DNA from: Gemmataceae bacterium
GTDB lineage: Bacteria; Planctomycetota; Planctomycetia; Gemmatales; Gemmataceae
Length of the DNA stretch: 64,000 nucleotides
Reading direction: 5' to 3'
NCBI GenBank assembly: GCA_901538445.1
Contig: LR594584.1
Coordinates: 1,148,655-1,212,654, forward strand
A model generated the notes under the pieces. The model did not search any database. It was not told the DNA's origin and saw nothing but the letters and a program-made list of their open reading frames with translations. Both the position numbers and the translations under genes were made by a program. Shown one piece after another: positions 1 through 64,000 of the stretch (position 1 is the first letter of the stretch; every line of letters begins with the position of its first letter).

Positions 1-648
1 ATGGCCCGCATCGCGAGCTACGAGCTGGCGTTCAAGATGCAGGAGCACGCGCCCGAGGCCGTGGACTTCGCGAAGGAGACCGAGGAGACGAAGGCGCTGT
101 ACGGGATCGGCGAGGCCCGGACCGACGACTTCGGCCGCAAGTGCCTGCTCGCCCGGCGGCTCGTCGAGCGGGGCGTGCGGTTCATCCAGATCTACAGCGG
201 CGGGAACCACAACGACCACAACTGGGACGCGCACGGCGACCTGGTGAAGAACCACTCGCTCCACGCCGGGAACACCGACAAGCCGATCGCGGGGCTCCTC
301 AAGGACCTCAAGCGCCGCGGGTTGCTTGACAGCACCATCGTGATCTGGAGCGGCGAGTTCGGCCGCCAGCCGACCGCCGAGTACGCGGAGGGCACGGGCC
401 GCGACCACAACGCCTACGGGTTCACGTCGTGGCTCGCCGGGGGCGGCATCAGGGGCGGGATCAGCGTCGGCAAGACGGACGAGTTCGGCAACAAGGCGGT
501 CGAGGACCGGTTCCACGTCAAGAACCTGCACGCGACCGTGCTCCAGCAGATGGGCCTGGACCCGAACAAGCTGAGCTACTTCTACGGCGGGCTCGACCAG
601 AAGCTCGTCGGCGTCGAGGGGGCCGAGCCGATCAAGCAGTTGATCTGA
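1..648 (+). CDS. DUF1501 domain protein, C-terminal part (5' truncated by window edge)
   Basis: This is the last 215 residues of a DUF1501 protein, a family with an alkaline-phosphatase/sulfatase-like fold that is abundant and usually Tat-exported in planctomycetes. The ATG at base 1 is probably internal, because family members are typically about 400-490 residues and start with a Tat signal that is absent here. Visible family features are the HNDHNWDAHGDL stretch, SGEFGRQP, and GRDHNAYGFTSWLAGGG, where His and Asp residues cluster as in metal-dependent phosphohydrolase-like folds. In planctomycetes the gene often follows a DUF1553/DUF1549 cytochrome gene, which would lie upstream of the window. 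The biochemical activity of the family is not established. Confidence 0.85.
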   Translation: MARIASYELAFKMQEHAPEAVDFAKETEETKALYGIGEARTDDFGRKCLLARRLVERGVRFIQIYSGGNHNDHNWDAHGDLVKNHSLHAGNTDKPIAGLLKDLKRRGLLDSTIVIWSGEFGRQPTAEYAEGTGRDHNAYGFTSWLAGGGIRGGISVGKTDEFGNKAVEDRFHVKNLHATVLQQMGLDPNKLSYFYGGLDQKLVGVEGAEPIKQLI

Positions 649-660
649 GTGAATCTGGAA

Positions 661-720
661 AACGTGTAGCGGCGACCGGAGGGAGCGCTCACGCGCTCCC
701 TCCGGTCGCCGCTACACGTT
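661..720. repeat. Perfect 28-bp inverted repeat with 4-nt loop
   Basis: Bases 661-688 and 693-720 are exact reverse complements separated by TCAC. The element starts 13 bases after the DUF1501 stop codon, so its RNA would form a very stable hairpin that could act as a terminator or protect the mRNA 3' end. There is no U-run after it. Confidence 0.9.
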
Positions 721-772
721 GGGTCACGTCGTCGTACCGAATCGCAGTGATCCGTGACCGTGGCGCATCCGT

Positions 773-905
773 CCCTCTCCCCGTTGCGGGAGAGGGTGCC
801 GCGAGTCTTCGTGCGGCGGGTGAGGGGGTGAGCCTGCGGGGCTCTCGAAGCGTCCCCCTCACCCGGCCGCGAAGCGCGGCCACCCTCTCCCGCAAGGGGA
901 GAGGG
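773..905. repeat. Nested inverted repeat with CCCTCTCC...GGAGAGGG ends
   Basis: The outer arms (about 773-796 and 883-905) each contain CCCTCTCC and GGAGAGGG half-sites and pair with one another. A second nested pair, GTGAGGGGGTGAG and CCCCCTCAC, lies inside. From memory, similar CCCTCTCC/GGAGAGGG intergenic elements recur in many GC-rich bacterial genomes. The element sits between convergent genes. Confidence 0.75.
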
Positions 906-948
906 CACAGAAGAGGCCGCCCGGGATGCGGATCAACGCGAGTCGGTA

Positions 949-2358
949 TCAGCTCAGCTTCCAGCCGCCGCGGCGCTCGCGGGCGAGCATCTTGTTGGCC
1001 TCGGCGTCGTCGAACGTCGAGGTCTTCGGGTCCCACTTCAGCTTCTTCCCGGTCCGCAGGGCGATCGTGCCGATGTGGCACACGATCACCGAGCCCGCGC
1101 CCACGTCCACGCCGCAGATCGGGGTCTCGCGGGTCTTGATGCAGTCGAGGAAGTTGCCCATGTGGCTCTCGGGCCGGGTCGGGTACAGCTTCGGGTCGTC
1201 CTTGAGCGGCTCGAAGATCGCCTTGTCGGACGCGAGCAGGAGCCCGCGGCTGACGAAGATCTGGCCCTTGTCGCCGGTGACCAGGACCCCGTTCTCGCCA
1301 CCCCCGATGTCGCCCTTCCGCGGCTCGCCCTTGACGTCGACGAGCCCCTTCGCGGTGCTGCCCTGGCCGTTGCTCACCTCGAGGGTCTCGCCGCCCGCGT
1401 AGGTGTACAGCACCTTGAACGACGGGTGGCAGTTGAACCCGTCGATCCCCTCGTGGGGCTTGGCCGCGTCCACGAAGTCGACCGCGACCGGGCCGGACCC
1501 GTCGGCCCCGAGCATCCACTGGGCGATGTCGATGTGGTGCGCGCCCCAGTCGGTCATCTTGCCGCCGCTGTACTCGTAGAACCACCGGAACTGGTAGTGG
1601 CAGTTCGTCTTCTGGTCGTTCTCGAACCGGTACGGCACCTTCGCGGTCGGCCCGAGCCACATGTCCCAGTCGAGTTCCTTGGGCGGCTCGACTTCCTTGA
1701 TCGGGCCGCTGACCGGGTTGCCGCCGACCCGGGCCTCGATCGCCTTGACCTTGCCGATGCGGCCGGCCCGGACCAACTCGGTCGCGAGCCGGAACTTGCC
1801 GCCCATTTCGGTCCGCTGCTGGCTGCCGGTCTGGAGCACCCGCTTGGTGTCCTTCACCGCCTGCTTGAGCGCGAGCGCCTCCTCGACGGTCAGCGTCAGC
1901 GGCTTCTCGCAGTACACGTCCTTGCCGGCCTTGAGCGCGGCGATGGCGATGATCGCGTGCCAGTGGTCCGGGGTGGCGACGATGACCGCGTCGATGTCCT
2001 TGCGGCCGATCAGCTCGCGGAAGTCCTTGTGGCCGGTGACGTCGAACTTGTCGTTCTTGTACTGCTTCACGGCGTGATCGACGTGCCGCGAGTCGACGTC
2101 GCAGACGCCGGTGAAGTTGACGTGCTTGTGCTTCTTGGCCTCGCCGTACAGCGCGTTCGACCGGCGGGGGCCGGGGCCGACCCCGATGACGCCCATGTTC
2201 AGCTTCTCGTTCGCGCCGGTGGCCTTGTTCTTCTCGTCGGCCCGCACGGCGTTGGCGAACACTTCCTCGGCGTACCACGCCGGGAGCCCGGCGGCGGTGA
2301 GGGCCGCGACCGACCGGGACATGAAGCCGCGGCGGGAGAGGTTTCCACGATTCAGCAT
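949..2358 (-). CDS. Gfo/Idh/MocA family oxidoreductase, Tat-exported
   Basis: Predicted NAD(P)-dependent sugar or inositol-type oxidoreductase of 469 residues. The start at 2358 gives a twin-arginine signal ([17 protein letters not shown]) and a likely cleavage near residue 35. The open frame continues far upstream without this signal, so 2358 is preferred. A Rossmann motif (GVIGVGPG) follows near residue 56, then [11 protein letters not shown] and the family hallmark CEKPL, which carries the catalytic Lys. [13 protein letters not shown] matches the substrate-side GxHxxD region. Export of a pyridine-nucleotide enzyme is typical for planctomycete members of this family, which may bind NADP tightly and fold before export. 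The substrate cannot be deduced. The gene is monocistronic and divergent from the next gene. Confidence 0.9.
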
Positions 2359-2496
2359 GACAGCTAGACCCTTTCGAGTGAGACGCGAGACAGGTTCTGT
2401 GGGGTTGTCGCGCGGGGTGTATGATAAGCGATGCGGGGCCGAATCGCGAAACGGAAACGTGAACGATTGGCGGCACCCCCGATTCTCGGAGCGCGC

Positions 2497-3384
2497 ATGG
2501 ACTTCAAGGACCGGTTCTTCGGCCGGGCAACCCCGGCCCCGGGCGGCCCGCCGGTGGCGAACCCCCGGCTCACCGACCCGCCCGGGCTCATCCTCCTGCT
2601 CTCGGAGGTGCCGGCGATCGACACCGCCCACCTCGCGGCCGTGCTCCGCGACTACCACGCCGAGTTCGCGGGGGTCTCGGTCGAGTTCGCCCCCGAGGGG
2701 CCGAACGCGATCGGCCTGATCGGGTGGGGCCGGCACGCCGTCAAGGTCGTCGTGTTCCACTCGCCGGCCCCGCAGGAGGTGGTGCAGACGTGCGTGGTGC
2801 CGGCGCACTACGACCCGGCCACGAAGGACGAGGCGTTCCGCGCCGCGGCGCACGCCCTGCTCTTCTACGCCGGGTACGACCCCGACCCGCACGAGCAGTT
2901 CGTGGCGCTGGCGGCCGCGGCCGCCGGGCTCACCCACTTCGGCGGCGTGGTGGTGATGAACGAGCGGGCGCAGACGTCGATCCCCGCACTGGCGCTGCTC
3001 CCGCACGCCGAGGACAACGGCGACCCGCTCCGCACCCTCCGCACGTTCCCGCTCCCGCTCCTGTACGCGGGGTTCGTGAAGATGGAGGTCGAGGGCGACC
3101 CGGGCGTGTGGATGCGGACGTGCGGGTGCGGCGCGCTGCGGCTGCCGGACCTCGCGATCCGGGCCGACGCGCACACCCAGGGGACCGCGACGTTCAACCT
3201 GTTCGCGAACCTCCTGGCCCACCTCCGAGAGGCGAAGACGACGTTCATCCCCGGGGACACGCTGAACGTCGGCGAGGGCATGTACCTGCGGGTCCGCGAG
3301 CGCGCCCCGGACGAGTGGTTCCTCGAGAGCGACGGCACGATGCTGGTCCTGGAGCGGCTCGCGCCCGAGGAGGTGCCGACGTGA
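2497..3384 (+). CDS. DUF4261-like protein
   Basis: A soluble protein of 295 residues with no signal peptide or membrane segment. The start at 2497 (MDFKDRFF) is preferred to an in-frame ATG 66 bases upstream because GGAG precedes it at a suitable distance. The N-terminal 190 residues resemble DUF4261: a hydrophobic strand LILLLSEVP, then [11 protein letters not shown], a Cys/His-containing stretch, and a helix followed by [11 protein letters not shown]. Residues 195-295 add a second alpha/beta part with [10 protein letters not shown]. Function is unknown. Its stop overlaps the start of the next gene (GTGA), so the two are probably translationally coupled. Confidence 0.75.
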
Positions 3385-4697
3385 GGAGACCGCCGTTAGT
3401 CCCCCCATTGCGATGGGGGGGCGTTCTGGTCACACTCTGCGTGCTGGGGTCACCCGCACCCGCCCGCGCCGGGCTGCACTATTCTGGCGAGCAGTTCGCC
3501 GAGTTGCCGAGCCGGTTCAGCGGGTTTCTCGTCGATCACCGGTCGCTCCGCACGGCCGCGGTCGAGCGGCCCGGGGACCTGCCGCCGTCGCCGCTCCGCG
3601 ACGACTACCTCACCGCCGCGGCCCGCCTCGAAAAGCTCGGGAAGGACCGCCCGCTCACCCCCGACGAGGCCGCCGACCTCGGCGCGCTGCTGGTGCGCCT
3701 CGGCAAGATCGACGCGGCGGTTGCGGTGCTCTCGCCGGCGGCGCGCAAGAACCCGGAGCACTTCCGGCTCGCGGCGAACCTCGGCACCGCGTTCCAGCTC
3801 ACGGGCGATCTCGACCGCGCCGCGGACCAACTCGAAGAGGCCGTGCGGCTCGCCCCGGCCAAGTGGCGAGACGGCGAGGCGTGGCACCTCAAGCTCGTGA
3901 AACTCCGCACGAAGGAGGGCCGTGCCGCGAGCAACCCGACGGCGGTCGATGACCTGTTCGGCGTGCGGTACGGTGGCGAGCCCGGCACGCTGGCTGCCTC
4001 CGAGCGCAAGAAGCTCCCCGACGACGCGCTCGCGGTCATTCAGCAACTCGCCCTGTGGCTCCCGGGCGACGCCCGCCTGCTGTGGCAACTCGGCGAACTC
4101 GCGAACGCCGCCGGGGACGTCCGCACCGCGGCCGCGATCCTCGACGGGTGCGTCACCGAGTTCGCGCTCGGGGCCGCCGCCGTTCGCGCCCACCGCCGCG
4201 CTTACCGCGCCGCTGCCGACGAACTCGCGAAGAAGCCCGACCACGAACCCCACAAGGTCTCGATCAAGGGGAAGTCGCCGCGGCCGCTGGTGAAGGCGTT
4301 CGACGAATCGGCGTTGCCGGCGGTGCGGGCCGACGCGGTCAACGCGCTGCCGTGGCCGGTCCTCACCGCGACCACGACCGATGCGAAGGGCCGCCCGGTG
4401 TTCCTCAAGTACCTCGAACAACTCGACGGCAAGACGGTCACGGTCAACGGTTTCATGCAGCCGCTCCGCGACGAGTTGGCGGTGACGAGCTTCATGCTGC
4501 TGGAGTACCCGGTCGGGTGCTGGTTCTGCGAGACGCCGGAGCCGGCCGGGTTGGTGAGCGTCGAGTTAAAGGCTGGCAAGGCGTCGGAATTCAAGAAGGG
4601 GCTGGTGAAGGTGACCGGCACGCTGACGCTCAACCGCACCGACCCCGAGGCGTACCTGTTCACGCTGACGGAAGCGCGCGTCGGCGAGGCGGACTGA
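3381..4697 (+). CDS. Secreted TPR protein with DUF3299-like C-terminus
   Basis: A GTG start at 3381 overlaps the preceding stop codon as GTGA and gives an N-terminal signal peptide of about 30 residues ending PAPARA before GLHYSG, which supports this start. Residues about 80-260 form alpha-helical TPR-like repeats (for example [22 protein letters not shown] and the following [18 protein letters not shown]). The last 100 residues ([16 protein letters not shown], then CWFCETP) resemble DUF3299, a periplasmic/lipoprotein-associated domain of unknown role. The CWFC pair could bind metal or form a disulfide. Translational coupling to the DUF4261-like gene suggests a shared process, but no function can be named. 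Confidence 0.75.
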
Positions 4698-4698
4698 G

Positions 4699-4796
4699 GG
4701 TAGGCGACTCGCTCCGCGAGTCGCGCCCCGGTGTCGTACATGTGACCGGGCGGCCCGGAGCGCCGTTGGTGTCACTCGCGGAGCGAGTGACCTACC
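4699..4796. repeat. Inverted repeat with GACTCGCTCCGCGAGTC half-sites
   Basis: The ends GGTAGG and CCTACC pair, and each arm contains its own small palindrome (GACTCGCTCCGCGAGTC on the left, GTCACTCGCGGAGCGAGTGAC on the right). The element starts 2 bases after a stop codon and lies between convergent genes. Confidence 0.75.
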
Positions 4797-4800
4797 GTGT

Positions 4801-4841
4801 CGGCCGGCGCCCGAACGACGCAACGGGGCGTTCGCCGGCCG
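4801..4841. repeat. Short inverted repeat (CGGCCGGCG / CGCCGGCCG)
   Basis: Arms at about 4801-4817 and 4829-4841 share CGGCCGGCG...CGAACG with its complement. The element lies directly next to the 4699-4796 element in the same convergent gap. Confidence 0.5.
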
Positions 4842-4922
4842 CCCGCATCCACCCGCCGGGGTGCCAGTTCAATCGCACCAGGTCGAACCGCGGCGAGCCA
4901 GGCATCGGCGTAGCCTCGAAGG

Positions 4923-6047
4923 TTACTTCTCGAAGGGCACGTCAACGACGGTGTACAGTCGTATCGCAATTATGTTCCACAACTGGTCGCGAGTCTGGAT
5001 CGGAAGTGGTTGGATGAACTCGGCCCACCATCCTTGCCAATCCTCGTCATGGGGCGGAGAAACGCCAAGAGTCCTGACGAACTCATAGAACCGGTGAACA
5101 GAGCGGAGAATCACCAACTGCTCTGGCAGTAACCCAAGCGAGAAGGGGTTGAACCACGAACGTGCCTGAGTCTTCAACTCGTTCGCATAGTTCGCGGCGT
5201 CGTCCCAATCGGCAAATGCGTTAACTGGGACACCTAAGTATGCAGCCCCCTCATTGCATGCTCCCTCCGGCCGAACGGAATAGTCGTGGCGGATCACAAC
5301 GCATACACGATCTTCGCCAATTCCCTGAATGGCATCGTAGCGTGAGTCGTCGAACGGGATCGACACCACTTCGCAGAACGACGCCCGCGGGAGCCGGAGG
5401 AGGCGCGTCGAGCCGGGGGCAAACGGGTCCGGGACGTGGCTCGGCCGGCAGTCGGCGAACGGTGCGGCGTCCACGGCGTGCTGACCGGCCAGCGTGATGC
5501 GGCGCTGGTTTGCACGGCCGCGGGCGATCTCGCCGGCACGCTTCACCGAGCGGCACGCGCGGATCAGTTCGCCGCCGTCCCTCTCGGCGACGTGGACGCC
5601 GTCGCGCTCTTCCCAGGTCACGTCCACGACGACGTGAACCTGCGGAGCGTCGGGCTCTTCGGTGACTTCGAAGAACCGCACCTTGTCCGCGGCCTGCCAC
5701 ACGCGGGCCTGCTGCTCTTCGGGCATTGTGGGGCGGATCGCGGTCCACCAGTCGGCCCACGAGACACCGGCCGCGGGCGGTTCGACGCCGGCGTCCATCA
5801 GGAAGTCGCGGAGGATCGGGTCCGGCAGGGTCGTTACGGACGAGAGCGGCCCGCACTCGAACGGGTTCATCCGCTGGCGCACGGCCGACTCGCGGAGCGT
5901 GCGGTCGGCCTCGGCGGCGTCGAACGACTCGAACCCGGCGACCTCGGAGCCCGGCCCCGGGAAGCACACCCACCCGCGGGGCGTGTCGACGTTCCCCGGT
6001 GCCCACCGCCAGTTCCGCCGCCGCACCACGAAGCGAGTGCCAGACAT
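4923..6047 (-). CDS. Uncharacterised protein with two copies of an unnamed ~100-residue module
   Basis: I do not recognise a named domain. The 374-residue protein has no signal peptide or membrane segment. Two segments, about residues 36-131 and 275-374, resemble one another: both have an acidic start, a basic helix ending in NPF..G, then a helix, GV.PP, a W..WW cluster, a Gln-rich helix with a conserved Trp, and a final strand ending V...P. The region between them is strand-rich (VHVVVDVTWEERDGVHV). The DNA for the second copy (about 4923-5225) is clearly less GC-rich than that for the first. Trp-rich repeats suggest a binding or scaffold role, but this is a guess. Confidence 0.7.
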   Translation of the reverse strand: MSGTRFVVRRRNWRWAPGNVDTPRGWVCFPGPGSEVAGFESFDAAEADRTLRESAVRQRMNPFECGPLSSVTTLPDPILRDFLMDAGVEPPAAGVSWADWWTAIRPTMPEEQQARVWQAADKVRFFEVTEEPDAPQVHVVVDVTWEERDGVHVAERDGGELIRACRSVKRAGEIARGRANQRRITLAGQHAVDAAPFADCRPSHVPDPFAPGSTRLLRLPRASFCEVVSIPFDDSRYDAIQGIGEDRVCVVIRHDYSVRPEGACNEGAAYLGVPVNAFADWDDAANYANELKTQARSWFNPFSLGLLPEQLVILRSVHRFYEFVRTLGVSPPHDEDWQGWWAEFIQPLPIQTRDQLWNIIAIRLYTVVDVPFEK

Positions 6048-6278
6048 CGCGCCCTCGGATTCGAGCGGTTGGGACGTTTCCCAACCAGTGTAACCGAACC
6101 CGCGTGCGGCGGGGGCGCGACGAATCCGGCGGGTTCTCGCCGTGTGGTTTGACCCAGGTGGAATCCTCCGTTAGAGTTAAACGGACCCGTAACACCGGAA
6201 GTTCCGCCCCGCCCACACTTCCGTCGTGCGGACACTCCCGGCCGCTCGTGCCGGGCGTTGCGAACCGGGCAGGTGAAC
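6048..6278. other. Divergent intergenic region, 231 bases
   Basis: This gap holds the start regions of two divergent genes (minus at 6047, plus at 6279). I see no strong sigma-70 consensus, repeat or small gene. GCAGGTG just before 6279 is the likely ribosome binding site of the plus-strand gene. Confidence 0.5.
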
Positions 6279-8114
6279 ATGCGTTCGATCAGTCGCTCCC
6301 GTCCGCAGAGCATCGGGGTTCTGAACTACGCCCTCAGTTACCTGTTGCTGCTGCTGCCCACCGGCCTGCTGGCCGTGCTGGCCGCGCGCACCGAGTCGCC
6401 GGCGGTGACCGTCGCGGTCGGCGTCCAGTTGCTGCTGGCGCTGGGGCTGGCCCGGTCGCACCCGGTGTGGCACCCGCCGACCAGCGGCACGGTCGTGGTC
6501 CTGTACCTAATTGGGGCCATCGCGGCCTGGGCCGCGTTCCCGCGGTCCGGGGACTGGGTGCCGTTCCTCGTGCAGGGGCTGCTGCTCCTCGTGGCCGTCG
6601 CCCTCTACGCGTACCACGACCTGGTCCGCACCGGGACCGAGCCGCTCCGCCGGGCGAACAAGTGGAGCCGGCGGATCTCGGCCCGCCGCGGGTGGCCGCC
6701 GGACCTGACCGAGTGCCGCACGGTGCCCGAGGCGGTGGCGCTGCGGGCCGCGATGCGGACCGAGCCGGCCCCGGCGCTGTCGCTCCTCGCCGACAAGCGG
6801 CCGCAGGTGCAGGTCGCCGCGCTCGGCGCGCTGGAGCACCACACGCACTGGCGGTCGGGCGAGGCCGAGATGGTCGTCCGGCACGCGCTCCGGGCGCCGG
6901 AACCGGCCGTCCGGGCCGCCGCCGTGTTCGCGCTGGCGGGGGTCGAGACGGCCGACCTGATCGCCGACCTGGCGGCGTTCCTCCGCGACCCGTCGGTGGA
7001 CGTGCGGCTGGCCGCGGCCGAGGCGCTGATGTGGAACGCCGACGCCCGGTGGCCGTTCGCCCGCGAGGCGGTCAAGGAGGCGCTGGCCGACCCGAAGCTG
7101 GTCAACGAGGGGCCGATGTTCGCGACCGCGGGCCGGCTCCCCGGGGCCGCCGTCGCCGACCTCATCTCGTGGTCGGCCGAGCAGCCCCCGCTCGCCAAGC
7201 GGGCCATCCTCACCGTGGTCGAGCACTTCAACGGCGACCTACTGAACGCCGAGCGGCCGGAGCTGGCGAACGAGCTCGCCACGATGATGCTCGACACCGA
7301 GATGCCGCCGGCCCTGCGGGTCGAGCTCGCCGGCCTGCTCCGCGACCACCACATGCTGACGCCGGACCTGCTCGACCGGCTCACGAACCTGAACCAGCCG
7401 GCCCCGATGCGGCTGTTCGCGGCCGAGCTGATGCTGCGGCTCAACCCGAGCGACCCGGACGGCGTGGACGTGCTCCGCGGCCTGGCCCGGCAGCCGAACC
7501 GCGAACTCGCGCTGAGCATCGCCGCGGTGCTCCAGAACACGCTGGGCATCGAACTCGGGCTCCCGTCCGGTGACGTCCAGCCGCAGAGCAAGACCGCGGC
7601 CGACGTCGCCCGGCGGGTGCTGGCCTGGGCCAACGGCGGCTCCGCGGACCCGCTCCGCCCGACGCCCGGCCCGCGGCCCGGCCTGAAGCCCGGGAGCCGC
7701 CCGCGGGCCCAGGGGCTCGGCACCCGCCCGCCCGTCGGCCCGGTCCCGACGCCCCCCGCCGACCGCCCGCGGACCAGCCCGCTCGACGAGTCCATGCTCC
7801 CGCCGCCCGACGTGCCCGCGTACGGCGGCCGCGACCACCCGGCCCCGTACAGCCCGCTCGACGAGTCCATGCTGGCCCCGCCGGGTCGGAGCCCGCTCGA
7901 CGAATCGATGCTCGCCCCGCCCCCGCGGAGCCCGCTCGACGACTCGATGCTGTTGGAGGGCGAGGCGCTCGCGGAAGAGGAAGTGACGGAGGACCTGCTC
8001 CGCCCCCCGCAGGCCCCGTACAGCCCGCTCGACGAGTCCATGCTGGCCCCGGACAACCCGCCGGTGCCGCCGCCCAAGCCGTTCAAGCGGCCGGGGCCGG
8101 GCTCGGTCTTCTGA
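6279..8114 (+). CDS. Membrane-anchored HEAT-like protein with five SPLDESML repeats
   Basis: A 611-residue protein; the ATG at 6279 follows GCAGGTG and is preferred to a TTG 21 bases earlier. Residues about 10-115 contain four hydrophobic segments (for example LNYALSYLLLLLPTGLLAVL). Residues about 145-425 are alpha-helical HEAT/armadillo-like repeats (VRAAAVFALAGVETADLIAD, VRLAAAEALMWNADA). The last 170 residues are Pro-rich and disordered and carry SPLDESML four times and SPLDDSML once, the first at residue 500 and the last at residue 582. The tail is presumably cytoplasmic and may be a multivalent docking or phosphorylation region. HEAT repeats usually mediate protein contacts. No enzyme motif is present. 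Confidence 0.8.
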   Translation: MRSISRSRPQSIGVLNYALSYLLLLLPTGLLAVLAARTESPAVTVAVGVQLLLALGLARSHPVWHPPTSGTVVVLYLIGAIAAWAAFPRSGDWVPFLVQGLLLLVAVALYAYHDLVRTGTEPLRRANKWSRRISARRGWPPDLTECRTVPEAVALRAAMRTEPAPALSLLADKRPQVQVAALGALEHHTHWRSGEAEMVVRHALRAPEPAVRAAAVFALAGVETADLIADLAAFLRDPSVDVRLAAAEALMWNADARWPFAREAVKEALADPKLVNEGPMFATAGRLPGAAVADLISWSAEQPPLAKRAILTVVEHFNGDLLNAERPELANELATMMLDTEMPPALRVELAGLLRDHHMLTPDLLDRLTNLNQPAPMRLFAAELMLRLNPSDPDGVDVLRGLARQPNRELALSIAAVLQNTLGIELGLPSGDVQPQSKTAADVARRVLAWANGGSADPLRPTPGPRPGLKPGSRPRAQGLGTRPPVGPVPTPPADRPRTSPLDESMLPPPDVPAYGGRDHPAPYSPLDESMLAPPGRSPLDESMLAPPPRSPLDDSMLLEGEALAEEEVTEDLLRPPQAPYSPLDESMLAPDNPPVPPPKPFKRPGPGSVF

Positions 8115-8140
8115 TCGGCCGGGACGCGCGCCGTGAAACG

Positions 8141-8170
8141 GAGCGGCCCACCCGTACGGGTGGGCCGCTC
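8141..8170. terminator. 30-bp perfect palindrome between convergent genes
   Basis: GAGCGGCCCACCCGT is followed directly by its reverse complement. The gap between the convergent stops at 8114 and 8193 holds nothing else. It is a likely bidirectional transcription end, though without a clear T-run. Confidence 0.6.
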
Positions 8171-8192
8171 GCACTTCCGGTCCGTCACGCGG

Positions 8193-8909
8193 TCACTTCG
8201 CGTACTTCTTCGGGTTGGCGTTGAACTCGTCGCGGCACCCGGTGCAGCACACGTAGTACGTCTTGCCGTTGTAGCTCACGGCCATGTTCGCCGCGCCGCC
8301 GGAGACGATGCACTCGGGCTTCTTCGCGCCCCCGGCGAACGACTCGCCGTCCTTGTTGCCGTTCATCGCGAACACGTTGCTGGCGAGCCCCTTGCCGCCC
8401 TCTTTCTTCTCGTACTTCACCTGGAACCGGACGCCCTCGGCGAGGGTGCCGAGCGTCAGCAGGTACACGTCCCCGGTCTTGGGGTCCTTCCGCTCCAGCT
8501 TCAGCCCGCCGGCCGGCGGGACGGTGCCCTCGAACACTTCTTCCTTCTTGTCCGCGGTGTTGAGCGCCAGCAGGTACTTCTTCTTGGCCGGGTCGTACTT
8601 CAGCACGCCGCCGGTGAAGTGCTTGCCCTTCCCCTCGCCGAAGTCCACGGTGATGCTCGGCTCGCCCTTGAAGTTCCAGCCCCAGGTGACCTTCTCCTTC
8701 CACGCGACGGTCTTGGCCCCGTCCTTCTGCGTGCCCTCGAGGTTCCACAGGCCGATGAACTCCTGCACCTCGCCGAGCGCCTTCTTGATCTTGGCCTCGT
8801 CCTCGGGCTTGAGCTTGGGGGCGTCCTTGGCGTCCTGGGCGGCCACCGCCCCGGTGAGCCCGATCATTCCGGCGGCGAGTGCCGCCAGTGCCGTCATCCG
8901 CAAGAGCAT
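8193..8909 (-). CDS. Exported protein with C-terminal YHS-type metal site
   Basis: A 238-residue secreted protein. The start at 8909 is preceded by GGAGA 8 bases upstream and gives a signal peptide (MLLRMTALAALAAGMIG, cleavage after VAAQ region). Residues 40-190 form a beta-rich domain with a lipocalin-like feel (FIGLWNLEGT, VTWGWNFKGEPS, LKYDPAKKKYLLAL). The C-terminus has a YHS/TRASH-like segment, KPECIVSGGAA then YYVCCTGCRDEFNANP, whose Cys residues suggest binding of a soft metal such as copper. It is divergent from a Cys-rich Csp-like protein 216 bases away, so the two may share regulation by metal. Ligand and function are inferred. Confidence 0.75.
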   Translation of the reverse strand: MLLRMTALAALAAGMIGLTGAVAAQDAKDAPKLKPEDEAKIKKALGEVQEFIGLWNLEGTQKDGAKTVAWKEKVTWGWNFKGEPSITVDFGEGKGKHFTGGVLKYDPAKKKYLLALNTADKKEEVFEGTVPPAGGLKLERKDPKTGDVYLLTLGTLAEGVRFQVKYEKKEGGKGLASNVFAMNGNKDGESFAGGAKKPECIVSGGAANMAVSYNGKTYYVCCTGCRDEFNANPKKYAK

Positions 8910-9125
8910 GGGAGCGTTCTCCAAGTGGGGAGCGTGTCGTCGCGACACGGGTTGGACGCCGCACGGGGGGGCGGGGTTCCGGGTTCCGATCCCATTACCC
9001 TAAGCGAGAACCGCGGCCGCCGCCACCGCCGACCCGCCGTTTCGCCCCCGGCCCCGCGGGGCACGACGTTTGCTCAAATGTCTCTCCACACCCGCGCTCC
9101 GTCGCGGGGGCCAGAGGGTTTGTCC
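8910..9125. other. Shared divergent upstream region of two metal-related genes
   Basis: These 216 bases contain the upstream regions of the YHS-type gene (minus) and the Csp-like gene (plus). No clear palindromic operator of the MerR/CueR type or strong promoter could be picked by eye. The region is the natural place to look for a metal-responsive site. Confidence 0.4.
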
Positions 9126-9629
9126 ATGATCCGTACAGCACTGTGCCTGGCGGCGTTGGCGTCCGGCGTGCTCCTCGCCGCTCGAGCTGGTGCGGCCCAG
9201 CCGCCGATCCCGAACCCCGCGTCGGCGGTCCCGGGGGCCAAGGGCAACGTCGATCCGAAGATGCCGATGTTCCTCCACTGCGCGAAGGCGTGCGACGACT
9301 GCGCCCGCATCTGCGACGTGTGCTCGGCGCACTGCGCGAAGATGGTCGCCGACGGGAAGAAGGAGCACCTGGCGACCCTGAAGTCCTGCCAGGACTGCGC
9401 CGAGGTGTGCTCGGCCACCGCCCGGGTCGCCGGCCGCGACGGCCCGATGACCGACCTGATGGCCGCGGCGTGCGCCGAGGTGTGCAAGCGGTGTGGCGAC
9501 GCGTGCGAGAAGCACGCCGCGGACCCGATGATGAAGCAGTGCGCCGACGAGTGCCGGCGGTGCGAGAAGGTGTGCCGCGGCATGGGCAAGCCGGCCCCCC
9601 CGGGCGGGACCGGAGACGCCGGGAAGTAA
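9126..9629 (+). CDS. Exported four-helix Cys-rich copper-storage-like protein (Csp family)
   Basis: A 167-residue protein with a signal peptide (MIRTALCLAALASGVLLAARAG). The mature part is helical with 17 Cys residues mostly spaced CxxC or CxxxC along four helices: HCAKACDDCARICDVC, SCQDCAEVC, ACAEVCKRCGDAC and QCADECRRCEKVC. This pattern matches the Csp/DUF326 four-helix bundles, which store many Cu(I) ions inside the bundle. The signal peptide makes it the exported (Csp1-like) type. The neighbouring divergent gene encodes an exported YHS-type protein. Assignment to the family is strong; actual copper storage is inferred. A hairpin with a short T-run follows the gene. Confidence 0.88.
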   Translation: MIRTALCLAALASGVLLAARAGAAQPPIPNPASAVPGAKGNVDPKMPMFLHCAKACDDCARICDVCSAHCAKMVADGKKEHLATLKSCQDCAEVCSATARVAGRDGPMTDLMAAACAEVCKRCGDACEKHAADPMMKQCADECRRCEKVCRGMGKPAPPGGTGDAGK

Positions 9630-9657
9630 GCACCGGGCAACGGTCGGTGCCGCGCGG

Positions 9658-9677
9658 CGGGGGGCTCACGCCCCCCG
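9658..9677 (+). terminator. Hairpin after the Csp-like gene
   Basis: CGGGGGGC and GCCCCCCG pair around a TCAC loop, followed by TTT. It lies 28 bases after the stop codon at 9629 and is a plausible Rho-independent terminator with a short U-tract. Confidence 0.55.
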
Positions 9678-10190
9678 TTTGCGTTCGCGAGGCGGCCGTG
9701 CCGCACCCCTTGGGCCGCGAGGCGCGGGCTGTGGCGCGACCTCAGAAGGGGCCGCGTCCGGACCCGCCGGGGGACTACGTCAACCACGATTGTCAATCGG
9801 TTCCTATATATGAACATTGAATGACAAAGTGAGATGGAGCAACTTTAATGATAAGCAGCTCGCAAGCCCCGTGATCATACATCATCATCAGTCCGACGCA
9901 CCTTTTAAAGTAGTGATTCGCCGCTAGCGATATGGCCTTGATAATAACTCGATCTACTTCTTCCGATCTTCACATCTCCTTCATCATCTTGCGTAACTCG
10001 TTATTCCGAAAGGGCCCCACCGCTCCCGACAGAGCCGTAGTGTCTAAAGCTATTCGGAAGAGTTTGTGAAGCGAGATCAGGCCCGCTCATGGCCGTGTAA
10101 ACTCCCATCAGCCCCATCCGGATCGACTGAAACGCCCCACGATCCATAACTTTATTCGTCCGCTCGCCCGACACTCTTGAGGACCATTGA
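9678..10190. other. AT-richer non-coding leader upstream of the DUF1559 operon
   Basis: About 510 bases without a convincing gene. From about 9780 to 10180 the composition changes sharply to roughly half AT, with TATATA, TTTAAAG and several TAAT strings, against very GC-rich flanks. Stop codons occur in all frames on the plus strand. A 48-codon minus-strand frame (10146 down to 10001) lacks the codon usage of real genes here. The region may hold the promoter and a long 5' leader of the prepilin-like operon, or be the remains of acquired DNA. The start of the next gene follows GAGGACC. Confidence 0.6.
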
Positions 10191-11069
10191 ATGACGCGCC
10201 CGAACGCGCCACGCGGGTTCACATTGATCGAACTGTTGGTGGTCATCGCGATCATCGCGGTGCTCATCGGGCTCCTGCTCCCGGCGGTGCAGAAGGTCCG
10301 CGAGGCCGCGGCCCGCGCCCAGTGCCAGAACAACCTGAAGCAGATCGGCCTCGCGATGCACAACTACCACGGGTCGAAGGGCCAGTTCCCGAGCGCCGGG
10401 TCCGACGGCCCGGACACCGACTGCTGCGCGGCGACGAGCCGGGTCGGGTGGACGTGGCTGTACCACCTGACGCCCTACGTCGAGCACGAGACCGTTTACA
10501 CCAACCCGAGCGACACCGCGGTCCAGAACACCGCGATCAAGAGCTACTACTGCACGGCCCGGCGGCAGCCCATCGTGTACTCCGACGGGGGGCGGTCCGA
10601 CTACGCCGGCAACGGCGGCCGCAACATGGCCGGCGAGGGCACCGAGGGGATGATGGTGCGGCAGTGGAAGAGCCCCGGCACCAGCAAGCCGGCCGACGCG
10701 CCGGTCGAGCAGAAGCGGACCCTGACCGACGTGACCGACGGGCTCTCGAACACCCTGTTCGTCGGCGAGAAGCAGTGCCACCAGTCGGTGCTCGGCGCGT
10801 CCGGGGGCGACAACGAGGCGTGGCACAACTCCGGGTGGGACCAGGACCACGTGCGGTTCGGCGAGAGCCCCCCGCAGTCCGACGACCAGCACCCCGACGC
10901 GCTGGCCGCCAAGTTCTGGTCGGTCCGGTTCGGCGGCCCGCACCCGGGCGGGTTCAACGCACTCATGGGCGACGGGTCCGTGCGGTACGTCCGGTACACC
11001 ATCGACTCCGCCAACTGGCTCCGCATCTGCCTCATCGCCGACGGGGAGGTGATCGGTGCCGACTTCTGA
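10191..11069 (+). CDS. DUF1559 prepilin-like protein
   Basis: A 292-residue protein of the planctomycete DUF1559 family. A type IV prepilin signal ([20 protein letters not shown]) starts near residue 8, with cleavage expected between Gly and Phe and a hydrophobic helix running on to [10 protein letters not shown]. The C-terminal domain has the family's landmarks: [16 protein letters not shown], the [11 protein letters not shown] element and the terminal [15 protein letters not shown] block. Such proteins are numerous in planctomycetes and are thought to form pseudopilus or surface structures; their exact role is unknown. It is the first gene of a three-gene operon with a second DUF1559 gene and a lipoprotein gene. 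Confidence 0.92.
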
Positions 11070-11118
11070 CCCCCTCCGCCCCGCCCCTCGCCCCCGACCC
11101 ACACGAGGCTCCCGCTCC

Positions 11119-12078
11119 ATGACCGTCTCGCGACCCGCCCGCACGCCCCGCGGGTTCACGCTCATTGAACTGCTCGTCGTCATCGCGATCATCGCGGTGC
11201 TGATCGGGCTGCTGCTCCCGGCGGTGCAAAAGGTGCGCGAGGCCGCGGCCCGCACCAAGTGCCAGAACAACATGAAGCAGATCGGCCTGGCGCTGAACAG
11301 CTTCCACGGCACGTACAACGTGTTCCCCCCGGGCGGCACGTCGAGCACCACCAGCGGCACGAGCCAGTCGCACCTGAAGCGGGTGGGCATGACGGTGTTC
11401 ACGGTGAAGCACAGTTGGACCGTGTTCGTGCTCCCGTACCTCGAGCAGGGCAACGTCCAGAAGCAGTACTCGCTCAACGTGGCGTGGGACAACGCGGCCA
11501 ACCGCCCGGCCATCGCGAACCGCATCCCGGCGTTCCAGTGCCCGAACGTGCCCGGCGGCGACGACCGGGTGTGCCTGACGTCGTCCGGGGCCGTCAAGGT
11601 GCCCCCGACCGACTACGCGCCGAACTACGGGTACGCCGACTCGCTCGTCGAGAAGGGGCTGTGCGACGCGGTCCCGGACCCGGGCGGGAGCGGGATCATG
11701 GACGTGAACCGCACGTACTCGATCCCCGAGATCCGCGACGGCACGTCGAACACGTTCATCCTCTCGGAGACCGCCGGGCGGCCGAACGCCTGGACCCTCA
11801 ACGCGATGACGGGCACCGGCACCCGGACCGACGGGGGCTGGGCCAACCCCGGAAACGCGTACGTCACCCACGGGTTCGACGCGACCGGGACCGTCTCCGA
11901 GGGCGGGACGTGCCACACCAACTGCACGAACGGCAACGAGGTGTACAGCTTCCACCAGGGCGGCGCGCACCACGTGATGGCCGACGGGTCGGTGCGGTTC
12001 GTCAAGGCGTCGGTGGACATCCGCCTGTTCGCCCGGTTCATCACCCGCGCCGGAAACGAGGTGGTTCCCAATGACTAA
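11119..12078 (+). CDS. DUF1559 prepilin-like protein, second copy
   Basis: A 319-residue paralogue of the preceding gene, 49 bases downstream. The ATG at 11119 puts the prepilin signal ([20 protein letters not shown]) about ten residues from the start, as in its neighbour; an in-frame ATG at 11056 would overlap the upstream gene and give an overlong leader. The N-terminal 60 residues are almost identical to those of the first copy, while the C-terminal domain is diverged and keeps NNMKQIGLALNSFHG, IRDGTSNTFILSE and GGAHHVMADGSVRFV. The stop overlaps the start of the lipoprotein gene by 8 bases, which implies coupling. Confidence 0.92.
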   Translation: MTVSRPARTPRGFTLIELLVVIAIIAVLIGLLLPAVQKVREAAARTKCQNNMKQIGLALNSFHGTYNVFPPGGTSSTTSGTSQSHLKRVGMTVFTVKHSWTVFVLPYLEQGNVQKQYSLNVAWDNAANRPAIANRIPAFQCPNVPGGDDRVCLTSSGAVKVPPTDYAPNYGYADSLVEKGLCDAVPDPGGSGIMDVNRTYSIPEIRDGTSNTFILSETAGRPNAWTLNAMTGTGTRTDGGWANPGNAYVTHGFDATGTVSEGGTCHTNCTNGNEVYSFHQGGAHHVMADGSVRFVKASVDIRLFARFITRAGNEVVPND

Positions 12079-12577
12079 CATTCGCAGGCTGTGCGCGGCG
12101 GCGGTGGCGTGCGGTGCCGTGCTGATCGGGTGCGGGTGCTCGTCGGCCCCCGCACCCGCCGAGCCCGACGCCCTGGTGCCGCACCCGGTCACCGGCAAGG
12201 TGACGTTCGACGGGCAACCGGTCGGCGGGGTCGTCGTCACCCTGTTCCCGCTCGACGCCCCGACCGTGCCGAAGGTGCCGAAGAACCCGCAGGGGGTCAC
12301 CAGGGGCGACGGCACGTTCACGGTCTCGACGTTCGCGGACAACGACGGCGCGCCGGCCGGCGGGTACCGGGTGCTGCTCCGGTGGCCGGACCCCGAGGGG
12401 ACGAAGTCGGAGCGGGGGGCCGAGGGCGGCGAGGACAAGTTGCTCGGCTGGTACGACGCGGCGCACTCGAAGTTCGACGTGCGGGTGAAGGCCGGGAACA
12501 ACGACCTCCCGGTGATGAACCTGGTGAAACGGAGCACCACACCGGCCGCGTCCCCGGGCATCCCGGGCCAGAACTGA
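12071..12577 (+). CDS. Small lipoprotein, carboxypeptidase-regulatory-like fold
   Basis: A 168-residue lipoprotein. The signal peptide ends in the lipobox LIGC, so the mature protein begins at a Cys and is followed by another Cys and a Pro/Ala linker. The rest looks like a single Ig-like carboxypeptidase regulatory domain: HPVTGKVTFDGQPVGGVVVT, then GDGTFTVSTFADNDGAPAG and YRVLLRWP. In planctomycetes a lipoprotein of this kind very commonly follows DUF1559 genes, and the 8-base overlap with the upstream gene fits that. It probably sits in an envelope membrane next to the pilin-like proteins; its role is unknown. Confidence 0.85.
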   Translation: MTNIRRLCAAAVACGAVLIGCGCSSAPAPAEPDALVPHPVTGKVTFDGQPVGGVVVTLFPLDAPTVPKVPKNPQGVTRGDGTFTVSTFADNDGAPAGGYRVLLRWPDPEGTKSERGAEGGEDKLLGWYDAAHSKFDVRVKAGNNDLPVMNLVKRSTTPAASPGIPGQN

Positions 12578-12588
12578 TGAAGGCGGCT

Positions 12589-12662
12589 GTTCGGGTCCGA
12601 GCCCGAGCGCCGAGCGAGGGTCAACGTTGACCCTCGCTCGGCGCTCGGGCTCGGACCCGAAC
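12589..12662. repeat. 74-bp perfect palindrome between convergent genes
   Basis: The two 37-base halves are exact reverse complements with no loop, centred between 12625 and 12626. The core GGTCCGAGCCCGAGCGCCGA recurs at 32333-32397, so this is a dispersed element rather than a simple local terminator. It fills the gap between the lipoprotein gene and rtcB. Confidence 0.9.
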
Positions 12663-12664
12663 GA

Positions 12665-14128
12665 TTACCCCTTGATGACGCCGATCGGGCGCATGCGGGC
12701 GACCTTGCGGGACAGGTCGGCGTCGTGGACCGTATCGACGACGTCGTCCACGTTCTTGTACGCCTTCGGCTGCTCCTCCGCGAGCCCGGCGCGGCTCGCG
12801 GCCATCGCGATCACCCCGCGGTGCTCCAGTTCCTTGTCGATCTTGCGGCCGGCCCCGTCGAGCTTCGCGGCGGTGCGGCTCATCGCCCGGCCGGCCCCGT
12901 GGCACGTCGAGCCGAACGACTTCTCCATGCTCCCGGCGCTGCCGACCAGCACCCACGACGCGCGGCCCATGTCGCCGGGGATGATGACCGGCTGGCCGAC
13001 GGCCCGGAACTGCTCCGGCACGTCCGGGTGCCCCGCCGGGAACGCCCGCGTCGCCCCCTTGCGGTGGACCCACACCTTCTTCCGCACGCCCTCGACGTCG
13101 TGCTCTTCCAGCTTCGCGATGTTGTGGGCGACGTCGTAGAGCAGGTCCATGCCGAGGTCCTGCCACGACCGGCCGAACACCTGCGCGAACACCTCGCGGG
13201 CCTGGTGCATGAGCAGTTGGCGGTTGCAGAACCCGTAGTTCGCGGCGGCCCGCATCGCGGCGATGTATTTCCGGCCCTCGGGGCTGTCGACCGGGGCGCA
13301 CGCGAGTTGCCGGTCGGGCAACTCGAACTTGTACTTCTCGGGGCAGTTCCGGAACACGCTCAGCGCGTCGTCGCACACCTGGTAGCCGAGGCCGCGGCTG
13401 CCGGAGTGGATCATCACGCACACCTGGTTCAGTTCGAGGCCGAACGCCTTCGCGACGTCGGCGTCGAGGACCGCGTCCACGACCTGCACTTCGAGGAAGT
13501 GGTTGCCGCTGCCGAGCGTGCCGCACTGCTCGGTGCCGCGCTTGACGGCGTGGTCCGAGACCTGGTGCGGGTCGCCGTCGGGGATGAGGCCGTTGGACTC
13601 GGTGTGCTCGAGGTCCTTCTGGACACCGAGCCCGCGGCCGAGGACGAACCGCGGCCCCTCGCCCATGAGCCGCCGCGTCTCGGTGGTGTCGAACTTGTAC
13701 TTCCCGCTCCGCCCGGCCCCGGACGGGATCGTGTAGAACAGCGCCTTCACCAACTCGCGGATGTGCGGCTTTACGTCGTCGAGGAACAGGTTCGTCTTCA
13801 CCAGCCGGACGCCGCAGTTGATGTCGTACCCCACGCCGCCGGGGGAGATGACGCCGCCGTCCTCGGGGTCGGTGGCGCAGACGCCGCCGATGCAGAACCC
13901 GTAGCCCCAGTGGATGTCGGGCATCGCGAGGCTGGCCTTCTGGATGCCGGGCAGCGTGGCAACGTTCGCGACCTGGTCGGGGGCCTGGTCCTTGCGGATG
14001 ATCGCGATCATCTTGTCGCTGGCGAAGATGTGCCCGTCCACGCGCATCCCGGCCTTGTACTCGCGCGGGATGCGCCAGCAGTTGCACCCGATCTTTTCCA
14101 GCGGCCCGCTAAACTCAGCCTTCGCCAT
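12665..14128 (-). CDS. rtcB: RNA-splicing ligase RtcB
   Basis: GTP- and Mn2+-dependent ligase that joins 2',3'-cyclic phosphate or 3'-phosphate RNA ends to 5'-OH ends, used in RNA repair and tRNA splicing. The 487-residue length is normal for the family. Visible active-site elements in order are GYDINCGVR (metal-binding Asp and Cys), GSGNHFLEV (His), MIHSGSRGLGYQ (His), YDVAHNIAKLE (His) and STCHGAGRAMSR, which carries the His that becomes guanylylated. An archease gene lies 84 bases upstream on the same strand, the classic partner that promotes multiple turnover. The start at 14128 (MAKAEFSGPLEKI) is natural. Confidence 0.97.
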   Translation of the reverse strand: MAKAEFSGPLEKIGCNCWRIPREYKAGMRVDGHIFASDKMIAIIRKDQAPDQVANVATLPGIQKASLAMPDIHWGYGFCIGGVCATDPEDGGVISPGGVGYDINCGVRLVKTNLFLDDVKPHIRELVKALFYTIPSGAGRSGKYKFDTTETRRLMGEGPRFVLGRGLGVQKDLEHTESNGLIPDGDPHQVSDHAVKRGTEQCGTLGSGNHFLEVQVVDAVLDADVAKAFGLELNQVCVMIHSGSRGLGYQVCDDALSVFRNCPEKYKFELPDRQLACAPVDSPEGRKYIAAMRAAANYGFCNRQLLMHQAREVFAQVFGRSWQDLGMDLLYDVAHNIAKLEEHDVEGVRKKVWVHRKGATRAFPAGHPDVPEQFRAVGQPVIIPGDMGRASWVLVGSAGSMEKSFGSTCHGAGRAMSRTAAKLDGAGRKIDKELEHRGVIAMAASRAGLAEEQPKAYKNVDDVVDTVHDADLSRKVARMRPIGVIKG

Positions 14129-14137
14129 ATCAGTTCT

Positions 14138-14204
14138 CAGTGTTCAGTGGGCAGTGGACAGTTGAATGCAGTGTGCCGGACTGGCCACTGCCCACTGAAC
14201 ACTG
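14138..14204. repeat. Inverted repeat with 20-bp perfect arms between archease and rtcB
   Basis: Arms at 14138-14157 and 14185-14204 (CAGTGTTCAGTGGGCAGTGG and its complement) flank a 27-base spacer. Unlike most such elements in the window it lies between two genes of the same operon, so it could attenuate or process the archease-rtcB transcript. Confidence 0.85.
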
Positions 14205-14212
14205 CCCACTTG

Positions 14213-14623
14213 TCAGATGTCCACGATCACTTCCGCCAGCCACCCGTCGCCGTCGCGGACCACCTTCAACTCGTGGTAGGTGATCGCCTTCACCTCGTGT
14301 GCGAGCATGTGGCGTGCCGGGTCGAACGGTTCGCCCCACGCGGTGCCGGTCAACCCGTCGTCGCGGACCCGGACCTCGAAGCGGCCGAAGACCATGTGGT
14401 CCTCGTCGGACTTCAGGAGCAGGTCGCGGAGCCAGTCGAACAGGAGGAACTCGCGGTCGGTGCCCGCGAGTTCGACCGTCACCTGCGTACGCGGTTCAAC
14501 GGTACCGATGTCCTCGACGACGGCCGCGAACAGGCACGCGGCCGCCTCCGCGAAGAGCGTGTCGAGGTCGGCCGCCCGCACGCGGAGCCCGAGGTCGGCG
14601 GTGTGTTCGAAGAGTTCGTACAT
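14213..14623 (-). CDS. Archease, RtcB activator
   Basis: A 136-residue archease (DUF101). These proteins speed guanylylation of RtcB and relax its nucleotide specificity. The ATG at 14623 gives MYELFEHTADLGLRV, the family's typical start with the conserved HTADLGL motif; longer upstream frames lack it. FLLFDWLRDLLL and AITYHELKV near the C-terminus match the conserved metal-binding and core strands. Its position just upstream of rtcB on the same strand supports the assignment. Confidence 0.93.
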   Translation of the reverse strand: MYELFEHTADLGLRVRAADLDTLFAEAAACLFAAVVEDIGTVEPRTQVTVELAGTDREFLLFDWLRDLLLKSDEDHMVFGRFEVRVRDDGLTGTAWGEPFDPARHMLAHEVKAITYHELKVVRDGDGWLAEVIVDI

Positions 14624-14707
14624 GCCCCGATGATACCCCGCCCGCGTCCGCCGCGGAACCAGTGACACAGGATGAGGGGGCGGGGTTCACCCCGGTGTGT
14701 CTAACGA

Positions 14708-15286
14708 TCAGCGTTCGTCGCCGGTCGGTTCCCACCGCCCGTAGTAGTGGGTGATCTCTGCGAGCAGTTCATCAGAGTCGGCCCCAACGATGAGAACTTC
14801 GTTCTCCAAGATGGAGCCAAGGCCGGTTGCCAGACGCTGGCTGTGCGGGGCGGCGGCAGCCAAAACGAGCGACTGCCCGCGGATCGAGAGCGGCAGGACA
14901 CTCTCCTCGTGCGCGACTGCGATGGGCACCCACTCGATCACCTCGTGTGGGATGTCGCATCCCGCGAGCGTCACCATGCAGCGTGATGACGGGATGATCT
15001 GCTCGATGAAGTCGTGGGTGAGGCGAATCGCGGCGGCCGGAACGCTGACGTTGGCCGTGATGTACGTGGCGTGACCGTCGGCCTCGCGCCTCAGTAGTCC
15101 GCACTTCTTTCCCCGCGACTCAAGGTCTGCGATCTCGATGTGGAGGCGGACGTAGCACGCCCAGGCGAGGTTCGGAACGCCGCCCTGTTCCTGTAACCAA
15201 TCGGCGAAGGCGAGGCGTGCGGTGACGTCCTCCGGGCTCGCGAGGATGGCCCGCACGAAGGCATCGGCGTCGGGGTGAGTGGGCAC
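14708..15286 (-). CDS. TIGR02996-like domain protein
   Basis: A cytoplasmic protein of about 192 residues. The N-terminus HPDADAFVRAILASPEDVTA, followed by RLAFADWLQEQG, matches the TIGR02996 repeat-companion domain that is expanded in Gemmata-type planctomycetes and whose function is unknown. The remainder (residues 60-190) is not recognised and contains strand-helix segments such as VLPLSIRGQSLVLAAAAP. The start is uncertain: the GTG at 15286 lies just past the upstream stop, while a GTG at 15322 would overlap that gene by 32 bases. It directly follows a small toxin-like gene and may be co-transcribed with it. Confidence 0.7.
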   Translation of the reverse strand: MPTHPDADAFVRAILASPEDVTARLAFADWLQEQGGVPNLAWACYVRLHIEIADLESRGKKCGLLRREADGHATYITANVSVPAAAIRLTHDFIEQIIPSSRCMVTLAGCDIPHEVIEWVPIAVAHEESVLPLSIRGQSLVLAAAAPHSQRLATGLGSILENEVLIVGADSDELLAEITHYYGRWEPTGDER

Positions 15287-15290
15287 GACG

Positions 15291-15581
15291 TCACCGGCGG
15301 CGTGGCGGCGCGTAGACGACACTGAGAACGTAAACGAGAAGTTCGTCGTCGTGGACTGCGAAGCGAATTGTCAGCGGGGAGAAGCGAGCAACCCGTTCGT
15401 ACGCCGGCCGCGATTCACCCACGTTGTTCGGGTTCAGCGCGAGAGCCTGGTCAGCTTCTTCCATTGCGTGCGTGATGGCTTCCGGATCGTGTCCCTGTTC
15501 GATGGCGGTGATGACCGCTTGAGCCAACTCGATCTCGATCGCCGAGCGCTTCCAGACAACACGATACGGTGCGGGGTTCAT
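15291..15581 (-). CDS. RelE/ParE-like toxin candidate
   Basis: A basic 96-residue protein whose start overlaps the stop of the preceding gene as ATGA. Its layout fits small RelE/ParE-superfamily proteins: an N-terminal strand with basic residues (YRVVWKRSA), helices (AIEIELAQAVITAIEQ), then a strand RFSPLTIRFAVHDDELLVYV, where the late strands normally carry the active or gyrase-contacting residues. The overlap with a similar-sized upstream gene matches antitoxin-toxin order. Sequence similarity to named toxins is weak to my eye, so a housekeeping role cannot be excluded. Confidence 0.55.
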   Translation of the reverse strand: MNPAPYRVVWKRSAIEIELAQAVITAIEQGHDPEAITHAMEEADQALALNPNNVGESRPAYERVARFSPLTIRFAVHDDELLVYVLSVVYAPPRRR

Positions 15582-15838
15582 GACTTGCGGTGCTCCGCAG
15601 CGACTTTGCGGAGGTACGCGATTGCCTCAGGGGTACTCATGCCCCCCGGTTCCCGGCGGGCTCGGTCGAGCGAATCCTTGTCGAACACGGAATCTGCCCA
15701 GACGTGAAACATCTCCTGATACAGTTCGGGTGGAAGAGCGACGGCCCGCGTTGCGCCCGACTCATCGCACAGTTCCGCGGGCGCGGTCACGTCTCCCAAC
15801 TTCGCAGTGAGTTCTGCGGGCAGTTTGATCTTTTGCAC
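15578..15838 (-). CDS. Small acidic protein, possible antitoxin partner
   Basis: An 86-residue protein read from a GTG at 15838 with GGAG 8 bases upstream. It begins IKLPAELTAKLGDVTAPAEL, continues with a short VALPPELYQEMFHVWADS segment and ends in a basic helix (EAIAYLRKVAAEHRKS). Antitoxins often have this layout of a small N-terminal domain followed by a helix. The 4-base ATGA overlap with the toxin-like gene is the main reason to link them. No DNA-binding motif is clear. Confidence 0.5.
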   Translation of the reverse strand: MQKIKLPAELTAKLGDVTAPAELCDESGATRAVALPPELYQEMFHVWADSVFDKDSLDRARREPGGMSTPEAIAYLRKVAAEHRKS

Positions 15839-15894
15839 AGGTAGGGCTCCGGCAGGAGTGATGCCACTACCATGATACCCGCCCCCGTGCCGGT

Positions 15895-16914
15895 CTACCA
15901 CCGGACGACGGCGGTGCCCCAGGCGAGGCCGGCCCCGAAGCCGCTCAGGACGACGAGGTCGCCCTCCTTGAACTTGCCCTCGGCGGCGGCCTCGTCGAGC
16001 GCGATCGGGATGCTCCCGGCCGACGTGTTCCCGTACTTCTCCAGGTTGTTGAACACCTTCGACCGCGGGATGTTCAGCGTGTCGATCGCGGCGTTGATGA
16101 TGCGGATGTTCGCCTGGTGCGCCACGAACAGCGAGATGTCGTCCACGGTCAGGTTCGCGGCCTTCAGCACGTCGGTAATGGTGTCGTTCAGGATGTTGAC
16201 GGCCCACTTGAAGACGCGGTAGCCGTCCATGGTCATGAAGTGCTTGCCGGCGGCGAGCAGTTCGGCCGTCGGCGGCTTGCGGCTCCCGCACGTCTCGCGC
16301 TGGAGCAGCGGGCCGCCGGCCCCGTCGGACCCCATGCTGTACGCGAGGATGCCCTGGTCGGGCCGGCCGCGCTCGACGAACACCGCCCCGGCCCCGTCGC
16401 CGAACAGCGGGTACGTCTTGATGTCGCTCGGGTCGAGCACCCGGCTGTTCGTGTCGCCGCCGATGACCAGCGCCCGGTCGCTGACCCCGGCCTTCACGTA
16501 GGCCGCGGCGGTGACGAGCGCGTACATGAACCCGGCGCACGCGGCCTCGACCTCGATGGCCGGGCCGACCAGCCCGAGCCGGTCCTGCACGATGCACGCG
16601 GTGCTGGGGAACGACATGTCCGGGGTGAACGTGCCGAGGACGAGCAGGTCGCAGTCCCTGGCGGAGCGGCCGGTCTTGGCGAACAGGTCGTTCGCGGCCT
16701 CGACGCACAGGTCCGACGTGGCCTGGTGCGCGGCGGCGTGGCGGCGCTCGAGGATGCCGGTCCGCTTCACGATCCAGTCGGAGTCGAACCCGAGCCGGGC
16801 GTGCAGGTGGTCGTTGCCGACGACCATGTCCGGGACGTACTTCCCGGTGCCCACGACGCGCACGCCCATCAACGACTTGCACTGAGGCCGCGGCGACGGT
16901 CGCTCGCTACTCAT
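15895..16914 (-). CDS. fabH: Beta-ketoacyl-ACP synthase III
   Basis: Condenses an acyl-CoA starter with malonyl-ACP to begin fatty acid synthesis. The 339-residue protein has the full catalytic triad in family context: Cys in EVEAACAGFMYAL, His in VAHQANIRII and Asn in YGNTSAGSIP. GDGAGAVFVERG and the final GFGAGLAWG are also typical. The start at 16914 precedes a short Ser/Pro-rich extension; a shorter start at 16869 (MGVRVVGTGKY) is also possible. A second FabH-type gene lies at 32502-33503. It is not next to other fab genes, so it may also serve a different starter unit. Confidence 0.92.
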   Translation of the reverse strand: MSSERPSPRPQCKSLMGVRVVGTGKYVPDMVVGNDHLHARLGFDSDWIVKRTGILERRHAAAHQATSDLCVEAANDLFAKTGRSARDCDLLVLGTFTPDMSFPSTACIVQDRLGLVGPAIEVEAACAGFMYALVTAAAYVKAGVSDRALVIGGDTNSRVLDPSDIKTYPLFGDGAGAVFVERGRPDQGILAYSMGSDGAGGPLLQRETCGSRKPPTAELLAAGKHFMTMDGYRVFKWAVNILNDTITDVLKAANLTVDDISLFVAHQANIRIINAAIDTLNIPRSKVFNNLEKYGNTSAGSIPIALDEAAAEGKFKEGDLVVLSGFGAGLAWGTAVVRW

Positions 16915-17023
16915 CAGACGGCACCCGCAACGGGATCTGCCTCGGCACGCGCCGGTGGCTGGAAGTGGTTAGTGTACGAGCCGCGGGGCGGGACGCCAGA
17001 CGTGCCGCGGCCCCGGTGCTGTT

Positions 17024-17092
17024 GGCGAGCGGGGGACGTGAGTCCCCCGGTTGGATCCGAACGCACCGGGGGACTCACGTCCCCCGCTCGCC
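17024..17092. repeat. Inverted repeat with 28-bp arms (GGGGGACGTGAGTCCCCC family)
   Basis: Arms at 17024-17051 and 17065-17092 are exact complements around a 13-base spacer. A near-identical copy occurs at 29599-29665 inside the fhcB coding sequence. This copy lies between fabH and the large cytochrome-like gene, which run in the same direction. Confidence 0.9.
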
Positions 17093-17112
17093 TGAGAAAA
17101 GGCCAACCACTG

Positions 17113-20100
17113 TTACTCCTTCTTCGCCGCCGGGATCTTCTGGTCGAGGAGGTACGCGAGCAGGTGGATCATCTCCCCCTCGGGCAGCACCTCGGCGAAG
17201 TTCGCCGGCATCGGCGAGAGCATCGTCTCGCGGTTCGTCTCGATGTCGGCCGTCGCGAGCCGCACCTCCTTCCCCTCGCCGTCGGCCAGCACGAGCACCT
17301 CGCCCTCGATCCGCAGCATCAGCCCCGTGAGCGTCTTCTCGTCTTTCGTGGTGACGACGCGTGCCCGGAACGCCTGATCGACGTTCCGGTTCGGGTCGAG
17401 CACGTCTTCGAGGACGCGCTCGGCCCCGCGGAGCCCGATGCCGTCGAGTTGCGGGGCGATCTTGCCACCCATTTCGCCGATCTTGTGGCACGCGGCGCAG
17501 TGCTTGGCGAACAGCTTCGCGCCGGCCTCCTTGTCGGGCTTGGACGACGCGAACACGGCGGCCCGCTTCTTGATGAGTTCGGTGATCCGCAGGTCGGCCG
17601 GCGGCAGCCCCTTGGTGAGCGCCGCGAGTTGCTTGTCGAGGTCTGGCACGTTGGCGGCCCGCAGCCGCTCGACGATCGCCTTCTCCTGGAGCAGCCGCGC
17701 CGGAGCCTTCCCACTCTTCACGGCGGTGAGCAACTCCTCGGCGCCCGCCGGCGACCCGGCGAGCGCCACCCCGACCGCGACCGCTGTGCGGTACGGCGCG
17801 TCCTTGAGCGCGTCCCGTGCGTCGAGCCGGGCGTCCTTGTTGGACGAGTTCGCGAGCAGGAGCAGGAGCCGGTCCCGGAAGTCGGCGGCCGTCGCGGTCG
17901 AGGACACGAGCGTACGTGCGACCTTCAACCCCTCGGCCGGGGCGTACCGCAACAGCACTTCCGTCGCGCCCAGGCGGGCTTCAGCCGGGGCCGACGGCTT
18001 CTCCGCCAGGAGGGCGAGGGCGGCCGGGGTCGTTGAGGCGAGTTGAAGGCTGTCCGGCGAAGCGTCCCGCTCCACGACGGCCGGCAGCGCGTTCAGAACG
18101 CGGAGCCCCCAGAGAACAGGCTTCTCCTCGCCCGGCTTCGAGCCACCCACCGGGAAGTCAAAGGTGATAGCGGCCCGCTCCGCCTGCTTCAGAAGGCTGT
18201 CGGCGGCTTCCTTCTTCAACTTTTTCCCGCGCGCCTGGAGCCCCTTGAACGCGGCCAGAATCGGGTCGGGGTTGGCCCCGTTGCTCGTCGCTAACCCGAT
18301 CGCACCGAACAGCGCGCGCTCATCGTTTTCGGTCCCGTAGCGCGCGACGTGCTCCGCGACCGCGGACACCTTGTCCCCGGCCACGCTCTTGATCTGGGCG
18401 GCGAGGAACCCGGCCGCCTTCTCGTTCGGGATCGCGAGCGCGATCTCGGCGTAGGTGGCGTCGTACTCCTTCGGCCACGCGGCCGCGTCCCGCAGGCAGT
18501 TCCGCAGGGCGACGCGGAGCGCGTGCCGCAGGTGCGTGTCGGTCGCGGGCGTCGCCTTGAGTGCGGCGAGGAGCGGTTGCACGAAGTCGGCGTGCGGGTG
18601 CAGGATCGCGGCCTCCGCCGCGGCCCGGCGGGCGTGCGGGGACAGCAACTGCGACAGTTCCGGTTGCAGGAGGCCGCCGATGAAGCTGCGCTCCTCCTCG
18701 GTCAGCGCCGCGCGGCCGGTGAGCGCCCGCGTGAAGTGCCCCTGGTGGTCCTCGATCTTGATCGGAACCTCTCCCTTGTCGTCGAACAGTTTCAGGTAGT
18801 CTTTCACCAGGTCGCGCTCCGGGCCGGGCCGCACGATCGACACGATCCACGCGTACACCGCCGGCGCGAGTTCGGGGCTCTTCTTCATCCGCTCGACCGC
18901 GTTCGGCAGGTCGAAGTCCTTGCCGCCGCGGTCGGTGAACCGCTGCCGCAGTTGGTGCCCCGCCAGGAACCGCACCGTCAGGTTCGGGTGGAACAGGTCT
19001 TCGAATAGCTCCGCGTCCTTCGCGGCCGTGAAGTCGGCCCGGTGCGGCTTCGGTGCGGCGGCCTTGTCGCCCTTGTACACGACGCGCCAAAGGCGGCCGC
19101 GGTCCTTGTCGCGCAGCGGGTGCTTCAGGTCCACTTCGTAGTGCCCGATGATCTTGTTGTAAAAGTCGGCGATGTAGAGCGCGCCGTCCGGCCCGAGCTT
19201 GATGTCCACGGGGCGGAACCAGCGGTCGGTGCTGGCGATCAGGTCCGGCTGCTGCACGGCGTTCGGCGTCGCGCCCTTCCACTCCACCTTCGCCCGGTGA
19301 ACGCGGTTGGTCACCACATTGCCCAGGAACAGCGAGCCGACGTGGTCCTTCGGGAAGTGGTCCGCGTCGTACCACGCGACCCCGCACATGCCGGTGCCGC
19401 CGGGCGCGTACCCGAACATCGTCGGCCCGTACCCGAGCCCGTCGTGCGGCTTGCCGAAGCTCTCGTAGAACGCGCCGGGGATCACCTGCGTGATCGGCCG
19501 CGAGTGGCAGTCGGCGGTGTACAGGTTGAACCACGGGTCCACGGCCATGCCGAACGGGTTCACCTGCCCGCGGGAGTACACCTCGATGCGGCTCCCGTCC
19601 GGCCGGAACCGGAACACGTTGCCCGACTGCATCTTCACCTCGTGCCCGTCCCTGCCCTTCACCGTCGAGTCGTTGTTGAACCCGTGGCACGAGTACACCC
19701 AGCCGTCCGGCATGAGCGTGTACGAGTTGTACATGCCGTGCGTGTCGCGCCACCCGAACCCGCTGAACAGCACCTCGAACGAGTCGGCCTTCAGGTCGCC
19801 GTCGGCGTCGGTGTACTTGCGGATCTCGCCGACGCTCGACACGAGCACCGACTTGCCGTCCGGCAGCGGGAGGATGCCGATCGGGATGTTCAGGTCGCTG
19901 GCGAACGTCTTCACCGTCTTCGCCCTGCCCGTCTCGGGATCGAAGTCGGACAGCACGAACACCTTGTCGGTGCCCTTCCCGGGCGGCGCGGCGAACGGGT
20001 AGTGGTACGAGGTGGTGACCCAGAGCCGGCCCTTCGCGTCCCAGGCCATCTGCATCGGCTTCTGGATGTCGGGCTCGCTGGCGACGAGCTGCGCGTCGAA

Positions 20101-20244
20101 CCCCGGCGGCAGGGTGAACGCCTTGCGCTCGTCGGCCGGCGAGAGCGCGTCGGTGGGGGCCACGAGGTCGGCCGGCAGCGGCTTCGGCTGCGCGGCGGCG
20201 GGCGGGGCGAGAAGTGCGAGGGCGAGGAGCGCGACGGGTCGCAT
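17113..20244 (-). CDS. PVC-type exported propeller protein with C-terminal haem-binding CxxCH
   Basis: A 1043-residue exported protein. The start at 20244 gives a signal peptide (MRPVALLALALLAPPAAAQ), preferred over a longer frame without one. Residues about 30-420 form a six-bladed beta-propeller like PVC membrane-bound dehydrogenases (TIGR02604): FTLPPGFDAQLVASEPDI, DIKLGPDGALYIADF, DKDRGRLWRV. Residues 430-880 are helical and HEAT-like. About residue 915 lies HCAACH, a c-type haem site, within the TIGR02603-like C-terminal domain (GGKIAPQLDGIGLRG, LLAYLLDQK). It probably passes electrons from an oxidised sugar-type substrate; the substrate is unknown. Confidence 0.9.
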   Translation of the reverse strand: MRPVALLALALLAPPAAAQPKPLPADLVAPTDALSPADERKAFTLPPGFDAQLVASEPDIQKPMQMAWDAKGRLWVTTSYHYPFAAPPGKGTDKVFVLSDFDPETGRAKTVKTFASDLNIPIGILPLPDGKSVLVSSVGEIRKYTDADGDLKADSFEVLFSGFGWRDTHGMYNSYTLMPDGWVYSCHGFNNDSTVKGRDGHEVKMQSGNVFRFRPDGSRIEVYSRGQVNPFGMAVDPWFNLYTADCHSRPITQVIPGAFYESFGKPHDGLGYGPTMFGYAPGGTGMCGVAWYDADHFPKDHVGSLFLGNVVTNRVHRAKVEWKGATPNAVQQPDLIASTDRWFRPVDIKLGPDGALYIADFYNKIIGHYEVDLKHPLRDKDRGRLWRVVYKGDKAAAPKPHRADFTAAKDAELFEDLFHPNLTVRFLAGHQLRQRFTDRGGKDFDLPNAVERMKKSPELAPAVYAWIVSIVRPGPERDLVKDYLKLFDDKGEVPIKIEDHQGHFTRALTGRAALTEEERSFIGGLLQPELSQLLSPHARRAAAEAAILHPHADFVQPLLAALKATPATDTHLRHALRVALRNCLRDAAAWPKEYDATYAEIALAIPNEKAAGFLAAQIKSVAGDKVSAVAEHVARYGTENDERALFGAIGLATSNGANPDPILAAFKGLQARGKKLKKEAADSLLKQAERAAITFDFPVGGSKPGEEKPVLWGLRVLNALPAVVERDASPDSLQLASTTPAALALLAEKPSAPAEARLGATEVLLRYAPAEGLKVARTLVSSTATAADFRDRLLLLLANSSNKDARLDARDALKDAPYRTAVAVGVALAGSPAGAEELLTAVKSGKAPARLLQEKAIVERLRAANVPDLDKQLAALTKGLPPADLRITELIKKRAAVFASSKPDKEAGAKLFAKHCAACHKIGEMGGKIAPQLDGIGLRGAERVLEDVLDPNRNVDQAFRARVVTTKDEKTLTGLMLRIEGEVLVLADGEGKEVRLATADIETNRETMLSPMPANFAEVLPEGEMIHLLAYLLDQKIPAAKKE

Positions 20245-20347
20245 CGGGGAGGGTCTCCGGCGGGCGGGAGGCGGTGACCCAGATTGTAGTCGGAGCCGCG
20301 ATCGGAACGCAAAGGGAAGCCGCGACCCGGGCACGGATGCACTTCCT

Positions 20348-20412
20348 GGGCGAACCCCGAGCGCAAGCGAGGGGGTGAGGCGCACCCCCTCGCTTGCGCT
20401 CGGGGTTCGCCC
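20348..20412. repeat. Inverted repeat, 30-bp arms (GAGCGCAAGCGAGGGGGTG family)
   Basis: Arms 20348-20377 and 20383-20412 are exact complements around 5 bases. Close relatives lie at 21199-21262 and 26445-26523. This copy lies between two minus-strand genes, 40 bases downstream of the LRR gene stop. Confidence 0.9.
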
Positions 20413-20451
20413 GGCCACAGCACATTTCATCCGCGTGTACGGACCCGCTAC

Positions 20452-21132
20452 CTACTGCCCGACGCTCCGCAGGTTGGGCATCTCGTCCACGAACTTGTCG
20501 GCCGCCTCGGCGGTGACCCGGGTGGCCTTCACGCTCAGCGTGCGGAGCCCGTCGAGCGGTTTGAGTTCCGCGAGCCCCTTGTCGGTGATCCCGGTCTTGT
20601 TCAGGTACAGCACGCGGAGCCGCGAGTACCCCTTCACCACTGCCATCGTCTTGTCGGTGATCTGCGGGTTCTCGGACAGCGCCAGGTGCTCCAGCATGGT
20701 GAGGTCCTTCATCCCCGCGAACTCGGCGTCCGTCACCCCGCACCCGACGAGCCCGAGGTAGCGAAGGTTTTTGCACTGGCCGATGGCCGCGGCCGATGCG
20801 GGGGTGAGCGTTGCCTTGCCCAGCACGAGCTTGCGGAGGTTCGGCAGTTCCTTGAGTGCCGCGAACCCCTTGTCGGTACACTTCGTCGCGTCCTGGAGCT
20901 TCACGCCGCCGACCTCCGGGTGTTTCGCGAGCTTCGCGAGGAGCGCGTCGGTGCCGGTCTCGAACTCGGCGACCACGCGGGCCGCGGCCGCGAGCTTCTC
21001 GTCCACGTCGGCCTTGCCGTCGAGCCGCACGATCTCGGTCATGACGGCCTTTTCGCCGGCGGTTGGCGCCTGCGCGGTGGCGGTGACGGCGAATGTGGCG
21101 GCGAGGAGGGCGGCGGGGAGGGCGGGGCGCAT
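20452..21132 (-). CDS. Exported leucine-rich repeat protein
   Basis: A 226-residue protein with a signal peptide (MRPALPAALLAATFAVTATAQ). About six leucine-rich repeats follow from residue 75, of the type common in planctomycetes: LPNLRKLVLGKATLT, CKNLRYLGLVGCGVTDAE, LTMLEHLALSENPQITDKT and YSRLRVLYLNKTGITDKG. Such repeats form a curved solenoid for protein binding, probably in the periplasm. A partner cannot be named. It is flanked by two copies of the same inverted-repeat family, one on each side. Confidence 0.85.
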   Translation of the reverse strand: MRPALPAALLAATFAVTATAQAPTAGEKAVMTEIVRLDGKADVDEKLAAAARVVAEFETGTDALLAKLAKHPEVGGVKLQDATKCTDKGFAALKELPNLRKLVLGKATLTPASAAAIGQCKNLRYLGLVGCGVTDAEFAGMKDLTMLEHLALSENPQITDKTMAVVKGYSRLRVLYLNKTGITDKGLAELKPLDGLRTLSVKATRVTAEAADKFVDEMPNLRSVGQ

Positions 21133-21198
21133 GGGATCTCCGGCGGCGGGTGGCGGTGCGGGGTACAGTATAGCCCGCGAACGAGGTGCGCGTTCCCC

Positions 21199-21262
21199 GG
21201 CGAACCCTGAGCGCCAGCGAGGGGGTGCGCGTCACCCCCCTCGCTGGCGCTCAGGGTTCGCC
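21199..21262. repeat. Inverted repeat, ~29-bp arms (GAGCGCCAGCGAGGGGGTG family)
   Basis: GGCGAACCCTGAGCGCCAGC... at 21199 pairs with its complement ending at 21262, with one extra C in the right arm. It belongs to the family with the 20348 and 26445 copies and lies between divergent genes, upstream of both. Confidence 0.88.
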
Positions 21263-21417
21263 CAAACCAATTCCGCCCTCGGGCGGTACCCGCCGGCCCT
21301 CTCATTTTTCTTTCGCGAACGGGCCGATATCATGACGGCACCGCCGTTCCCGCCGGCCGCGTAACGCGACGCCCCCGCCCGGGTTGTTCGCGTCGCAGAC
21401 CCACCGGAGCCGGACCG

Positions 21418-23121
21418 ATGCCGGACACCCAGCCCCTCGACCTCGACCCGGCGGACCCGCAGGACGGGCCGGCCCCGCCGCCCGACCTGACCGGCCGCAC
21501 CCTCGGCGACTACCAACTGCTGCGCCGCATCGGGGCCGGCGGCATGGGGCAGGTGTACCTCGCCCGGCAGCTCTCGCTCAAGCGGGACGTGGCCGTCAAG
21601 CTGCTCCGCAACGACCTCGCCACGAACCCGACCGCCCTCAAGCGGTTCCAGGCCGAGGCCGAGGCCGTCGCCAAGCTGAACCACCCGAACATCGTCCACA
21701 TCCACCAGATCGGCGAGCACGCCGGCACCCGGTACATGGTGCTCGAGTACGTCGAGGGCCGGAACCTCCGCGAGTACCTCGTCCGCAAGGGGCCGCCGGA
21801 CCTCGCCGTCACCCTCAGCGTGGTCCGGCAGGTGGTCCTCGCGCTCCAGAAGGCGCACGAGGAGGGGATCGTCCACCGCGACATCAAGCCCGAGAACATC
21901 CTGGTCACCCGCAAGGTCGAGGTGAAGGTGACCGACTTCGGCCTGTCGCGGTTCTTCGACGGCGGGAAGGCGGCCCACAACCTGACCCAGAGCGGGGTCA
22001 CGCTGGGCACCCCGCTGTACATGTCCCCCGAGCAGGTGCAGGGCAAGCCGGTGGACCACCGCAGTGACGTCTACTCGCTGGGGGTGACGTGCTACCACCT
22101 GCTCGCCGGCGAGCCCCCGTTCAAGGGCGTCACCCCGTTCGACGTGGCGATCAAGCACGTGCAGGAGACCCCGCGGCCGCTCGCCGAGGTCCGGCCCGAC
22201 CTGCCCCCCGACCTGTGCGCGATGGTCCACCGGATGATGGCGAAGGCCCCCGACGCGCGGTACCAGTCGGCCCGCGAGATCCTCCGCGACCTCGTGCGGG
22301 TCCGCGACGGGCTGGCCGTGTCCGCGACGCCCCCGGCCCCGCTCTCGTTCTCGGCCACGCAGACCAACGGCGTGCCGGTGCCGAGCGGGGCCGTGCCGAC
22401 TACCCCGAGCGCGACGGTCCCCTTGACCGGCCCGGTGCCCGCGGCCCCGCCCGTTCGCTGGGGCCGGTGGGCGGTCGCCGCGGTCGGGTGCGCCGCCTCG
22501 CTGGCCGCGGGCGTGCTGGTGTACGCGAAAGTCAACCCCCCGCACGACGCCGGGGCCGCGCCGGCGGCCGGCCTGCCCGACATCCGCCCGCCCGAGAAGA
22601 TCGTCTCGACCCGCGAGCGGGAGCTGATCGCGGCCCTGGAGAACCGCGGCACGAGCCCCGAGAAGGTCGTGCGGTGGTCCATCGAACTCGGGCTCCTGTA
22701 CGTCCGCGAGCGGCGGCTCGACGAGGCCGAGGCCCGGTTCCGCAAGCTGGAGGCCGAGCAGTTCCCCGCCACCGGCCCGCTCAAGAAGCTCGACCCGGAC
22801 GCGATGGCGGCCCGCGACGCCAGCGCCGCCGGCCGGCTCGGCGAGGCGATCGTCCTGGCGTACCGCGACACCGAGGCCGCGGCCAAGGCGTCGAACGAGC
22901 TGGTCGTGCGGGTCGCCGACAGCCCGTTCCCGAGGCTCCCGCCGAAGGCCGGGCCGTTCGAGCGCGGCGCGGCCGCGATGGAGGCGCTGCGGCTCCGGCA
23001 CCCGGACCTCGGGCACGCGCTGGCCGACGCGCTGAACCGCAACGCCGCGGCCCTCGGGAAAACGCGGCTCGAACCGGCCGTGCTGGAGCAACTCCGCGCT
23101 ACCCCCCGCGGCGGGAAGTAG
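21418..23121 (+). CDS. Serine/threonine protein kinase, single membrane segment
   Basis: A Hanks-type kinase of 567 residues. The catalytic domain (about residues 30-300) is intact: glycine loop RIGAGGMGQVYLA, Lys in VAVKLL, HRDIKPEN with the catalytic Asp, DFGLSRF and YMSPEQVQG as the activation-segment end. A Pro/Thr-rich linker leads to one membrane segment at about residues 348-368 (WAVAAVGCAASLAAGVLVYA). The remaining 190 residues, presumably extracytoplasmic, are helical and may sense an envelope signal. Planctomycetes encode very many such kinases; substrates are unknown. The next gene, a permease, starts 41 bases downstream. Confidence 0.93.
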   Translation: MPDTQPLDLDPADPQDGPAPPPDLTGRTLGDYQLLRRIGAGGMGQVYLARQLSLKRDVAVKLLRNDLATNPTALKRFQAEAEAVAKLNHPNIVHIHQIGEHAGTRYMVLEYVEGRNLREYLVRKGPPDLAVTLSVVRQVVLALQKAHEEGIVHRDIKPENILVTRKVEVKVTDFGLSRFFDGGKAAHNLTQSGVTLGTPLYMSPEQVQGKPVDHRSDVYSLGVTCYHLLAGEPPFKGVTPFDVAIKHVQETPRPLAEVRPDLPPDLCAMVHRMMAKAPDARYQSAREILRDLVRVRDGLAVSATPPAPLSFSATQTNGVPVPSGAVPTTPSATVPLTGPVPAAPPVRWGRWAVAAVGCAASLAAGVLVYAKVNPPHDAGAAPAAGLPDIRPPEKIVSTRERELIAALENRGTSPEKVVRWSIELGLLYVRERRLDEAEARFRKLEAEQFPATGPLKKLDPDAMAARDASAAGRLGEAIVLAYRDTEAAAKASNELVVRVADSPFPRLPPKAGPFERGAAAMEALRLRHPDLGHALADALNRNAAALGKTRLEPAVLEQLRATPRGGK

Positions 23122-23162
23122 CGCGGCCCACCGCCGCCCCCCACGGCGGTATACTGTCCCGC

Positions 23163-24560
23163 ATGTCCACCGCACTCGCCCGCTACTTCAAGCTCGCCGA
23201 ACGCGACACGACCGCACGCACCGAGGTGCTCGGCGGGGCGACCACGTTCGCGACAATGGCGTACATCGTCGTCGTGAACCCGGCGATCCTCGCGTTCGCG
23301 GGGCTCCCCGTCGGGCCCAGCACCGTTGCGACGATCCTCGTCGCGGTGTTCGGGTGCCTGCTCATGGGGCTCTACGCGAACCGGCCGATCGCGGTCGCGC
23401 CGTACATGGGCGAGAACGCCTTCATCGCGTTCGGGCTCACGGCGATCACCATCGCGGGCGTGCCGGTGACGTGGGAGCAGCGGCTCGGGGCGGTGTTCGT
23501 CGCCGGGGTCGCGTTCCTCGTCATCACGCTGGTCGGAGTGCGCGCGTGGCTCGCGCGGGCCGTCTCCCCGAGCCTGAAGCACAGCTTCGCGGCCGGCATC
23601 GGCCTGTTCCTCGCGCTCGTGGGGCTGTACGAGACGCGGGTCGTCGCGAGCTTCGTGGAGGGTGTGCCGGCGGCGGCGGTCCAGGCCGCGGGGTCGCCGC
23701 TCCTGGGCCGGCCGGCGGTGCCGCTCAAGATCGGGAACCTGCACGACACGAAGGTGCTGCTCGCGGTCGGCGGGTTCCTGCTCACGGCGGTGCTGCTCAC
23801 GCACCGCGTGAAGGGAGCCTTGCTCCTCGGCATCGCCGCGACCGCGGCCGCGGGGTACGCGCTCGGCCACGGGGCAGCGCCGCACGCCGTCGTCGCCCTG
23901 CCCTTCACCGGCGACTACTCCCTCGCACCGATCGCGCTCAAACTCGACGTGAGCGGCGTCCTCACGCTCGGGTTCCTGCCGGTGCTGCTCACGCTGTTCC
24001 TGATGAGCTTCCTCGACACGCTCGGCACGCTCGTCGCCGTCGGGGCGGCCGGCGACATGCTCGACGAGGACGGCAACTTCCCCGACCCGCAGAAGCCGAT
24101 GCTCGTGGACGCGGCCGCGTGCGTGTTCGCGTCGGTCGTGGGGTCGTCCACGAGCGGCGCGTACATCGAATCGGCGACGGGGGTGAAGGAGGGCGCGCGA
24201 ACGGGGCTGGCGGCGGTCGTCACCGGCCTGCTGTTCGCGGTCACGCTGTTCTTCATCCCGCTCGTGCAACCGCTCCAGACGATGGCCTACGCCTACGGCC
24301 CGGCGCTGGTCGCGGTCGGCGTGCTGATGATGGGGGCGGTGCGGCGGATCGAGTTCGACGACCTGACCGAGGCGGTGCCCGCGTTCGTGACGATCGTGAT
24401 GGTGGTGTTCACCTACAACATCGCGAACGGGCTGACGGCCGGGCTGGTCGCGTGGCCGGTGCTGAAGGTGCTGGTCGGCCGCGGCCGCGAGGTGCGGCCC
24501 GGGGCCGCGGTGCTGGGGCTGATGGGCCTGTCGTACTACGTGTTCGGCCTCACGCACTGA
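23163..24560 (+). CDS. NCS2-family purine permease (AzgA type)
   Basis: A 465-residue inner-membrane transporter with about 12-14 membrane segments, probably importing hypoxanthine, guanine or adenine by proton symport. It carries AzgA-type motifs: TFATMAYIVVVNPAIL near the N-terminus, VAPYMGENAFIAFG, MSFLDTLGTLVAVGAAGDML in the middle, and SSTSGAYIESATGVKEGART. Lengths and motif order are normal. The start at 23163 fits a short cytoplasmic N-terminus. Co-transcription with the upstream kinase is possible from the short gap but not shown. Confidence 0.92.
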   Translation: MSTALARYFKLAERDTTARTEVLGGATTFATMAYIVVVNPAILAFAGLPVGPSTVATILVAVFGCLLMGLYANRPIAVAPYMGENAFIAFGLTAITIAGVPVTWEQRLGAVFVAGVAFLVITLVGVRAWLARAVSPSLKHSFAAGIGLFLALVGLYETRVVASFVEGVPAAAVQAAGSPLLGRPAVPLKIGNLHDTKVLLAVGGFLLTAVLLTHRVKGALLLGIAATAAAGYALGHGAAPHAVVALPFTGDYSLAPIALKLDVSGVLTLGFLPVLLTLFLMSFLDTLGTLVAVGAAGDMLDEDGNFPDPQKPMLVDAAACVFASVVGSSTSGAYIESATGVKEGARTGLAAVVTGLLFAVTLFFIPLVQPLQTMAYAYGPALVAVGVLMMGAVRRIEFDDLTEAVPAFVTIVMVVFTYNIANGLTAGLVAWPVLKVLVGRGREVRPGAAVLGLMGLSYYVFGLTH

Positions 24561-24569
24561 GCGGAAGTA

Positions 24570-24624
24570 GTAGGGCCGGCTGTGCCGGCCGCGCACCACG
24601 CGCGGCCGGCACAGCCGGCCCTAC
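24570..24624. repeat. Inverted repeat with 24-bp perfect arms between convergent genes
   Basis: GTAGGGCCGGCTGTGCCGGC at 24570 pairs with its complement ending at 24624; the loop is 7 bases (24594-24600). It fills the gap between the permease and the zinc-ribbon membrane protein. Confidence 0.88.
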
Positions 24625-24639
24625 GAGTTGCCACCCGTG

Positions 24640-26220
24640 TCACCGCGACTTTCGCGCGAGTTCGCCGCGGAGCCCGTGGGTCGCCCAGATGGGCATGATC
24701 GTCATCGCGGTGAACCCGAGGTAGATGAGCAGGACCGTCCCGAACGCCACGTTCATGAGCGTGCTGAGGCTCTTGATCGCTTCGGCCTTGGCGAGGAGCG
24801 CGACGAGCAGGGCCAGGATCGCGCTCGCGCCGACGACGCCGGCAGCACCCATCACCCCGAACTGCGCCTTCTCCTCCGCGTCGTAGTCCTTGGCCGCGGC
24901 CGCGATCGCCTTGACCATCAGCATCGCGCAGATGAGCCGGGCCAGTTCGCACCCGGCAGCGAGTACCGCAAAGACCTCGTTCATCGAGACCGAACTGAGG
25001 TGCCCCTGGATAATGGCCGGGACGACCAGATCAAGAATCAAGAGCGTGCTCGCCCACAATAACCAAGTGATCGCACTCGCCCCACCCCCGAACAAGTTTG
25101 CCCGCCCACCGATGTTGTTGATCGAGATCCCGGCGAGCACGAGGTGCCCCGCGGCCAGCGACGCGGCCGCGATCGCCATGCCCCGGGACCGCTGCGGGCC
25201 GGCGATGCAGAACCCGAACCCGACTCCGGCCACGATCCAGTTACCCATCCCTAAAAGGCCCGGGAGCTTGAGGGCCAACTCCGCTGCGCTGGTGCTTGAT
25301 GAAGTCTCCTCGGTGAACCCGCCGCGGTTGTTGGTCCGTCGCACTGTCGTCGACCCGGACGAGGATGATCCGTCGAACGCTCCGGTCCACCCGAGGAAGA
25401 TGTACAGCGAGATCAGCGCGAGCGACGCACCATACAGCCAGAACGAGATGTTCAGGAGCAGCACGCCGATCTTCGCGTTCCCGAACCCGGCCGCGCCCTT
25501 CTTTTTCTTCTTCGGCGAGCTGTGCCAGTCCTCGTCGTCCTCGTCGTCGTCCTCGTCGGCGTAGCGGCGCTTCTTGCCCCGCGGCCGGTCGTCATCGTCG
25601 TCGTCGCTGCGGCGGCGCTTCTTGCTCCGGGGCCGGTCGTCCTCGTCGTCCTCGTCATCGGCGTACCGGCGCTTCTTGCTCCGCGGGCGGTCGTCCTCGT
25701 CGTCCTCATCATCGTCGTCGCGGCGGCGCTTCTTGCGGGGCCGGTCGTCGTCGTCCTCGTCGTCGGTGCCCCCCCACTTGCTGCCCTTGCCGCCGTCCGA
25801 CGCCTTCCGGGCGCGCGGCGGCTCGTCCTCGTCGGCGCGCGCCTTCTTCCGCGGGGGCGGTTCGTCCTCATCGCGGGCCGGGGCGGGTTCGTCGTCGCCG
25901 GCGTCGTCGAAGACGCTCTTCTTCTTCCTGGGCTTCGAGTCCGCGTCGTCGAACGAGAACGGGTTGCCGGCCGCGCCCGGTGCGGCGGGGGCTGGCGCGG
26001 GCGGCGTCGCCCTCGGGCCGGCCGCGGACTTCGGCGCGGCCGGTGCCTTCGGCGGGGGCGGGGCGTCGTCCACGACCTCGAACGCGGGCTTCGGCTGCGG
26101 CTTCGGCGGGGTCTGCGCGACGGGGAACATCGTGCCGCACTTGGGGCACTTCACGTTGCCGGTGGCGGTATCGGCCACCCGGAGCTTGGTCGGGCACTTC
26201 GGGCAGGTGACGACCGGCAC
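24640..26220 (-). CDS. Zinc-ribbon membrane protein with long acidic/basic repeat
   Basis: A 526-residue protein. The N-terminus is an MJ0042-type zinc ribbon with two CxxC knuckles (TCPKCPTKLRV and VKCPKCGTMFPV). A Pro/Ala linker follows, then residues about 100-245 alternate runs of Asp/Glu with basic blocks such as DRPRSKKRR, repeated at least four times. The last 270 residues contain about seven hydrophobic segments, for example LLLNISFWLYGASLALISLY and ALLVALLAKAEAIKSL. The layout (cytoplasmic zinc ribbon, charged linker, membrane domain) is frequent in planctomycetes, but no function is known. The charged repeat is low complexity at the DNA level too. Confidence 0.82.
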   Translation of the reverse strand: MPVVTCPKCPTKLRVADTATGNVKCPKCGTMFPVAQTPPKPQPKPAFEVVDDAPPPPKAPAAPKSAAGPRATPPAPAPAAPGAAGNPFSFDDADSKPRKKKSVFDDAGDDEPAPARDEDEPPPRKKARADEDEPPRARKASDGGKGSKWGGTDDEDDDDRPRKKRRRDDDDEDDEDDRPRSKKRRYADDEDDEDDRPRSKKRRRSDDDDDDRPRGKKRRYADEDDDEDDEDWHSSPKKKKKGAAGFGNAKIGVLLLNISFWLYGASLALISLYIFLGWTGAFDGSSSSGSTTVRRTNNRGGFTEETSSSTSAAELALKLPGLLGMGNWIVAGVGFGFCIAGPQRSRGMAIAAASLAAGHLVLAGISINNIGGRANLFGGGASAITWLLWASTLLILDLVVPAIIQGHLSSVSMNEVFAVLAAGCELARLICAMLMVKAIAAAAKDYDAEEKAQFGVMGAAGVVGASAILALLVALLAKAEAIKSLSTLMNVAFGTVLLIYLGFTAMTIMPIWATHGLRGELARKSR

Positions 26221-26383
26221 GGCGGGAACCTCGAAGAGGGTGCAGGCAGCCCGTCCGGGCGCGACGGCAGGATGGTACTTCTTAGCTCACGTTTGGCGGA
26301 TTGGGCAATGCCGGTTGGTGGTCCTGGCGAGCGACGCGGCCCGGTGCTTTCGCGTCCCCGTGTTGAACTGCCTGGCGAGCCGA

Positions 26384-26594
26384 GTGTGTCAACACACGGG
26401 TGAAGCTCAACAGGGCGACGCAGAGATTGAATCCGGGTCAGCGGCACCCCCCTCGCTGGCGCTCAGGCTTCGCCACGAAGTTGCACCGCTTGTTGGCGAA
26501 CCCTGAGCGCCAGCGAGGGGGTGGCTTCACAACCCAAACCACCCACTGTGAAACACCGCGTTGCCCTGTGAAGCTCAACCCGTGTGTTGACACA
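26384..26594. repeat. Outer inverted repeat ending in GTGTGTCAACACACGGG
   Basis: Left arm 26384-26415 and right arm about 26563-26594 share GTGTGTCAACACACGGGT and its complement, plus an ACAGGGC/GCCCTGT end. Between these blocks the 8-base GAAGCTCA stands in the same orientation in both arms, so it is not inverted with the rest. The element encloses a copy of the GAGCGCCAGCGAGGGGGTG family, as if one element had inserted into another. Confidence 0.75.
26445..26523. repeat. Inner inverted repeat, third copy of the GAGCGCCAGCGAGGGGGTG family
   Basis: Arms 26445-26474 and 26495-26523 are complementary with one mismatch and one extra C, around a 20-base spacer. The arms match those at 21199-21262, but the spacer is different and longer. 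Confidence 0.85.
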
Positions 26595-26634
26595 CACGAC
26601 TCGCCACGGCACAACGGCGGCTCGACGACGCGTG

Positions 26635-28785
26635 TCACTTCCCGCCCGGCGGGGCGTACTTCGCGAGCCAGCCGAACACCTCATTGTGCCAGTACGCGCC
26701 GTTCTTCGGCTTGAGCACCCAGTGGCCCTCGTCCGGGAAGTTCACCATCCGCGACGGCACCCCCTGGCGCTGCAGCGCGCTGAACAGCTCGTGCCCCTGG
26801 CCGATCGGGCAGCGGAAGTCGAGGTCGTTGTGGATCACGAGCATCGGCGTCTTGTGCTTGCCGAGGTTCCCGGCCTTCTTGTGCGGGGAGAACTCGGCGT
26901 ACTTCCCGGGCTTCTCCCACGGGAGCCCGCCGTGCTCCCACTCGTCGAACCACAGTTCGTCGGTGGTGCCCCACATGCTCTCGAAGTTCCATACCGAGCA
27001 GTGGGTGATGAGGCACTTGAACCGCGGTGCGATGTCGTTCACCGCGAACCAGTTCATCATGTACCCGCCGAAGCTCGCACCGGCCGAGGCGATGCGGTCC
27101 TTGTCCACGTAGGGCAGCTTCTCGACGTAGTCGAGGCCGGCGACGAGGTCGCGGTAGCACTTCCCGCCCCAGTCGCCGGTGATCTCGTCCACGAACTTCT
27201 GGCCGAAGCCGGTCGAGCCTCTGGGATTGGGCAGCGCGACGACGTACCCGCGCGCCGCCCACAGCGACGGGTTCCACCGGTAGCTCCAGCCGTCCTCCCA
27301 CGCGCCCTGCGGGCCGCCGTGGACGAGGTACACGACCGGCCACTTCTTCTTCGGGTCGAACCCCGGCGGCTTGAGCACCCACATCTGCATCTCGCCGTCC
27401 TCGATCTTCACCTTCACCGACTCCGGCTTCGGGAGATCGAGTTCTGCGAGGAGAGTGTCGTTCGCCTTGCTGACCTTCACCGCGGCGCGGTCGATGTCGT
27501 TGAAGACTGCGTACACTTCCGGCGGAGCGGTTATGGAAGCGGACAGGAGCGCGAACCCGCCGGTCTCGACGCTGTAGCTGAGCGAACTCTTCGACCCGGG
27601 GACGTCGAAGTACCCGAGGACGATCGACGGCTTCGCAGCCATCGCCACCTTGGTCGGCAGCGAGAAAACGGTGCTCACGCCCTGGTGGTCTGCGGTCCCC
27701 ATGATCCGGTCACCGGCCCAGAGGAATTCATTGACCGACGCATCGACCGAGTTGGCGTAAGCGTACGCGGGGTCTAGCCCGGTGACCGAGCCGTCGGGCT
27801 TGACGGTGGCGACGACCACGCTCCAGAGGTCGGCCTCGTACCCGGCCTTCTTCTGCGCGCGCCACGCAAGCTTCTTGCCGTCGGGGGAGAACTTTGGGCC
27901 GCTGTCGGCGGCCTTGTTCGCGGTCGTCAGCGTCTCCCACTTCGGCGAGGTGTTCGTGATGCTCACGCGGCAGAGTTCGTAGTTCGTGCTCCACGCCTCG
28001 TCCTTCTCGGGCACCGCGGTGAACACGAGGTGCTTGCTGTCCGGCGTGAAGGTGAAGTCGTCGCCGCTCGAGAACGTGCTGCTCGTCGGGTTCGCGTCGC
28101 GCTCGCCGGGGGTCACGTCGCGACAGTCCTTGCCGTCGGCCGTGATGACGAACAGGTGCTGCCGCTTGTCGCCGACGTACTCGTCCCAGTGGCGGTAGAA
28201 CAGCTTCGTGAACACCTTCGCCTTCACCGGGCTCTTCTCGATCTCCTCGTCCTTGGCCTTGTTGAGCTTGTCCGACTCGGCAAACGGTTTCTCGCTGAAC
28301 TCCGCGAACACCGACGACACGAACGCGACGTGCGTGCCGTCCGGCGACCACTGCCCGCCGCTCGCACCGGTCGAGATGTCGGTGAGCTGTTTCGGTTCGC
28401 CGCCGTCGGCCGGAACGACCCACAGTTGCGACGACCCCGACCGCGACGACTCGAACAGGATCTTCGTGCCGTCCGGCGACCACCGCGGGGCCGCGTCGCG
28501 CTTCCCCTTCGGGTCGGTGAGTTGCTTCGGGGGCGTTTTGCCGTCGGTCGCGGCGACCCACAACGCGGTGGTGCTCTTGTTGGCGTCGAGATCGACGGTG
28601 CCGACCTGATAGACGACGCGCCTGCCGTCGGGCGAGATCTGCGGCGCGGCGACCCGCTTGAACTTGTAGAGGTCCTCGATCTTCATGGGCCGCTTGTCGG
28701 CGGCGGCGAGGCGGGCGGGGGCCGCGAGCCCTCCGGTGAAGAGCACTAACGAAGCGAGCGCGACCGGTCGCAAGGCAGCGTACAT
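26635..28785 (-). CDS. S9 family peptidase (acylaminoacyl-peptidase/DPP-like), exported
   Basis: A 716-residue serine peptidase. The start at 28785 is preceded by AGGGG and gives a signal peptide (MYAALRPVALASLVLFTGGLAAP). Residues 35-420 form a WD40/TolB-like propeller with repeated ISPDGRRVVYQ, WSPDGTKILFESSRSG and FSPDGKKLAW motifs. The C-terminal 260 residues are the alpha/beta-hydrolase domain with the nucleophile in GASFGGYMM, acid in HNDLDFRCPIGQG and His in PDEGHWV. It probably degrades short peptides in the periplasm. It is divergent from fhcB with 82 bases between starts. Confidence 0.93.
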   Translation of the reverse strand: MYAALRPVALASLVLFTGGLAAPARLAAADKRPMKIEDLYKFKRVAAPQISPDGRRVVYQVGTVDLDANKSTTALWVAATDGKTPPKQLTDPKGKRDAAPRWSPDGTKILFESSRSGSSQLWVVPADGGEPKQLTDISTGASGGQWSPDGTHVAFVSSVFAEFSEKPFAESDKLNKAKDEEIEKSPVKAKVFTKLFYRHWDEYVGDKRQHLFVITADGKDCRDVTPGERDANPTSSTFSSGDDFTFTPDSKHLVFTAVPEKDEAWSTNYELCRVSITNTSPKWETLTTANKAADSGPKFSPDGKKLAWRAQKKAGYEADLWSVVVATVKPDGSVTGLDPAYAYANSVDASVNEFLWAGDRIMGTADHQGVSTVFSLPTKVAMAAKPSIVLGYFDVPGSKSSLSYSVETGGFALLSASITAPPEVYAVFNDIDRAAVKVSKANDTLLAELDLPKPESVKVKIEDGEMQMWVLKPPGFDPKKKWPVVYLVHGGPQGAWEDGWSYRWNPSLWAARGYVVALPNPRGSTGFGQKFVDEITGDWGGKCYRDLVAGLDYVEKLPYVDKDRIASAGASFGGYMMNWFAVNDIAPRFKCLITHCSVWNFESMWGTTDELWFDEWEHGGLPWEKPGKYAEFSPHKKAGNLGKHKTPMLVIHNDLDFRCPIGQGHELFSALQRQGVPSRMVNFPDEGHWVLKPKNGAYWHNEVFGWLAKYAPPGGK

Positions 28786-28867
28786 GCGGAACCCCTGTGG
28801 CTCGGGAACGGACGGTTCCGTTGTACCCGATGCGCGGCCCGCGAAAAAGCGGCCCGGCGTCAGTACG

Positions 28868-30250
28868 ATGAGGGCAGTTACACTGCTGCTCGCCGAGAGA
28901 ACCGCCATTCCCGCGACGACTTCCAATGTGGCCTGCACCGTGTGCGGGTGCGTGTGCGACGACCTCCGCGTGACCACCGACGGCGGCCGCGTCGTCAGCG
29001 CCGAGGGCGCGTGCGCGCTCGCCGAGCCGTGGTTCCGGTCGCAGGACGCCGACCACCCGCCCGCGGCCGAGATCGCCGGCACGCCCGTCGAACCCGCCGC
29101 CGCCTACGACCGCGCCGCGGAGTTGCTGCGGGCCGCGAAGTACCCGCTCATCTTCGGGCTGTCGCGCAGCACCACCGAGGGGCAGCGGGCCGCCGCGGCG
29201 CTGGCCGACACGCTCGGCGCGACCATCGACACGACCGCCAGCACCGGCCACGCGCCGTCGATCATGGCGCTCCAGCAGGTGGGCGAATCGACCTGCACGC
29301 TCGGCGAGATCCGGAACCGCGCCGACCTCGTCATCTACTGGGGCAGCGACCCGGTCGCCACGCACCCGCGGCACCTGGAGCGGTACGCCCTGGAGCCCCG
29401 CGGCCGGTGGACGCCGAACGGCCGCAAAGACCGCTTCCTCGTCGTCGTGGACGAAACCGAGACCGAAACCGCCAAGCAGGCCGACCTGTTCATCCGCATC
29501 GCCCCCGGCAAGCACTGGGAGGCGCTGTGGGAGTTGCGGATGCTCGTGCGCCGGGGGGCCGGTGAGGACGGCGGAGGCCGAGAGGTACGGACAGACGAGG
29601 CGAGCGGGGGACGTAAGTCCCCCGGTGCGTTCGACCCACCGGGGGACTTACGTCCCCCGCTCGCCCAAGCACTCAAAGAGCTGGCCCGCCGCATGACCAC
29701 CTGCCGGTGCGGGGTCGTGTTCTTCGGCACCGGTCTGACCCGCGACCGGCTCGCGCACCGCACCATCGAGGCGCTGCTCCAACTGGTCACCGACCTGAAC
29801 GACCGCACGCGGTTCTACGTGCGGCGGATGCGGCGGTACGGCGACGTGGCCGGGGCCGACTCGGTGCTCGCGTGGCAGACCGGCTACCCGTTCGGGGTGA
29901 ACCTGAGCCGCGGGTACCCGCGGTACAACCCCGGCGAGTTCACCGGCCCCGAGATGCTGGCCCGCGGCGAGCCCGACCTGTGCCTGTTCGTCGGCAGCGA
30001 GACGGCGGCCGACTTCCCACCCGCGGCGCTAACCCACCTGCGGCGCGTGCCTGTAATCACCCTCGACTCGCCGGGTATTTCCCCCGTGGTGCCCGCGGCG
30101 GTCAAGTTCACGACCGCGGTGTACGGGGTCCACCGCATCGGCACCGCGTACCGGATGGACGAGGTGCCGGTCCCGCTGCGGGTGCTGCTGCCGACGGACT
30201 ACCCCAGCGACGCCGAGGTGCTGAACGAGCTGTTGGCGCGTGTGGTGTGA
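28868..30250 (+). CDS. fhcB: Formylmethanofuran dehydrogenase subunit B homologue (FhcB-like)
   Basis: Homologue of FwdB/FmdB, part of the formyltransferase/hydrolase complex in the tetrahydromethanopterin-linked C1 pathway of methylotrophs and planctomycetes. The 460-residue protein begins with a Cys cluster (VACTVCGCVCDDLRV), continues with PLIFGLSRSTTEGQRAAA, TASTGHAPSIMALQQVGE and VIYWGSDPVATHPRHLERY, and ends with a molybdopterin-fold-like domain (YRMDEVPVPLR). Residues about 244-266 are encoded by an inverted-repeat element seen elsewhere in non-coding DNA. The start is uncertain: GTG at 28928 would begin at VACTV. Subunits A, C and D are not in the window. Confidence 0.85.
   Translation: MRAVTLLLAERTAIPATTSNVACTVCGCVCDDLRVTTDGGRVVSAEGACALAEPWFRSQDADHPPAAEIAGTPVEPAAAYDRAAELLRAAKYPLIFGLSRSTTEGQRAAAALADTLGATIDTTASTGHAPSIMALQQVGESTCTLGEIRNRADLVIYWGSDPVATHPRHLERYALEPRGRWTPNGRKDRFLVVVDETETETAKQADLFIRIAPGKHWEALWELRMLVRRGAGEDGGGREVRTDEASGGRKSPGAFDPPGDLRPPLAQALKELARRMTTCRCGVVFFGTGLTRDRLAHRTIEALLQLVTDLNDRTRFYVRRMRRYGDVAGADSVLAWQTGYPFGVNLSRGYPRYNPGEFTGPEMLARGEPDLCLFVGSETAADFPPAALTHLRRVPVITLDSPGISPVVPAAVKFTTAVYGVHRIGTAYRMDEVPVPLRVLLPTDYPSDAEVLNELLARVV
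29599..29665. repeat. Inverted repeat inside fhcB (GGGGGACGTAAGTCCCCC family)
   Basis: Arms 29599-29626 and 29638-29665 are exact 28-base complements around 11 bases. They match the intergenic element at 17024-17092 except for one symmetrical base change (GTGAGT to GTAAGT). Here the element is read through in frame and encodes a Gly/Pro/Arg-rich stretch. Confidence 0.92.
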
Positions 30251-30273
30251 GGCGAATGGCGGTGCCGGGAATT

Positions 30274-30342
30274 TGTAGCCGGCCTCACAGAGGCCGGTGC
30301 TTGGGGGCTCCCAGAGGCCCGGCCTCACAGAGGCCGGCTACA
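30274..30342. repeat. Inverted repeat of the TGTAGCCGGCCTC family
   Basis: TGTAGCCGGCCTCACAGAGG at 30274 pairs with its complement ending at 30342, and each arm contains its own CCGGCCTC/GAGGCCGG palindrome. A close copy in the opposite orientation lies at 35121-35190. It lies between fhcB and the thioredoxin-like gene. Confidence 0.88.
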
Positions 30343-30443
30343 GAACACGTACCGGATCGTTCGGGTCCGGTGTGCGGCGAATACGCCCGCGGGCCGGTGC
30401 GTCTAGGGTGGGTGTGTTCCCTTCTCTCTCGGGAGGTTGCGCG

Positions 30444-30992
30444 ATGGTTCGGAATCTGATGGCGGCCGCTCTGGTGGTCGCGGTGGGCGGACTGGTCGGG
30501 GCCGACGAGGCGAAGTTCGGCCTGAACGTCGGCGACAAGGTGCCCGGCCCGTTCCACCCGCTGAACGTCAACGGCGAGGACGCGGGCAAGAAGGCGTGCC
30601 TGTACTGCAAGGCCGGGGACAGCCCGACCGTCGCGGTGTTCGCCCGCGACCCCGGCGACGCGACCCTCCAGAAGCTCATCGCGATGCTCGACGAGGCCGC
30701 CACCAAGTACACCAAGCAGGAACTCAACACGTTCGTCGTGTTCTGCTCGGCCGACAGCGTCCTTGAGCCGCGGCTCAAGGACGTGGCCGAGAAGGCGAAG
30801 CTCAAGAACGTCGTCCTCGCCATCGAAGCGCCCGAGGGGCCGGAGAAGTACGGCATCGCCAAGGACGCCGACGTGATCGTCCTCGTCTACAAGGACCGCC
30901 GGATCGTGGGGAACCACACGTTCGCGAAGGGGAAGCTGACCGAGAAGGCACTTGAGGCCGTTTCGGCCGATGTCGCCAAGATCGTGAAGTGA
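30444..30992 (+). CDS. Exported thioredoxin-like protein
   Basis: A 182-residue secreted protein with a strong GGGAGG ribosome binding site and a signal peptide (MVRNLMAAALVVAVGGLVGA). The mature part begins like a redoxin (LNVGDKVPGPFHPLNV), has a CLYC pair at residues 52-55 in KKACLYCKAGDSPTVAVFAR, and continues with the beta-alpha units of a thioredoxin fold (FVVFCSADS, VIVLVYKDRRIVG). The CxxC may act in periplasmic thiol exchange, although its position before the PTVAVF strand is unusual for a canonical thioredoxin. The gene ends in an intrinsic terminator. Confidence 0.8.
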   Translation: MVRNLMAAALVVAVGGLVGADEAKFGLNVGDKVPGPFHPLNVNGEDAGKKACLYCKAGDSPTVAVFARDPGDATLQKLIAMLDEAATKYTKQELNTFVVFCSADSVLEPRLKDVAEKAKLKNVVLAIEAPEGPEKYGIAKDADVIVLVYKDRRIVGNHTFAKGKLTEKALEAVSADVAKIVK

Positions 30993-31008
30993 ATTGACCG
31001 AACCTGCA

Positions 31009-31046
31009 AACCGCTCGCAGCTCTTATGCTGCGAGCGGTTTTTTCC
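31009..31046 (+). terminator. Intrinsic terminator after the thioredoxin-like gene
   Basis: AACCGCTCGCAG (31009-31020) pairs with CTGCGAGCGGTT (31029-31040) around an 8-base loop and is followed by a T-run. It is the clearest classical Rho-independent terminator in the window and lies 17 bases past the stop codon. Confidence 0.88.
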
Positions 31047-31270
31047 ATTTCTGCCTAAAGCCCAAGCAGAGGGAATCTCACACCGATCTTTCACGGAATT
31101 CGGAAGTCGCGTTTCCGCCACCAGTTACCGAAACTTGGGGGACGGGTCGCCCCCCGCGGCACGCCGGCTGCAATACCCGGTGGTCTCTCAATCTCCCCCG
31201 CCGACAACCTCTCGAACACGACCGGGCGCGAGCCCGTCGGACCCGTTTTGCCCACGCGAGGACTGACCCA

Positions 31271-32182
31271 GTGACGGCTTCACCGAAGTTCGGCTTCCTG
31301 ATCGACATGGACGGCGTGCTGTACCGCGGCACGGACCTGATCCCCGGGGCGGACCGGTTCATCCGCGAGCTGTGCCGCCGCGACGTCCCGTTCCGGTTCC
31401 TGACCAACAACAGCCAGCGGACCCGCCGCGACGTGGTGGCCCGGCTCAACCGGCTCGGGCTCGACGTGGGCGACGAGCACGTGTTCACCAGCGCGATGGC
31501 CACGGCCCGGTTCCTGGCCCAGCAGAAGCCCGGGGGCACGGCCTACGTCATCGGCGAGGGCGGGCTGCTCACCGCCCTGCACCAGCACGGGTACGCGGTC
31601 GTGGACCACGCCCCGGACTACGTCGTCGTCGGCGAGGGCCGCACGTTCAACCTCGAACTGGTCGAGGCCGCGGTGCGGATGATCCTCGGGGGCGCGAAGC
31701 TGATCGCGACCAACATGGACCCGAACTGCCCCACCCAGAACGGGCTCCGGCCCGGGTGCGGGGCCATGGTCGCGATGCTCGAGACGGCGACCGGGGTGAA
31801 GGCGTTCAGCGTCGGCAAGCCGAGCCCGGTGATGATGCGGGCGGCCCGCAAGGAACTCGGGCTCACCACCGACGAGACCGCGATGATCGGCGACACGATG
31901 GAGACCGACATCCTCGGCGGCGCGCAGCTCGGGTTCCACACGGTGCTGGTGCTGAGCGGCGGCACGAAGGCCGAGGACCTCCCGCGGTACGCCTACCGGC
32001 CCGACACCGTGGTCCCGTCGATCGCCGAACTGGCCGACATGATGGACGCGTGCGGGTGGTGCCCGCCGTGGCTCGCGGGGCGGGCCAAGGCCACGCCGTC
32101 GTTCGTGCTGCGGACGGCGGTGTACGACGACGCGGCGGTGCCGACGAACGCGGTCGGCGGCACCGGCTCGGGCAACATGTGA
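31271..32182 (+). CDS. HAD-IIA family phosphatase (NagD-like)
   Basis: A 303-residue cytoplasmic hydrolase that probably dephosphorylates small phosphometabolites. The GTG start at 31271 has GAGG about 10 bases upstream. HAD motifs are in order: FLIDMDGVLYRG (nucleophile and acid Asp), RFLTNNSQR (motif II), a cap domain, GKPSPVMM (Lys) and MIGDTMETDILGG (final acidic pair). The last 45 residues after the HAD core, rich in Ala and Gly, are an unusual extension. Substrate cannot be named. The gene follows a terminator and so starts its own unit. Confidence 0.88.
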   Translation: MTASPKFGFLIDMDGVLYRGTDLIPGADRFIRELCRRDVPFRFLTNNSQRTRRDVVARLNRLGLDVGDEHVFTSAMATARFLAQQKPGGTAYVIGEGGLLTALHQHGYAVVDHAPDYVVVGEGRTFNLELVEAAVRMILGGAKLIATNMDPNCPTQNGLRPGCGAMVAMLETATGVKAFSVGKPSPVMMRAARKELGLTTDETAMIGDTMETDILGGAQLGFHTVLVLSGGTKAEDLPRYAYRPDTVVPSIAELADMMDACGWCPPWLAGRAKATPSFVLRTAVYDDAAVPTNAVGGTGSGNM

Positions 32183-32210
32183 TACCGAATCGCGTGGATC
32201 AGTTGCTTTT

Positions 32211-32276
32211 GGTGGGGCAGGCATTCGTGCCGGCCTCCAACCGCGGTTGGAGGCCGGCACGAATGCCTGCCCCACC
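32211..32276. repeat. 66-bp perfect palindrome without loop
   Basis: The 33-base halves 32211-32243 and 32244-32276 are exact complements (GGTGGGGCAGGCATTCGTGC and onward). Outside them, ATACCGAATCGCGTGGAT (about 32182-32200) and ATCCATGCGATCCGGTAT (about 32289-32306) form an imperfect outer pair, so the whole unit is about 125 bases. Confidence 0.9.
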
Positions 32277-32332
32277 AGATCGAAACGAATCCATGCGATC
32301 CGGTATGACGTCCGTTCCGATTTCGTCGTGCC

Positions 32333-32397
32333 GGTCCGAGCCCGAGCGCCGAGCGAGGGGCCAGCGTGAACCCTCGCTCGGCGCTCGGGCCCGGACC
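32333..32397. repeat. Inverted repeat, second copy of the GGTCCGAGCCCGAGCGCC family
   Basis: Arms 32333-32359 and 32371-32397 pair with one mismatch. The arms match those of the 74-bp palindrome at 12589-12662, but here a short spacer separates them. Confidence 0.88.
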
Positions 32398-32501
32398 AGA
32401 CTCGCCCGGTCGCCACCCGGAGCCCCGGTGGCGTGCGGCGGGGGATTCGATACTCTGACGGGAGCCTCTTCGCGTGGGTGTCGCATCCCCGGGTCGCACC
32501 G

Positions 32502-33503
32502 ATGGTTCAGCTCTTCGGCGTCGCGCTGACCGGGACCGGTAGCTGCCTGCCGGCCCGCCCCGTCTCCAACGACGACCTCGCGGCCGCGTTCGACCTCGAC
32601 ACGTCCGACGAGTGGATCCGCACCCGCACGGGCATCCGCAGCCGCCGGTTCGCCGCGCCCGGGGAGACGTCCGCGTCGCTCGGCGCGGCCGCCGCCCGCA
32701 CCGCCCTCGCCGCCGCGGGTCTCGCGCCGACCGACCTCGACCTGATCGTGTGCGCGACAGTCACACCGGACCTGATGTGCCCGGCGAACGCGTGCCTCAT
32801 CCAGGCGGCGCTCGGGTGCCGGCCGGTCGCGGCGTTCGACGTGTCCGCGGCGTGCTCGGGGTTCGTCTACGCGTTGTCGGCGGCCACGCAGTTCGTCCGC
32901 ACCGGGGCCGCGCGGCACGCGCTCGTGGTCGGGGCCGAGGTGCTGAGCCGGGCGGTGAACCTGACCGACCGGAACTCGTGCATCCTGTTCGGCGACGGGG
33001 CCGGCGCGGCCGTGCTGTCGGCGACGCCCGACGCGGGCACCGGCGTGCGGAGCGTGCGGCTCTACGCCGACGGCTCGGGCCAGGAGCTGATCCGGGTGCC
33101 GAGCAAGGTGTCGCCCGCGGTGCTCCCGGGCACGGCCGCCCCGCTGGGGCGGGACTTCATCCACCTGAACGGCCGCGAGGTGTACCGGTTCGCCGTCACC
33201 CGGATGATCGAGCTAATCCGGCTCGCCGAGGCGGACTGCCGCGAGCTGGGGGTGCCGGGCATCGACCTGCTGGTCCCGCACCAGGTGAACCAGCGGATCA
33301 TCGACGCGGCGCTGGCCGACACCGGGTTCCCGGCCGACCGGGTGGTGGTGAACCTGGACCGGTACGGGAACACGTCGGCCGCGAGCGTGCCGATCGCGCT
33401 CGACGAGGCGATCCGCACCGGCCGGTGCAACCGCGGCGACACGGTGCTGCTGGTCGCGTTCGGCGGCGGGCTGACGTGGAGCAGCGCCCTCGTCACGCTG
33501 TAA
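32502..33503 (+). CDS. Beta-ketoacyl-ACP synthase III family, second copy
   Basis: A 333-residue FabH-type enzyme starting MVQLFGVALTGTGSCLP. The catalytic triad is present: Cys in DVSAACSGFVYAL, His in LVPHQVNQRII and Asn in RYGNTSAASVP. GDGAGAAVLSA and the final VAFGGGLTWSSA are typical. It is clearly diverged from the fabH at 15895-16914, so the two probably differ in starter unit or pathway; one may prime a specialised lipid or polyketide. It is convergent with an ABC ATPase, with only 3 bases between stops. Confidence 0.9.
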   Translation: MVQLFGVALTGTGSCLPARPVSNDDLAAAFDLDTSDEWIRTRTGIRSRRFAAPGETSASLGAAAARTALAAAGLAPTDLDLIVCATVTPDLMCPANACLIQAALGCRPVAAFDVSAACSGFVYALSAATQFVRTGAARHALVVGAEVLSRAVNLTDRNSCILFGDGAGAAVLSATPDAGTGVRSVRLYADGSGQELIRVPSKVSPAVLPGTAAPLGRDFIHLNGREVYRFAVTRMIELIRLAEADCRELGVPGIDLLVPHQVNQRIIDAALADTGFPADRVVVNLDRYGNTSAASVPIALDEAIRTGRCNRGDTVLLVAFGGGLTWSSALVTL

Positions 33504-33506
33504 GCG

Positions 33507-34307
33507 TCACCCCTCGTCCGCCCGTTCCCTGAGCCGCTCGCGGGCGTCGCCCTCGACGAACTGCCGCACCCGCACGTCTTCGGCCGTCGCGAGCCCATCG
33601 GGCGGGCCGTCGTACAGCACCTGCGACGCGCCCGGTTCGAGCCGCACTAGCGGGTACAGCATCACCACCCGGTCGGCGCACTTGTGAACGGTCCGCATCT
33701 CGTGGGTCACGATCACGCTCGTCACCGGCCGCCGCACGCGGGTCTGGAGGATCAACTCGTTGATCACGTCGGTCATGATCGGGTCGAGGCCGGTCGTGGG
33801 CTCGTCGTAGAGCATCACGTCCGGGTCGAGCGCGAGGGCCCGCGCGAGGCCGACCCGCTTCCGCATCCCGCCCGACAGCTCCGCCGGCATCTTCCGCTCG
33901 ACGGTCGGCGGCAGCCCGACCTCAGTGATGCGGTCGCGGACCCGGGCGGCGATCTCGTCCTCGGGGAGTTCGGCCTTGGCTCGCAGGCCGAACGCCACGT
34001 TGTCGAACACCGTGAGGCTGTCGAACAGCGCCGCCTGCTGGAACAGGAACCCCATGCGGAGCCGGAGCTTCGTCAGGTCCGATTCCGACAGGGCGTGGAG
34101 CGGCGTGCCCTCAAAGAACACCTCGCCCACGGTCGGCTTGAGGAGCGAGACGAGCAGCTTGAGGAGCACCGTCTTCCCGCACCCGCTCTCGCCGATGACG
34201 CACACCGTCTGGTGCGGTTGGATGGCGAGGGTGAGCCCGGACAGCACCTGCTGCGGGCCGAACCGCACGCCCACGTCCCGCAGTTCGATCACGTTCGCGT
34301 CGGTCAT
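33507..34307 (-). CDS. ABC transporter ATPase, MlaF/Ttg2A-like
   Basis: A 266-residue ABC ATPase, probably the motor of an Mla-type lipid-transport system that moves phospholipids between envelope membranes. The start at 34307 (MTDANVIELRDV) has AAAGG just upstream. Walker A is GESGCGKTVLL, the Q-loop is FLFQQAALFDSLTV, the signature is LSGGMRKRVGLARAL and Walker B is DVMLYDEPTTGLDP, followed by VIVTHEM. LFDSLTVFDNVAFGLR is characteristic of the MlaF group. No MlaE permease or MlaD gene is adjacent, which is unusual, so partners must be elsewhere. Confidence 0.88.
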   Translation of the reverse strand: MTDANVIELRDVGVRFGPQQVLSGLTLAIQPHQTVCVIGESGCGKTVLLKLLVSLLKPTVGEVFFEGTPLHALSESDLTKLRLRMGFLFQQAALFDSLTVFDNVAFGLRAKAELPEDEIAARVRDRITEVGLPPTVERKMPAELSGGMRKRVGLARALALDPDVMLYDEPTTGLDPIMTDVINELILQTRVRRPVTSVIVTHEMRTVHKCADRVVMLYPLVRLEPGASQVLYDGPPDGLATAEDVRVRQFVEGDARERLRERADEG

Positions 34308-34459
34308 CCGAACCTTTCGCACGCGGCTGGTGCGATTCAGTGTAGCGGGGCACGCCCTTGCCGTTGGTCACCCGCGGGTCCACAATGCCCACGCCCCGGC
34401 ACCCCCGCCGGGTTCTGCTCGCGCCCACCCGCTCCCGCACCCCGTTCCTGGAGACTCGC

Positions 34460-35023
34460 ATGCTGCGCTTCGCCGCCCGGGCCGTCGCCGTCGCGACCGC
34501 CGTGGCCCTCGCCGCCTCGTCCTCGCCCGCCGACGACACCATGCTCAAGGTGAAGGCCGGGGACAAGTTCCCTGTCGTCGCCCTGGAAGCCGCCCAGATC
34601 GAGAAGTTGGGCCTGAAGGACGCCAAGACCGTCTCCATCGCCGACCTCAAGGGCAAGACGGTGGTGATCTTCTTCTACCCGAAGGCGCTCACCAAGGGCT
34701 GCACCGTCGAGTCGTGCGGGTTCCGCGACGCGCTGGCGTCGGCCGACTTCCCGAAGGACGTGGTGATCCTCGGCGCGAGCGCCGACGACGTGCCGCTCCA
34801 GAAGCAGTTCATCGAGAAGGAGAAGCTCACGTACCCGCTGCTGGCCGACAAGGAGATGAAGCTGACGAAAGAGCTCGGCATCGTGTCGCCGAAGAACGCG
34901 AAGGTGACGCAGCGGGTGACGTTCGTGGTCGACAAGGAGGGGAAGATCGCGAAGATCTACGACACGGTGAACCCGGCGACGCACCCGAAGGAAGTCGTCG
35001 AGTTCCTCAAGGGCCAGAAGTGA
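34460..35023 (+). CDS. Exported peroxiredoxin, BCP type
   Basis: A 187-residue peroxidase with GGAGA upstream of the ATG at 34460 and a signal peptide (MLRFAARAVAVATAVALAAS). It reduces peroxides using Cys81 in the motif ALTKGCTVESCGFRD; Cys86, five residues later, is the usual resolving Cys of BCP-type enzymes. KVKAGDKFPVV, VVIFFYPKA and VTFVVDKEGKIAKIYD match the thioredoxin-like fold. Export points to envelope peroxide defence; the electron donor is unknown. Confidence 0.9.
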   Translation: MLRFAARAVAVATAVALAASSSPADDTMLKVKAGDKFPVVALEAAQIEKLGLKDAKTVSIADLKGKTVVIFFYPKALTKGCTVESCGFRDALASADFPKDVVILGASADDVPLQKQFIEKEKLTYPLLADKEMKLTKELGIVSPKNAKVTQRVTFVVDKEGKIAKIYDTVNPATHPKEVVEFLKGQK

Positions 35024-35041
35024 CCCGCACCTCTTAGCTGC

Positions 35042-35088
35042 ACTGCGAGCGCGGCCGCGAGGTCAAACCTCGCGGCCGCGCTCGCAGT
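35042..35088. repeat. Inverted repeat with 22-bp perfect arms
   Basis: ACTGCGAGCGCGGCCGCGAG at 35042 and its complement ending at 35088 flank CAA. It lies just after the peroxiredoxin stop, between convergent genes. Confidence 0.88.
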
Positions 35089-35120
35089 TCGTACCACGCT
35101 CGGCTGATTCGTGGGTGTTC

Positions 35121-35190
35121 TGTAGCCGGCCTCTGTGAGGCCGGGCCTCGGGTAGTCCCCCAGGCACCGGCCTCACAGAGGCCGGCTACA
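35121..35190. repeat. Inverted repeat, second copy of the TGTAGCCGGCCTC family
   Basis: A 70-base element whose ends TGTAGCCGGCCTCTGTGAGG and complement pair. It is nearly the reverse complement of the 30274-30342 copy, including the asymmetrical middle, so the two copies are in opposite orientations. Confidence 0.88.
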
Positions 35191-35213
35191 GGAATCCAGC
35201 AACCGGACCGGGT

Positions 35214-36665
35214 TCAGTTCACCCCGGCGGAGAGCTTGCGCCAGCGGAGGCGGGTCTCGGCCGGGGTCTTCTCGTCGATCCGGCCCCACGCGGCGATCAA
35301 CTCCTTCAGCCCCGCGTCCGGCGGGACCGCTCCCGCGGCGACCTTCCCCATCGCGTCGGCCGCGGCCGCGAGCAGCGGCCCCTGGTCCGGGCCTCGGAGC
35401 CCGTAGGCCGGGTTCCGCACCTCCGGCCGGGCGTACTGCCGCAGCGCCTCTTGCAGCGACCGCGACCGCTCCGCGTCGAACCCGTACCCGAGCCACGCCG
35501 CGATCCGGTCCCGCTCCAGGTGCGCCTGCCGGAACGGGCCGGCCCCCAGACCCGGCACGCCGAGCAACTCCAGGCTCCGCGTCGGGCCGCCCAGTTCCGC
35601 GAGCAGGTCGAACGCCGCGTCCGGCTTCGGGCACCGCGAGCGGACCACGCCGAGCCGCCCGCCCGAGTAGAACGGGACGTAGTTCGGCGTCCCGGCCGGC
35701 ACGAGTTGCTTCTTCTCGGGGTCGAAGAACTGCCGAGTGCCCGGCAGCGGCGCGATTCCAAAGCGGCCCGGTACTCGGCCGTTCTCCCGCGGCAGCTTCG
35801 CGAGTTGCGGGAGCGTCAGCACGGCGAGGGCCGCGTCCCCGTTGGCGAGTGCGGCGACCGGGTCGGCCGGCCCGGCGGGGGCCCTGGGGAGCGAGCCGAG
35901 CCACGCGGCGGCCGCGGCGAACGCGGGGGTGCCGAGCCGCGGGTCGCCCGTCTGCACGTCGTGGAGGAACGACACCGAGCCCAGGCCGGGTCCGGTCTTC
36001 GCGGTGGTCTCGGTCGCGCTCTGGCGGTCGAAGCACGCGGCGACCCGGAAGAACAGGTCGGCCGCCTCCGGCCCGGTCAGCGGCGGCAGGCTCGGCTTGC
36101 GGTCGAGGTCCGCGAGCGCGGCGGCGAGCGCCGCAAAGTCCTCCCAACTGGCCGGGGCGGCCGGGTCGCGGCCGCGGGCCGCGCGAAACGCGGCAACGAA
36201 CTGCGGGGCGGCGAGCCGGTCGGCCCGATACACCACCACGGCCCCGTCGCCCGCCAGCGGGACGGCGCGGGCCTGCCCGCCCCACTCGATCAGGTGCTCG
36301 CGGTACGCCGGGAGCACGCCCGCCCACTGGAACGGGTGGTCCGAAGCCCGCAGCGCCGGCGGCACCGGTGCGAGGTCATCGCGGCCCGCCCAGGTGCCGA
36401 ACTCCGCGGCCGGGATGATGCCGACGTCCGCGTCGTCGCCCGGTGCCATCGGCCCGGTCCGTACGGTCACCCTGGCCCCCGTGCGGGCCGCCCAACTGTT
36501 CACGATCGGGGTCGCCGCGGCGGCGAACTCCGGCTCCGGGCACGACAGCGTGAGCGCGACATCGGCGAAGGGTCTCGCAACCGGCCCGGCGTTCCGGTTA
36601 GAATCCTCGCCGCACCCGGTCACGACCAGGAGACAGGCCGCCGCGAGCGCCTGAAAGTGACGCAC
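35214..36665 (-). CDS. Extracellular solute-binding lipoprotein
   Basis: A lipoprotein of about 483 residues resembling family 1 ABC solute-binding proteins. A GTG at 36665 gives a short signal and the lipobox VTGC; an ATG at 36731 would add 22 residues. Residues about 35-470 have the two-lobed pattern, with VALTLSCPEPEFAAAA at the start, VPLAGDGAVVVYRADRLAAP and NGDAALAVLTLPQLAKLP in the middle, and LGVVRSRCPKPDAAFDLLAELGG. It would capture a sugar-like ligand for an ABC importer, but no permease genes adjoin. In planctomycetes such orphans may have other binding roles. Confidence 0.75.
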   Translation of the reverse strand: MRHFQALAAACLLVVTGCGEDSNRNAGPVARPFADVALTLSCPEPEFAAAATPIVNSWAARTGARVTVRTGPMAPGDDADVGIIPAAEFGTWAGRDDLAPVPPALRASDHPFQWAGVLPAYREHLIEWGGQARAVPLAGDGAVVVYRADRLAAPQFVAAFRAARGRDPAAPASWEDFAALAAALADLDRKPSLPPLTGPEAADLFFRVAACFDRQSATETTAKTGPGLGSVSFLHDVQTGDPRLGTPAFAAAAAWLGSLPRAPAGPADPVAALANGDAALAVLTLPQLAKLPRENGRVPGRFGIAPLPGTRQFFDPEKKQLVPAGTPNYVPFYSGGRLGVVRSRCPKPDAAFDLLAELGGPTRSLELLGVPGLGAGPFRQAHLERDRIAAWLGYGFDAERSRSLQEALRQYARPEVRNPAYGLRGPDQGPLLAAAADAMGKVAAGAVPPDAGLKELIAAWGRIDEKTPAETRLRWRKLSAGVN

Positions 36666-36967
36666 CCGTTGGACGAAACCGCGACACCGGTGGCGGTCCG
36701 CTCGAAGATTCGGCGGGAGTGGTTGTTGCATCGGATGGAGTCCGTGAACTAAGATGGCGTAGCGGAACTGAGTGGATTGGTCCCGCATCCGCCGCGCCAT
36801 TTTCGGAATCTTCCACGAGCCAGGGAGAGGCGGCAACGTGTTTGCAACCGTCCACACTCGGAAACTTGCGGGGGCGTCCGACCTTCCCGCATCTTGATAC
36901 GTTCCGGGGGCGCGCCGGGTTCGCGCCACCCAACCACCGTCAGTCAGCACACCAGGCGGGCCAAGAT
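36666..36967. other. 302-base divergent intergenic region
   Basis: This region lies between the solute-binding lipoprotein (minus) and the FHA protein (plus). A possible sigma-70 promoter toward the FHA gene is TTGCAT at 36726-36731 and TAAGAT at 36750-36755, 18 bases apart, which would leave a leader of about 200 bases. No repeat or small gene is evident. Confidence 0.35.
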
Positions 36968-37867
36968 ATGAAGGTGAGTTTGGTTGTGGCGTCGGGGTCG
37001 CACCAGGGAAAGGTGATCCCCATCAACAGCCCGCAGTTCATCATCGGCCGCGAGGCCCAGTGCAACCTGCGGCCCGCCAGTCAGGCGATCAGCAAGAAGC
37101 ACTGCGGGATCATCGTCCGCGGCGGGAGCGTGTTCCTCGTCGATTACGGGAGCACCAACGGCACCCTGGTCAACGACGTGCTGGTCCGGGGCGAGGAGGT
37201 GCGGGTCGAGGACGGCACCCTCATCATGGTCGGCCCGCTCGATTTCCGGCTCCGCGTCGAGCAGGAGGCCGGGATCGACACCGAGGTGAAGGACGGGACG
37301 CCGTTCCCGACGGCCGGCGGCCGCGAGGCCCTCGACGCGGTCAAGGCGGTCTCGGGGGACGCGACCGTCGCCCCCCCGCCCCGGCCCCGCGACAGCACGC
37401 CGAACCCCGCCGCCAAGCCCCAACCGAACCCGACCCCGAACCCCGCCGTGCTGCGGCCCACCCCCGCCAAGGGGCGGCCCGGCCTGCCCGACGACTCCAA
37501 GGGCGGCGGCAGCAACTTGACCGGCTCGAAGGAGGCCGCGGCGCTCAAGGCCAACCCGCCCGCCCCGAAGCCGGCCTCCAAGCCCCCCGCGCCGAAGCCC
37601 GAGGCGCCCACGAAGATCACCGCCGACACCGGCAACGACGACCCGGACAGCATCGCCGCCGCGCTCCTGGGCATGGACGACGACGACGAGGTGCCGGACG
37701 GCAGCACCGTCATGGAGATGCCCGCCATGCTGGCCCCGGACGCGAAGCCCGGGAGCAACAGCGGCAAGCCCGGCGACGACAAGACCCCGAAGAAGGCCAC
37801 CAGCCGCGAAGAAATGTCCACCGCCGCCAACGACATCCTCAAGAAGCTCCTCCGCCGCCCGAAGTAG
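36968..37867 (+). CDS. FHA domain protein with disordered tail
   Basis: A 299-residue cytoplasmic protein. Residues 1-95 are an FHA domain, which binds phosphothreonine peptides: FIIGREAQCNLRP holds the Gly-Arg pair, ISKKHC the Ser-x-x-His, and DYGSTNGTLVND the Asn-Gly. Residues 110-230 are Pro/Lys-rich and disordered (repeated PKP, NPTPNP). The C-terminal 70 residues carry an acidic segment (LLGMDDDDEVPDGSTVMEMP) and a basic end (ILKKLLRRPK). With many Ser/Thr kinases in the genome, it probably reads their signals. The ATG at 36968 gives a proper FHA start. Confidence 0.9.
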   Translation: MKVSLVVASGSHQGKVIPINSPQFIIGREAQCNLRPASQAISKKHCGIIVRGGSVFLVDYGSTNGTLVNDVLVRGEEVRVEDGTLIMVGPLDFRLRVEQEAGIDTEVKDGTPFPTAGGREALDAVKAVSGDATVAPPPRPRDSTPNPAAKPQPNPTPNPAVLRPTPAKGRPGLPDDSKGGGSNLTGSKEAAALKANPPAPKPASKPPAPKPEAPTKITADTGNDDPDSIAAALLGMDDDDEVPDGSTVMEMPAMLAPDAKPGSNSGKPGDDKTPKKATSREEMSTAANDILKKLLRRPK

Positions 37868-37943
37868 CGGCCGGACCGATCCGATGTGGCACCGCGGGGG
37901 GCACCGGCCCCCCGGTTTCATTTCCCGAGGCCCGGGCCCCATC

Positions 37944-39040
37944 GTGACGCACGACCCGTCCCCCGCTCCGCCGGTCCCGCCCGTCGCCCCCCGCCTTCTC
38001 GAATGGTTCGACACGCACCGCCGCGACCTGCCCTGGCGGGCCGACCGCGACCCGTACCGCATCTGGGTCAGCGAGGTCATGCTCCAGCAGACGACCGTGG
38101 CGGCCGTCGTCCCGTTCTTCCACCGGTTCCTCGCCGCGCTCCCGACCGTCGAGGCGCTCGCCGCGGCCGACGAGCAGCGCGTGCTGAAGCTCTGGGAGGG
38201 GCTCGGGTACTACCGCCGCGCCCGGCACCTGCACGCCGCGGCGAAGCGGCTCGTCGCGGACCACGGCGGCGCTCTCCCGGACGACCCCGCGGTGTGGCTC
38301 GCGCTCCCGGGCGTCGGGCGGTACATCCAGGGGGCCGTGCTGTCGCAGGCGTTCGACCGGCGGCTGCCGATCGTCGAGGCGAACAGTCAGCGGGTGCTGG
38401 CCCGGCTGTTCGGCTACCGCGGCGACCCGCGGGAGGGGCCGGGCAAGGCCTGGGTGTGGGCCGCGGCCGGGACCGTGCTGCCGGCCGAGCGGACCGGCGA
38501 CTTCAACCAGGCGCTCATGGAACTCGGCGCGCTCGTCTGCACGCCGACGAGACCCGCGTGCGACCGGTGCCCGCTCGCGAACGTCTGCGTCGCCAACCGC
38601 GACGGGCTCCAGGAGCAGATCCCGCCGCCGAAGAAGCAGCCGGTGGTCACCGAGGTGAGCGAGGTCGGTGTGGTAATCCGCCGGGGGGGCGGGTGCTGCT
38701 GTGCCGGCGGCCGGCCGACGCGGGCCGGTGGCAGAACATGTGGGAGGTGCCGCATGCCGAGCGGCTTGCGGGCGAACCGCTGGCCGGGTCGGCGGTGCGC
38801 GTCGCGAGGGCGCTGACCGGGCTCGCGGTGGCACCGGGTGCGGAGGTGGCGACGATCCGCCACAGCGTCACCCGGTTCCGCATCACACTCGCCGTCGTCG
38901 GGGCGGCGGCACCGAGGGGGGCGTTCGCCCCGGGCGCGTACGCCGAGGCGAAGTGGGTGACCACCGCGGAACTCGCGGACTACCCCGTGAGCGCCCCGCA
39001 GCGGAAGCTGATGACGCACCTGGCGGGCGGCGCGGCGTGA
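37944..39040 (+). pseudogene. mutY: A/G-specific adenine glycosylase MutY, frame broken by a 1-base shift
   Basis: DNA repair glycosylase that removes adenine mispaired with 8-oxoguanine. From GTG at 37944 the frame encodes the HhH-GPD domain: SEVMLQQTTV with the catalytic Glu, LPGVGRYIQGAV, and an iron-sulfur loop CTPTRPACDRCPLANVC with exact spacing. In the run of seven G at 38683-38689 the frame is lost; one added G would restore VVIRRGGRVLLCRRP and join the C-terminal NUDIX-like 8-oxoG recognition domain ending at 39040. Without it the frame ends at 38816. The site of the family's catalytic Asp (DGN in E. coli) reads EAN here. Could be a sequencing error. Confidence 0.85.
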
Positions 39041-39047
39041 GCCGCGG

Positions 39048-40991
39048 TCACCCGGTCACCCGCGAGCACATCGGGGCCGCGACCGTCGGGCGGCAGCACA
39101 GGCACGGGCCGCTCGGCGGGAACCAGAGGTCGGCCCCGCCCTCGGCCGGCGCGGTGACCTGCGACGCCACCACGGCACTCGCCGAAGTGGTGAACACGGT
39201 CTCCAGGGCCGCCACGGCGTTGGCCGACACCGACAGGACTCGAACCCAGTTCGCGGTCCCGCCGGACGCCGACGTCACCAGTTCGTCCTTCCCGTCGGAG
39301 TCCAGGTCGCGGGCCGCAACCCGGATGCCGCTCCGGTCTGTTGTGCCGTTCGCGTAGAACTCCTGGAGCCGCGCCAGGGCGGGGACCGGAGTGCCGGGGT
39401 TCGTGGTCACGGTCCTCCCGGACCACACCCGGACCAGTGACGTGCCGCCCGCGTCCTGCGACACGATCAGGTCGGCGTACCCGTCCCCGTCGATGTCCCC
39501 GGCCGCGACGTTCACCCCGGACCGCACGCCCTGCGCGAACGCCAGAAAGGACGGCCCCAGTGGCGTGGCCCGCTTCGCGGCGAGTGCGGCCCCGTTGTAG
39601 ATCACGACCCGCGGGGCCATCCCCGGGCCCCCGGCGTAGACCAGCTCGTCCCTCCCGTCGCGGTTCAGGTCGCCCATCGTGATCCGCCCGCCGAAGGTGT
39701 TCAAGTTCCCGAACGGGGAGAACGAGAACGTCCGGACGAGCGCACCACCCGACACCGTGTACACCTCGACGAGCGACGACCGGCCGCGGTCCGCGGACAC
39801 GACCAACTCGTCGCGGCCGTCGCCGTTGATGTCGCCGGCCGCGACGTACGCGCCGCCGGTGAACCCGCCGAGGACGACGGTGGTGCCGACCATCGTGGCA
39901 TTGGTCGCCCCATTGACGACCTGGACCCGCGCGACGCGCCCGGCGCCGATCACGAACGCGTAGTCGGCCACGCCGTCACCGTTGAAGTCGCCGACCGCGG
40001 TCCGAACGGCGGTCGAGTACACCGCGAACGGCGTGAACGTGGTCCCCGTGTAGGCGAGCGACCCGGTCCCGTTGCGGGCGTAGACGGCGACCTGCCCGGC
40101 CGAACCGGACACCAGGACCGGGGCCGCGGTCACCGGCGGGGGCGGGGGCGGGGGCGGACTGGTCGGGGGCGTGACCGGCGACGCGGCCCGCCAGCCCACG
40201 TCGAGCAGCGCCGCCTGGTCGAGTGACGTCCAGGTGTGCCGCACCCCGTACTGGAGCACCGGGGCCATCGCCGCGGCCTGCCCGGCGTGGGTCGTGTTGA
40301 CCGCCCAGTGCGCCGCGTCGGACGACACGGGGACGGCCCTGCCGTGGGCGGCGACCGAGTTCCCCCCGGTGAACGAGCCGCCCTGCACCTTCGAGAACCA
40401 CTGCGGGGCGGTCCCGATGCCGAGGAGGTGGCCGAGTTCGTGCGTGGCGACCGAATAGAAGTCGGTCGCGGTCGCCGTGAGGCCCGAGGTGGTCGTCCCG
40501 AAGTACCACGACTCGGTGGTGTCGAACGCGAGGCTCCCGCCCCACGGGGCGAACCCGGACCACCCGCGGGTCGCGACGGTCGAGCCCCACGCGGCCGACC
40601 CGGACCACCCGTACCCGCCCGCCCCGCCCTGGGCCGCCGTGGGGCCGGGCATGGCCCGCCCGCCGACGTACACGACGAGCGTGTTGGCCGCGACCCTCAG
40701 GTTGGAGACGGTGTACTGCTGACCGGTGCTCGGGTTGTACAACCCGGCGGTCCAGCCGTTGGTGCCGGACGGGGTGATGGCCGCGAGGTTGGCCGAGACG
40801 CGGCCGCCCATCTCCTGGCCGACCCGCACCAGCGCGGCCCGGGCCGCGGGGTTGTCCTCGAAGAACCCGGACCCGCCGTTGGCCCGGAGGTCGAGGGTGA
40901 AGTCGAACGCGAGGTTGATCGCGGGCACCTCGCGGGCCTCGAGGGCTTCGAGCCCCAGCCGGGTACCGGTGGTGCGAACGGGCGTGGTCAT
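39048..40991 (-). CDS. Secreted metalloprotease-like protein with FG-GAP repeats
   Basis: A 647-residue protein. The N-terminus LGLEALEAREVPA matches the planctomycete LEPR-XLL-like element found on extracellular proteins and replaces a normal signal peptide. Residues 25-270 form a metzincin-like domain with HELGHLLGIG at 184-193; residue 194, where a third metal ligand would stand, is Thr. A Pro-rich linker follows at about 278-290. The rest holds five FG-GAP/VCBS-type calcium sites: DFNGDGVADY, DINGDGRDEL, DLNRDGRDEL, DIDGDGYADL and DLDSDGKDEL, giving a propeller. Probably a surface or secreted protein; proteolysis is unproven. Its stop lies 8 bases from that of mutY. Confidence 0.8.
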   Translation of the reverse strand: MTTPVRTTGTRLGLEALEAREVPAINLAFDFTLDLRANGGSGFFEDNPAARAALVRVGQEMGGRVSANLAAITPSGTNGWTAGLYNPSTGQQYTVSNLRVAANTLVVYVGGRAMPGPTAAQGGAGGYGWSGSAAWGSTVATRGWSGFAPWGGSLAFDTTESWYFGTTTSGLTATATDFYSVATHELGHLLGIGTAPQWFSKVQGGSFTGGNSVAAHGRAVPVSSDAAHWAVNTTHAGQAAAMAPVLQYGVRHTWTSLDQAALLDVGWRAASPVTPPTSPPPPPPPPVTAAPVLVSGSAGQVAVYARNGTGSLAYTGTTFTPFAVYSTAVRTAVGDFNGDGVADYAFVIGAGRVARVQVVNGATNATMVGTTVVLGGFTGGAYVAAGDINGDGRDELVVSADRGRSSLVEVYTVSGGALVRTFSFSPFGNLNTFGGRITMGDLNRDGRDELVYAGGPGMAPRVVIYNGAALAAKRATPLGPSFLAFAQGVRSGVNVAAGDIDGDGYADLIVSQDAGGTSLVRVWSGRTVTTNPGTPVPALARLQEFYANGTTDRSGIRVAARDLDSDGKDELVTSASGGTANWVRVLSVSANAVAALETVFTTSASAVVASQVTAPAEGGADLWFPPSGPCLCCRPTVAAPMCSRVTG

Positions 40992-41871
40992 CGGGGCCTC
41001 TGCCGTCCCCGCCGGCGGCCCGCGGTGCGCCTGCTTGCGCCCGTCGGACCCGGCCCGGAGGGGGAAGACTGAAAGCCGCCGGCTGCGTCCTTACGGCCGA
41101 CGCCCGGTGCGGTTCGCCGGCGGGTGCGCAGGGGCGCACGCACCGGGACGCCCGGGGGGGGGTCCGGTCGGTCCGCCCCGCGAACGACGCGGCGCGGACG
41201 GGCTCCGCGGGTCGCTCGGCGACCGGGAGGGGTGTACGGTCTGAATCGAATCGAGGGGGTACGAACGGGGCTGTGCCGTACCGGTCGGGTGGGAGTCCTT
41301 CCCGCGGCACCCGCCCACCGGCCGCTCGCTTCCCGCGGCCGGGGCGGGTGCCCCGCGTCTCACTATATACCTAGAACGGTTCCTCCGGGAGTGTCAAATC
41401 GCCGGCGCGAATTGATAATTCTATTTGGTCCGGTTATTAAGCGGTCTAATAGTTTCCCCAGGTAGCATAGATTAACATTATTGGCCTTCGAAAGCACAAA
41501 AACACATAACTTCGGACCATCTACTTTTCCCACGCCCGACGACCGCACTACGTGGCGCGACCGGCACATCCTATTCCCCTTGCCGCACGCGTCGCCCCCG
41601 CACTACCCGCACGCGCGAAGGTTTACCGGTTGTTCCGGTCGGTGCGGCGCGCCGTGCGCTGGCGGTCACGCCCCCGCCGGTCGTGTCCGCACGTGCGGCC
41701 CGGGGCCCGCGGCCGCGCTCCCGGTCCGCGGCCCACGGCACGTCGGCCGCGCCCAAATTTTTCGCGAGGATTGGTTGACCCGACCCGGGTCGTTGCGCAC
41801 TTAACTTCCGGGGCCGCTCGGCCCGTTCACAAATCACTTCCCGACCACACGCTCAACCCACACGTGCGACA
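40992..41871. other. 880-base non-coding region with an AT-richer core
   Basis: The longest gap in the window. Bases 41370-41560 are much richer in AT than the surroundings (several TTAT, AATT and TAAC strings). A candidate promoter for the metalloprotease-like gene is annotated at 41368-41397. Bases 41570-41870 return to high GC and show no gene. Very long leaders on secreted-protein genes occur in planctomycetes, but a missed small RNA or acquired DNA is also possible. Confidence 0.55.
41368..41397 (-). promoter_or_regulatory. Candidate sigma-70 promoter upstream of the metalloprotease-like gene
   Basis: On the minus strand, TTGACA (41397-41392) is followed after 18 bases by TAGGTA (41373-41368) and then TATAGT. 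A perfect -35 hexamer is rare in DNA this GC-rich. It would place transcription start about 370 bases before the start codon at 40991. Confidence 0.35.
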
Positions 41872-42033
41872 ATGGACGCCCTGTCACGGGCCGGCATGCG
41901 CTGGCTCCAGACCCAGATCCGCTCCCGCGACCCGGCCACCAGCCGCGGCGCGATCGCCGTCGCCGCGGCCATCGCCGACCTCATGCTCGCCGACCTCGGC
42001 ATCGACCCCGACGCCGAGTTGCCGCCGCTGCCG

Positions 42034-44964
42034 TCACGGGACCGGGCCGGGCGGCACGAGGTAGACGAGGTCCTCGGGCCGGAGCGGCCCCCCCGGCGGG
42101 CGGGCCGGGGCGTCCGCGCCGGGGCCGCCGCGGGCCGGGCCGGCGCACCAGAGCATCGCGTGCCCCTCGGCCAAGACGTGGGCACCGGGGGCGTCGCCGG
42201 CCCGGGGGGCGCGGCCCCCGAGCCCCCGCGGCGGCGGGCGAAACGCCTCGCCACCCGGGGGGCCGACCCGGTAGCCGAAGCCCCGTGTTTCGTCGAAGGC
42301 GTCCGGCGGGACGCGCCGCAGGTACCCCCGCTCGACCAGCGCCCCGAGGGGGTCCGGCCGCCCGTCGTCGGGGTAGCGGCCGCGCTCGGCGCGGTGCGCG
42401 CGGAGGGCGAGCTTCAGCAGGGCGGCCCGCCGGTGCGACCGCAGGCCCCGCTCCACGTCGGTCAGCTCGGCCGGGAGCCGCGGGCGGATCAGCAGCGCGG
42501 CCCCGGGCCGGCCGGAGATCAGCCCGTGGTCGGGCGGGAGCCCGGTCTCGAACCCGAGCCCGAGCAGCCGCCGGGTCCGCTCCCGCTCCCAGGGCACGGC
42601 CCACGCCATCGAGACCAGATCGACCTCGGGCTGCTGCGCCTCGGGGCCGGCCCGGTCCTGGACCCCCAGGACGTTCGGCAGCCACTGGGCCGGGGACGCC
42701 ATCGCCTCGCGGATCACGTACCGCTCGGACAGGAAGTGCGGGACCGGGTCGAACGCGCCGGCCGGGTCGCCGGGCTCCAGCTCGGCGATCACGGCGCGGA
42801 GCAGGTCGGGCCGGTCGAACCCGGCCGCGGCGACCGCCCCGAGTGCGGGGAACGGGGCCAGTGCGGCGCGGAGCGGCCCGGCCTGCGGGGGGAGCGCCTC
42901 GAGCCACCGGTCGAGGGCCTGCAGGGCGACCTCCTCGACGAGGCGGCCCGTGTGGTACGCCGCGACGATGGACCCGTTCCGCATGGTCCGCGCCAGGGCG
43001 ACCGCGACCCGGAACGCCCCGACGAACGCGCCCGGGTCGCCGGCGGCCTGGGCCTGGAGCCCGCGGGCCAGGAGCGTGAGGGCCATCCGGTGCGCGGCGA
43101 CGAGGGCCGCGTCGCGGGGGCCGGCCACGCCGATCAGTTGCGGGTACTCGAACACGCCGACGGGCAGCGCGGCGGCGGCCCCGGCGGTGGCGTACCACGG
43201 CTCGTCGGTCGGCTCGGGGGCGTACACCCGGGCCATCCAGGCCGCCAGCTCGGCGTCCCCGGCCGGCCACCCCTTCACGATCACCTCGTTGAGCCGGTCC
43301 TCGATCCGGGGGCGGCGCTGCGGCGGGGGCGGGGGCGGCCCGCCCTCGGCCTCGGCGGTCAGCGCGGCGGTGACCCGGGCGTGCCGCTCGACGGCGTTGC
43401 GGAACGTGGTCCCGCCGCGGTTCGCGTCGAACGGCGGGAGGGTGGCGACGTAGGCGACGTCGGCCTCGGCGTCGGGCCGGTCGGGCACCTCCAGGACGCG
43501 GTACGCGAGGCCGGCCCCCAGCGCGGCGGCGGCCGCCAGCCCGCCGGCCGCGAGCCGGGCCAGGGGGCCGCACGCCGCGAGCCGGTCGGTGGCCCACGGG
43601 TGGACGAGGAGCCGCGCGGTCGCGAGGAGCAGCACGGGGGGGAGCCACAGTTGCCAGGCCCAGGTGCCGCCGGCCAGGAGCGACGGCCCCCACGCGACCG
43701 CGCCGGTGCCGCCGACGATCCCGGCCACCCCGCACGCGACCACCATCTTCCGGAACAGGAGCCCGCACAGGTGCCCCGCGGCGAACCCGTACGCGGCCGG
43801 CACCAGGAGGTACTTCCACCCGTGGCGGCCGAGCTCGTCGAACAGCGGCGACCGGAACACGACGGCCAGGGCCGAGTGCTCCCGCACGGCCGCGCGGTCG
43901 AGGAACTGGGCGCGGACGATCGCGGGGGCCGCGAGGACGAGGAGCAGCGCGAGGCACAGCAGGGCGTGGAGCCCGACCTTCGCCGCCCACGCGCGGCCCA
44001 GGGGGAGCCGCTGCTCGACCCAGAACCGGGCGACCCCGCGGGTCTGCTCGTCGGCGAACGCGGTCACCCCGGCGAGGGTGCCGGCGGCCAGCGCCAGGCC
44101 GGGCCACACGAGGACCGGGTGGGCGTCGCGGGACAGGAGCCCGAGGCCGAACACGAGCGCGAACCCGGCGAGCGCGGCGGCCGGGCCGCGGAGCTGGCGG
44201 AGCCCGAGCCACACCAGCGCGCGGCCCCCCGCGCGGGGGCGGGACCGCGCCCGCACCTCCCGGGGCACGTCCGCGGTCTCGTCGCCGGCCGCCCGGAGCC
44301 GGTCGGGCCGGGTGAACACCCACGCGGACAGGGCGAGCGGGGCGACGAACATGAACCCCAGGAACGCCGCGGCCGCCGCCGGCCGCAGGGACGGGCCGAC
44401 CGGGTCGTGGGCGAACGTCGCCAGGACCAGGGTGACGGGCACGAGGGAGGCGACGACCGCGGCCAGCGCCCCGGGGATCGAGGCCCCGATCGCGCCGAGC
44501 GTGGTGCGCGACACGGTGGACCCGAACACGCCCCACACGAACGACAACGCCGCGAACACCGCAGTGGCCCGCGCCCACCCGAACGTGGGGACCAGCCCGA
44601 GCGCCGCGGCGACCGCGAGGAGCGCCCCGACCTGGGCCGCCGCGAGGCCGGTGCCGGCGACCAGCTTCGCGCGCCACAGCCGCCACCGGGCCGCGGGCAG
44701 CGCGTCGAGGAACCCCATGGTCCCGGCCTCGCGCTCGGCGGCGAACACGGCCCCGCCGCACACCATCCCGGCGGTCACGCACAGCATCAGGGTGGCGAGC
44801 AGCCCGAGCCCGAGGTTGCGGACCACGTCCCCGGCCCGCGCGCCGTCCGAGGGCGGGTCGGCGAGGGCGGCCGTGGCGACGAGAACGCCCGACCCGAGGG
44901 CCACGAGCGCCAGCCCGATCAACCCCTGCTCACGGAGTTCCTTCCAGACGACCGCCCGAATCAT
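42034..44964 (-). CDS. ABC-2 type permease fused to a pseudopilin-like C-terminal domain
   Basis: A 976-residue membrane protein encoded downstream of its probable ATPase partner (45091-46032), in the same direction. Residues 1-490 look like two ABC-2 permease halves with about 12 hydrophobic segments: VVWKELREQGLIGLALVAL, then FAAEREAGTMGFLDALPAA, the typical insertion loop, and a second LRGPAAALAGFALVFGLG set. Residues about 500-850 are soluble and mostly helical, unrecognised. Near the C-terminus, LKLALRAHRAERGRYPDD followed by LVERGYLRRVPPDAFD and GFGYRV resembles the C-terminal part of GspG-type pseudopilins. The ATG at 44964 (MIRAVVWKEL) is the better of two starts. Cargo is unknown. 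Confidence 0.82.
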   Translation of the reverse strand: MIRAVVWKELREQGLIGLALVALGSGVLVATAALADPPSDGARAGDVVRNLGLGLLATLMLCVTAGMVCGGAVFAAEREAGTMGFLDALPAARWRLWRAKLVAGTGLAAAQVGALLAVAAALGLVPTFGWARATAVFAALSFVWGVFGSTVSRTTLGAIGASIPGALAAVVASLVPVTLVLATFAHDPVGPSLRPAAAAAFLGFMFVAPLALSAWVFTRPDRLRAAGDETADVPREVRARSRPRAGGRALVWLGLRQLRGPAAALAGFALVFGLGLLSRDAHPVLVWPGLALAAGTLAGVTAFADEQTRGVARFWVEQRLPLGRAWAAKVGLHALLCLALLLVLAAPAIVRAQFLDRAAVREHSALAVVFRSPLFDELGRHGWKYLLVPAAYGFAAGHLCGLLFRKMVVACGVAGIVGGTGAVAWGPSLLAGGTWAWQLWLPPVLLLATARLLVHPWATDRLAACGPLARLAAGGLAAAAALGAGLAYRVLEVPDRPDAEADVAYVATLPPFDANRGGTTFRNAVERHARVTAALTAEAEGGPPPPPPQRRPRIEDRLNEVIVKGWPAGDAELAAWMARVYAPEPTDEPWYATAGAAAALPVGVFEYPQLIGVAGPRDAALVAAHRMALTLLARGLQAQAAGDPGAFVGAFRVAVALARTMRNGSIVAAYHTGRLVEEVALQALDRWLEALPPQAGPLRAALAPFPALGAVAAAGFDRPDLLRAVIAELEPGDPAGAFDPVPHFLSERYVIREAMASPAQWLPNVLGVQDRAGPEAQQPEVDLVSMAWAVPWERERTRRLLGLGFETGLPPDHGLISGRPGAALLIRPRLPAELTDVERGLRSHRRAALLKLALRAHRAERGRYPDDGRPDPLGALVERGYLRRVPPDAFDETRGFGYRVGPPGGEAFRPPPRGLGGRAPRAGDAPGAHVLAEGHAMLWCAGPARGGPGADAPARPPGGPLRPEDLVYLVPPGPVP

Positions 44965-44984
44965 GGCACCCACCACGACGAGAA

Positions 44985-45087
44985 TGAATTCAAAGCACGA
45001 AGGACGAAATCCGAAAGGAAGGATCCGGCGCGCGGGGTCTTGTTCGGATTGTGTGTTTCGTGCTTCGTGCTTCGAATTTCGTGCTTC
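44985..45087. repeat. Imperfect inverted repeat with AAGCACGAAGGACGAAAT-like arms
   Basis: GAATTCAAAGCACGAAGGAC near 44985 and TTCGTGCTTCGTGCTTCGAA near 45060 are related as imperfect complements. It lies in the 126-base gap between the ATPase and permease genes and is less GC-rich than its flanks. Confidence 0.5.
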
Positions 45088-45090
45088 CCG

Positions 45091-46032
45091 TTACCCGGGA
45101 CCGACCTTCCGCACCATCGGGATGCCGCCGGTTGCCGGCCCGCCGGTCGCGCCGCGGGCCATCAGGGCGGCGTACACCTCTTCGAGGGTGGCCTGCGAGT
45201 CCTCGAAGTCGCTGACGCCCGGCGCGGCGCGGAGCGCGGCGACGGCTACCGGGTCCGGGTCCTGCACGAGCGCCTGCCAGAACCGGCCGGTCCCGTTCCG
45301 CTCCAGCACGGTGCCGAGCGGGGCCGCGTCCGGGGGCTGCTCGGCGAACCGCAGGCTGAACCGGCGGACCTTGCGGCGCAGCTCGTCGAGCGGGGCCGAG
45401 AGGATCATCTGCCCGTCGCGGAGCAGCCCGACGTGGGTGCAGGCCCGCTCCAGTTCGGCGATCGAGTGGCTCGAGATCAGGACCGTGCGGCCCGCGGCGG
45501 CGAGTTCGGTGAGCCCGGCGAGGAACTCGCGGCGGGTGAGCAGGTCGAGCCCGGACGTGGGCTCGTCGAGGAGCAGCACCTCGGGGTCCGGGGCCAGCGC
45601 CAGCGCGAGGCCGACCCGGGCGTACCCGCCCTTCGAGAGGTCGCGGAGCTTCTTGGCCGGGTCGAGGCCGAGGCGGTCGGTCCACTCGCGGAACCGGGCG
45701 AGGAACCCCGGGCGGTGGAACGACCCGGTGAACCACCCGATCTCGGCGACGGTCATCCAGTCGTAGAACCGGGGCCGCTCGGGCACGTACCCGACGAGGT
45801 GCCGCAGCTCGGTGGCGCGGGACCAGCAGTCGAGGCCCAGGATGGTGGCGCGGCCCGTGTCGGCCGGGGCCAGGCCGGTGAGGATCTTCATCGTGGTGGT
45901 CTTGCCCGCACCGTTGTCGCCCAGGAAGGCGAACACGGCCCCGCGGGGGACGCGGAGGTCGAGCCCGTCGAGGGCCGCCTTCCCGCGGTACCGCACCACC
46001 ACCCGGTCGGTCACGATCGCGTCGTCGGACAT
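45091..46032 (-). CDS. ABC transporter ATPase (ABC-2 partner)
   Basis: A 313-residue ATPase starting at 46032 after GAGGGGG. Walker A is GDNGAGKTTTMKIL, Walker B is EVLLLDEPTSGLD and the H-loop is ISSHSIAELE. The signature is LSKGGYARVGLALAL, reading SKG instead of the usual SGG/SGQ. A C-terminal extension of 90 residues follows, as in drug/lipid or CcmA-type exporters. It precedes the large ABC-2 permease gene in the same direction and the two very likely form one exporter. Frameworks of this kind often export lipids, polysaccharide or peptides; the substrate here is unknown. It is divergent from a small plus-strand gene. Confidence 0.92.
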   Translation of the reverse strand: MSDDAIVTDRVVVRYRGKAALDGLDLRVPRGAVFAFLGDNGAGKTTTMKILTGLAPADTGRATILGLDCWSRATELRHLVGYVPERPRFYDWMTVAEIGWFTGSFHRPGFLARFREWTDRLGLDPAKKLRDLSKGGYARVGLALALAPDPEVLLLDEPTSGLDLLTRREFLAGLTELAAAGRTVLISSHSIAELERACTHVGLLRDGQMILSAPLDELRRKVRRFSLRFAEQPPDAAPLGTVLERNGTGRFWQALVQDPDPVAVAALRAAPGVSDFEDSQATLEEVYAALMARGATGGPATGGIPMVRKVGPG

Positions 46033-46136
46033 GCACCCCCTCGGCGGCCCCCCGGTCGGGCCGCTCCGCCCCCGGTCAGTGGTACAATAGGACCGAAACC
46101 GGCCGCGGGTGCGTGCGAATGGAGTGGAGGGGTGAG

Positions 46137-46385
46137 ATGTCGACCGACCCGGATAAGCGACGACCGAACATTCCCGGCCGGCGACGCCGGGCACCCCAGA
46201 AGCCGAACGACGAACCGGACCTCAAGGAGTACTACCCCCTCTTCCCGCGCACGCCCGAGGAGCGGAAGCCGGGGACGGCACACATCTGGGGGCCGGCCCG
46301 GTTGGCGGAGCGGGCGGGCAACGACGGCGTTCCGCTACCCCCGCCCACCGACGAGCTGCCACCCGAACCGCCACCCGCGTCGTGA
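46137..46385 (+). CDS. Small hypothetical protein, Pro/Arg-rich
   Basis: An 82-residue protein with a very strong ribosome binding site (GGAGGGGTGAG directly before the ATG), which supports translation. It starts MSTDPDKRRPNIPGRRRRAP, has a central acidic-aromatic part (EPDLKEYYPLFPRTPEER) and ends Pro-rich (PLPPPTDELPPEPPP). No membrane segment or known domain is seen and it is probably disordered. It ends 1 base before the stop of the convergent dehydrogenase gene. A possible -10 TACAAT lies at 46083-46088 in the upstream gap. Confidence 0.65.
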   Translation: MSTDPDKRRPNIPGRRRRAPQKPNDEPDLKEYYPLFPRTPEERKPGTAHIWGPARLAERAGNDGVPLPPPTDELPPEPPPAS

Positions 46386-46386
46386 C

Positions 46387-47391
46387 TCAGCGGGCGAAGA
46401 ACTTGTCCTTCACCTCGGGGTTCACGACCCAGTCGGCGGGCCACTCGCCGCTGAGCAACTTCGCGATCCCCTGGGCCGCGACCAGGGCCATGTCCTCGCG
46501 GGACTTCTTGTCCACCCCGGCGGTGTGGGCCGTGAGCAGCACGTTGTCCAGCTCGCACAGCGGGCTGCCGGCCAGCGGCTCCTTCTCGAACACGTCGAGC
46601 CCGGCCCCGGCGATCCGGTTGGTCTTCAGCGCGTCGTACAGGTCCGCCTCGTGGACCACCCCGCCCCGGCTCGTATTGACGACGATCGCCGACGGCTTCA
46701 TCAGCGCGAGCGTCTCCTTGCGGATCATGTTCCGCGTCAGCGGCGTCTTCGGGACGTGGAGGGTGACCACGTCGGCCCGCGCCAGCAGCTCCTCGAACGG
46801 CACGAGTTCGACCTTGTGTGTCTCGCAGAAGCCGATGTCCGGGGCGATCTCGGCGGCGATCACGTTCATGCCGAAGGCGTTCGCACGGGTCGCCATCGCC
46901 TTGCCGATCCGCCCGAGGCCGACGATGCCGAGCGTGGTGGTGCGGGCGAACGACACGGCCTTCCGCGGCCACTTCCCGGCCCGGATCGCGATGTCCTGCG
47001 AGCGGACCTCGCGGAGCATCCCGAGGATCATCGCAAAGGCGTGCTCGGCGACGGCCTCCTGGTTCGTGCCCGGGGCGAAGCACACGGCGATGCCGTTCTC
47101 GGTGGCCGCTTCGAGGTTCACCGCGTCGTACCCGACGCCGGCCCGTGCGATGACCTTGAGCCCGGCGGCCGCGAGCGTCGCGAGGGTCGAGGGGGTGTAC
47201 GGCTCGCCCCCGGCGAGGACCGCGGCGCACCCGGGCACCTGGGCGAGCAGCTCCTTCTCGGTCAGGATCGCCCCGAACGCGAACCCCTCGCGGACCGGGT
47301 ACTCGAAGTGGAGCCCGGCGGCGGTGAGCGTGGGGGCGAAGGCGTGTTCGATGTCCCGCAGGGGGCCGGGGGCGATGAGGACGCGCTTCAT
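46387..47391 (-). CDS. D-2-hydroxyacid dehydrogenase (phosphoglycerate dehydrogenase type)
   Basis: A 334-residue NAD-dependent dehydrogenase starting MKRVLIAPGPLRDIE at 47391. It has the cofactor loop GIVGLGRIGKAMATR and the catalytic triad: Arg in VVNTSRGGVV, Glu in GLDVFEKEPL and His in LTAHTAG. It resembles the minimal SerA type without an ACT domain, so it may oxidise 3-phosphoglycerate for serine synthesis or act on another 2-hydroxyacid. No ser genes adjoin, so the substrate is not certain. Confidence 0.88.
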   Translation of the reverse strand: MKRVLIAPGPLRDIEHAFAPTLTAAGLHFEYPVREGFAFGAILTEKELLAQVPGCAAVLAGGEPYTPSTLATLAAAGLKVIARAGVGYDAVNLEAATENGIAVCFAPGTNQEAVAEHAFAMILGMLREVRSQDIAIRAGKWPRKAVSFARTTTLGIVGLGRIGKAMATRANAFGMNVIAAEIAPDIGFCETHKVELVPFEELLARADVVTLHVPKTPLTRNMIRKETLALMKPSAIVVNTSRGGVVHEADLYDALKTNRIAGAGLDVFEKEPLAGSPLCELDNVLLTAHTAGVDKKSREDMALVAAQGIAKLLSGEWPADWVVNPEVKDKFFAR

Positions 47392-47884
47392 GTCGGGTGG
47401 TTCGGGAGTGGGAGGGGCGGGGCCGAGGGGGGAGCGGGCGTCGCGGCGGCGATTTCTCGTACCCACGCCGCGATCCTCAATACGCTACTACGAGAAGAAT
47501 ACGACATCCCGTCCGGTTGGGAATGCACCCGCCGCACGAACCTCGTGGGGCAAGAGGGTGTCCGTTCGCCAAGTGCCCGGCCGGCGGAATTCACTTCCGG
47601 GGCGGGTCCGGGCGCTCCGGTGGGTCGGGGCGTGCGGGTCGTAACGGGCACCGACGGTCGGGAGCGGTCACAAACTGGGGGAAACGCGCCATGTTCCTTG
47701 ACTGAACGGCCGTGCCGACTGATGATGTAGTAGTCGGTTGCGGACAGTCCGCACCGCATCAGTCGGCATGGCAACGGTCGCGAGACCGCCACCGGAGGCA
47801 GAACCACGACAACGGTGAATTTTCCACCTTGCGCGCGGCACCGCCGACCTCCGGAGGCAACCCCCATGCCCTGAAGGAGGTCAC
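47392..47884. other. 493-base divergent intergenic region
   Basis: No gene is seen. It precedes the dehydrogenase (minus) and rsfS (plus). A weak candidate promoter toward rsfS is TTGACT at 47698-47703 and GATGAT at 47721-47726, 17 bases apart. Bases 47470-47520 are slightly AT-richer. No inverted-repeat element occurs here. Confidence 0.35.
47874..47881 (+). promoter_or_regulatory. Full-consensus Shine-Dalgarno before a TTG start
   Basis: AAGGAGGT lies 3 bases before the TTG at 47885. This near-complete match to the 16S rRNA tail decides the start of rsfS, because no ATG or GTG nearby has a comparable site. Confidence 0.7.
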
Positions 47885-48295
47885 TTGAACACCGCAACGT
47901 TGAGCCCGGTGGACTCGGTGCCCACCCCCCTCACCCCGAGCCTCCCCGACGCCCTCCACCGGGCGTGCGTGGCGGCCAAGGTCGCCGCCGACAACAAGGG
48001 CCGCGACATCCTGGTGCTGGACATGCGGTCCTGCACCCCCCTGTTCGACTTCTTCATCATCTCGACCGGCACCAGTCGCCGCCAGATCCACACGATCGCG
48101 GAGGAGACCGACGCCGCCCTGCGAGCCGAGGGCGACACGCGCATCGGCATCGAGGGGTACGAGGCGAGCAAGTGGATCGTGCAGGACTACGGGGACATCG
48201 TGATGCACGTGTTCGACCCGGACACCCGCGACTACTACAAACTCGAAGAGCTGTGGGCCGACGCGAAGAAGGTGGACTGGGAGAGCGAGCTGTAA
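47885..48295 (+). CDS. rsfS: Ribosome silencing factor RsfS
   Basis: A 136-residue member of the RsfS/YbeB/iojap family, which binds L14 on the 50S subunit and blocks subunit joining when nutrients run low. The TTG start is chosen because of the AAGGAGGT just upstream. Family landmarks are DILVLDMRSCTPLFDFFIIS, TGTSRRQIHTIAEE, EGYEASKWIVQDYGDIVMHV and a final YYKLEELWADA. The gene opens a run of plus-strand housekeeping genes, with argS next. Confidence 0.95.
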   Translation: MNTATLSPVDSVPTPLTPSLPDALHRACVAAKVAADNKGRDILVLDMRSCTPLFDFFIISTGTSRRQIHTIAEETDAALRAEGDTRIGIEGYEASKWIVQDYGDIVMHVFDPDTRDYYKLEELWADAKKVDWESEL

Positions 48296-48417
48296 GCCCC
48301 CGCGTCCCACTCGGGCGCGGATTTCTATAACGAACCCGTCGGTCGGGCCGCGCCTCTCTCGGGGTGTCGGCCCGGCCGACGCGTCCGTTTTGTGGCCGAC
48401 AATCTGCTGGGTCCGCG

Positions 48418-50238
48418 ATGAACGTCCTCCACCACCTCCGCTCGCTCTTCGCACCGGTCCTCGCCGAGGTCGCGCCGGACCGTGCGAAGGTGCCGGACTA
48501 CCTGGGCATGGTGAAGCCGTCGGCGAACGCCGAGCACGGCGACTACCAGGCGAACTTCGCGATGGCGTTGGGCAAGGCGCTCGGCCAGAAACCGCAAGAC
48601 GTGGCGAAGGCGGTCGTGGCGAAGCTCCCGGCGAACGACGTGTTCGAGCCGCCGACGGTCGCGGGGCCGGGGTTCATCAACCTGAAGTTGAAGGACACCT
48701 GGCTCGCGGGACGTGTGCGTGACCTCGCGACCGACCAGAAACTGGGCGTCGAGGCGGTCGCAAAGCCGAAGACGTTCGTGATCGACCTGAGCGGGCCGAA
48801 CGTAGCGAAGCCGCTGCACGTCGGGCACCTCCGCAGCACGATCATCGGCGACTCGCTGGTCCGCATCCTGCGGTTCCTGGGCCACACGGTCGTCAGCGAC
48901 AACCACCTCGGCGACTGGGGCTTGCAGTTCGGCATCCTCATCCACGGGTACAAGAACTTCCGTGACGACGCGGCGTTCCAGGCCGACCCCGTGCGTGAGT
49001 TGGCCCGCCTGTACGTCGCCATCAACAAGATGTTCAAGAAGGACGGTGACGACGAGGACGGCCCGACGGACGACCCGGTGAAGAAGGTCTGCCAGGAGGA
49101 GACGGCAAAGCTCCACGCGGGCGACCCGGAGAACCTGGGTCTCTGGCAGCAGTTCATGCCGTCGTGCCTGGAGATGCTGCGCCCGATTTACGAGCGCCTC
49201 GACGTGAAGATCGACCATGCGCTCGGCGAGAGCTTCTACAACCCGCTGCTCCCTGGCGTCGTTGAGGACATGATCGCGAAGGGTATCGCGTTCGACAGTA
49301 AGGGCGCGATCGTGATCCCGAACGCGAAGGGGCTCGTCCCGCGGACCGAAGAGGAGCAGAAGAAGGAAGAGCCGCCGGCGATCCTCCGCAAGCGTGACGG
49401 GGCGTTCACGTACACGACGACGGACCTCGCGACGATCAAGCACCGCTCCGTGACGTGGAAGCCGGACGCGATGCTGTACGTCGTGGGCGCGCCGCAGGCG
49501 CTGCACTTCAAGACGGTGTTCGCACAGGCCCGCCGCTGGGGCTACGACCAGAGCGAGTTCGTTCACGTTCAGTTCGGCTCGATGCTCGGCCCCGACCGGA
49601 AGCCGTTCGGCGCACGCAAGGGCGGCGTCGTCGAACTGATGGACCTGCTCGACGACGCGGGCCGCCTGAGCCTGCAAAAGTACGAGGAGAACACGGCCGC
49701 CCGCCGGGCGGTGGGGCACAAGGTGCTGGAGTTGACGGACGCCGAGAAGCACGAGATCGGTGAGGTCGTCGGGGTCGGTGCCGTCAAGTATGCCGACCTG
49801 AGCCAGAGTCGCACCACGGACTACGTTTTCGACCTGGACAAAATGACGGCGACGGACGGCAACACGGCTGCGTACATGCAGTACGCCTACGCCCGCGGTC
49901 GCGCTATCTTCCGAGAGGGTGAGATCGACGACTCGCGTTTCCGTACCAACCCGCCGCCGGTCGTCGTCTCTCACCCGACCGAACGCGCGCTTGCGTTGCA
50001 ACTGCTGCGGTTCCCCGAGGTGGTCGAGGCCGCGGCGGCCGAGTACCTGCCGCACCTCATCACCGCGTACCTGTGGGACCTCGCGAAGTGCTACAGCGGG
50101 TTCTACGTGAACTGCCCGGTGCTGAAGGCCGAGTCGCCGGAACTGAAGGACAGCCGCCTGCTGCTCGTGGACCTCGTCGGCCGCGTCATCAAACAGGCCC
50201 TCGATTTGCTCGGCATCCGGACCGTCGAGCGGATGTAG
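48418..50238 (+). CDS. argS: Arginyl-tRNA synthetase
   Basis: Class I synthetase that charges tRNA-Arg. At 606 residues it has the expected order: an Add-1 N-terminal domain (residues 1-110), HIGH-like HVGH in PNVAKPLHVGHLRST, the Rossmann core with DNHLGDWGLQFG, the KMSKS-equivalent loop after FGSMLGPDRKPF, and a helical anticodon-binding domain including ALQLLRFPEVVEAAA and IKQALDLLGIRTVERM at the end. The insert DGDDEDGPTDDP near residue 220 is a minor acidic insertion. The ATG at 48418 is consistent with family starts. Confidence 0.97.
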   Translation: MNVLHHLRSLFAPVLAEVAPDRAKVPDYLGMVKPSANAEHGDYQANFAMALGKALGQKPQDVAKAVVAKLPANDVFEPPTVAGPGFINLKLKDTWLAGRVRDLATDQKLGVEAVAKPKTFVIDLSGPNVAKPLHVGHLRSTIIGDSLVRILRFLGHTVVSDNHLGDWGLQFGILIHGYKNFRDDAAFQADPVRELARLYVAINKMFKKDGDDEDGPTDDPVKKVCQEETAKLHAGDPENLGLWQQFMPSCLEMLRPIYERLDVKIDHALGESFYNPLLPGVVEDMIAKGIAFDSKGAIVIPNAKGLVPRTEEEQKKEEPPAILRKRDGAFTYTTTDLATIKHRSVTWKPDAMLYVVGAPQALHFKTVFAQARRWGYDQSEFVHVQFGSMLGPDRKPFGARKGGVVELMDLLDDAGRLSLQKYEENTAARRAVGHKVLELTDAEKHEIGEVVGVGAVKYADLSQSRTTDYVFDLDKMTATDGNTAAYMQYAYARGRAIFREGEIDDSRFRTNPPPVVVSHPTERALALQLLRFPEVVEAAAAEYLPHLITAYLWDLAKCYSGFYVNCPVLKAESPELKDSRLLLVDLVGRVIKQALDLLGIRTVERM

Positions 50239-50346
50239 AATAGTGGTCGTCAGGTCCGCAGGTCGTCAGGTCGTCAGGTCGAAAACCTTGGTGGTTTTCG
50301 GTCGGGGCTTGATGACTTGACGATCTGGCGACTTGAGACTGAAAGA
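50239..50346. repeat. Short tandem CAGGTCGT-like repeats with a small hairpin
   Basis: Three CAGGTC(GT) units at about 50250-50280 are followed by CGAAAACC-TTGGT-GGTTTTCG (50280-50300) and by partial complements of the tandem units. The hairpin lies between argS and obgE and might separate the two transcripts. Confidence 0.45.
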
Positions 50347-51468
50347 ATGTTCGTCGATCGCGTGGAACTGTTCGTGAAGGGTGGGGACGGCGGGCGCGGG
50401 CTCGCGACCTTCCGGCGGGAGAAGTTCGTGCCCAAGGGCGGCCCCGACGGGGGCGACGGCGGGCGCGGCGGGTCGGTCATCATCCGCGCCGACCCGAACG
50501 CCGACAACCTCGCCGGCCTCACGATGAAGAAGCACTGGCGGGCCAAGAGCGGCGAGTCCGGCGGGGGCGCGCGCCGGACCGGTGCGAACGCCGAGGACGT
50601 GATCCTGCTCGTGCCGCCCGGCACCATCATCCGCGACCGCGATCGCGGCAACGTCCTGAAGGACCTCGTGAACCCCGGCGACGAGCTTGTCGCCGCGAAG
50701 GGGGGGCGGGGGGGCCGCGGGAACGTTCACTTCAAGACCAGCACCAACCGTGCGCCGCGCGAGTCCGAGGAGGGCGAGGAGGGCGAGGAGCGCTGGATCT
50801 CGCTGGAACTCAAGGTGATCGCTGACGCCGGACTGGTCGGGTTCCCCAACGCGGGCAAGTCGACGCTGCTGTCGCGGGTGTCGCGGGCCACGCCGGAGAT
50901 CGCGTCGTACCCGTTCACCACGAAGCACCCGAACCTCGGCATCGTCACCGCCGGCGACGGGCAGTTCGTACTCGCCGACCTGCCGGGGTTGATCGAGGGG
51001 GCCGCACAGGGCGTCGGCCTGGGGCACGAGTTCCTGCGTCACGTCGAGCGCACGCGCATCCTGATCCACCTTGTCGAGCCGTTCCCGAGCGACGACTCGG
51101 ACCCGGTGCGGAACTACCACCTGATCCGCAAGGAACTGCACGACTACGTCGTTCCGCTCAGCGACAAGCCCGAGTTGGTCTGCGTCAGCAAGGCGGAACT
51201 GACCGGGGCCGACGAGGTCCGCGACAAGCTCGCCGCCGAGTTGGGCCGCGAGGTGTTGCTCATCTCCGCCGTGACCGGTCAGGGACTGCAACTCGTGGTC
51301 GGCCGCGTGGCGCAGATGCTCGCCGAAATCAAGCGCGCCGAAGCTGAAGAAGCCGCCCGTAAGAAGCCCGTAATCGAGTTCGGCACCGAGGCAGTGGTCC
51401 GCACGAGCGACTTCCAGACCACCGCAGTTGCGAGCATCACGCCGCCCACCGACGGGGCCGCGCCATGA
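50347..51468 (+). CDS. obgE: GTPase Obg
   Basis: Ribosome-associated GTPase needed for 50S assembly and stress control. The 373-residue protein starts MFVDRVELFVKGGDGGRG at 50347 with the Gly-rich Obg fold (residues 1-157: GPDGGDGGRGGSVII, KGGRGGRGNVHF). The G domain shows GFPNAGKSTLL (G1), FTTKHPNLG (G2), DLPGLIEGAAQG (G3), a G4 of VSKAE where NKxD is usual, and LISAVTGQGL (G5). Its stop overlaps the coaX start as ATGA. Confidence 0.97.
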   Translation: MFVDRVELFVKGGDGGRGLATFRREKFVPKGGPDGGDGGRGGSVIIRADPNADNLAGLTMKKHWRAKSGESGGGARRTGANAEDVILLVPPGTIIRDRDRGNVLKDLVNPGDELVAAKGGRGGRGNVHFKTSTNRAPRESEEGEEGEERWISLELKVIADAGLVGFPNAGKSTLLSRVSRATPEIASYPFTTKHPNLGIVTAGDGQFVLADLPGLIEGAAQGVGLGHEFLRHVERTRILIHLVEPFPSDDSDPVRNYHLIRKELHDYVVPLSDKPELVCVSKAELTGADEVRDKLAAELGREVLLISAVTGQGLQLVVGRVAQMLAEIKRAEAEEAARKKPVIEFGTEAVVRTSDFQTTAVASITPPTDGAAP

Positions 51469-52226
51469 CCCCCGACGTGGTCGTGGACATCGGCAACACC
51501 CGCATGAAGTGGGGCCGGTGCGAGGGTGGGCGGGTGGCCGAGGTGCTGCGACTCCCGCACGACGAACCGGCCGTGTGGGACGCCGAACTTGCGAAACTCC
51601 CACCGCCGAAGTCCGCGCCCTGTCGGTGGGCGGTTGCCAGCGTGAACCCGCCGGCGTGCGAGCGGTTCGTTGCGTGGGCCGGGTCGCACGGGACCGTGGC
51701 CGTCTTCACGTCGCCGGCAGAACTCCCCCTCCGCGTGAACGTGGACGAGCCCGCCAAGGTCGGGCTGGACCGGCTGTTCGGGGCAGTCGCGGCGAAGTCG
51801 ATGGTCGCTCCAGGAACGCCGGCGATCACGGTCGATGTCGGAACGGCTGTCACGGTGAACGTGATCGACGCCGACGGCGTGTTTCAGGGCGGCACGATCT
51901 TCCCCGGCCCGCGGCTGATGGGCCGGGCGCTCCACGAGCACACCGCGAAGTTGCCGCTCATCGACCTCGGCGAGGTTCCGGCGGCCGGTCCCCCGGGGCG
52001 GAACACGGCCGACGCCATCGAAGCGGGCATTGCGGCGGCGGTCCAGGGCGGGGTCGGGCTCCTCGTCGAGCGACTGGCGGCTCGCTACCCCCGGCCACGG
52101 CTGTTCATCACCGGCGGCGCTCGCGGGGCACTGTCGCAGCACGGGTTCCGCGGCGTCGAGCACGTGACCGAGGTGCCGGAACTCACGCTCGAAGGCATTC
52201 GCATCGCCGCCGGGGCGCTGCCGTGA
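51465..52226 (+). CDS. coaX: Type III pantothenate kinase
   Basis: Phosphorylates pantothenate in the first step of coenzyme A synthesis. The 253-residue protein has the ASKHA-fold motifs of CoaX: DIGNTRMKWG (phosphate 1), VGLDRLFGAVAAKSM, DVGTAVTVNVIDADG (phosphate 2) and GGTIFPGPRLM. Its start overlaps the obgE stop and its stop overlaps the following GTG start, so the three genes form a tightly coupled operon. The early arrangement is common in related planctomycetes as far as I can recall, but not certain. Confidence 0.95.
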   Translation: MTPDVVVDIGNTRMKWGRCEGGRVAEVLRLPHDEPAVWDAELAKLPPPKSAPCRWAVASVNPPACERFVAWAGSHGTVAVFTSPAELPLRVNVDEPAKVGLDRLFGAVAAKSMVAPGTPAITVDVGTAVTVNVIDADGVFQGGTIFPGPRLMGRALHEHTAKLPLIDLGEVPAAGPPGRNTADAIEAGIAAAVQGGVGLLVERLAARYPRPRLFITGGARGALSQHGFRGVEHVTEVPELTLEGIRIAAGALP

Positions 52227-53305
52227 GTGACACACGGGTGTCGCTCCTCACTCCCAAGGGCGTCGGGGCGATCGCGACCGTCGAGGTGAGCGGTCCGCGA
52301 GCGTGGGAACTCGCCCGCACACTGTTCCGGCCGGCCGGCAAGCCGCTCCCCGACGCCCCCGAGTTGCACCGCTTCTGGTTCGGCACCCTCGGCGAAGGGG
52401 CCGGCGACGAGGTGGTGCTCGCGGTCGCGGGCGAATCAACTGTCGAGGTGCATTGCCACGGCGGCCGGCGCGTCGTGCGGTGGGTGATCGACCAGTTCCT
52501 CGCTCACGGATGCGCGGAACGAGAACCGACCCGTTCCGTCTCGGTTCTCGACCTGCTGGTGCGTGCCCCGACGCTCCGCACAGCGGGCATCCTGCTCGAC
52601 CAGCTTCACGGAACGTTCGACTCGGCGGTGCGGCGGATTCTCGCGTCACCAGACCTCGCCGGACTCCCCGAACTGGCGCGTTTCGCCAGCGTCGGCCGGC
52701 ACCTCGTGACGCCGTGGAAGGTGGTGATCGCTGGACCGCCAAACGTCGGGAAGAGTTCGCTCGTGAACGCCCTCGCCGGCTACCAGCGCACCGTCGTGTC
52801 GGATGTTGCGGGCACCACGCGCGACGCCGTCCGCGTGCAACTCGCGTTCGACGGGTGGCCGGTCGAACTCACCGACACCGCCGGCCTGCGAGACGCCGTG
52901 GGGCTCGAAGCCGAAGGGATCGAACGCGGGCGGCGAGTGCTGAGCGAGGCTGATGTGGTGGTGTGGGTGATGGACGGCACGTCCGAAAAGATGATCTGGC
53001 CCGGCGACGATATCCCGGTTGCCAAGCTCGTCGCAATCGTCAACAAGTCGGATGCGATCCAGGGGTGGGGGCCGGATGCGAACGCTGGAGATGCCCGGGA
53101 GTTGATGCTCGTCTCCGCGAAGACCGGGCACGGCGTTCCCAAACTCGTCGCCGAAATCGTTCGCTGCCTCATACCCGATCCGCCGCCGCCCGGGGCCGCG
53201 GTACCCTACTCACCAGAACTCGCCGACCGCGTCGAGGCGGCGGTCGCCGCGACCGACCGCGGAGAAGCCGTCAGGCTTCTCCGCGACTGCCTTACCGCCG
53301 GCTGA
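52223..53305 (+). CDS. Short MnmE/TrmE-like GTPase
   Basis: A 360-residue protein read from a GTG at 52223 that overlaps the coaX stop. The N-terminal part follows the MnmE tetrahydrofolate-binding domain (SLLTPKGVGAIATVEVSGPR, VEVHCHGGRRVV) and the G domain is complete: GPPNVGKSSLVNAL, TVVSDVAGTTRDAV, LTDTAGLRDA and NKSD. MnmE is usually about 450 residues, with a C-terminal helical domain ending in a Cys-containing CxGK motif. Here the region after the G domain is short and ends DCLTAG, and part of the central helical domain is absent. It may therefore not perform MnmE's U34 tRNA modification. Confidence 0.82.
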   Translation: MSDTRVSLLTPKGVGAIATVEVSGPRAWELARTLFRPAGKPLPDAPELHRFWFGTLGEGAGDEVVLAVAGESTVEVHCHGGRRVVRWVIDQFLAHGCAEREPTRSVSVLDLLVRAPTLRTAGILLDQLHGTFDSAVRRILASPDLAGLPELARFASVGRHLVTPWKVVIAGPPNVGKSSLVNALAGYQRTVVSDVAGTTRDAVRVQLAFDGWPVELTDTAGLRDAVGLEAEGIERGRRVLSEADVVVWVMDGTSEKMIWPGDDIPVAKLVAIVNKSDAIQGWGPDANAGDARELMLVSAKTGHGVPKLVAEIVRCLIPDPPPPGAAVPYSPELADRVEAAVAATDRGEAVRLLRDCLTAG

Positions 53306-53343
53306 TACAACAGGATCGCACACCCACCCCGGAGCCTCCTCAC

Positions 53344-54198
53344 ATGCAGTTCGGCAAGATTCGGCGGGCCACCGGCGACCACGTGGTCGCGATCGAGAAC
53401 GGCCAGGTCTTCACGATCGACACGGCCCTCGACCCCGAGGTGCCGTCGCTCGCCGCGCTGCTCGCGACGCCGAACCCGGTCGCCGCCGCACGCGAACTCA
53501 TCGACCCGCGGTTCGCCCCGGAGCCGCTCGGGGACCAGACGTTCCTTGCGCCGATCGACCGCCAGGAAGTGTGGGCCGCCGGCGTCACCTACAAGCGGAG
53601 CAAGGTCGCCCGCGAGGAGGAGAGCCACGGGGCGGCGCAGTTCTACGACAAGGTGTACTCGGCCTCGCGGCCCGAGCTGTTCATGAAGGCCACGCCCGAG
53701 CGCGTCGTGCCGCCCGGCCAGCCGGTCTACATTCGGGCCGACAGCAAGTGGAACGTGCCCGAGCCGGAGTTCACGCTGGTCATCTCGCCCGCCGGGAAGA
53801 TCGTCGGGTACACGATCGGCAACGACATGAGTTCGCGGGACATCGAGGGCGAGAACCCGCTGTACCTCCCGCAGGCGAAGATCTACCGGCGGTCGTGCGC
53901 CATCGGTCCGGTCGTCACGCCGGTCGCCGGGATGCCGCCGCTGTCGGGCGTCGAGATCAAGCTGGTCATCAGTCGCGGGGGCAAGCCGGCCTACGAGGGC
54001 ACGACCACGCTCGCGCAACTGAATCGCACGCCGGAGAGCCTCGCGGAGTGGCTGTTCCGCGATAACGACTTCCCGAACGGCGCGTTCCTGCTCACCGGTA
54101 CAGGCATCGTCCCGCCGGACGAGTTCTCGCTCCAGAACGGCGACGACATCGCCATCACCATCGCCGGCATCGGCACCCTGCGAAACCCGGTGGGGTGA
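53344..54198 (+). CDS. Fumarylacetoacetate hydrolase family protein
   Basis: A 284-residue FAH-superfamily enzyme, which acts on 2-keto acids or 1,3-diketones with a divalent metal. GGAG precedes the ATG at 53344. The catalytic domain shows WAAGVTYKRSKVAREEE, NVPEPEFTLVISPAG with the acidic metal ligands, and YTIGNDMSSRDIEGENPLYL followed by CAIGPVV. DIEGENPLYLPQAKIY resembles 2-keto-3-deoxy-sugar-acid dehydratases of this family more than true fumarylacetoacetase, but the substrate is an inference. It may be the last gene of the coaX operon, with 38 bases from the GTPase. Confidence 0.88.
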   Translation: MQFGKIRRATGDHVVAIENGQVFTIDTALDPEVPSLAALLATPNPVAAARELIDPRFAPEPLGDQTFLAPIDRQEVWAAGVTYKRSKVAREEESHGAAQFYDKVYSASRPELFMKATPERVVPPGQPVYIRADSKWNVPEPEFTLVISPAGKIVGYTIGNDMSSRDIEGENPLYLPQAKIYRRSCAIGPVVTPVAGMPPLSGVEIKLVISRGGKPAYEGTTTLAQLNRTPESLAEWLFRDNDFPNGAFLLTGTGIVPPDEFSLQNGDDIAITIAGIGTLRNPVG

Positions 54199-54202
54199 CG
54201 CC

Positions 54203-54264
54203 GGCGAGCCGTGCCAGTCATGGCACGGGTTTCCATAACCAACCCGTGCCATGACTGGCTCGCC
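54203..54264. repeat. Inverted repeat with GCCAGTCATGGCACGGGTT arms
   Basis: Left arm 54203-54231 and right arm 54241-54264 pair around TTCCATAACC-like bases, with a 5-base bulge in the left arm. It begins 4 bases after a stop codon and lies between two plus-strand genes, so it is a plausible transcription end. Confidence 0.8.
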
Positions 54265-54283
54265 CAGCACGTAAAATGACTCC

Positions 54284-55909
54284 ATGTCCATTCGCGTCTC
54301 GAACCTGAGGCTTCCGGTCGATGAGCCGGAAGCCAGCCTCCCCGCGCACCTCGCACGTGCGCTCGGCGTCACCCCGCCCGACCTGAGCCGCTGGCGGATC
54401 GTCCGCAAGGCGCTCGACCTCCGCGACAAGCGGCAACTCCGGTTCGTCTACAACTTCGAGGTCGATCTACCCGCCGACGAACTCGAAGTGGTGCGCCGCG
54501 CCGCCGACCGCCCGCACTCGCCGGCGCAGGTGGAACTGCACGAGGAGCCGCCGTTCGCGATGCCCGAGCCGGGCCACACGCCGCTGCCGCACCGGCCGGT
54601 CGTCGTCGGGTCCGGCCCCGGCGGGCTGGTGTGCGCGTACTTCCTCGCGAAGCACGGCTACCGGCCGATCCTGCTCGAACGCGGCACGAAGGTGAACGAC
54701 CGCATCCGCGACGTGAAGGCGTTCGACGACGGCGGCGAGTTCCACCCCGAGAGCAACTACCTGTTCGGCGAGGGCGGGGCCGGCACCTTCTCCGACGGCA
54801 AGCTCACCTGCCGCGGCACCGGGCCGGACGTGATCCGTGTTCTGGAACTTCTCGCCGAGTGCAAGGGCCAGCAGCCCGGCCGGCCGAACATCCTCTACTA
54901 CCACCGCCCACACCTCGGCAGCAACCGGCTTCCGGCCGTGGTGAAAGCGCTACGCCAGCGGATCGAGGACTTCGGCGGCGAGGTGCGGTTCCTCACCCGC
55001 GTCGAGGACATCGACTTCGACGCGGCCGGCCTCAAGGGCGTCAGCACGTCTTCGGGCTTCACCCCGGCCTCGGTGGTCGTGCTCGCGATCGGCCACAGCG
55101 CGCGCGACACCTACCGCATGCTCGCCGAGCGCAGGGTGCCGATGGCCCCGAAGCCGTTCCAGTTCGGCGTCCGCATCGAGCACCGGCAGGACGTGGTGAA
55201 CGCGGTGCAGTTCGGCCCGCGGCACGAGCAGTACGAGGAACTGCTCGGCAACGCCGACTACTCGCTCGTGGCGAGCGGGAAGCACGACCTGTTCACGTTC
55301 TGCATGTGCGCCGGCGGGTACATCATCCCGAGCGTGTCGCAGGACGGGTACTTCGCGACCAACGGGATGAGCCTGAGCAAGCGCGACTCGCCGTACGCGA
55401 ACAGCGGGCTGGTGGTGACGGTGCCGGTCGAGGAATTCGGCGGCACTGACGTGCTCGCCGGCGTGCGGCTCCAGGAGAAGTACGAGGCGAAGGCGTTTGA
55501 GATCGGTCGGGGCCGCGAGTACCGCTCGCCGGTTCAGGGCGCGCGCGACTTCGTGCGCGGAACCGTGTCGCGGTCCGCCCCGCAGTCGAGTTACCCCCGC
55601 GGGGTGACGCCGTACGACCTGCGCGAGGTGCTGCCGCCGGTGGTCGCGGAAGCGGTCGCGCACGGCCTGCCGCAGATGGACCGCCGCTGGCACGGGCGCT
55701 TTCTGGCCGACGCGGTGCTGGCCGGCCCCGAGTCGCGGGGCAGTTCGCCGGTGCGGATCGACCGCGACAACGAGACCCGTGAGTCGCCGGGCGTTCCGGG
55801 CCTGTACCCCGTAGGCGAGGGTGCCGGGTACGCCGGCGGCATCGTGTCCGCGGCGGTGGACGGCCTCCGCACCGCCCGCGCCATCATCGCGAAGTACGCT
55901 GTGACGTGA
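54284..55909 (+). CDS. FAD-dependent oxidoreductase, COG2509 type
   Basis: A 541-residue cytoplasmic flavoprotein of an uncharacterised family with a distinctive N-terminal domain of about 95 residues (ISxxxLPVDEP-like start, LRFVYNFEVDLP). The FAD-binding motif is VVVGSGPGGLVCAYFLAKHG at residues 106-125. ESNYLFGEGGAGTFSDGKLT and FCMCAGGYIIPSVSQDG are family hallmarks, and the C-terminal GLYPVGEGAGYAGGIVSAAVDG closes the FAD fold. CMC holds two Cys that might be redox-active. Members occur widely in bacteria without a known substrate. Confidence 0.88.
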   Translation: MSIRVSNLRLPVDEPEASLPAHLARALGVTPPDLSRWRIVRKALDLRDKRQLRFVYNFEVDLPADELEVVRRAADRPHSPAQVELHEEPPFAMPEPGHTPLPHRPVVVGSGPGGLVCAYFLAKHGYRPILLERGTKVNDRIRDVKAFDDGGEFHPESNYLFGEGGAGTFSDGKLTCRGTGPDVIRVLELLAECKGQQPGRPNILYYHRPHLGSNRLPAVVKALRQRIEDFGGEVRFLTRVEDIDFDAAGLKGVSTSSGFTPASVVVLAIGHSARDTYRMLAERRVPMAPKPFQFGVRIEHRQDVVNAVQFGPRHEQYEELLGNADYSLVASGKHDLFTFCMCAGGYIIPSVSQDGYFATNGMSLSKRDSPYANSGLVVTVPVEEFGGTDVLAGVRLQEKYEAKAFEIGRGREYRSPVQGARDFVRGTVSRSAPQSSYPRGVTPYDLREVLPPVVAEAVAHGLPQMDRRWHGRFLADAVLAGPESRGSSPVRIDRDNETRESPGVPGLYPVGEGAGYAGGIVSAAVDGLRTARAIIAKYAVT

Positions 55910-55992
55910 GTACGAATCTTGATGGGGTGCCCTCCGTCCCCTCGCTGTCGATCGCGTATCATCACCTCTGACGACGCCCCCCGGAGCCACAC

Positions 55993-58812
55993 GTGTCGCC
56001 CGCCGAGTCCAATGACGACCGCGAACCGGACGCCGCGAGCTCGGTCGTCCCGTCGGGCACCATCGCGCAGTCCCCGGACGAGGCCGTGCGGGCCGCCGAG
56101 CGGTCGCTCGCGCCGCCAACTCGCTTGCTCCCGGCGATCGCCGGTTACGAGATCGTCAGCGAACTCGGCCGCGGTGGCATGGGCGTCGTGTACCGCGCCC
56201 GGCACATCCGGCTGAACCGGCCGACGGCCATCAAGATGCTGCTCGGCGGCCAGTACGCCGACCCGGTCGCACAGGTGCGGTTCCTCGTCGAAGCGGAAAT
56301 CGTCGCGCTGATCCAGCACCCGAACGTCGTCCAGGTCTACGAATTCGGGCAGCACGACGGGCAGCCGTTCTTCGCCCTGGAGTTCGTCGATGGCACCACG
56401 CTCGCCGGGAAGCTCCAGGCCGCGGGGCGGTTCGGCCCGCGGGCGGCGGCGGAGATGGTGGCGAAGCTGGCCGACGCGATCGCGGCCGCGCACGCGAAGG
56501 GGATCGTCCACCGGGACCTGAAGCCCGCGAACGTCCTCCTCGACGAGCGGGGCGAGCCGAAGGTCACCGACTTCGGCCTCGCGAAGGTCGGGCGGTCCGA
56601 GATGACCGCCAGCGGCGCGATCATGGGCACGCCCGACTACATGAGCCCCGAGCAGGCCGCCGGCCGCACGAAGGAGATCGGCACCGCCACCGACATCTAC
56701 TCGCTCGGGGTGATTCTGTACGAGTTGCTCACCGGTCGCACGCCGTTCCGCGGCGAGTCGGTGATGCAGACCATCCAACAAGTTCTGGCGGGCGAACCCG
56801 CGTGGCCGCGGAGCCTCGTTTCGGCCGTCCCCCGCGACCTCGAAACGATCTGCCTGAAGTGCCTGGAGAAGGAGCCGCGGAAGCGGTACGGCACCGCGGA
56901 GGCGCTGGCGGCCGACCTCCGGGCGTACCTCGCCGGCCGGGCGATCGCGGTCCGCCCGGTCGGCACCCTCGAGTACGCCGTCAAGTGGGCGAAGCGGCGG
57001 CCGGCCCCGGCCGCCCTCGTGCTGGTCACGCTCCTGGGCGTGTGCGGGATCGTGTGGAAGTACGCCGAGGCCGAACAGCAGCGGGACATCGCCGAGGCCC
57101 GGACCCGGGACGCGGAGCAGCAAAAGCAGTTCGCCGAGGAGAAGCAGCACGAGGCGGAACAGCAGCGGGCCATCGCCGAGGCCCGGCGCAAGGACGCGGA
57201 GCAGCAGAAGGTCATCGCCGAGACCCGGCGCAAGGAAGCGGAGGAGCAACGGGAAACCGCGTTCGCCGTGTCGCAGTTCCTCGGCGGACTGTTCGAGGAC
57301 GCCGACCCCATCGCCCCCAACGGCCGCATGTTCGGCGTCCACCGGCGGGACCGCGTGGAACAGGCGCTGACGGCGCGCGAGATCGTGGACCGCGCGGCCC
57401 TCAAGCTCAAGACCGAACTGACCGACCGGCCCCGCATCCGGGCCGCGCTGCTCGACTGCATCGGGAACGTGTACCTCGATCAGGGCCGGGTGCGCGAGGC
57501 GGAGCCGCTCCTGAACGAAGCGATCCAGCTCCGCCGCAAGCGGTTCGGCGACGACCACGTCGAAATGGCTTCGAGCCTCCAGAGCATGGGGGTGCTGCAC
57601 ATCAGCACCGGCGAGTTCGAGCGGGCCGGCCCCGAACTGGAACGCGCGCTGGAGCTGCGCCGCAAGTACCTCGACGACGACCACGTGCTGGTGGCCGACA
57701 CCCTCTTTTACCTCGGGCTGCAACGACTCGTGTACGGCGAGTTCCCCCAGGCCGAGCGCTACCTCCGGGAGTGCCTCGCGATCCGCCGGCCCCGGCCGGA
57801 GGTGGAGAGCCGCGAGGTCGCTCTGGTTCTGCTCCTGCTCGGGCAACTGCACTTCCAGAACAACGAGCCGGGCAAGGCGCTGCCGCTCATCCAGGAGGCC
57901 GCCGCGATGCTCGACAAGATCGGCGGCCGGAACGACCTGTCCGGCATCGTCAGCCTGTACGTGCAGGCGCAGTTCCTCGGCCGGCTGGGGCGCACCACGC
58001 GGGCGCGGGAGTTGTACGCTGAGGCCGAGGCGAAGGCGATCAAGTTGCTGGGGCCCGACCACTACATGCTGACCGCGACCCGCGGCCTGTACGCCGACTT
58101 CCTGAGCGAGAACGGGCTCCGCGAGGAGGCGGCCGCCGTGCGGCGGGGGGTGGTCGAGAGCTACAAGAAGGCGTTCGGCCCCGACTCGCTCGTCGTGTGC
58201 AACAAGCAACTCGACCTGTGCCGCGCCGAGCGGGACCTGAACCGGTTCGCCGAGGCCGAGGCGGCCGTGCGCGACGCCGTGCGCATCCACCGCCTACAGG
58301 CCAACCCGTCGTTCAAGACACGCGACCGCTACTCCGAGTGCTTGCACGTCCTCGGGGCGCTCGTGTACAACCGCAGCGACCACGCCGAGGCGATGACGAT
58401 CTACCGCGAGGCTCTCGCCGTTCGCCGCGAACTCCGTGAGGACGACGACCGGACCCGCTACATCGCCCGCGACCTGGTGCGGTTCCTCCTCCAGAAAGAC
58501 GGGACCGCGATCCCGGCCGTGTTCCTCGACCGCACCACGCCGAAAGGGGAGCCGGCCACGGACGTCGAACTCGCCCGGACCTGGGCCCGCGGCGCGCAGT
58601 CGCTCGCGCGGCTGTGCCCAAAGCCGACCCCCGCCGACGAACTCGACGTGCAGTTCATTCAAGCGCAGGCCGTCGCCGCGCTGCGGAGCGCGGTCTCGCA
58701 CGGGCTCGGCGACCTCAAGGCGGTCGAAGCGGTCCCCGAGTTCGAGCCGCTCCGCGGCCGGGCCGACTTCCAGGAGGCGCTGCGCGCCCCCGCCCCGAAG
58801 GCCCCGAAGTAG
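55993..58812 (+). CDS. Serine/threonine kinase with coiled coil and TPRs
   Basis: A 939-residue kinase from a GTG with GGAG 8 bases upstream. The kinase domain (about residues 50-310) is intact: ELGRGGMGVVYRARH, Lys in TAIKMLL, HRDLKPANVLL, DFGLAKVG and YMSPEQAAGRT. One membrane segment follows at about 338-356 (AALVLVTLLGVCGIVWKYA), then a repetitive coiled coil with repeated AEQQRxIAEARxRDAEQQ units (about 357-420), and TPRs of the kinesin-light-chain type (LNEAIQLRRKRFGDDHVEMA, LERALELRRKYLDDDHV). The tail is presumably extracytoplasmic and may bind partners; the signal is unknown. Confidence 0.93.
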   Translation: MSPAESNDDREPDAASSVVPSGTIAQSPDEAVRAAERSLAPPTRLLPAIAGYEIVSELGRGGMGVVYRARHIRLNRPTAIKMLLGGQYADPVAQVRFLVEAEIVALIQHPNVVQVYEFGQHDGQPFFALEFVDGTTLAGKLQAAGRFGPRAAAEMVAKLADAIAAAHAKGIVHRDLKPANVLLDERGEPKVTDFGLAKVGRSEMTASGAIMGTPDYMSPEQAAGRTKEIGTATDIYSLGVILYELLTGRTPFRGESVMQTIQQVLAGEPAWPRSLVSAVPRDLETICLKCLEKEPRKRYGTAEALAADLRAYLAGRAIAVRPVGTLEYAVKWAKRRPAPAALVLVTLLGVCGIVWKYAEAEQQRDIAEARTRDAEQQKQFAEEKQHEAEQQRAIAEARRKDAEQQKVIAETRRKEAEEQRETAFAVSQFLGGLFEDADPIAPNGRMFGVHRRDRVEQALTAREIVDRAALKLKTELTDRPRIRAALLDCIGNVYLDQGRVREAEPLLNEAIQLRRKRFGDDHVEMASSLQSMGVLHISTGEFERAGPELERALELRRKYLDDDHVLVADTLFYLGLQRLVYGEFPQAERYLRECLAIRRPRPEVESREVALVLLLLGQLHFQNNEPGKALPLIQEAAAMLDKIGGRNDLSGIVSLYVQAQFLGRLGRTTRARELYAEAEAKAIKLLGPDHYMLTATRGLYADFLSENGLREEAAAVRRGVVESYKKAFGPDSLVVCNKQLDLCRAERDLNRFAEAEAAVRDAVRIHRLQANPSFKTRDRYSECLHVLGALVYNRSDHAEAMTIYREALAVRRELREDDDRTRYIARDLVRFLLQKDGTAIPAVFLDRTTPKGEPATDVELARTWARGAQSLARLCPKPTPADELDVQFIQAQAVAALRSAVSHGLGDLKAVEAVPEFEPLRGRADFQEALRAPAPKAPK

Positions 58813-58893
58813 CGCGCCGAGCCGCGGTTGACAGCCCCGCCCCACCCCGGCTAAACTCCCCCGCCGAATTAGACCCGACGCGCCGAGGCGACC

Positions 58894-59940
58894 GTGGAAC
58901 GCGAGTGGCTGGCCCTTGTCCGTGGGGAACGCCGCGGCCCGTTCGCACTCCTCGCCCGCGCCGGCCTGCGGCTCGCGAGCTGGCCCTACGGCCTCGGCGT
59001 GCGGGTGCGGAACGCCCGGTTCGACCGGGGCGAGAGGGCTGTTCATCGCGGACCGGTACCCGTGGTCAGCGTCGGGAATCTGACCCTCGGCGGCACCGGA
59101 AAGACGCCGTGCGTCGAGTACGTAGCCGCGTTCTACCGCGACCTCGGCCACCAGGTCGCGATCCTGAGCCGCGGGTACGGGAGCGACGCCGGCCGCAACG
59201 ACGAGGCAATGATCCTCGAAGAGAACCTCCCCGACGTGCCCCACCTCCAGGGCCGCGACCGGGTCGAACTCGCGGCCACCGCGGCGGAGGAACTGGAAGC
59301 CGAGGTGCTCGTCCTCGACGACGGGTTCCAGCACCGCCGGTTGCACCGCGACCTCGACGTCGTGCTGATCGACGCGACGCGGCCGCCGACGAGGGACTAC
59401 CTGTTCCCCCGCGGCACGCTGCGGGAGCCGGCGAGCGGGCTGCGACGGGCCGGGGCGATCGTGCTGACCCGGTGCGACCAGGTGCCGGCCGCGGAACTGG
59501 AAGCGATTCGCGGTTGGCTGGAACAGCGGTTCCCCGACACGCCGGTCGCGACGACCGAGCACCGGCCGACGGAACTGCTCGGCGGCGACGAGCCCGAGCG
59601 AGTCGAGTCGCTCGCGGGGAAGTCAGTGGCGGCGTTCTGCGGCATCGGCAACCCGGCCGCGTTCCGCCGCACGCTCGAATCGCTCGGCGCGAGCGTGGTG
59701 AACTTTCGGGCGTTCCCGGACCACCATGCGTACTCGCGGACCGACGTGGATGACCTGATGCGGTGGGCCTCGACGCTGCCGCCCGACGGGCTGGTTGCGA
59801 CGACGCAGAAGGACTGGGTCAAGCTGCGGGTGCCTGACCTCGAGGGGCTGCCGCTGCGGGCGGTGCGAATCGGGTTAACGTTTCGAAGTGGGCAGGACGA
59901 GTTCGACGCCGCGCTGCGAAGGATCGCGCCGGCCGAGTGA
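58894..59940 (+). CDS. lpxK: Tetraacyldisaccharide 4'-kinase
   Basis: Phosphorylates the lipid A precursor at the 4' position on the inner face of the inner membrane. GTG at 58894 starts a 348-residue protein with an N-terminal hydrophobic anchor region (FALLARAGLRLASWPYGLG), the P-loop VGNLTLGGTGKTP and the family motif LDDGFQHRRLHRDLD. It also has LTRCDQVP and AFPDHHAYSRTD. It is the first of an LPS gene run (hldE, waaF and a core kinase), with only 10 bases before hldE. Confidence 0.96.
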   Translation: MEREWLALVRGERRGPFALLARAGLRLASWPYGLGVRVRNARFDRGERAVHRGPVPVVSVGNLTLGGTGKTPCVEYVAAFYRDLGHQVAILSRGYGSDAGRNDEAMILEENLPDVPHLQGRDRVELAATAAEELEAEVLVLDDGFQHRRLHRDLDVVLIDATRPPTRDYLFPRGTLREPASGLRRAGAIVLTRCDQVPAAELEAIRGWLEQRFPDTPVATTEHRPTELLGGDEPERVESLAGKSVAAFCGIGNPAAFRRTLESLGASVVNFRAFPDHHAYSRTDVDDLMRWASTLPPDGLVATTQKDWVKLRVPDLEGLPLRAVRIGLTFRSGQDEFDAALRRIAPAE

Positions 59941-59950
59941 GGAGGACAGG

Positions 59951-61447
59951 ATGTCCGCGGATCTCGTCGACTTGGTGCAGCGCCTGGGCCGCCCGCGGGT
60001 ACTCGTCGTCGGCGACGTGATGCTCGACCGGTACGTCTGGGGCAACGCCGAGCGGATCAGCCAGGAAGCGCCCGTCATCCTGCTCCGGGCCGACACCCGC
60101 GAGGAGCGGCTCGGCGGCGCGAGCAGCGTCGCCACCATGCTCCAGGCACTCGGCGCGCAGACCAGCCTCGTCGGCGTGGTCGGCCGCGACGCCGACGGGG
60201 TGCGGGCGGGCCAAATCCTCACCGACCTCGGCATCGACGCGAGCGGCGTGGTCACCGACACCGGGCGGCCGACGACGGTCAAGGAGCGGTACATCGGCCG
60301 CGCCCAGGACCGCCACCCGCAGCAGATGATTCGCGTCGATTACGAGAACCGCGCCGCCGTCACCGGGGACGTCGAGGCGCGGCTCATCGCGGTCGCCGAG
60401 GCGCAACTCGCGGACACTGACCTCGTCCTCGTCAGCGACTACGACAAGGGCGTCTGCACGCCGCGGGTGCTCGCCCGCGTCATCGCGCTCGCCCACCGCA
60501 GGGGCGTCCGCGTCGTCGCCGACCCGACCCGCGGCGGCGACTACTCGAAGTACATTGGTTGCTCGTCGGTCACGCCCAACCGCCTCGAAGCGGGTCTCGC
60601 GACCGGCCGCACGATCACCACGACTGCCCAGGCACTCGCGGCCGCGGCCGAACTCCGCGACCGGCTCGGCCTCGAAGCCGGGATCGTCACGCTCGACAAG
60701 GACGGCATGGCACTGGCGCACCGCGACGGGCGCTCGGGCATCTTCCCGACGCGGCCGCGGCAGGTGTACGACATCACCGGGGCCGGCGACATGGTCATGG
60801 CGTCGCTCGGGCTCGCGCTCGCGAGCGGGGCCGACTACGACGCCGCGATCCGCCTCGCGAACATCGCCGGCGGCCTCGAAGTCGAGAAGATCGGCGTCGC
60901 GACCGTCACCCGCGAAGAGATCCTCGCCGACCTCCTCCACGCTCCGTTCCGCACCGCCGACCAGCGCATCCCGGGCGCGGCGAAGGTCGCCGGGCTGCCG
61001 CAACTGCTCACCGACCTGGAGCGCCGCCGCGCCGCCGGCCAGCGGGTCGCGTTCACCAACGGGTGCTTCGACGTGCTGCATGCCGGGCACGTCCAGTACC
61101 TCGCCGAGGCGCGGCGGCAGGCCGACTGCCTCGTCGTCGGGCTGAACAGCGATTCGAGCGTCCGGCAGCTCAAGGGGCCGACGCGGCCCATGAACCCGGT
61201 CGAGGCGCGGGCGCTCGTGCTCGCCGGCCTGCAGGACGTGGACTTCGTCTCCATCTTCACCGAGCAGACCCCGCTCGCGCTCATCCGGGCCGTGCGGCCC
61301 GACGTGTTGGTAAAGGGTGCCGACTACCGCAAGTCCGACGTGGTCGGTGCGGACGTGGTCGAGGGGTACGGCGGCCGCGTCCACCTCGCCGATCTCCGCG
61401 ACGGGTTCTCGACGACCAGCCTCATCGAGCGGATGAGGGCGGCCTGA
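59951..61447 (+). CDS. hldE: Bifunctional heptose-7-phosphate kinase/adenylyltransferase
   Basis: Makes ADP-heptose for the LPS inner core. A GGAGG precedes the ATG at 59951. Residues 1-320 are a ribokinase-type HldE1 domain (VLVVGDVMLDRYVWG, GGASSVATML, YDITGAGDMVMASLGLA with the catalytic GAGD). Residues 345-498 are the nucleotidyltransferase domain (FTNGCFDVLHAGHVQYLAEA, LVVGLNSDSSVRQLKG, DVLVKGADYRKSDVVGADVV). The 498-residue length is close to normal. GmhA and HldD are not in the window. Confidence 0.96.
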   Translation: MSADLVDLVQRLGRPRVLVVGDVMLDRYVWGNAERISQEAPVILLRADTREERLGGASSVATMLQALGAQTSLVGVVGRDADGVRAGQILTDLGIDASGVVTDTGRPTTVKERYIGRAQDRHPQQMIRVDYENRAAVTGDVEARLIAVAEAQLADTDLVLVSDYDKGVCTPRVLARVIALAHRRGVRVVADPTRGGDYSKYIGCSSVTPNRLEAGLATGRTITTTAQALAAAAELRDRLGLEAGIVTLDKDGMALAHRDGRSGIFPTRPRQVYDITGAGDMVMASLGLALASGADYDAAIRLANIAGGLEVEKIGVATVTREEILADLLHAPFRTADQRIPGAAKVAGLPQLLTDLERRRAAGQRVAFTNGCFDVLHAGHVQYLAEARRQADCLVVGLNSDSSVRQLKGPTRPMNPVEARALVLAGLQDVDFVSIFTEQTPLALIRAVRPDVLVKGADYRKSDVVGADVVEGYGGRVHLADLRDGFSTTSLIERMRAA

Positions 61448-61459
61448 CCGGGGGGCGAC

Positions 61460-62530
61460 TTGCGAAGGATCGCGCTGTTCCTGCCGAACTGGGTCGGCGA
61501 CGTGGTCATGGCCACGCCCGCCGTTCGGGCCGTCCACGAGGCGTTCCCCGCGGCCGAGTTGGTCGCGGTGTGCAAGCCCTACGTCACCGACGTACTCGCC
61601 GGCTCCCCGTGGCTCCGGGACGTTGTGCTGTGCGACAAGCGCGGCCCGAAGCCGCAGCGGACGCTCGGTGTTGCGCGTGCGCTCCGCGAGAACCCGCCCG
61701 ACGCGGCCATTCTCTTCTCGAACTCGTTCCGCACGGCACTCATCGCCCGGCTCGGCCGCTGCAAGCGGGTCGTCGGCTTCGCCCGGTACGGCCGCAGCCT
61801 GCTCCTCACCGACCGACTTCATTGCGCCAAGGACCGCAGCGGCCGCTACCTCCCGACACCAATCATCAACGACTACAACCGCTTGGCGCTCGCGGTCGGG
61901 GCACGCGACCCGGGCCACAGGATGGAACTGTTCACGACGCCCGCCGACGAGGCGGCCGCCGACGCGGTGTGGGACCGGTTCGACCTGAAGCGGTACCCGC
62001 GGGTCGTGATCCTGAACCCCGGGGCGGCGTTCGGTGCGGCGAAGCACTGGCCCACGGCGCACTTCGCGCACCTCGCCAGGCTCGTCACGACGCGGCTCGG
62101 GTGCGGGGTACTCGTTCTGTGCGGCCCCGCCGAGCGCGACCTCGCCCGACAGGTCGTGGCCGAGAGCGGCACGCCGCACGCCGTCTCGCTCGCTGACAAC
62201 CCGTTGTCACTGGGGCTGACGAAGGCGGTGGTGCGGCGGTCGAGCCTGCTCGTGACGACCGACAGCGGCCCGCGGCACTTCGCGGCCGCGTTCGACCGGC
62301 CGGTCGTGACGCTGTTCGGACCGACGCACATCGAGTGGACCGAGACGTACTACCCGAAGGCGCTGCACCTGCAAAAGAAGTTCCCGTGCGGGCCGTGCCA
62401 GCAGCGGGTGTGCCCGATCGACCACCGGTGCATGCGCGACCTCACGCCGGCCGACGTGTTCCCCGCGGTCGAGGCGCTCCTCACGCGGTTCCCGCTGCGG
62501 GCCGAAAGCGGGGTGCCCGATGCCGCGTAG
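61460..62530 (+). CDS. waaF: LPS heptosyltransferase II-like glycosyltransferase (GT9)
   Basis: Transfers heptose from ADP-heptose to the LPS core. The TTG start at 61460 (MRRIALFLPNWVGD) is supported by its position at the family's N-terminal motif and by the GGGGGGCGAC upstream. GT9 motifs are LPNWVGDVVMATPAVRAV, NPGAAFGAAKHWP (nucleotide binding), LVTTDSGPRHFAAAF and LFGPTHIEWTETY. KKFPCGPCQQRVCPID near the C-terminus carries a Cys-rich stretch also seen in WaaF proteins. Its stop overlaps the next start by 11 bases. Confidence 0.93.
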   Translation: MRRIALFLPNWVGDVVMATPAVRAVHEAFPAAELVAVCKPYVTDVLAGSPWLRDVVLCDKRGPKPQRTLGVARALRENPPDAAILFSNSFRTALIARLGRCKRVVGFARYGRSLLLTDRLHCAKDRSGRYLPTPIINDYNRLALAVGARDPGHRMELFTTPADEAAADAVWDRFDLKRYPRVVILNPGAAFGAAKHWPTAHFAHLARLVTTRLGCGVLVLCGPAERDLARQVVAESGTPHAVSLADNPLSLGLTKAVVRRSSLLVTTDSGPRHFAAAFDRPVVTLFGPTHIEWTETYYPKALHLQKKFPCGPCQQRVCPIDHRCMRDLTPADVFPAVEALLTRFPLRAESGVPDAA

Positions 62531-64000
62531 CGTGCCGCGAACCGCGACGGTCTTCCGGCCCGCGACGCACCAACGTGGCGGGTGGGTCGAGGTGAACCCG
62601 GCGTTCGCCGAGCGGTTCCATGCGCTGGGCATCGACACTGCGGCGGGGTTCCTCGAACTCGCGGGCGAGGTCGTCAGCGGCCACCCGGACCGGCACGTCG
62701 TGCGGGTCGAACTCCCCGGGTTCGCGGCCGCGTTCTACCTGAAGCGGCAGCACGCGGTGACGTGGCGCGAGCGGCTCCGCAACTGGGCCGCGGGCTTCGG
62801 TCGGGTCTCGCGGTGCGAGCGCGAGGCGACCGTACTCAAGCAACTCCAGGCGTCCGGCCTGCCCGGCCCGCGCTGGGTCGCGGTCGGGGCCGACGGCCGC
62901 GGCCGCGCGTTCCTGCTCGTCGAGGAGGTCGCCGGGGCCCCCGACCTGCGTGCGGCCCTCGGTGACAGCGGGCTGTCACCGGCCGCGCGACACGTTCTGG
63001 CCGATCGCCTCGGGCGGCTGGTCGGCCGGTTGCACGCCGAAGGCTGGGGCACGCCGGACCTCACCGCCAAGCACCTGCTCGTTGCGCCCGGTGGCGAACT
63101 CACGCTCATCGACTGGCAGTCGGCGCGCCGCGTTCCGAACTTGCCGCAGCCCGAGCGGTTCGCGGCGCTGGCCGCACTGCACGCCTCGGTTGCGGATGAT
63201 CTCGCCTCGCCCCGGGACCGGCTCCGCGTGCTGCGGGCCGCACTCGACTCCGGTCGCGTTGCCCCGGTCGCGCGGCAGATTGAGCGGCTCGCGGCGAAGG
63301 CCCGCACGCGGCGGTCGATCCGCGACCAGCGACAGCCCATCGTCACCCCCGCGGCCCAGCGGCTCGTGTGGGTCGCCGGCGAGGCCGTGTGCGCGGTCCC
63401 CGACGTCGCCGCTATCTGGCCACGGCCTGCGGTCGCCGCCCCGTTCTACGACAGCGAACCCGCGGTGCTCCGCACCGTACTCCGCGACGGCCGCGAGGGC
63501 GTGCTGATCCGCGGTCGATCGGTCGCGCCGCTCGGGCGGCTCGTGGCGAGGCTCCGCGGGCGACCGTGGCGGTCGCCGGGGGTCACGCTCGGCCGCGTCC
63601 TGTTCCACCTCGAACGGTACGGCGTCCCGGCCCCGCGGCTGTTCGCCTTCGGCCAGCGGCTCGCCGGCCGCGCGACCGCCGAGTGGTTCGCGCTGCACGA
63701 ACTCCCCGGCGACGCCGTCCCCGGGTCGGTCGAGCCGCACACCGCCGAGCAACTCGGGCGAGTGCTGCGCCTGCTCCACGACGCCGGGTGCCGCCCGGTG
63801 GGCGAGCCGCTCGCGGCGTACGGCGTCTCGGCGCGCGGGGTCGCCGTGCGGGACGTGACGCGCGTTCGTCTGGTCCGGAAGGTGTCCCGGCAGGCGCGGG
63901 TCCACGACCTCGCGTCGCTGGTCGCGTCCGTACCGGAGTGGTCGCGGGCCGCCGCCGAAGCGGGCTATCTCGCCGGGCCGCGGGAGCGTATGGTGGCCCG
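62520..64000 (+). CDS. Lipopolysaccharide core kinase-like protein, tandem kinase domains (3' truncated)
   Basis: An ATG at 62520 overlaps the waaF stop by 11 bases and the frame stays open to the window end, at least 493 codons. The N-terminal domain resembles Kdo/heptose kinases of the WaaP/InaA type: AAFYLKRQHAVTWRERL (Lys of the ATP site), ECERE-like CEREATVLKQLQ helix, FLLVEEVAGAPDLR, and LHAEGWGTPDLTAKHLL with LIDWQSARR in place of the HRD and DFG motifs. From about residue 320 a second, similar kinase-like half follows (GRVLFHLERYGVPAPRLFAF, FALHELPGDAV, LLHDAGC). It probably phosphorylates core sugars; operon position supports this. Confidence 0.85.
   Translation, partial: MPRSVPRTATVFRPATHQRGGWVEVNPAFAERFHALGIDTAAGFLELAGEVVSGHPDRHVVRVELPGFAAAFYLKRQHAVTWRERLRNWAAGFGRVSRCEREATVLKQLQASGLPGPRWVAVGADGRGRAFLLVEEVAGAPDLRAALGDSGLSPAARHVLADRLGRLVGRLHAEGWGTPDLTAKHLLVAPGGELTLIDWQSARRVPNLPQPERFAALAALHASVADDLASPRDRLRVLRAALDSGRVAPVARQIERLAAKARTRRSIRDQRQPIVTPAAQRLVWVAGEAVCAVPDVAAIWPRPAVAAPFYDSEPAVLRTVLRDGREGVLIRGRSVAPLGRLVARLRGRPWRSPGVTLGRVLFHLERYGVPAPRLFAFGQRLAGRATAEWFALHELPGDAVPGSVEPHTAEQLGRVLRLLHDAGCRPVGEPLAAYGVSARGVAVRDVTRVRLVRKVSRQARVHDLASLVASVPEWSRAAAEAGYLAGPRERMVA

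Follow-up and report, generated by a model that had tools for sequence, protein, structure and literature searches.

Dispersed palindromes of a Gemmataceae genome as probable REPINs with matching RAYT-like genes in related genomes

The window, by which we mean the whole stretch of 64,000 nt analysed here, spans positions 1148655-1212654 of contig C3 in the genome of a Gemmataceae bacterium (G000; 7.86 Mb in four contigs, 95% complete) and has a G+C content of 70.7%. It contains 14 REPIN-like elements of nine types, together with two palindromes with tandem or repeat-like arms (at 14138 and 44987) and two others (at 8141 and 35042). The types, with family letters assigned in the present analysis, are A (12589, 32333), B (20348, 21199, 26448), C (17024, 29599), D (30274, 35120), G (32210) and the single elements 661, 4699, 24570 and 54213, named by position. 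The principal features, none assigned to a strand, are as follows.

661-720: REPIN-like dimer, GTAG tag, arm GTAGCGGCGACCGGAGGGAGCGC; singleton in the sample; at most 3/23 mismatches to both flanks of the RAYT L179 (G009)
4699-4796: REPIN, GTAG tag, with unlike halves (GTAGGCGACTCGC.. and GTAGGTCACTCGC..); 22/22 nt on both sides of the RAYT L173 (G016)
12589-12662: REPIN of family A, perfect loopless palindrome of 74 nt, CGAG tag; 55 A arms in this genome; cognate RAYT L332 (G009)
14138-14204: palindrome of another type, arms made of heptamer repeats (CAGTGGG); the syntenic gap of G009 has a REPIN-like palindrome
17024-17092: REPIN of family C, CGAG tag; cognate RAYT L276 (Lacipirellula limnantheis), with the 29599 form of the arm at 24/24 nt on both sides
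20348-20412: REPIN of family B, CGAA tag; 208 B arms in this genome; cognate RAYT L333 (G005)
21199-21262: REPIN of family B, by arm alignment and the genome-wide B arm count
24570-24624: REPIN-like dimer, GTAG tag (GTAGGGCCGGCTGTGCCGGCC); sole relative in the sample at L035 9376; no RAYT match in 160 Y1 loci
26372-26606: composite palindrome of ~230 nt, outer arms GGCGAGCC..CACACGGGT, inner family B dimer at 26448-26521 with its tags inside; four further copies in this genome
29599-29665: REPIN of family C, in frame within gene 28928-30250; arm identical at 24/24 nt at L276
30274-30342: REPIN of family D, GTAG tag; cognate RAYT L170 (G011)
32210-32277: REPIN of family G, GTGG tag, loopless; cognate RAYT L175 (G014), 1-2/25 mismatches, both sides
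32333-32397: REPIN of family A, by arm alignment
35120-35191: REPIN of family D; 114 D arms in this genome
44987-45078: palindrome of another type, repeat-like arms (CGAAGCACGAAGGACG); singleton by arm alignment
54213-54259: REPIN-like dimer of the CGAG type (GAGCCGTGCC..GGCACGGGT); one-sided match only, 5/25 mismatches, at the RAYT L176

Inverted repeats had been reported here in a preliminary description, whose coordinates and sequences are correct and whose four named repeat families recur both within the window and across the sampled genome. It had listed two loopless perfect palindromes; the one at 12589-12662 is indeed 74 nt long, but the second (32210-32277) measures 68 nt and not 66. 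Most of the palindromes do lie between genes, as it had held, but copy 29599 stands in frame inside the open gene 28928-30250, which has a collinear ortholog in the relative G009, and the family member that it had placed at 26445, while belonging to family B, is the middle part of the composite palindrome at 26372-26606, whose four other copies in the genome are 88-90% identical over ~225 nt. Palindromes scoring at least 17 number 121 in 864 kb of G000 DNA, against none in 240 kb of order-3 Markov sequence.

Each REPIN arm consists of a short tag and its own small hairpin, and the full unit is two such REPs in inverted orientation within one larger palindrome, separated in the window by 0-52 nt; the arm of family C, for example, reads GG-CGAG-CGGGGGAC-GTGA-GTCCCCCG-GT. 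A script identified such a hairpin in 114 of the 229 sampled palindromes, the tetranucleotides most often ahead of it being CGAG (28), GTAG (15), GGCG (8), GTGG (7) and GACC (6), but it missed stems with G-A mismatches and classed 93 of the 229 as 'other'. Stems with such mismatches occur in families A, B and H, whose tags, read by eye, are CGAG, CGAA and CGAG, respectively. The tags are outermost in most copies and lie inside in some copies of family B (L069 17991, L074 9898).

The sample comprised the window and 80 stretches of 20 kb, amounting to 1.664 Mb of the 7.86 Mb, and palindromes scoring at least 16 were retained. Arm similarity places 174 of the 229 in 26 families of at least two members, which include tandem-armed and other palindrome types alongside REPINs, and leaves 55 singletons. 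Of the nine window types only 661 is a singleton in the sample, the other eight having further members there; copy 30274 fell under the score cut of this census and was assigned to family D separately. A previous clustering through shared 11-mers merged 92 of 130 palindromes and was superseded by the arm alignment. Counting was extended to the whole genome for three families (A, B and D) and for one 18-mer of A, the others being counted in the sample only; it gave 208 arms of B and 55 of A with at most two mismatches and 114 of D with at most one. The families are thus dispersed, and because of these arm counts the sequences are not unique in the genome, as the preliminary description had supposed they would be if they were ordinary local terminators.

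Evidence that such elements arrive by insertion comes from a protein-coding gene and from syntenic gaps. Gene 28928-30250, the product of which has no Pfam match and which we take to resemble formylmethanofuran dehydrogenase subunit B, has copy 29599 of family C in frame within a linker near 29588-29670. We examined this linker in 12 of 20 loci (orthologs L334-L353), 11 of them anchored. Where G000 has REPIN C, G014 has a REPIN resembling those of its own family known from L109, G009 has a tandem-armed palindrome, G015 a weaker palindrome (score 20), and G008 and G016 palindromes scoring 11; the linkers of G002 and G013 are 114-120 nt long and contain no palindrome, and those of G005 (15 nt), G007 (12 nt) and G018 (39 nt; possibly a paralog, at 53% identity) are compact. 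Separately, we note that several homologs of this product (e.g. G012:C70, G006:C53, G001:C1) contain one in-frame TGA, which may reflect selenocysteine forms of the enzyme. Ten gaps between genes are syntenic with G009, one G009 gene start having been shifted by hand by 450 nt, and in seven of them G000 has a palindrome. Two of those seven gaps have a strong palindrome in G009 as well, in both cases of a different type, and two more have a weak one there (scores 11 and 14); none of the ten comparisons shows the same type in both genomes. As the matched coding DNA of the relatives is ~75% identical, exact insertion joints are not readable, but the occupancy of one linker by different palindromes in different species and of syntenic gaps by different palindromes or none supports, at the level of sequence comparison, a history of probable insertion.

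We have looked for RAYTs with matching ends, the check that the preliminary description had proposed in raising the possibility of REP/MITE-like mobile elements, and the outcome supports that possibility. Cognate RAYT-like genes with arms on both sides at 0-4 mismatches are present for seven of the nine window types, all in other species (A with L332, B with L333, C with L276, D with L170, G with L175, 4699 with L173 and 661 with L179), and for two further families in G000 itself. Type 24570 has no cognate in 160 Y1 loci, and among the same loci type 54213 has the weak, one-sided match at L176. A PF01797 search of G000 yields four Y1 genes, one RAYT (L034/L184) and three that are IS200-like by appearance; L032, the one of these three that was scanned, passes the IS200 model. 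A profile built from six RAYTs of relatives detected one more RAYT-like gene, the class-3-like L315, and the reading of a single RAYT in this genome, which had come from PF01797 alone, was dropped. Since L315 was missed by Pfam, RAYTs distant from both profiles could still escape detection. L315 is bracketed by REPINs of the genome's own family E (CGAGCCACGGGG..CCCCGTGG, a CGAG family), with a 27-nt inverted match between the flanks, and L184 is bracketed by the genome's GGGACCGCGGGCG family.

Y1 matches occur in 16 of the 19 genus genomes, G000 included, and 15 of the 19 Y1 loci inspected (18 of them from relatives) have words of at least 19 nt common to both flanks. L165 has 22 nt in common and yet is IS200-like in appearance, and among the same 19 loci L167 (at a contig end), L168 and L180 have no flank-shared words. 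A RAYT-profile scan of named genomes yielded 330 relatives, of which the best 80, mostly from Planctomycetota, were retained; 71 of these loci had adequate flanks. A word of at least 14 nt is common to both flanks in 59 of the 71, compared with 38 of 1000 random positions, all from G000, and no such word is found in the other 12. A hairpin is repeated in both flanks at 41 of the 71 loci; its foot is exactly NGAG in 15 of the 41, and [GA]AG lies no more than 1 nt from the foot, on one strand or the other, in 33 of the 41, with eight exceptions, as against 210 of 1137 control hairpins.

We read by eye, and without a tree, the motifs given for class 3 TnpAY1 (HuH as NHVH, W[TA], and a Y-motif with Q at +5): L174 and L177 fit (NHVH, WT, Y....Q), L166 has NHVH with Q at both +4 and +5, L172, L169 and L176 have Q at +4, combined with NHIH in L169 and L176, and L315 has NHAH with Q at +4. 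Six RAYT-like proteins, a set outside which L315, L332 and L333 lie, were scanned with REP_Tyr_transpos (NCBIfam NF047646; cut-off 80 bits); L184 of G000 (94.3), L170 (107.2) and L175 (87.9) pass, and L166 (42.6), L174 (29.9) and L179 (53.7) score under the cut-off.

Neither profile search (PF01797 or the six-RAYT profile) finds a cognate RAYT for families A, B, C or D in G000. Family B has 208 arms in G000 and 28 in G005, which has the cognate RAYT; a single arm occurs in each of two further genomes, and the remaining 15 have none. For family A the counts are 149 arms in G009, where its cognate is, 97 in G005 and 55 in G000, with none in 16 genomes. Family D is present in 16 of the 19 genomes, with 114 arms in G000, 92 in G011 (with the cognate RAYT) and 54 in G008, a genome of one contig in which both profile searches find no Y1 gene. 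REPINs are known from E. coli genomes that lack a RAYT, being less common there than in RAYT-bearing genomes, according to the accessible text of one study (PMC8049555). That family B is larger without its cognate gene than with it is the less expected result, and it is a single comparison with a genome 95% complete. It is conceivable, although we think it doubtful, that REPIN populations of this genus outlive or outgrow their transposases, the arms re-templating each other so that symmetry is mended without a transposase.

Taken together, these observations make it very probable that the window palindromes are mostly REPINs, non-autonomous elements copied by RAYTs encoded elsewhere in the genome or formerly present in the lineage. 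Each is a pair of inverted REP units, and in each unit a small hairpin follows a tag that reads CGAG or CGAA in several families and in other families GTAG or GTGG. The RAYTs, HuH transposases with one catalytic tyrosine, would copy them, those of the bracketing arrangements being the likely agents and several having probably been lost from this lineage. By the route described in the RAYT literature, the tagged hairpins would be cleaved by the enzyme while the DNA is single-stranded, and the dimer would be inserted elsewhere; the insertions that survive would mostly be those immediately after a stop codon or within an expendable protein linker. The symmetry of the arms would mostly be a remnant of recent copying from symmetric masters, after which single-arm mutations would accumulate. 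Counting against this reading are the 55 singletons among the 229 palindromes, the lack of cognates in G000 for A, B, C and D, the absent and weak matches of types 24570 and 54213, and the 12 of 71 RAYT loci whose flanks have no word of at least 14 nt in common.

The position of the palindromes nonetheless invites a different explanation, that they are terminators or stabilisers of 3' ends under structural selection, resembling one another through constraint or local origin and not through mobility. With genes called by our own caller (1297 genes, coding fraction 0.803), 208 of the 229 palindromes of all types lie in gaps, 13 inside called genes and eight at the edges of stretches. Their density is 1.310 per kb of convergent gap (n=71), 0.708 in tandem gaps (n=116) and 0.247 in divergent gaps (n=21), and 99 of the 116 copies in tandem gaps are closer to the upstream stop codon, at a median of 17 nt behind it. 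This strong 3' bias is what selection on 3' ends would give, but selection against insertion into promoters, or both together, would give it too. The hairpin followed by a U-run of an intrinsic terminator is rare: two of the 229 palindromes have six or more T in the adjoining 10 nt of either flank, a small excess over six of 3000 random positions and in keeping with the preliminary description, which had noted that most lack a U-run. Long identical arms at dozens of sites, identical arms adjoining RAYT genes, a copy in frame within a gene, and the lack of the same type at any orthologous gap of G009 all argue against it as well, and the idea of plain local terminators finds no support in the dispersed families, the near-absence of U-runs and the syntenic G009 gaps that hold another palindrome or none. 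We regard this explanation as highly improbable; many dispersed, mainly intergenic copies are what is seen of REPINs, and these may have a secondary use as 3' ends.

If the palindromes are REPINs, they need not be orphans, since the transposases remaining in G000 (the class-3-like L315, L184 as the other RAYT, or the three genes of IS200-like appearance) could move all families in trans. The presence of two RAYT-like and three IS200-like genes is in line with this, as is the finding that CGAG is the commonest tag (28 of 114 recognised hairpins) and that a CGAG family stands on both sides of L315, but in relatives RAYTs with other arm sequences flank families of their own, and family D maintains its 54 arms in the one-contig G008, which has no Y1 gene by either profile search; we consider such general mobilisation quite unlikely. 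A further possibility concerns the perfection of the arms, for which the preliminary description had offered recent spread, ongoing correction and selection on structure. Arms differ less within copies than between copies in all nine families compared (128 copies, the family A set including loci retrieved with an A-type word), as would be expected if arm-to-arm correction, by template switching or gene conversion, and not recent spread, held them identical. Among deviations from the consensus in these copies, however, 172 affect one arm and 110 are symmetric, and only 30 of the 110 are confined to one sampled copy, most being common to several copies as expected from sub-families. In G008, G010, G002 and G013, inspection by eye gave 17 dimers of family D in which an arm deviates; three have the same change in both arms and 14 do not, and two of the three carry one identical change, in G008 and G010, which could be one inherited event. 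Correction as the main cause is thus rather unlikely, and recent copying from REPIN masters suffices for most copies; symmetric variants exceed the expectation from independent hits, a hint that allows for sub-families or for some arm-to-arm correction.

Not all palindromes of the genome have this anatomy. Tandem repeats of 6-8 nt make up the arms in 22 of the 229, where a GAAGAC..GTCTTC-like core is frequent; examples are 14138-14204 and 44987-45078 in the window, L111 6484 (G002) and L117 4954 (G013). By anatomy these are not REPs; a literature search with subscription journals mostly outside its coverage found nothing on such strings. A third type of palindrome proved to be the variable stem of an RNA-like element of ~220 nt, which occurs outside the window at the following places.

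G000, L125-L131 and L136: C1:301969; C2:394317, 743413, 2085294 and 2251458; C3:662567, 2318789 and 3921618
G002, L112: 6058-6142 and 7301-7385

A conserved scaffold (median flank identity 0.87) surrounds a stem of fixed length, the arms of which match at 27-28 of 28 positions within a copy and have a median identity of 0.39 between copies. One copy folds with a z of -7.81, the flanks look promoter- and terminator-like by eye, and Rfam gave no family at the gathering score for five loci, with weak matches below it. A 17-nt word of the element has 6-30 matches in 17 of the 19 genus genomes and 1-2 in seven of 40 others. G012 (4.9 Mb, 98% complete) and G017 (4.8 Mb, 97%) have no match to PF01797, to the RAYT profile, to families A, B or D or to the RNA word.

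REPINs, RAYTs and the link between them are established, as the consulted portions of earlier reports make clear (PMC3116915; PMC2817692; PMC8266576). Like the REPINs of Pseudomonas fluorescens as outlined by Bertels and Rainey (2011, PMC3116915), the elements described here are two inverted REPs with a variable spacer, of high copy number, mostly extragenic and linked to RAYTs; they differ in that their spacers are mostly short, full complementarity between the arms is common, and the two RAYT-like genes found in the genome stand beside many coexisting families. The flanking of a RAYT by inverted REPs and the species-specificity of the REPs recall the REPtrons of Nunvar et al. (2010, PMC2817692), in whose summary the presence of a rayt correlates with the abundance of its REPs. 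This rule fits in part for A (149 arms in G009) and D (92 in G011), but not for B, which is larger without a cognate (208) than with one in G005 (28).

Among described tags, the GTAG of one REP superfamily (Di Nocera et al. 2013, PMC3733652) is shared by D, 4699, 24570 and 661 and, as GTGG, by G, whereas A, B and C carry CGAG or CGAA. In the account available to us those GTAG/CGTC repeats likewise form dimers, lie between unidirectional and convergent genes and have intragenic copies, but the CGAG families fit neither tag, and the CGTC repeats are without a transposase while the CGAG and CGAA families have RAYT-like genes adjoining them in other genomes. Closer still is class 3 of TnpAY1, which the excerpted text of Quentin et al. 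(2018, PMC6006769) places in Planctomycetes and others, with high-copy hairpins and the foot CnGA. The shared features are Y1 transposases of Planctomycetes, several flanking hairpins, a non-GTAG foot and dispersed copies; the foot here is CGAG or CGAA, and the [GA]AG/NGAG foot of the flank hairpins is likewise not identical with CnGA. Families of this kind from the present genus do not appear in that excerpt, nor did these families turn up in literature on REPINs or RAYTs in Gemmata or planctomycetes, a search mostly outside subscription journals. The CGAG-tagged dimers are probably best called new members of the kind described as class 3 with hairpins (Quentin et al. 2018, PMC6006769, in the part consulted), a class assignment made from motifs read by eye.

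On this reading the majority of this genome's long palindromes are mobile dimers for which transposase partners have been identified. RAYT-REP pairs with the CGAG tag are now available for testing a scarcely described branch of transposases, and the linker, whose palindrome differs from one species to the next, has naturally preserved a record of insertion. With REPIN-rich genomes that have no findable cognate standing beside relatives that have one, the persistence of REPIN populations can be tested by comparing closer strains.
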